Assembly (NCBI GenBank): GCA_020433835.1
Contig: JAGRBY010000170.1
Coordinates: 1 to 12,339, forward strand
From: Anaerolineae bacterium
GTDB taxonomy: Bacteria; Chloroflexota; Anaerolineae; 4572-78; J111
Length of the DNA stretch: 12,339 nt
Reading direction: 5' to 3'
In this document: one piece after another, positions 1 to 12,339 of the stretch
Position numbering within the stretch: the stretch's first letter is position 1
Layout: each line of letters begins with the position of its first letter
Program-made: the position numbers and the translations under genes
The notes under the pieces: model-generated
The model's database searches: none
What the model was told of the DNA's origin: nothing
The model's input: only the letters and a program-made list of their open reading frames with translations

Positions 1-1
1 C

Positions 2-160
2 TTGGCGGGGTATGGTCTCGACCCGGTGCAACTGAGCCGGTTGAAAACGATGGTCGAGGCCCGGTATGCTGGCGAGCTGCCCCTCGCCCTCTTTGCCGGG
101 CAAGCCTCGGTGGTCATTGTGGCCCGGCACCTGGCTGCCCGTGCTGGAGACCAGGCCATT
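2..160 (+). other. Degenerate ACP-like segment lacking the phosphopantetheine serine
   Basis: Residues 1-53 align without gaps to the second half of ACP1 and ACP3 from the same protein. The attachment motif YGFDSLTL of ACP1 corresponds here to YGLDPVQL, with Pro (residue 8, codon at 23) in place of the modified Ser. Downstream helices match too: an RY pair, a Leu-Pro step, a Phe, and a terminal RHLAAR resembling RFLAEQ. Without Ser it cannot carry a 4'-phosphopantetheine arm. It runs directly into LD1, which lacks the usual IVLSA-type beginning seen in LD2 and LD3. It may be a decayed carrier domain, a recombination scar or a structural domain. The first half lies outside the window. Confidence 0.6.
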
Positions 161-3100
161 CCACAGCCACCGCTATCTTTGGCCAGTTTGGCCTATACCT
201 TGCAGGTGGGCCGGGAAGCGATGGAGGCCCGGTTGGCTCTGGTGGTCTCCAGTGGGGAAGAATTAGTTGAGCGGTTAACGCAGTACGACCAAAAGCAAGC
301 TTCGATGGCTTCGATGGCTTCGATGGCCTCGATGGCCTCGATGGAAGGTGTTTACCAAGGCACCACCAAGACCAACCAACAGACGGCAAACTTGTTAATT
401 GAAGGAGCGCCGGGCACCGCGTTTATCAAGGCCGTTGTTGATAATCAGGAATTGGAAAAGCTGGCTCAACTGTGGGTGGCGGGGGTTGAGATTAATTGGG
501 GTCTGCTGTACGGGACAAAGCAGCCGCGCCGCATATCGCTGCCAACCTATCCCTTTGCCCAAGAGCGCTATTGGCTGCCTAACAATGAACAATTAGCCAA
601 GAACAATGAACAAAACCTTTCTCCATTCTCCATTCTCCATTCTCCATTCTTATTGCATCCGCTGGTCCACCGGAATACCTCGACGCTGGAAGAGCAGTGT
701 TTCCGGTCCACCTTCACCGGGACCGAGTTCTTTCTAGCTGACCATCGGGTCCAGGGCAAGAAAGTGCTGCCGGGGGTGGCTCATCTGGAAATGGCTCGGG
801 CCGCCGGCGCACTGGCCCTCGAAGATCTCCCCGTGTCTCGCCTCAAGGAGGTGGTCTGGCTTCGGCCCTTGGTGGTTGATGAGGCGGTGGAGGTACAGCT
901 TGGCCTCTATCCGGCTGAGAGCGGGGAGATTGCCTTTGAGGTCAGCAGCAGCGGACTGGTTCACAGCCAGGGCAAGCTGGCCGTCAGCCAGGCCGCCGCC
1001 CCCGAACCGCTCGATATCCCTGCCATCCAAGCCCGTTGCCAGACCACGGTGGCGGGGGCAGATGTCTACGCCCGCTTTGAGGCGATCGAGTTAAAGCTTG
1101 GCCCCGCTTTTCGAGGGCTGATCCAGCTCAGCTACAACGAGGCGGAAGTGTTGGCCCAACTGCGGTTGCCGGCCGGAGTGGATCAAGAAGGGTATCACCT
1201 CCCTCCCAGTCTGCTGGATGCGGCTTTACAAGCGACGGTGGGGTTGAAGATGAGTCACGGGGCTGAAGGGCAAAGCCTTCAACTGCCCTTTGCCGTGGAA
1301 GCCGTTAACCTATACGGGGAAGTGCCGGCGAAGGGCTATGCCTACGTCAGATACAGCCCGGGGGGAGAATCAGCTAGCAATGCAGTCAAATATGACGTTA
1401 CCCTGACGGATGACCAGGGCGGGGTCTGTGTCGCCCTCCGGGGCTTTTCGGCCCGGGCGGTGGTTGGGCCGGTTGAGCCGGAGCTTCTCTACAGCGCCCC
1501 GGACTGGCAAGTCAAGCCTCTGGTTGAAGGTGAGGCTGACCCAAGCGCGGCGCAAACGGAGACGACGCTGCTGCTGGTCGGCCTGGATCAAGATGTGGTT
1601 GAGACTCTCGCCACGTCCTTCGAGCCGGTCAAGGTTATTGCCCTGGACTCGACCGACGTGACAAAGCTAGTCCGGCAGAGTTGGTCTTATCTCAAGGCGA
1701 TTTTCGAACAGACAGGCGCTAAAGCAGCCCACCACATCCTGGTAGTAGTAGCCGCCGACAGCCTGGCGCGGCATCAGTACGCGCCGCTGGCCGGTTTGCT
1801 GAAGACAGCTCGGTTGGAACAGCCTAACTTCCAGGGCAAAGTCATCAGCGCGGCTAACCTCCATACGGACAGGCTCATCTCCGTGCTTCGCCGGGAGATG
1901 AAACCGAACCGGTTCCAGGACACGGACGTATGGTATGACGAAACCGGCAGTAGACAGGTCAAGGTCCTGCGCGAGCTAAAGCTCACGACGCCAGAGCAGG
2001 GGAGCTATCTTAGACCAGACGGGGTGTACTGGCTGACCGGCGGATTGGGCGGCCTGGGACGCATTTTCGCCCGCTACTTGCTGGAGCAGGGAGACAACAT
2101 CACCCTCATCCTGAGCGGCCGGTCGGCGCTGGATGAGGCCGGCGAGCAGCAGTTGGCGGAGCTACATCAGCTCGGCGGCACGGTGGCTTATCTCCCCGTC
2201 GATGTCAGCCTGAAGGCCGAGGTAGAGCAGGCGGTGCAAACCATCACCGCGCAGTACGGCGCACTGAACGGTCTCATTCACAGCGCCGGGGTCGTTCGAG
2301 ACAGCTTCATCCTTAACAAAACCGAAGCAGAGCTGGAGGCGGTGCTGGCGCCCAAAGTAAGCGGCCTGCTCAACCTCGATGAAGCCACCCAGGCTGAGCC
2401 GCTTGATTTTGTGGTCCTGTTCTCCTCCCTGGCCGGAGTGCTGGGTAACCTTGGTCAGGCCGATTATGCCGCGGCCAATGCCTTCCTGGATGCCTTTGCT
2501 CAGCATCGGCAAGCTCTGGTCGAGGCTGGTCAGCGCTCCGGCAGGACCTTGGCCATCAACTGGCCGCTCTGGGCGGAGGGCGGAATGACGGTCGCTGAGC
2601 AGAGCCTGATCTTGATGGAGCGTCAAACCGGGCTGTCGGCCTTGCCCACAGACGTAGGTCTGCAAGCCTTTGAGACCGTGATGGCTTCAACTCACAACCA
2701 AGTCTTGATCGCCGCCGGAGCGCTCGAAACCCTCAGGCACAAATTATTGACCGGGCCGCTGACACCGACCGCTCCATCACCGGCGATGGAGCAAGATACC
2801 GCTGATAACCCGTTGCTAGCGGAAAAGACTCAGGCGGCCTTGACCCAATTGGTGTCGACGGTCCTCAAAATCAAGGTTGAAGACCTTTCGGGCTACAAAA
2901 GGCTGAGCGAGTACGGCTTTGACTCGCTCACCCTGACCGAGTTGGCCAATAGGCTCAACGACCGCTATCAGTTAGCCTTGATGCCAACCATTTTCTTTGA
3001 ACACAACACCCTGGCCTCGCTCAGTCGCTTCCTGGCCGAGCAGCATGCCGATGTTTTGGCCGCGCATTTTCACGCCCAATCAGAAACCAAAACGGTCGCC

Positions 3101-6100
3101 GCACCGCAGGGGGTTCCCTCACCCAAACCTATTGCCAAATCGCGTTTTCGCTCCGCCCCTCACCCCCAAAGTAGCCGTCGCCCGCTTCAGCCGGAACCGG
3201 TAGCCATCATCGGGATGAGCGGCCGGCTGCCAGGCTCGCCCGATTTAGACACCTTTTGGCAGCACCTCATCACCGGCACAGACCTAATTAGCGAAATCCC
3301 GCCCGACCGCTGGGATTGGCAAGCCTACTACGGCGACCCGTACAGCGAAACCAACAAAACCCGGGCCAAGTGGGGCGGCTTCATTGAGGATGTCGACAAG
3401 TTCGATGCCGCCTACTTCAAAATCTCCCCCCGTGAAGCCGAGCTGATGGACCCCCAACAGCGCCTCTGGCTGCAAACCGTTTGGCACACCATCGAGGATG
3501 CCAGCTATGCGCCCAGCCTGTTGGCCGGCTCCCTGACCGGTATCTTTGTCGGCGTGGCCACCCATGATTACCAGGAGTTGCTACTCAGCCAGCGGCCTGA
3601 CCTCCACCCGCACAGTGCCACCGGCATGAGCCACTCCGTTCTGGCCAACCGCAGTTCCTATCTGCTCGACCTCCACGGTCCCAGTGAAGCGATTGACACC
3701 GCCTGTTCCAGTTCCCTGGTGGCCATCCATCGGGCCGTCGAAGCCCTCCACAGCGGCAGTTGTCACCTGGCCATTGCCGGCGGGGTCAACCTGATCCTGA
3801 CCCCCCAATTGCACCTGGCCTTCAGTCAGGCCGGCATGCTGGCCGAAGATGGTCGCTGCAAGTCCTTCGACCACCGCGCCAACGGCTATGTCCGGGGCGA
3901 AGGGGTCGGCGCTATTTTCCTTAAACCGCTGGCTCAGGCCGAAGCTGATGGTGACCATATCTATGCTGTCATTCGGGCCACGGCCGAGAACCACGGGGGG
4001 CAAGCTACGTCCTTGACCGCCCCTAATCCCAAGGCTCAGGCCGACTTGCTCATCAAAGCCTATCAGCAGGCCAACATCGACCCGGCCACGGTCGGCTACA
4101 TCGAAGCCCACGGCACCGGCACCGCGCTGGGCGACCCGATTGAAATCAACGGCTTGAAGCAGGCCTTTGCCCAACTGTATCAACAGTGGTCCAAGACTAT
4201 GCCCACCCAACCCCACTGTGGGCTAGGCGCGGTCAAGACCAACATCGGCCATCTGGAAACCGCAGCCGGCATCGCCGGGATACTGAAGGTGCTGCTGGCC
4301 CTCAAACACCAGACCCTGCCGGCCAGCATCAACTTCGAGCAACAGAACCCCTACATCAATCTGGACAACAGCCCCTTCTACCTGGTGACCGAAACCCAGG
4401 CCTGGCAGCCGCTGCAGAACGAGACCGGGCAGCCGTCACCCAGACGCGCCGGCGTCAGCTCCTTTGGTTTTGGCGGGGCCAATGCCCACATCGTGCTGGA
4501 GGAGTATCAGGAAATAGGGAGCCGGGAGCCGGGGGCAGGGGGTGGACAGCCACAGGTGATTGTGCTGTCGGCCAAGGATGAGGAACGACTGAGAGCATAT
4601 GCGCAAGCCCTACTGGCCTATGTGGAGGCCAATTCGGATGGTTCTTTGCCTGAGCTGGCTTACACTTTGCAGGTGGGTCGAGAGGCGATGGACGCCCGGC
4701 TGGCGGTGGTGGTCTCCAGCCTCGATGAATTGGTTGAACGGTTGCGTCAGTACGACCAAACGCCAACCGCCATTGAGCATTTCTACGTCGGCAACGCTAC
4801 TATTAGCCCCCACAAATCTGCGCTACGGCTGGGCGGAAACCCCGGAAAAGCCTTTATCAACGCCGCCCTGGCCGAGCGAGACTTCGCGCTGCTGGCGCAA
4901 CTGTGGGTGGCGGGAGTTGAGGTGGACTGGACTCAGCTGTACGGCGCAGAAACGCCGCACCGGATATCATTACCGACCTATCCCTTTGCACGCAAACGGT
5001 ATTGGGTTGACGCCCAATCCAAACCTGCTCAGCATCGGGGCAACGCATTAAATCAGCTACGAGATCCGGGCGTTTCGCTCGTCGATCCTAATCACGTGAG
5101 CGAGGCTGAAACCAGGCCAGCCTTGGCTACGCGGATAAGATTGAAACCACCCACAGCGGTTCTCAGCAATGGCCCCGTTGAGGAAACACCGTCCCACAAT
5201 GCAGCAAAAGATAATCATCCGACCTTCCAGAGCAAAAGTGAGCGCCCCCCTCTTACCCGGGATCCGGACCTGGGTGAATACAAGCCCCAGACAGCGGTGG
5301 TCCAATCAGTTCAGCTCGCGCCGGATCTGCCGGCAGGCAAAATCAAAGCAATCGTCCAGCAGACGGTGGCTGAGGCCCTGTACCTAGCGGCGGACGAACT
5401 TGATGAAAATAAGCGATTTTTTGACTTAGGGCTGGACTCTATTTTGGGAGCAGAGATTATCAGTACCTTGACCGAACGATTAGGGCTGAAAATTTCCGTC
5501 AGCAAGCTCTATGAATATTCCTCGGTCAAAGAACTGGTTGATTATCTGATCGGCTTGGTCAGAACCAGTCCCACCTTACCGGCCAGGTCCGAAGGTCGCG
5601 ACGAACCGGTCGAACAACGCGGGGCAGAAGCTACAACGATGCCGCCATCAACGATACCCGGTCAGGCTCAGTTGGAGGTGCCAGATTATCGGCGAGCTTA
5701 TTCTATTGAAAGCAGGGGGAGTCTGTCAGCAAAAACAGACATTGTGGAGGAGTTCGATCTGGATGGTGAAGCGGATCTATGCCTGCGGGATCATCGGCTT
5801 TACGGCGAACAGTTGATGCCGACAGATAGGTATCTGGAGTTGGTTTATCAGGGGGTCAAGCGCCTGTTCGGCTTTGCCTCGGTCAGCCTCAGCCAGGTTC
5901 ATCTCGTCAACCCTCTGATTGTCGGTGTCGGCCAAACAAGGCGGATTCGGCTTAACTATCGCCGCGCCGAGGCTTCGCTTCATTTTACCATCTCCAGCGC
6001 CGCCTCAACTTCAGATGCGGATTTCAGGCTACATGTCAAAGGCGACATCCAGGCGATAGCGGTCCAACCGATCAAAAATGAGGTTTACCAGGCCTACTGG

Positions 6101-9100
6101 AACGATTACGAGCAGCAATTTGGTGATGCAGCTGTTTATGACGGCCTCAGTCACTTGACCCAGTTAGGCCCTTTCTATCAGACCATAAAGGTGTTGACCT
6201 TAAAAGGAAACGTCGCTATCAGTCAATTGGCGTTATCATCGGTTGCCAGCCAAGTGCGGGATGAATTTTCGTTGAACCCGGCCATTGTGAATGGTTTGTT
6301 GGTCACCGCCTTGACCTTTGCCCGGCGCCTAACGGGAATAGAGACGGGGGTCTTTCTGCCGACCTTAATTGACCAGGTCTTGATTTATCAAGCGTTGGCC
6401 GATGAAATGTATACGGGCCTGGTTGAGCTGCGAGAAGTCAAAGAGAATGGGGTAAAATTTGATGCAGAGCTTATCGATAGTGCCGACCGGGTTGTCCTCT
6501 CGCTGCAAGGCTTACAAGTAAAGCATATTACTGAAGCCGAATTTAGAACCAAGTTGATGCCCCTGAAATCGTCCGAAGATAATCGTACCGATCATCAGTC
6601 ATCCGAAGCCACGGTTCATATGAACTCTCTGCCAACATCTCCCTCTGAGCCGACGCCCTCTCGGACAGAGGACAAGATCGCTATCATCGGGATGTCGGGC
6701 CGATTTCCAGGAGCCAAAACCCTGGCTGAGTTCTGGGACAATCTGACCGGCGGGGTTGACTCGATCACCGAGATCCCCTCATCTCGCTGGGATGCAGCTC
6801 GCTACTATGCGCCTGATAGGCAACTGACCGGCAGAACCTGTAGCAAATGGGGCGGTTTCTTGGAAGATATCGACTGCTTTGATGCGGCCTTTTTCAATAT
6901 CTCGCCGCTGGAAGCGGAGCAGATGGATCCCCAGCAGCGACTGTTTCTGGAAGCCTGTTGGACGGCGCTTGAGGATGCCGGGTATGCTCCCTCGGCGCTG
7001 GCACGGGTCAAGTGCGGCGTATTTGTCGGAGCTAGTGTCAGTGACTACGGTCAGGCCTTGCAACAGGTAGGTTTGGCCCATACCGCTCAGGCCTTTATGG
7101 GTTTGAACCCCGCTATTCTGGCCGCTCGCATCGCCTATTTCTTGAACCTGACAGGGCCGAGCATCGCTCTGGACACGGCTTGTTCCTCGTCCTTGGTGGC
7201 CATTCATCAGGCTTGCCAGAGCCTGCGCCAGGGCGAGAGTGACCTGGCTCTGGCCGGGGGAGTAGCTTTGATGGTCACCCCTCAGCTGCATATCAAGACC
7301 AGCCAGGCGATGATGCTCTCGCCAACGGGTCGCTGCCGGCCCTTTGACCAGCAGGCCGATGGCATTGGTCTGGGCGAAGGGGTGGGGGTGGTGGTCCTGA
7401 AGCCCTATGCGGCCGCCATCCGGGATAAAGACCCGATCTATGGCGTTATTCTGGGGTCGGGCATCAATCAGGATGGGCGCACCAACGGCATCACGGCCCC
7501 GAATGGGCAATCGCAGCGAGAGTTAGCCATTCAGGTTTACAAAACAGCCCACATCAATCCGAGCACGATTAGTTATGTCGAGGCTCACGGCACAGGCACC
7601 CGGCTGGGGGATCCAATCGAGATCGATGCCCTCACTGAAGCGTTCAGGCAATTTACAACTGAAAAAGGCTACTGTGCTATTGGGTCGGTCAAGAGTAACA
7701 TCGGCCATACGACCATGGCCGCCGGTGTCGCCGGGCTGATTAAGGTTCTTCTGTCGTTCAAGCACCACCAACTTCCCCCATCTATCAACTTTGAGCAGGC
7801 CAACGACCATATCAACTTTGCCGACACCCCTTTTTATGTAACTACCGAACTTCAGGATTGGCCGGCCAAAGATAATCAACCGCGTCGAGCCGCCGTCAGT
7901 TCCTTTGGCTTTAGTGGCACCAATGCTCATCTGGTGGTTGAGGCGTATCAGGATCAGGGCTTAGGGTTCAGGGTTCAGGATTCAGGGGCCGGACCGCAGT
8001 TGATCGTGCTGTCGGCTAAGAACGAGGATCGGCTCAGGGATTATGCTCAGAAACTACTGACCTATCTTGAGGCCAATTCGGATGTTTCCTTGGTGAGCCT
8101 GGCCTACACTTTGCAAGCCGGTCGAGAGGCGATGAAGAGCCGGCTGGCTCTGGTGGTAGCAACACCGGCAGAGTTGCGAGACAAGCTAACCTATTATCTG
8201 GCAAACAAATCAGACCTACTGGGTATTTATCAAGGCCATCTCAAAGCCGATAAAGCACGGCTCGACCTGCTCACCGAGGGCGATGAGGCCAAAGTCTTTG
8301 TCGAGCTGCTCATCAAAAATGGTAAGCTGGAAAAGTTGGCTCAACTATGGGTCTCTGGGATCGAGATTGAGTGGACGTTGTTATACCCCAATTACACTCC
8401 CCGCCGGATTTCGTTACCAACCTATCCCTTTGCCCGAGAACGATATTGGCTGCCAAGCAATGAACAATTAGCCAGGAACAATGACCAAACCCATTCACAA
8501 TTCACAATTCACAATTCACAATTCACAATTCACAATTCACAATTCAGATTGCATCCTTTGGTTCACCAGAATATCTCTGATTTAGAAGAGCAGCGCTTTA
8601 GTACCATCTTTACCGGAGCTGAGTTCTTCCTGAGTGACCATCGGGTCCAGGGGGAGAAAGTACTGCCGGGGGTGGCCTATCTGGAAATGGCTCGGGCTGC
8701 CGGAGAGCTGGCGGTTAGAGGGCAGGTTGTGACCCAGATTAAGGATATGGTCTGGGTCCGGCCGCTGGTGGTCAAGGATGAACCGCTGGAAACTCAGCTC
8801 AGTCTCACCCTAACCGAGAGTAGTGAAGTGAGCTACGAGGTCAGAACCCTCGACGACGAGAGACAGCCAGTTGTTCATAGCCAGGGCAAGCTGGTCGTGG
8901 GGGAGGTGGGAGAGGAGACCCACATCATCGACTTGGGGGCAATCCGGCAGCGTTGCCCGGAGACGAAAACCGGGAAGGGGTGTTACCAGCATTTTAATCA
9001 GCGAGGAATGGCCTATGGCCCCACGTTTCAAGTCATTGAGGAGGTAGTGGGGAATAAGAGGGAAGCGTTGGCCCGGCTGCGGCTACCAGCTGGGGTTGGC

Positions 9101-12100
9101 AGCGAGGCATATGGCCTGCATCCCAGCCTGCTGGATGGGGTACTGCAAAGCGTGATTGGGATCATGGATGACAGCCGTCAACCGTCAAAAATGTATCTGC
9201 CCTTTGCGGTGGAGGCGGTCAACATCTATAAGGCGTTGCCGAAGGAGGGATACGCCTATGTGCAGTACAGCGCTGAGGTGGAGCCAAGTGAGACAGTCCT
9301 GACCTATGACCTCAGGTTGACCGATGAACAGGGAGAGGTCTGTGTATCCTTACAGGGCTTGACGCTGCAGGCGATATCTGAACCCACTCAACCCAGTCTT
9401 CTTTACAGCACCCCGGACTGGCAACTCAAGCCGCTGGCGGAAGGTGAGGCTGACCCCAGCGAGGCGAAAAGGGAGACTATGCTGCTGCTGGTTGGCCTGG
9501 ACCAGGCTGTCATTGAGACCCTCCGCACCACCTTCGACCAGACCAGACTCATCATGTTGGATCCGACCCAGGCCACAAGCTTGGTGCAGCAGGTCTGGCC
9601 CCATCTCAAGGCTGTTGTCGAACAGAAGGCTAAGACAACGCACCATATCCTGGTAGTGGCCGCGGACAGCGTGGAGCGATATCAGTACGCGCCGCTGGCC
9701 GGTTTGCTGAGGACAGCCCAACTGGAACAGCCGAACGTTCAGGGCAAGGTCATCACGGTTACAAACCTCACCACAGATAGGCTAATCGCTTTGATAGGTC
9801 GAGAGATGAGATCGGACAGTTTTCAAGATGCGGAGGTGCGGTATGATGCAGCCGGAACCCGAACGGTCAATACCCTGCGCGAGCTTGCGGTCAATGCTCT
9901 GGAGAAGACAACCTACCTCAAACCGGGTGGGGTGTACTGGATTACGGGTGGGCTGGGCGGATTGGGCCGCATTTTCGCCCGGCACTTGTTGGAGCAAGGC
10001 GACAACATCACCGTCATCCTGAGCGGTAGGTCGGCGCTAGATGAAGCCGGCCAGCAGCACCTGGCCGAGTTGAACGGGCTGGGCGGAACGGTGGTCTATC
10101 TCTCCGCTGATGTCAGTCTAAAGGCAGAGGTAGAGCGGGTGGTACAAACCATACGAGCAGAGTACGGCCGCCTGAACGGCATCATCCACAGCGCCGGGGT
10201 TATCCGAGACAGCTTCATCCTCAACAAGACCGAGGCGGAAATCGAAGCGGTGCTGGCTCCCAAGGTGAGTGGCCTGCTCAATATCGATGAAGCCACCCAG
10301 AACGAGGAGCTTGATTTTGTAGCGCTTTTTTCCTCCATTGCCGGAGTGCTGGGCAACATTGGCCAGGCCGACTATGCCGCAGCCAATGCCTTCTTGGATG
10401 CCTTTGCTCAACACCGTCAAGGATTGGTCGAGGCGGGTCAGCGCTCGGGCCGGACGCTGGCCATCAACTGGCCGCTTTGGACTGAGGGCGGGATGAGGGT
10501 TGATGACCAGAGCCTGACCTTGATGAAGCGCCAAACCGGGATGACCCCGCTGTCAACAGAAGTTGGCCTGCATGCCTTTGAGACTGTGATGGCTACGAAT
10601 CAGACGCAGATTTTGGTCGCCCCCGGCCAAGTGGATACACTCAGACAACGGCTGCTGGCCGAGGGGCAGAGGCCGGCAACACCCAACTCGGCCCAGAAGC
10701 TACATAGCAACGACATCCAGTTGCTGGCGGCTAAAGTCCAGGCAGAGCTGACCCAGACGGTATCAGCAGTCCTGAAGATCAAGGCCGAAGAGCTGGCTGA
10801 GGATGAAACACTGAGCGAGTATGGCTTTGACTCCATCACCCTGACCGAGTTGGCCAACCGGCTCAATGACAACTATCAGTTAGCGTTGATGCCAACCCTC
10901 TTCTTTGAGTACAACACCTTGGCCTCGCTCGGTCGTTACCTGGCCGAGCATTATTCAGACGTTTTAAGATCGCATTTTCAACTTAAATCAGAAGCCAGAC
11001 CCGCTGCTTTACCGATGATTAAGCCGCCTCCAAAACCTATCGCCAAGTCTCGTTTTCGGTTTGGGGCCAACCCAATTAGCCGGTCGGTTCAGCCGGAACC
11101 GGTGGCCATCATCGGAATGAGTGGGCGACTGCCAGGCTCACCAGACCTGGAGACCTTCTGGCAGCAGTTGGTAGATGGACAGGACCTGATCCGCGAAATC
11201 CCGTCAGGCCGCTGGGACTGGCGCGTCTATGACGGCGACCCGTCCAGCGAAACCAACAAACCCCAGGTCAAGTGGGGTGGCTTTATTGATGATGTGGATA
11301 AATTCGATGCCGCTTTCTTCAAAATTTCACCCCGTGAAGCGGAGTTGATGGACCCCCAACAGCGTCTCTGGCTGCAAACAGTCTGGCACACCATCGAAGA
11401 TGCCGGCTATGCACCCCGCCAGTTAGCCGGCACGCGGACCGGTATTTTTGTCGGGGTGGCCACCAACGATTATCAGGAGTTACTGCGAACACATCGGAAT
11501 GACACTGAAGCCCATGCTGCCACCGGCTTGAGCCACTCGGTGCTGGCCAACCGCATTTCCTATTTGCTCGATTTGCACGGTCCCAGTGAGCCTATTGATA
11601 CCGCCTGTTCCAGCTCGCTGGTGGCCCTCCATCGGGCGGTTGAAGCCCTCCACAGCGGCAGTTGTGAATTGGCTATTGTCGGCGGGGTCAACCTCATCCT
11701 GACCCCCACAAATCACATGGTTTTCAGCAAAGCCGGGATGTTATCGGAAGATGGGCGCTGCAAGACCTTTGACCAGCGAGCCAATGGCTATGTCCGGGCT
11801 GAAGGGGTGGGAGCTATTTTTCTGAAGCCGTTGACCCAGGCCGAGGCGGATGGCGATCAGATCTACGCTGTTATCCGAGGCACGGCCGAGAACCACGGCG
11901 GCCAGGCCACTTCTCTCACTGCGCCCAACCCGAAGGCGCAGGCCGACTTACTCGTCAGAGCCTACCAGCAAGCGAACATCGACCCAGCCACAGTCGGCTA
12001 CATTGAGGCCCATGGCACCGGGACCGCGTTGGGCGACCCGATTGAGATCAACGGCTTGAAGCAAGCCTTTGCCATGCTGTATCAGCAGTGGGACAAGGAA

Positions 12101-12339
12101 GTCCCAGCCGAGCCGCACTGTGGCCTTGGCTCAGTTAAGAGCAACATCGGTCATCTGGAAGCGGCGGCCGGCATTGCTGGGGTACTGAAGGTCCTGTTGG
12201 CCCTCAAACACCGGACCCTGCCCGCCAGTATCAACTTCGAGCAGCAGAACGCCTACATCGACCTAGATAACAGTCCGTTTTATCTGGTGACCGAAAATCG
12301 GCCCTGGCCGTCGCTACTGAATAAAGCGGGACAACCAAC
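2..12339 (+). CDS. Interior of a giant trans-AT modular polyketide synthase (partial at both ends)
   Basis: One open frame runs from base 2 to the window edge without a stop, about 4,112 codons, so both the true start and end lie outside. Domains in order are ACP-like remnant, LD, DH, KR, ACP, KS, LD, ACP, DH-like, KS, LD, DH, KR, ACP, KS. No GHSxG-type acyltransferase is present. After each complete KS comes only a short linker domain ending in a YPFAxxRYW-like motif, as in trans-AT synthases, so malonyl units must come from a separate AT protein. All three KSs keep the Cys-His-His triad, both KRs keep Lys-Ser-Tyr-Asn, and three ACPs keep the DS attachment site, so the line looks functional. 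It should act as a cytoplasmic homodimeric assembly line. No signal peptide or membrane segment was seen. The product cannot be identified from this fragment. Internal Met codons are not convincing starts because domain homology continues across them. Confidence 0.97.
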   Translation, partial: MAGYGLDPVQLSRLKTMVEARYAGELPLALFAGQASVVIVARHLAARAGDQAIPQPPLSLASLAYTLQVGREAMEARLALVVSSGEELVERLTQYDQKQASMASMASMASMASMEGVYQGTTKTNQQTANLLIEGAPGTAFIKAVVDNQELEKLAQLWVAGVEINWGLLYGTKQPRRISLPTYPFAQERYWLPNNEQLAKNNEQNLSPFSILHSPFLLHPLVHRNTSTLEEQCFRSTFTGTEFFLADHRVQGKKVLPGVAHLEMARAAGALALEDLPVSRLKEVVWLRPLVVDEAVEVQLGLYPAESGEIAFEVSSSGLVHSQGKLAVSQAAAPEPLDIPAIQARCQTTVAGADVYARFEAIELKLGPAFRGLIQLSYNEAEVLAQLRLPAGVDQEGYHLPPSLLDAALQATVGLKMSHGAEGQSLQLPFAVEAVNLYGEVPAKGYAYVRYSPGGESASNAVKYDVTLTDDQGGVCVALRGFSARAVVGPVEPELLYSAPDWQVKPLVEGEADPSAAQTETTLLLVGLDQDVVETLATSFEPVKVIALDSTDVTKLVRQSWSYLKAIFEQTGAKAAHHILVVVAADSLARHQYAPLAGLLKTARLEQPNFQGKVISAANLHTDRLISVLRREMKPNRFQDTDVWYDETGSRQVKVLRELKLTTPEQGSYLRPDGVYWLTGGLGGLGRIFARYLLEQGDNITLILSGRSALDEAGEQQLAELHQLGGTVAYLPVDVSLKAEVEQAVQTITAQYGALNGLIHSAGVVRDSFILNKTEAELEAVLAPKVSGLLNLDEATQAEPLDFVVLFSSLAGVLGNLGQADYAAANAFLDAFAQHRQALVEAGQRSGRTLAINWPLWAEGGMTVAEQSLILMERQTGLSALPTDVGLQAFETVMASTHNQVLIAAGALETLRHKLLTGPLTPTAPSPAMEQDTADNPLLAEKTQAALTQLVSTVLKIKVEDLSGYKRLSEYGFDSLTLTELANRLNDRYQLALMPTIFFEHNTLASLSRFLAEQHADVLAAHFHAQSETKTVAAPQGVPSPKPIAKSRFRSAPHPQSSRRPLQPEPVAIIGMSGRLPGSPDLDTFWQHLITGTDLISEIPPDRWDWQAYYGDPYSETNKTRAKWGGFIEDVDKFDAAYFKISPREAELMDPQQRLWLQTVWHTIEDASYAPSLLAGSLTGIFVGVATHDYQELLLSQRPDLHPHSATGMSHSVLANRSSYLLDLHGPSEAIDTACSSSLVAIHRAVEALHSGSCHLAIAGGVNLILTPQLHLAFSQAGMLAEDGRCKSFDHRANGYVRGEGVGAIFLKPLAQAEADGDHIYAVIRATAENHGGQATSLTAPNPKAQADLLIKAYQQANIDPATVGYIEAHGTGTALGDPIEINGLKQAFAQLYQQWSKTMPTQPHCGLGAVKTNIGHLETAAGIAGILKVLLALKHQTLPASINFEQQNPYINLDNSPFYLVTETQAWQPLQNETGQPSPRRAGVSSFGFGGANAHIVLEEYQEIGSREPGAGGGQPQVIVLSAKDEERLRAYAQALLAYVEANSDGSLPELAYTLQVGREAMDARLAVVVSSLDELVERLRQYDQTPTAIEHFYVGNATISPHKSALRLGGNPGKAFINAALAERDFALLAQLWVAGVEVDWTQLYGAETPHRISLPTYPFARKRYWVDAQSKPAQHRGNALNQLRDPGVSLVDPNHVSEAETRPALATRIRLKPPTAVLSNGPVEETPSHNAAKDNHPTFQSKSERPPLTRDPDLGEYKPQTAVVQSVQLAPDLPAGKIKAIVQQTVAEALYLAADELDENKRFFDLGLDSILGAEIISTLTERLGLKISVSKLYEYSSVKELVDYLIGLVRTSPTLPARSEGRDEPVEQRGAEATTMPPSTIPGQAQLEVPDYRRAYSIESRGSLSAKTDIVEEFDLDGEADLCLRDHRLYGEQLMPTDRYLELVYQGVKRLFGFASVSLSQVHLVNPLIVGVGQTRRIRLNYRRAEASLHFTISSAASTSDADFRLHVKGDIQAIAVQPIKNEVYQAYWNDYEQQFGDAAVYDGLSHLTQLGPFYQTIKVLTLKGNVAISQLALSSVASQVRDEFSLNPAIVNGLLVTALTFARRLTGIETGVFLPTLIDQVLIYQALADEMYTGLVELREVKENGVKFDAELIDSADRVVLSLQGLQVKHITEAEFRTKLMPLKSSEDNRTDHQSSEATVHMNSLPTSPSEPTPSRTEDKIAIIGMSGRFPGAKTLAEFWDNLTGGVDSITEIPSSRWDAARYYAPDRQLTGRTCSKWGGFLEDIDCFDAAFFNISPLEAEQMDPQQRLFLEACWTALEDAGYAPSALARVKCGVFVGASVSDYGQALQQVGLAHTAQAFMGLNPAILAARIAYFLNLTGPSIALDTACSSSLVAIHQACQSLRQGESDLALAGGVALMVTPQLHIKTSQAMMLSPTGRCRPFDQQADGIGLGEGVGVVVLKPYAAAIRDKDPIYGVILGSGINQDGRTNGITAPNGQSQRELAIQVYKTAHINPSTISYVEAHGTGTRLGDPIEIDALTEAFRQFTTEKGYCAIGSVKSNIGHTTMAAGVAGLIKVLLSFKHHQLPPSINFEQANDHINFADTPFYVTTELQDWPAKDNQPRRAAVSSFGFSGTNAHLVVEAYQDQGLGFRVQDSGAGPQLIVLSAKNEDRLRDYAQKLLTYLEANSDVSLVSLAYTLQAGREAMKSRLALVVATPAELRDKLTYYLANKSDLLGIYQGHLKADKARLDLLTEGDEAKVFVELLIKNGKLEKLAQLWVSGIEIEWTLLYPNYTPRRISLPTYPFARERYWLPSNEQLARNNDQTHSQFTIHNSQFTIHNSQFRLHPLVHQNISDLEEQRFSTIFTGAEFFLSDHRVQGEKVLPGVAYLEMARAAGELAVRGQVVTQIKDMVWVRPLVVKDEPLETQLSLTLTESSEVSYEVRTLDDERQPVVHSQGKLVVGEVGEETHIIDLGAIRQRCPETKTGKGCYQHFNQRGMAYGPTFQVIEEVVGNKREALARLRLPAGVGSEAYGLHPSLLDGVLQSVIGIMDDSRQPSKMYLPFAVEAVNIYKALPKEGYAYVQYSAEVEPSETVLTYDLRLTDEQGEVCVSLQGLTLQAISEPTQPSLLYSTPDWQLKPLAEGEADPSEAKRETMLLLVGLDQAVIETLRTTFDQTRLIMLDPTQATSLVQQVWPHLKAVVEQKAKTTHHILVVAADSVERYQYAPLAGLLRTAQLEQPNVQGKVITVTNLTTDRLIALIGREMRSDSFQDAEVRYDAAGTRTVNTLRELAVNALEKTTYLKPGGVYWITGGLGGLGRIFARHLLEQGDNITVILSGRSALDEAGQQHLAELNGLGGTVVYLSADVSLKAEVERVVQTIRAEYGRLNGIIHSAGVIRDSFILNKTEAEIEAVLAPKVSGLLNIDEATQNEELDFVALFSSIAGVLGNIGQADYAAANAFLDAFAQHRQGLVEAGQRSGRTLAINWPLWTEGGMRVDDQSLTLMKRQTGMTPLSTEVGLHAFETVMATNQTQILVAPGQVDTLRQRLLAEGQRPATPNSAQKLHSNDIQLLAAKVQAELTQTVSAVLKIKAEELAEDETLSEYGFDSITLTELANRLNDNYQLALMPTLFFEYNTLASLGRYLAEHYSDVLRSHFQLKSEARPAALPMIKPPPKPIAKSRFRFGANPISRSVQPEPVAIIGMSGRLPGSPDLETFWQQLVDGQDLIREIPSGRWDWRVYDGDPSSETNKPQVKWGGFIDDVDKFDAAFFKISPREAELMDPQQRLWLQTVWHTIEDAGYAPRQLAGTRTGIFVGVATNDYQELLRTHRNDTEAHAATGLSHSVLANRISYLLDLHGPSEPIDTACSSSLVALHRAVEALHSGSCELAIVGGVNLILTPTNHMVFSKAGMLSEDGRCKTFDQRANGYVRAEGVGAIFLKPLTQAEADGDQIYAVIRGTAENHGGQATSLTAPNPKAQADLLVRAYQQANIDPATVGYIEAHGTGTALGDPIEINGLKQAFAMLYQQWDKEVPAEPHCGLGSVKSNIGHLEAAAGIAGVLKVLLALKHRTLPASINFEQQNAYIDLDNSPFYLVTENRPWPSLLNKAGQP
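170..577 (+). other. Linker domain LD1 (KS-to-AT-type linker of a trans-AT module)
   Basis: This is the small structural domain that follows a KS when the AT is supplied in trans. It contains LAYTLQVGREAMEARLALVV near residues 64-83, then a variable middle, then LAQLWVAGVEINW and the end motif SLPTYPFAQERYW (residues 179-191). The same landmarks recur in LD2 and LD3. It is unusual in two ways: the N-terminal IVLSAK strand is missing and replaced by the ACP-like segment, and the variable middle contains five Ala-Ser-Met repeats. It is followed by a heptamer-derived linker and DH1. Confidence 0.85.
299..344 (+). repeat. Five-copy 9-bp tandem repeat encoding (Ala-Ser-Met)5
   Basis: Five units of CTTCGATGG (the last two CCTCGATGG) run from 300 to 344 and encode Ala-Ser-Met five times (residues 100-114). 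The unit is a multiple of three, so copy-number change would lengthen or shorten the linker without shifting the frame. It lies in the variable middle of LD1. The equivalent positions of LD2 and LD3 have no such array. Confidence 0.95.
581..648 (+). repeat. Composite 7-bp tandem repeat at the LD1/DH1 junction
   Basis: Bases 581-615 read as five degenerate 7-mers related to AACAATG, including an exact 10-base repeat (AACAATGAAC at 581 and 602, 21 bp apart). They are followed by four perfect CTCCATT units at 621-648. The encoded linker shows a 7-residue period (NNEQLAK, then NNEQ) and then SPFSILHSPF. It sits between the YPFAQERYW end of LD1 and the LHPLV start of DH1. The homologous junction at 8456-8546 has the same degenerate part but a different perfect 7-mer. 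Seven bases is not a multiple of three, so single-unit change would alter the frame. Confidence 0.93.
653..1465 (+). other. Dehydratase domain DH1
   Basis: A double-hotdog dehydratase that removes water from a beta-hydroxyacyl-ACP to give an alpha,beta-unsaturated thioester. It begins at LHPLV (residue 218). The HxxxGxxxxP motif reads HRVQGKKVLP with catalytic His at residue 248. The second-hotdog motif is SLLDAALQ with catalytic Asp at residue 406. The usual YGPxF element is LGPAF here (residue 366). The length of about 270 residues is normal. It lies between LD1 and KR1 and should work on the hydroxyl made by KR1 on ACP1. All catalytic residues are present, so I expect it to be active. Confidence 0.93.
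1484..2740 (+). other. Ketoreductase domain KR1 (B-type)
   Basis: An NADPH-dependent short-chain-dehydrogenase-type domain reducing the beta-keto group on ACP1. It begins at LLYSAPDW (residue 495) with a structural subdomain, followed by the catalytic half with the nucleotide-binding motif TGGLGGLG (residues 679-686). Catalytic residues are Lys785 (LAPKVSG), Ser809 (FSSLAG), Tyr822 and Asn826 (DYAAANAF). GVVRD keeps the Asp (residue 767) at the diagnostic second-Asp position of B-type KRs, and the A-type Trp eight residues before Tyr is Leu, so a D-configured hydroxyl is predicted. The KR2 sequence at 9398-10650 is highly similar. Confidence 0.93.
2837..3050 (+). other. Acyl carrier protein ACP1
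   Basis: The carrier domain of the first DH-KR module. The phosphopantetheine site is in YGFDSLTL with Ser at residue 975 (codon at 2924). It is followed by LANRLNDRYQ and MPTIFFEHNTLASL, a carrier type repeated almost exactly in ACP3. It is joined to KS1 by a linker of about 45 residues containing PKPIAKSRFR, also present before KS3. It presents the enoyl intermediate made by KR1 and DH1 to KS1. Confidence 0.94.
3188..4507 (+). other. Ketosynthase domain KS1
   Basis: A thiolase-fold condensing domain that extends the chain by decarboxylative Claisen condensation. It starts at EPVAIIGMSGRLPG and ends at SSFGFGGANAHIVLEEY. The triad is complete: Cys1235 (DTACSSS), His1370 (EAHGTGT) and His1417 (TNIGHLE). 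It contains ENHGGQATSLTAPNP and YLLDLHGPSEAIDTACSSS, typical of trans-AT KSs. It is very similar to KS3 along its length and clearly different from KS2. KS1 and KS3 both follow a DH-KR-ACP block, which fits the known tendency of trans-AT KSs to group by the incoming substrate, here probably an enoyl chain. One difference is ANRSSY where KS3 has ANRISY. Confidence 0.96.
4517..4541 (+). repeat. Short G-rich 7-bp repeat at the KS1/LD2 junction
   Basis: Two perfect GGGAGCC units (4517-4530) are followed by the related GGGGGCA and a further G run. They encode a Gly-rich linker (IGSREPGAGGG) between the KS1 end motif and the IVLSAK start of LD2. The same junction after KS2 (7956-7983) carries a different 7-mer. 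It is short, so it is the weakest of the arrays. Confidence 0.7.
4556..5005 (+). other. Linker domain LD2
   Basis: The post-KS linker of the KS1 module. It opens with IVLSAKDEERLRAYAQALL, continues with LAYTLQVGREAMDARLAVVV and LAQLWVAGVEVDW, and closes with SLPTYPFARKRYW. At about 150 residues it is far too short to contain an AT, which is direct evidence for AT action in trans. Instead of a DH it is followed by a disordered-looking linker and ACP2. Confidence 0.9.
5006..5338 (+). other. Low-complexity interdomain linker between LD2 and ACP2
   Basis: About 110 residues with no recognisable domain, rich in Pro, Gln, Ser, Thr, Asn and charged residues and poor in long hydrophobic stretches. 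The frame stays open throughout and no promoter, terminator or RNA gene was seen. It probably acts as a flexible tether. It stands where the other modules have DH and KR, consistent with loss or absence of those domains in this module. Confidence 0.7.
5339..5563 (+). other. Acyl carrier protein ACP2, different in type from ACP1 and ACP3
   Basis: The carrier domain of the non-reducing KS1 module. The attachment motif is FFDLGLDSILGAEII with Ser at residue 1813 (codon at 5438), followed by LGLKISVSKLYEYSSVKELVDYL. This pattern (GLDSI, then GLxI and LYxYxxxxEL) resembles the carriers used in beta-branching in trans-AT systems. However, the Trp typical of those ACPs, seven residues after Ser in the remembered consensus, is Ile here, so a beta-branching role is only a possibility. 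It differs strongly from ACP1 and ACP3 (YGFDS, MPTxFFE), showing a separate origin. Confidence 0.92.
5741..6535 (+). other. DH-fold domain with catalytic Asp replaced by Asn, placed after an ACP
   Basis: This region follows the DH pattern end to end. DHRLYGEQLMP keeps the HxxxGxxxxP motif (His1931). VHLVNPLIVG matches the strand VVWLRPLVVD of DH1. LGPFYQTI matches YGPxFQ (residue 2055). LNPAIVNGLL aligns with LHPSLLDGVLQ of DH2 and puts Asn2097 where the catalytic Asp should be. An intact His with Asp lost is, from family knowledge, a trait of DH-like domains that shift double bonds or close pyran rings, and of structural DH-like folds such as branching domains. The order ACP, DH-like, KS is also unusual, since DHs normally precede their ACP. 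Parts are visibly AT-richer than neighbouring KS code. The exact function cannot be decided from sequence alone. Confidence 0.72.
6536..6673 (+). other. Ser/Thr/Pro-rich linker before KS2
   Basis: About 45 residues with many Ser, Thr, Pro and Glu between the DH-like domain and KS2. A Met codon occurs at 6620, but there is no frame interruption and no clear ribosome-binding sequence, so a new gene start here is not supported. It lacks the PKPIAKSRFR motif found before KS1 and KS3. Confidence 0.65.
6674..7950 (+). other. Ketosynthase domain KS2, of a different sequence type from KS1 and KS3
   Basis: A condensing domain starting at KIAIIGMSGRFPG and ending at SSFGFSGTNAHLVVEAY. The triad is intact: Cys2394 (DTACSSS), His2529 (EAHGTGT) and His2569 (SNIGHTT). 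It differs from KS1 and KS3 at many diagnostic spots: GINQDGRTNGITAPNGQSQ instead of AENHGGQATSLTAPNPKAQ, IGHTTMAAGVAG instead of IGHLETAAGIAG, and GFMGLNP-like text around residue 2365 instead of ATGMSHS. It receives the product of the KS1-ACP2-DH-like unit, so its distinct type supports an unusual incoming substrate, possibly branched or still bearing a beta-keto group. Confidence 0.95.
7956..7983 (+). repeat. Four-unit 7-bp repeat at the KS2/LD3 junction
   Basis: The units are AGGGCTT, AGGGTTC, AGGGTTC and AGGATTC, followed by AGGGG. They encode QGLGFRVQDS between the KS2 end motif and the LIVLSAK start of LD3. The position is equivalent to 4517-4541 after KS1, but the unit is different. 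If one unit were gained, translation would stop at TAA 8017. If one were lost, it would stop at TGA 8001. Confidence 0.9.
8000..8449 (+). other. Linker domain LD3
   Basis: The post-KS linker of the KS2 module. It reads LIVLSAKNEDRLRDYAQKLL, then LAYTLQAGREAMKSRLALVV, then LAQLWVSGIEIEW, and ends SLPTYPFARERYW. It is about 150 residues with no AT. Its second half and the following junction match LD1 and the LD1/DH1 junction closely, marking the second copy of the duplicated module. Confidence 0.9.
8456..8546 (+). repeat. Composite 7-bp tandem repeat at the LD3/DH2 junction, seven perfect ATTCACA units
   Basis: Degenerate 7-mers AGCAATG, AACAATT, AGCCAGG, AACAATG and ACCAAAC occupy 8456-8490. 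Seven perfect ATTCACA units follow at 8493-8541, with a partial unit to 8546. Three units make 21 bp, so the protein carries a repeating heptapeptide, SQFTIHN, between LD3 and DH2. The degenerate part matches 581-615, but the perfect unit differs from CTCCATT there. The plus-strand array is open in all three frames. One extra unit would bring translation to TGA at 8578, and one fewer to TAG at 8583, both directly after the array. Confidence 0.97.
8549..9370 (+). other. Dehydratase domain DH2
   Basis: A double-hotdog dehydratase of the KS2 module, starting at LHPLV (residue 2850). The HxxxGxxxxP motif is HRVQGEKVLP with His2880, YGPTF is at residue 3005, and SLLDGVLQ carries catalytic Asp3045. 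It closely resembles DH1, about 7.9 kb upstream, and has no missing catalytic residue. It should dehydrate the hydroxyl made by KR2 while the chain is on ACP3. Confidence 0.93.
9398..10650 (+). other. Ketoreductase domain KR2 (B-type)
   Basis: An NADPH-dependent ketoreductase. It starts at LLYSTPDW (residue 3133) and has TGGLGGLG at residues 3315-3322. Lys3421 (LAPKVSG), Ser3445 (FSSIAG), Tyr3458 and Asn3462 are all in place. GVIRD keeps the B-type Asp (residue 3403), and the A-type Trp position is Leu. It should give a D-configured hydroxyl that DH2 then removes. Stretches are almost identical to KR1 in both protein and DNA, for example APLAGLL and AINWPLW, supporting recent duplication or gene conversion. 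Confidence 0.93.
10742..10955 (+). other. Acyl carrier protein ACP3
   Basis: The carrier domain of the KS2 module. Its site YGFDSITL has Ser at residue 3611 (codon at 10832), followed by LANRLNDNYQ and MPTLFFEYNTLASL. It is nearly the same as ACP1 and unlike ACP2. A linker with PKPIAKSRFRF leads to KS3, as between ACP1 and KS1. Confidence 0.94.
11096..12339 (+). other. Ketosynthase domain KS3 (truncated by the window end)
   Basis: A condensing domain starting at EPVAIIGMSGRLPG. It has Cys3869 (DTACSSS), His4004 (EAHGTGT) and His4051 (SNIGHLE), so the full triad is present before the window ends, shortly before the C-terminal FGFGGANAH motif. It is highly similar to KS1, including AENHGGQATSLTAPNP. 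It should accept the enoyl chain from ACP3 and begin the next module outside the window. Confidence 0.95.

Follow-up and report, generated by a model that had tools for sequence, protein, structure and literature searches.

The window, that is, the whole 12,339-nt stretch of DNA under analysis, is taken up by one very long PKS gene. Pfam searches of the window identified three KS, three LD (PF22336/PF22621), three ACP and two KR domains, in addition to three DH or DH-like domains, in the module order LD-DH-KR-ACP-KS / LD-ACP-DHlike-KS / LD-DH-KR-ACP-KS. No acyltransferase family was found by Pfam in the window; a free-standing AT would lie outside the window's view. A KS followed by an LD, with no integral AT, is the arrangement that we take to characterise trans-AT PKSs, and the predicted domain content of the window gene fits this class. 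The features referred to below are as follows.

2..12337, + strand: single open frame of 4112 codons, stop-free from the first bases and open at the 3' end
575..655, + strand: LD-DH linker 1, paralogous to linker 3, 27 codons long; its array, (TTCTCCA)4.6, spans 619-650
7954..7987, + strand: TCAGGGT array of 4.9 copies (81% match), within the KS-LD linker belonging to the module that holds the ATTCACA array
8006..8206, + strand: LD domain before the ATTCACA array (PF22336, RhiE-like KS-MAT linker)
8450..8551, + strand: LD-DH linker 3, 34 codons, with the ATTCACA array inside; nearly all of this linker falls where the structural model has low confidence
8552..9388, + strand: DH domain after the array (PF21089 and PF14765)
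8578..8580, + strand: TGA met after gain of one unit (or loss of two)
8583..8585, + strand: TAG met after loss of one unit (or gain of two)

Linker 3 carries the array (ATTCACA)7 followed by ATTCA, in which seven perfect units occupy positions 8493-8541 of the + strand and the partial unit extends to 8546, giving a perfect period-7 run of 54 nt (TRF: 8493-8546, score 108, 7.7 copies, 100% match). The first-pass annotation had correctly counted seven perfect units but placed the start of the array at 8456, 37 nt too early. Its description of a repeating heptapeptide linker holds, since the array is translated as SQFTIHN-SQFTIHN between LD and DH, three units (21 nt) corresponding to seven residues. 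The frame consequences that it predicted were likewise reproduced in silico: addition of one unit leads to the TGA at 8578 and removal of one to the TAG at 8583, while changes of three or six units in either direction leave the frame open. The array has the sequence properties expected of a contingency locus, namely a unit length not divisible by three, a position inside coding sequence and premature stops in the other frames, and its perfect tandem 7-bp units are equally as expected of dispersed heptanucleotide SSRs. The off-frame stops lie 32-37 nt 3' of the array. The idea that they are suspiciously close was rejected, because such nearness is ordinary in this gene: at 848 of 3913 codon positions of the window (21.7%), each of the two other frames has a stop no more than 42 nt away. 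One block-shuffled copy of the window contained no perfect array of period 3-12 at the thresholds used, and chance is not a credible source of the ATTCACA array. A role for RNA structure was also discarded: the 111-nt region around the array folds no better than shuffled sequences (z 1.97 and 1.51 for the two strands), and for the array alone no fold was found.

Structural comparisons place the array, which comprises residues 198-215 of a 490-residue query, between domains. Among PDB matches, most of those to KS-LD chains stop at query residues 184-190, and most of those to DH chains start at 216-217. An AlphaFold2 model built with a 30-row alignment gave pLDDT values below 50 at residues 167-216 and above 90 over most of the DH; since the KS was left out of the model, part of the low pLDDT may reflect missing contacts. 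The array is accordingly predicted to encode a disordered linker between LD and DH.

Among the best 120 of 1477 proteins matched in a protein search, those closest to the region included P0001 (51%), P0002 (55%) and P0019 (50%), all from named Anaerolineae MAGs, and P0011 (61% over 81% of the region), and no second strain was found among these 120. A second protein search added P0126 (60% over 78%), labelled as a Gammaproteobacteria MAG. A tblastn comparison revealed no relative among 45 pattern matches in genome contigs. The PKS probably derives from an Anaerolineae-type member of the Chloroflexota. Of the related genomes G210 is the closest; it has a size of 9.8 Mb, belongs to the same class as G006 (represented by locus L064, an Anaerolineae MAG) and gave 52 matches in all, the best at 61, 57, 56 and 58%. 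Its complement of trans-AT PKS genes is unusually large and comprises 15 or more LD-DH modules (loci L154-L176 and L219-L226).

The two LD-DH linkers of the window were compared with those of G210, giving 17 typical linkers (two in the window, 15 in the G210 contigs analysed). The exact (ATTCACA)3 motif is absent from G210, whose linkers display differing heptamer motifs, including AATGAAG, ATTCTCC, ATTCGCC and ATTCATC. A scan in any frame for junctions between the end of an LD and the start of a DH yielded 17 same-frame and no different-frame pairs. Off alleles were thus seen neither here nor among the homologous linkers, as judged from the consensus sequences of the window and a single relative. 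The best autocorrelation lag (of 2-12) was 7 in 16 of the 17 linkers, with values of 0.32-0.71, several of them being weak (0.32-0.46). The exception is the 57-nt linker of L157 (IPGAGDRSPIQASRREKGL), in which the best lag is 6, the lag-7 value is 0.26 and there is no period-7 signal. For the 16 linkers other than L157, the mean lag-7 value was 0.521 vs 0.274 after codon shuffling (z 17.3). Of the 19 other linkers that follow an LD (or AT) in the same contigs, lag 7 was best in one, that of L222, which leads into a cut-off DH 145 nt from a contig end; the 19 also include an atypical LD-to-DH-like junction in L220, with no lag-7 signal. A spurious L219 row of the LD-DH scan, with internal stops (97 residues), was not counted. 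Presumed cis-AT linkers from other genomes of the class gave 0 of 13. KS-LD linkers share the period (10 of 15 have their highest value at lag 7, z 10.2) yet show no length steps, indicating that a frame filter is not always marked in lengths. Two further observations concern individual linkers. In the last 145 nt of L222 (minus strand, end of G210 contig C455), an LD is followed by a heptamer-like linker that leads directly into the middle of a DH start motif, as though the DH N-terminus had been removed; this may be an artefact of the contig end. The linkers before DH in L162 and L152 contain a short palindromic element of the CCTTCGACTxxGCTCAGG type in frame, and a similar peptide occurs in P0023.

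The lengths of the 17 LD-DH linkers are 12, 19 (seven linkers), 20, 26 (four), 27 (three) and 34 residues, which represent only two classes modulo 7, class 5 (12 linkers) and class 6 (5 linkers), i.e. steps of seven residues with a one-residue offset. All seven classes were filled by 360 control linkers of other proteins, a set that includes the Chloroflexota proteins P0007 and P0031. An 18-20-residue baseline is common in all taxa and explains part of the class pattern. Among linkers of at least 24 residues, 11 of 12 focal linkers (omitting P0023 and P0217 as more distant) fell in the two classes, vs 8 of 30 controls (Fisher p 1.6e-4), and with one sequence family collapsed the focal count was 8 of 9 (p 1.5e-3). 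The single exception among the 12 is the 28-residue linker of P0126; the repeat-like linkers of the more distant P0023 (21, 36 and 36 residues) also depart from the rule. The first-pass annotation had regarded differences of only three units as a pattern that would speak against switching. That pattern was nearly observed, in the form of two length classes out of seven, among paralogous modules in consensus assemblies, with the distant P0126 and P0023 deviating.

When linkers 1 and 3 of the window are aligned, a single gap opens, of exactly 21 nt. The two are near-alike outside the array; within it, four aligned units share the same two substitutions (ATTCTCC vs ATTCACA). Such concerted change is what array-internal slippage or conversion would be expected to produce, and the comparison of the paralogous sequences shows turnover of heptamers.

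The occurrence of the motif in other genes and genomes was then considered. (ATTCACA)4 is present in at least 120 stretches of genome contigs. When 123 arrays of at least four units were taken (from 120 listed loci and the window), an upstream frame of at least 100 codons reached 39 of them; the longest frame after the array was the same one in 22, no 100-codon frame followed in 12 (some at contig ends or natural gene ends), and the longest frame differed in 5 (L120, L102, L042, L006 and L035). Pfam analysis of 23 array-bearing open frames placed a family across the array, or families on both sides of it, in 13, and ATTCACA is in frame in proteins of the MetH, PurL, UvrD, AMP-binding and carbamoyltransferase types. 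A special link between the motif and the PKS gene was therefore rejected, the motif being dispersed and in frame in unrelated genes; its presence in frame in housekeeping genes (MetH, PurL) means that an intragenic position alone implies no switch. Clear frame breaks were seen in two of the five differing cases, both of them Chloroflexota genes. In the CydD-like gene of L120, the match to the CydD model covers positions 8-311 in one frame and resumes at 315-529 in another, the array marking the junction, and two relatives without such an array have both CydD parts in one frame; as the contig is titled with a coverage of 1.43, a sequence error is possible. In the HdrA-like gene of L102 (NCBIfam HdrA match weak, E 9e-6), the array at 4701-4734 lies in a stretch of 119 nt vs 51 nt in its paralogue L261, an excess of 68 nt that is not a multiple of three and puts the gene out of frame. 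The L261 counterpart has period 7 (0.64) with another motif, and no PDB match was obtained for the downstream piece of L102. L042 looks like a gene end. The breaks in L120 and L102 indicate that off alleles may arise.

At the genome level, three-unit matches numbered 5-44 per genome (overlapping matches counted) in 13 of 13 Chloroflexota genomes picked through a locus found in them, with none for the reversed control, and were present on both strands in 12 of the 13. Across the class, 25 of 396 genomes had a match, nine of them by construction, being known beforehand. The commonest perfect tandem period (3-12) in sampled DNA was 7, both in G210 (8 of 11 arrays) and in G009 (16 of 23). Other occurrences were noted in passing: two very long neighbouring ATTCACA arrays in a Bacillota MAG (L013, 4169-4417), an ATTCACA array near a CGCCCCT heptamer array in L120 (1431-1482), where the transmembrane and ATPase parts are in different frames, and three matches in a search of viral_contigs.

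STRR sequences are heptanucleotide repeats of cyanobacteria, and the present array resembles these, GGGAATC of Xanthomonas and TAACTGA of the Beggiatoaceae in its 7-bp units and, to judge from related genomes, probably also in the recurrence of such units at many loci per genome. Unlike those dispersed repeats, for which the accessible portions of the literature stress intergenic sites, here homologous linkers of one enzyme family are filled with differing motifs. A 7-bp unit within a PKS gene also has a counterpart in pks15/1, where the indel has a consequence for the reading frame. The accessible part of PMC1501019 describes it as a GGGCCGC indel polymorphism of the M. tuberculosis complex with independent deletion events, and not as a switch, so the first-pass remark that no case inside a modular PKS was known calls for care; pks15/1 differs, however, in having two units only, deletions and no array, as opposed to seven units in the present gene. 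For the TAACTGA repeats, tolerance between the subunits of modular proteins has been suggested (MacGregor 2015; PMC4679880, accessible part). The hmw1A/hmw2A repeats of Haemophilus influenzae, reported in 13, 16 and 38 copies (PMC2651432, accessible part), share 7-bp units with the PKS array but lie upstream, in promoters, and so do not act through the reading frame. A close parallel is neuO of the E. coli K1 prophage CUS-3, in which, according to the portion of PMC13001214 that could be consulted, coding-region AAGACTC repeats permit a full-length product if their number is divisible by three and range from 3 to 53 (20 being commonest) across 64 genomes, 42 of them with off genotypes. Both arrays are intragenic, with three units equal to seven codons and the frame set by unit number modulo 3. 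Unlike neuO, with repeats in the 5' region, mostly 20 units and many off genotypes, the present array has seven units deep in a PKS linker, and in contrast to 42 of 64 off, all 17 homologous PKS linkers are in frame. Heptameric repeats are described as over-represented in bacteria and little studied in the available part of PMC4692102; that of PMC4060949 contained nothing on heptamers. Among the matches listed, titles and abstract starts of open PMC papers contained no report of heptamer arrays in PKS linkers or of PKS phase variation by them.

Taken together, these data suggest that the array is quite probably a young, slip-prone heptanucleotide microsatellite that the flexible LD-DH linker tolerates and whose length is filtered by the reading frame. 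In this view, such genomes are dotted with heptamer arrays of many motifs, which survive in floppy parts of proteins; 7-bp units would be gained or lost, and the motif homogenised, by slipped-strand mispairing; off-frame products would truncate the synthase and, through selection against such alleles, fail to persist. Over evolutionary time linkers would then come to differ by three units (21 bp, seven residues), their content being otherwise nearly neutral.

An on/off switch at the PKS array is possible. The mutational part of the earlier phase-variation proposal stands, given the long, perfect, frame-breaking array and the heptamer turnover among paralogues; its switching part found no support. 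That the locus is a true contingency locus, at which slippage reversibly toggles the synthase and the resulting mixture is useful to the population, as at neuO, nevertheless appears unlikely. The seven perfect units of a length not divisible by three, the stops shortly downstream, the precedent of a coding-region heptamer (PMC13001214, as far as accessible), the repeated slippage suggested by the same changes in several units and the off-frame arrays in the CydD-like L120 and HdrA-like L102 would all be accommodated by it. However, the 17 of 17 in-frame linkers would arise with a probability of 8e-9 under random phase, or 1.3e-8 at the neuO on-rate of 22/64, in both cases treating as independent linkers that, as paralogues, are not fully so. 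Moreover, the array lies deep within a huge gene and not near its start, has fewer units than the 20 commonest at neuO, and consists of a motif that also occurs, without breaking the frame, in genes of the MetH, PurL and UvrD-like types, among others. A related and likewise rather unlikely reading, if marginally easier to entertain, is that nearly every LD-DH linker is a present or past slip-prone array, giving one assembly line many independent frame switches, with off-frame lineages that survive and revert. Here the product would be dispensable, which would allow such lineages to survive and revert and would maintain a standing mixture of full-length and truncated synthase; the seven-residue length steps would then be a fossil of switching.

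Selected tuning, in which heptad number sets LD-DH spacing and module activity and arrays are retained because they supply in-frame length variants, seems improbable. It would account for lengths of 12-34 residues in seven-residue steps, and earlier work cited in the consulted part of PMC13001214 found that neuO repeat length raises catalytic activity. Against this, period and frame alone are conserved, and not sequence or motif; other proteins likewise show loosely constrained lengths (13 to 43 residues in 218 linkers, most 14 to 21); and the KS-LD linkers, despite their period of 7, lack length steps. An assembly or sequencing artefact in unit number can be given hardly any weight: one out-of-frame case (L120) does come from the low-coverage contig, but usual sequencing reads are longer than the 54-nt array, and the frame runs open through it for 4112 codons.

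If slip-prone microsatellites are indeed filtered by reading frame in this way, their slippage would be one way in which modular synthases acquire linkers of different lengths, and the signature of seven-residue steps with lag-7 DNA could be searched for in other multidomain proteins. The linkers of 12 to 34 residues constitute natural variants for PKS engineering, and the arrays provide an inexpensive means of testing giant biosynthetic genes for hypermutability.

Two minor features of the window were also recorded. A 9-bp repeat, GCTTCGATG, is present in 5.1 copies at 299-344, shortly after the first LD profile match, where it codes for (ASM)n and keeps the frame at any unit number. The DH-like domain at 5732-6541, which follows an ACP, gave a weaker Pfam match and has Asn in the second DH motif, at a position where Asp is usual; it is perhaps an isomerase-type DH.
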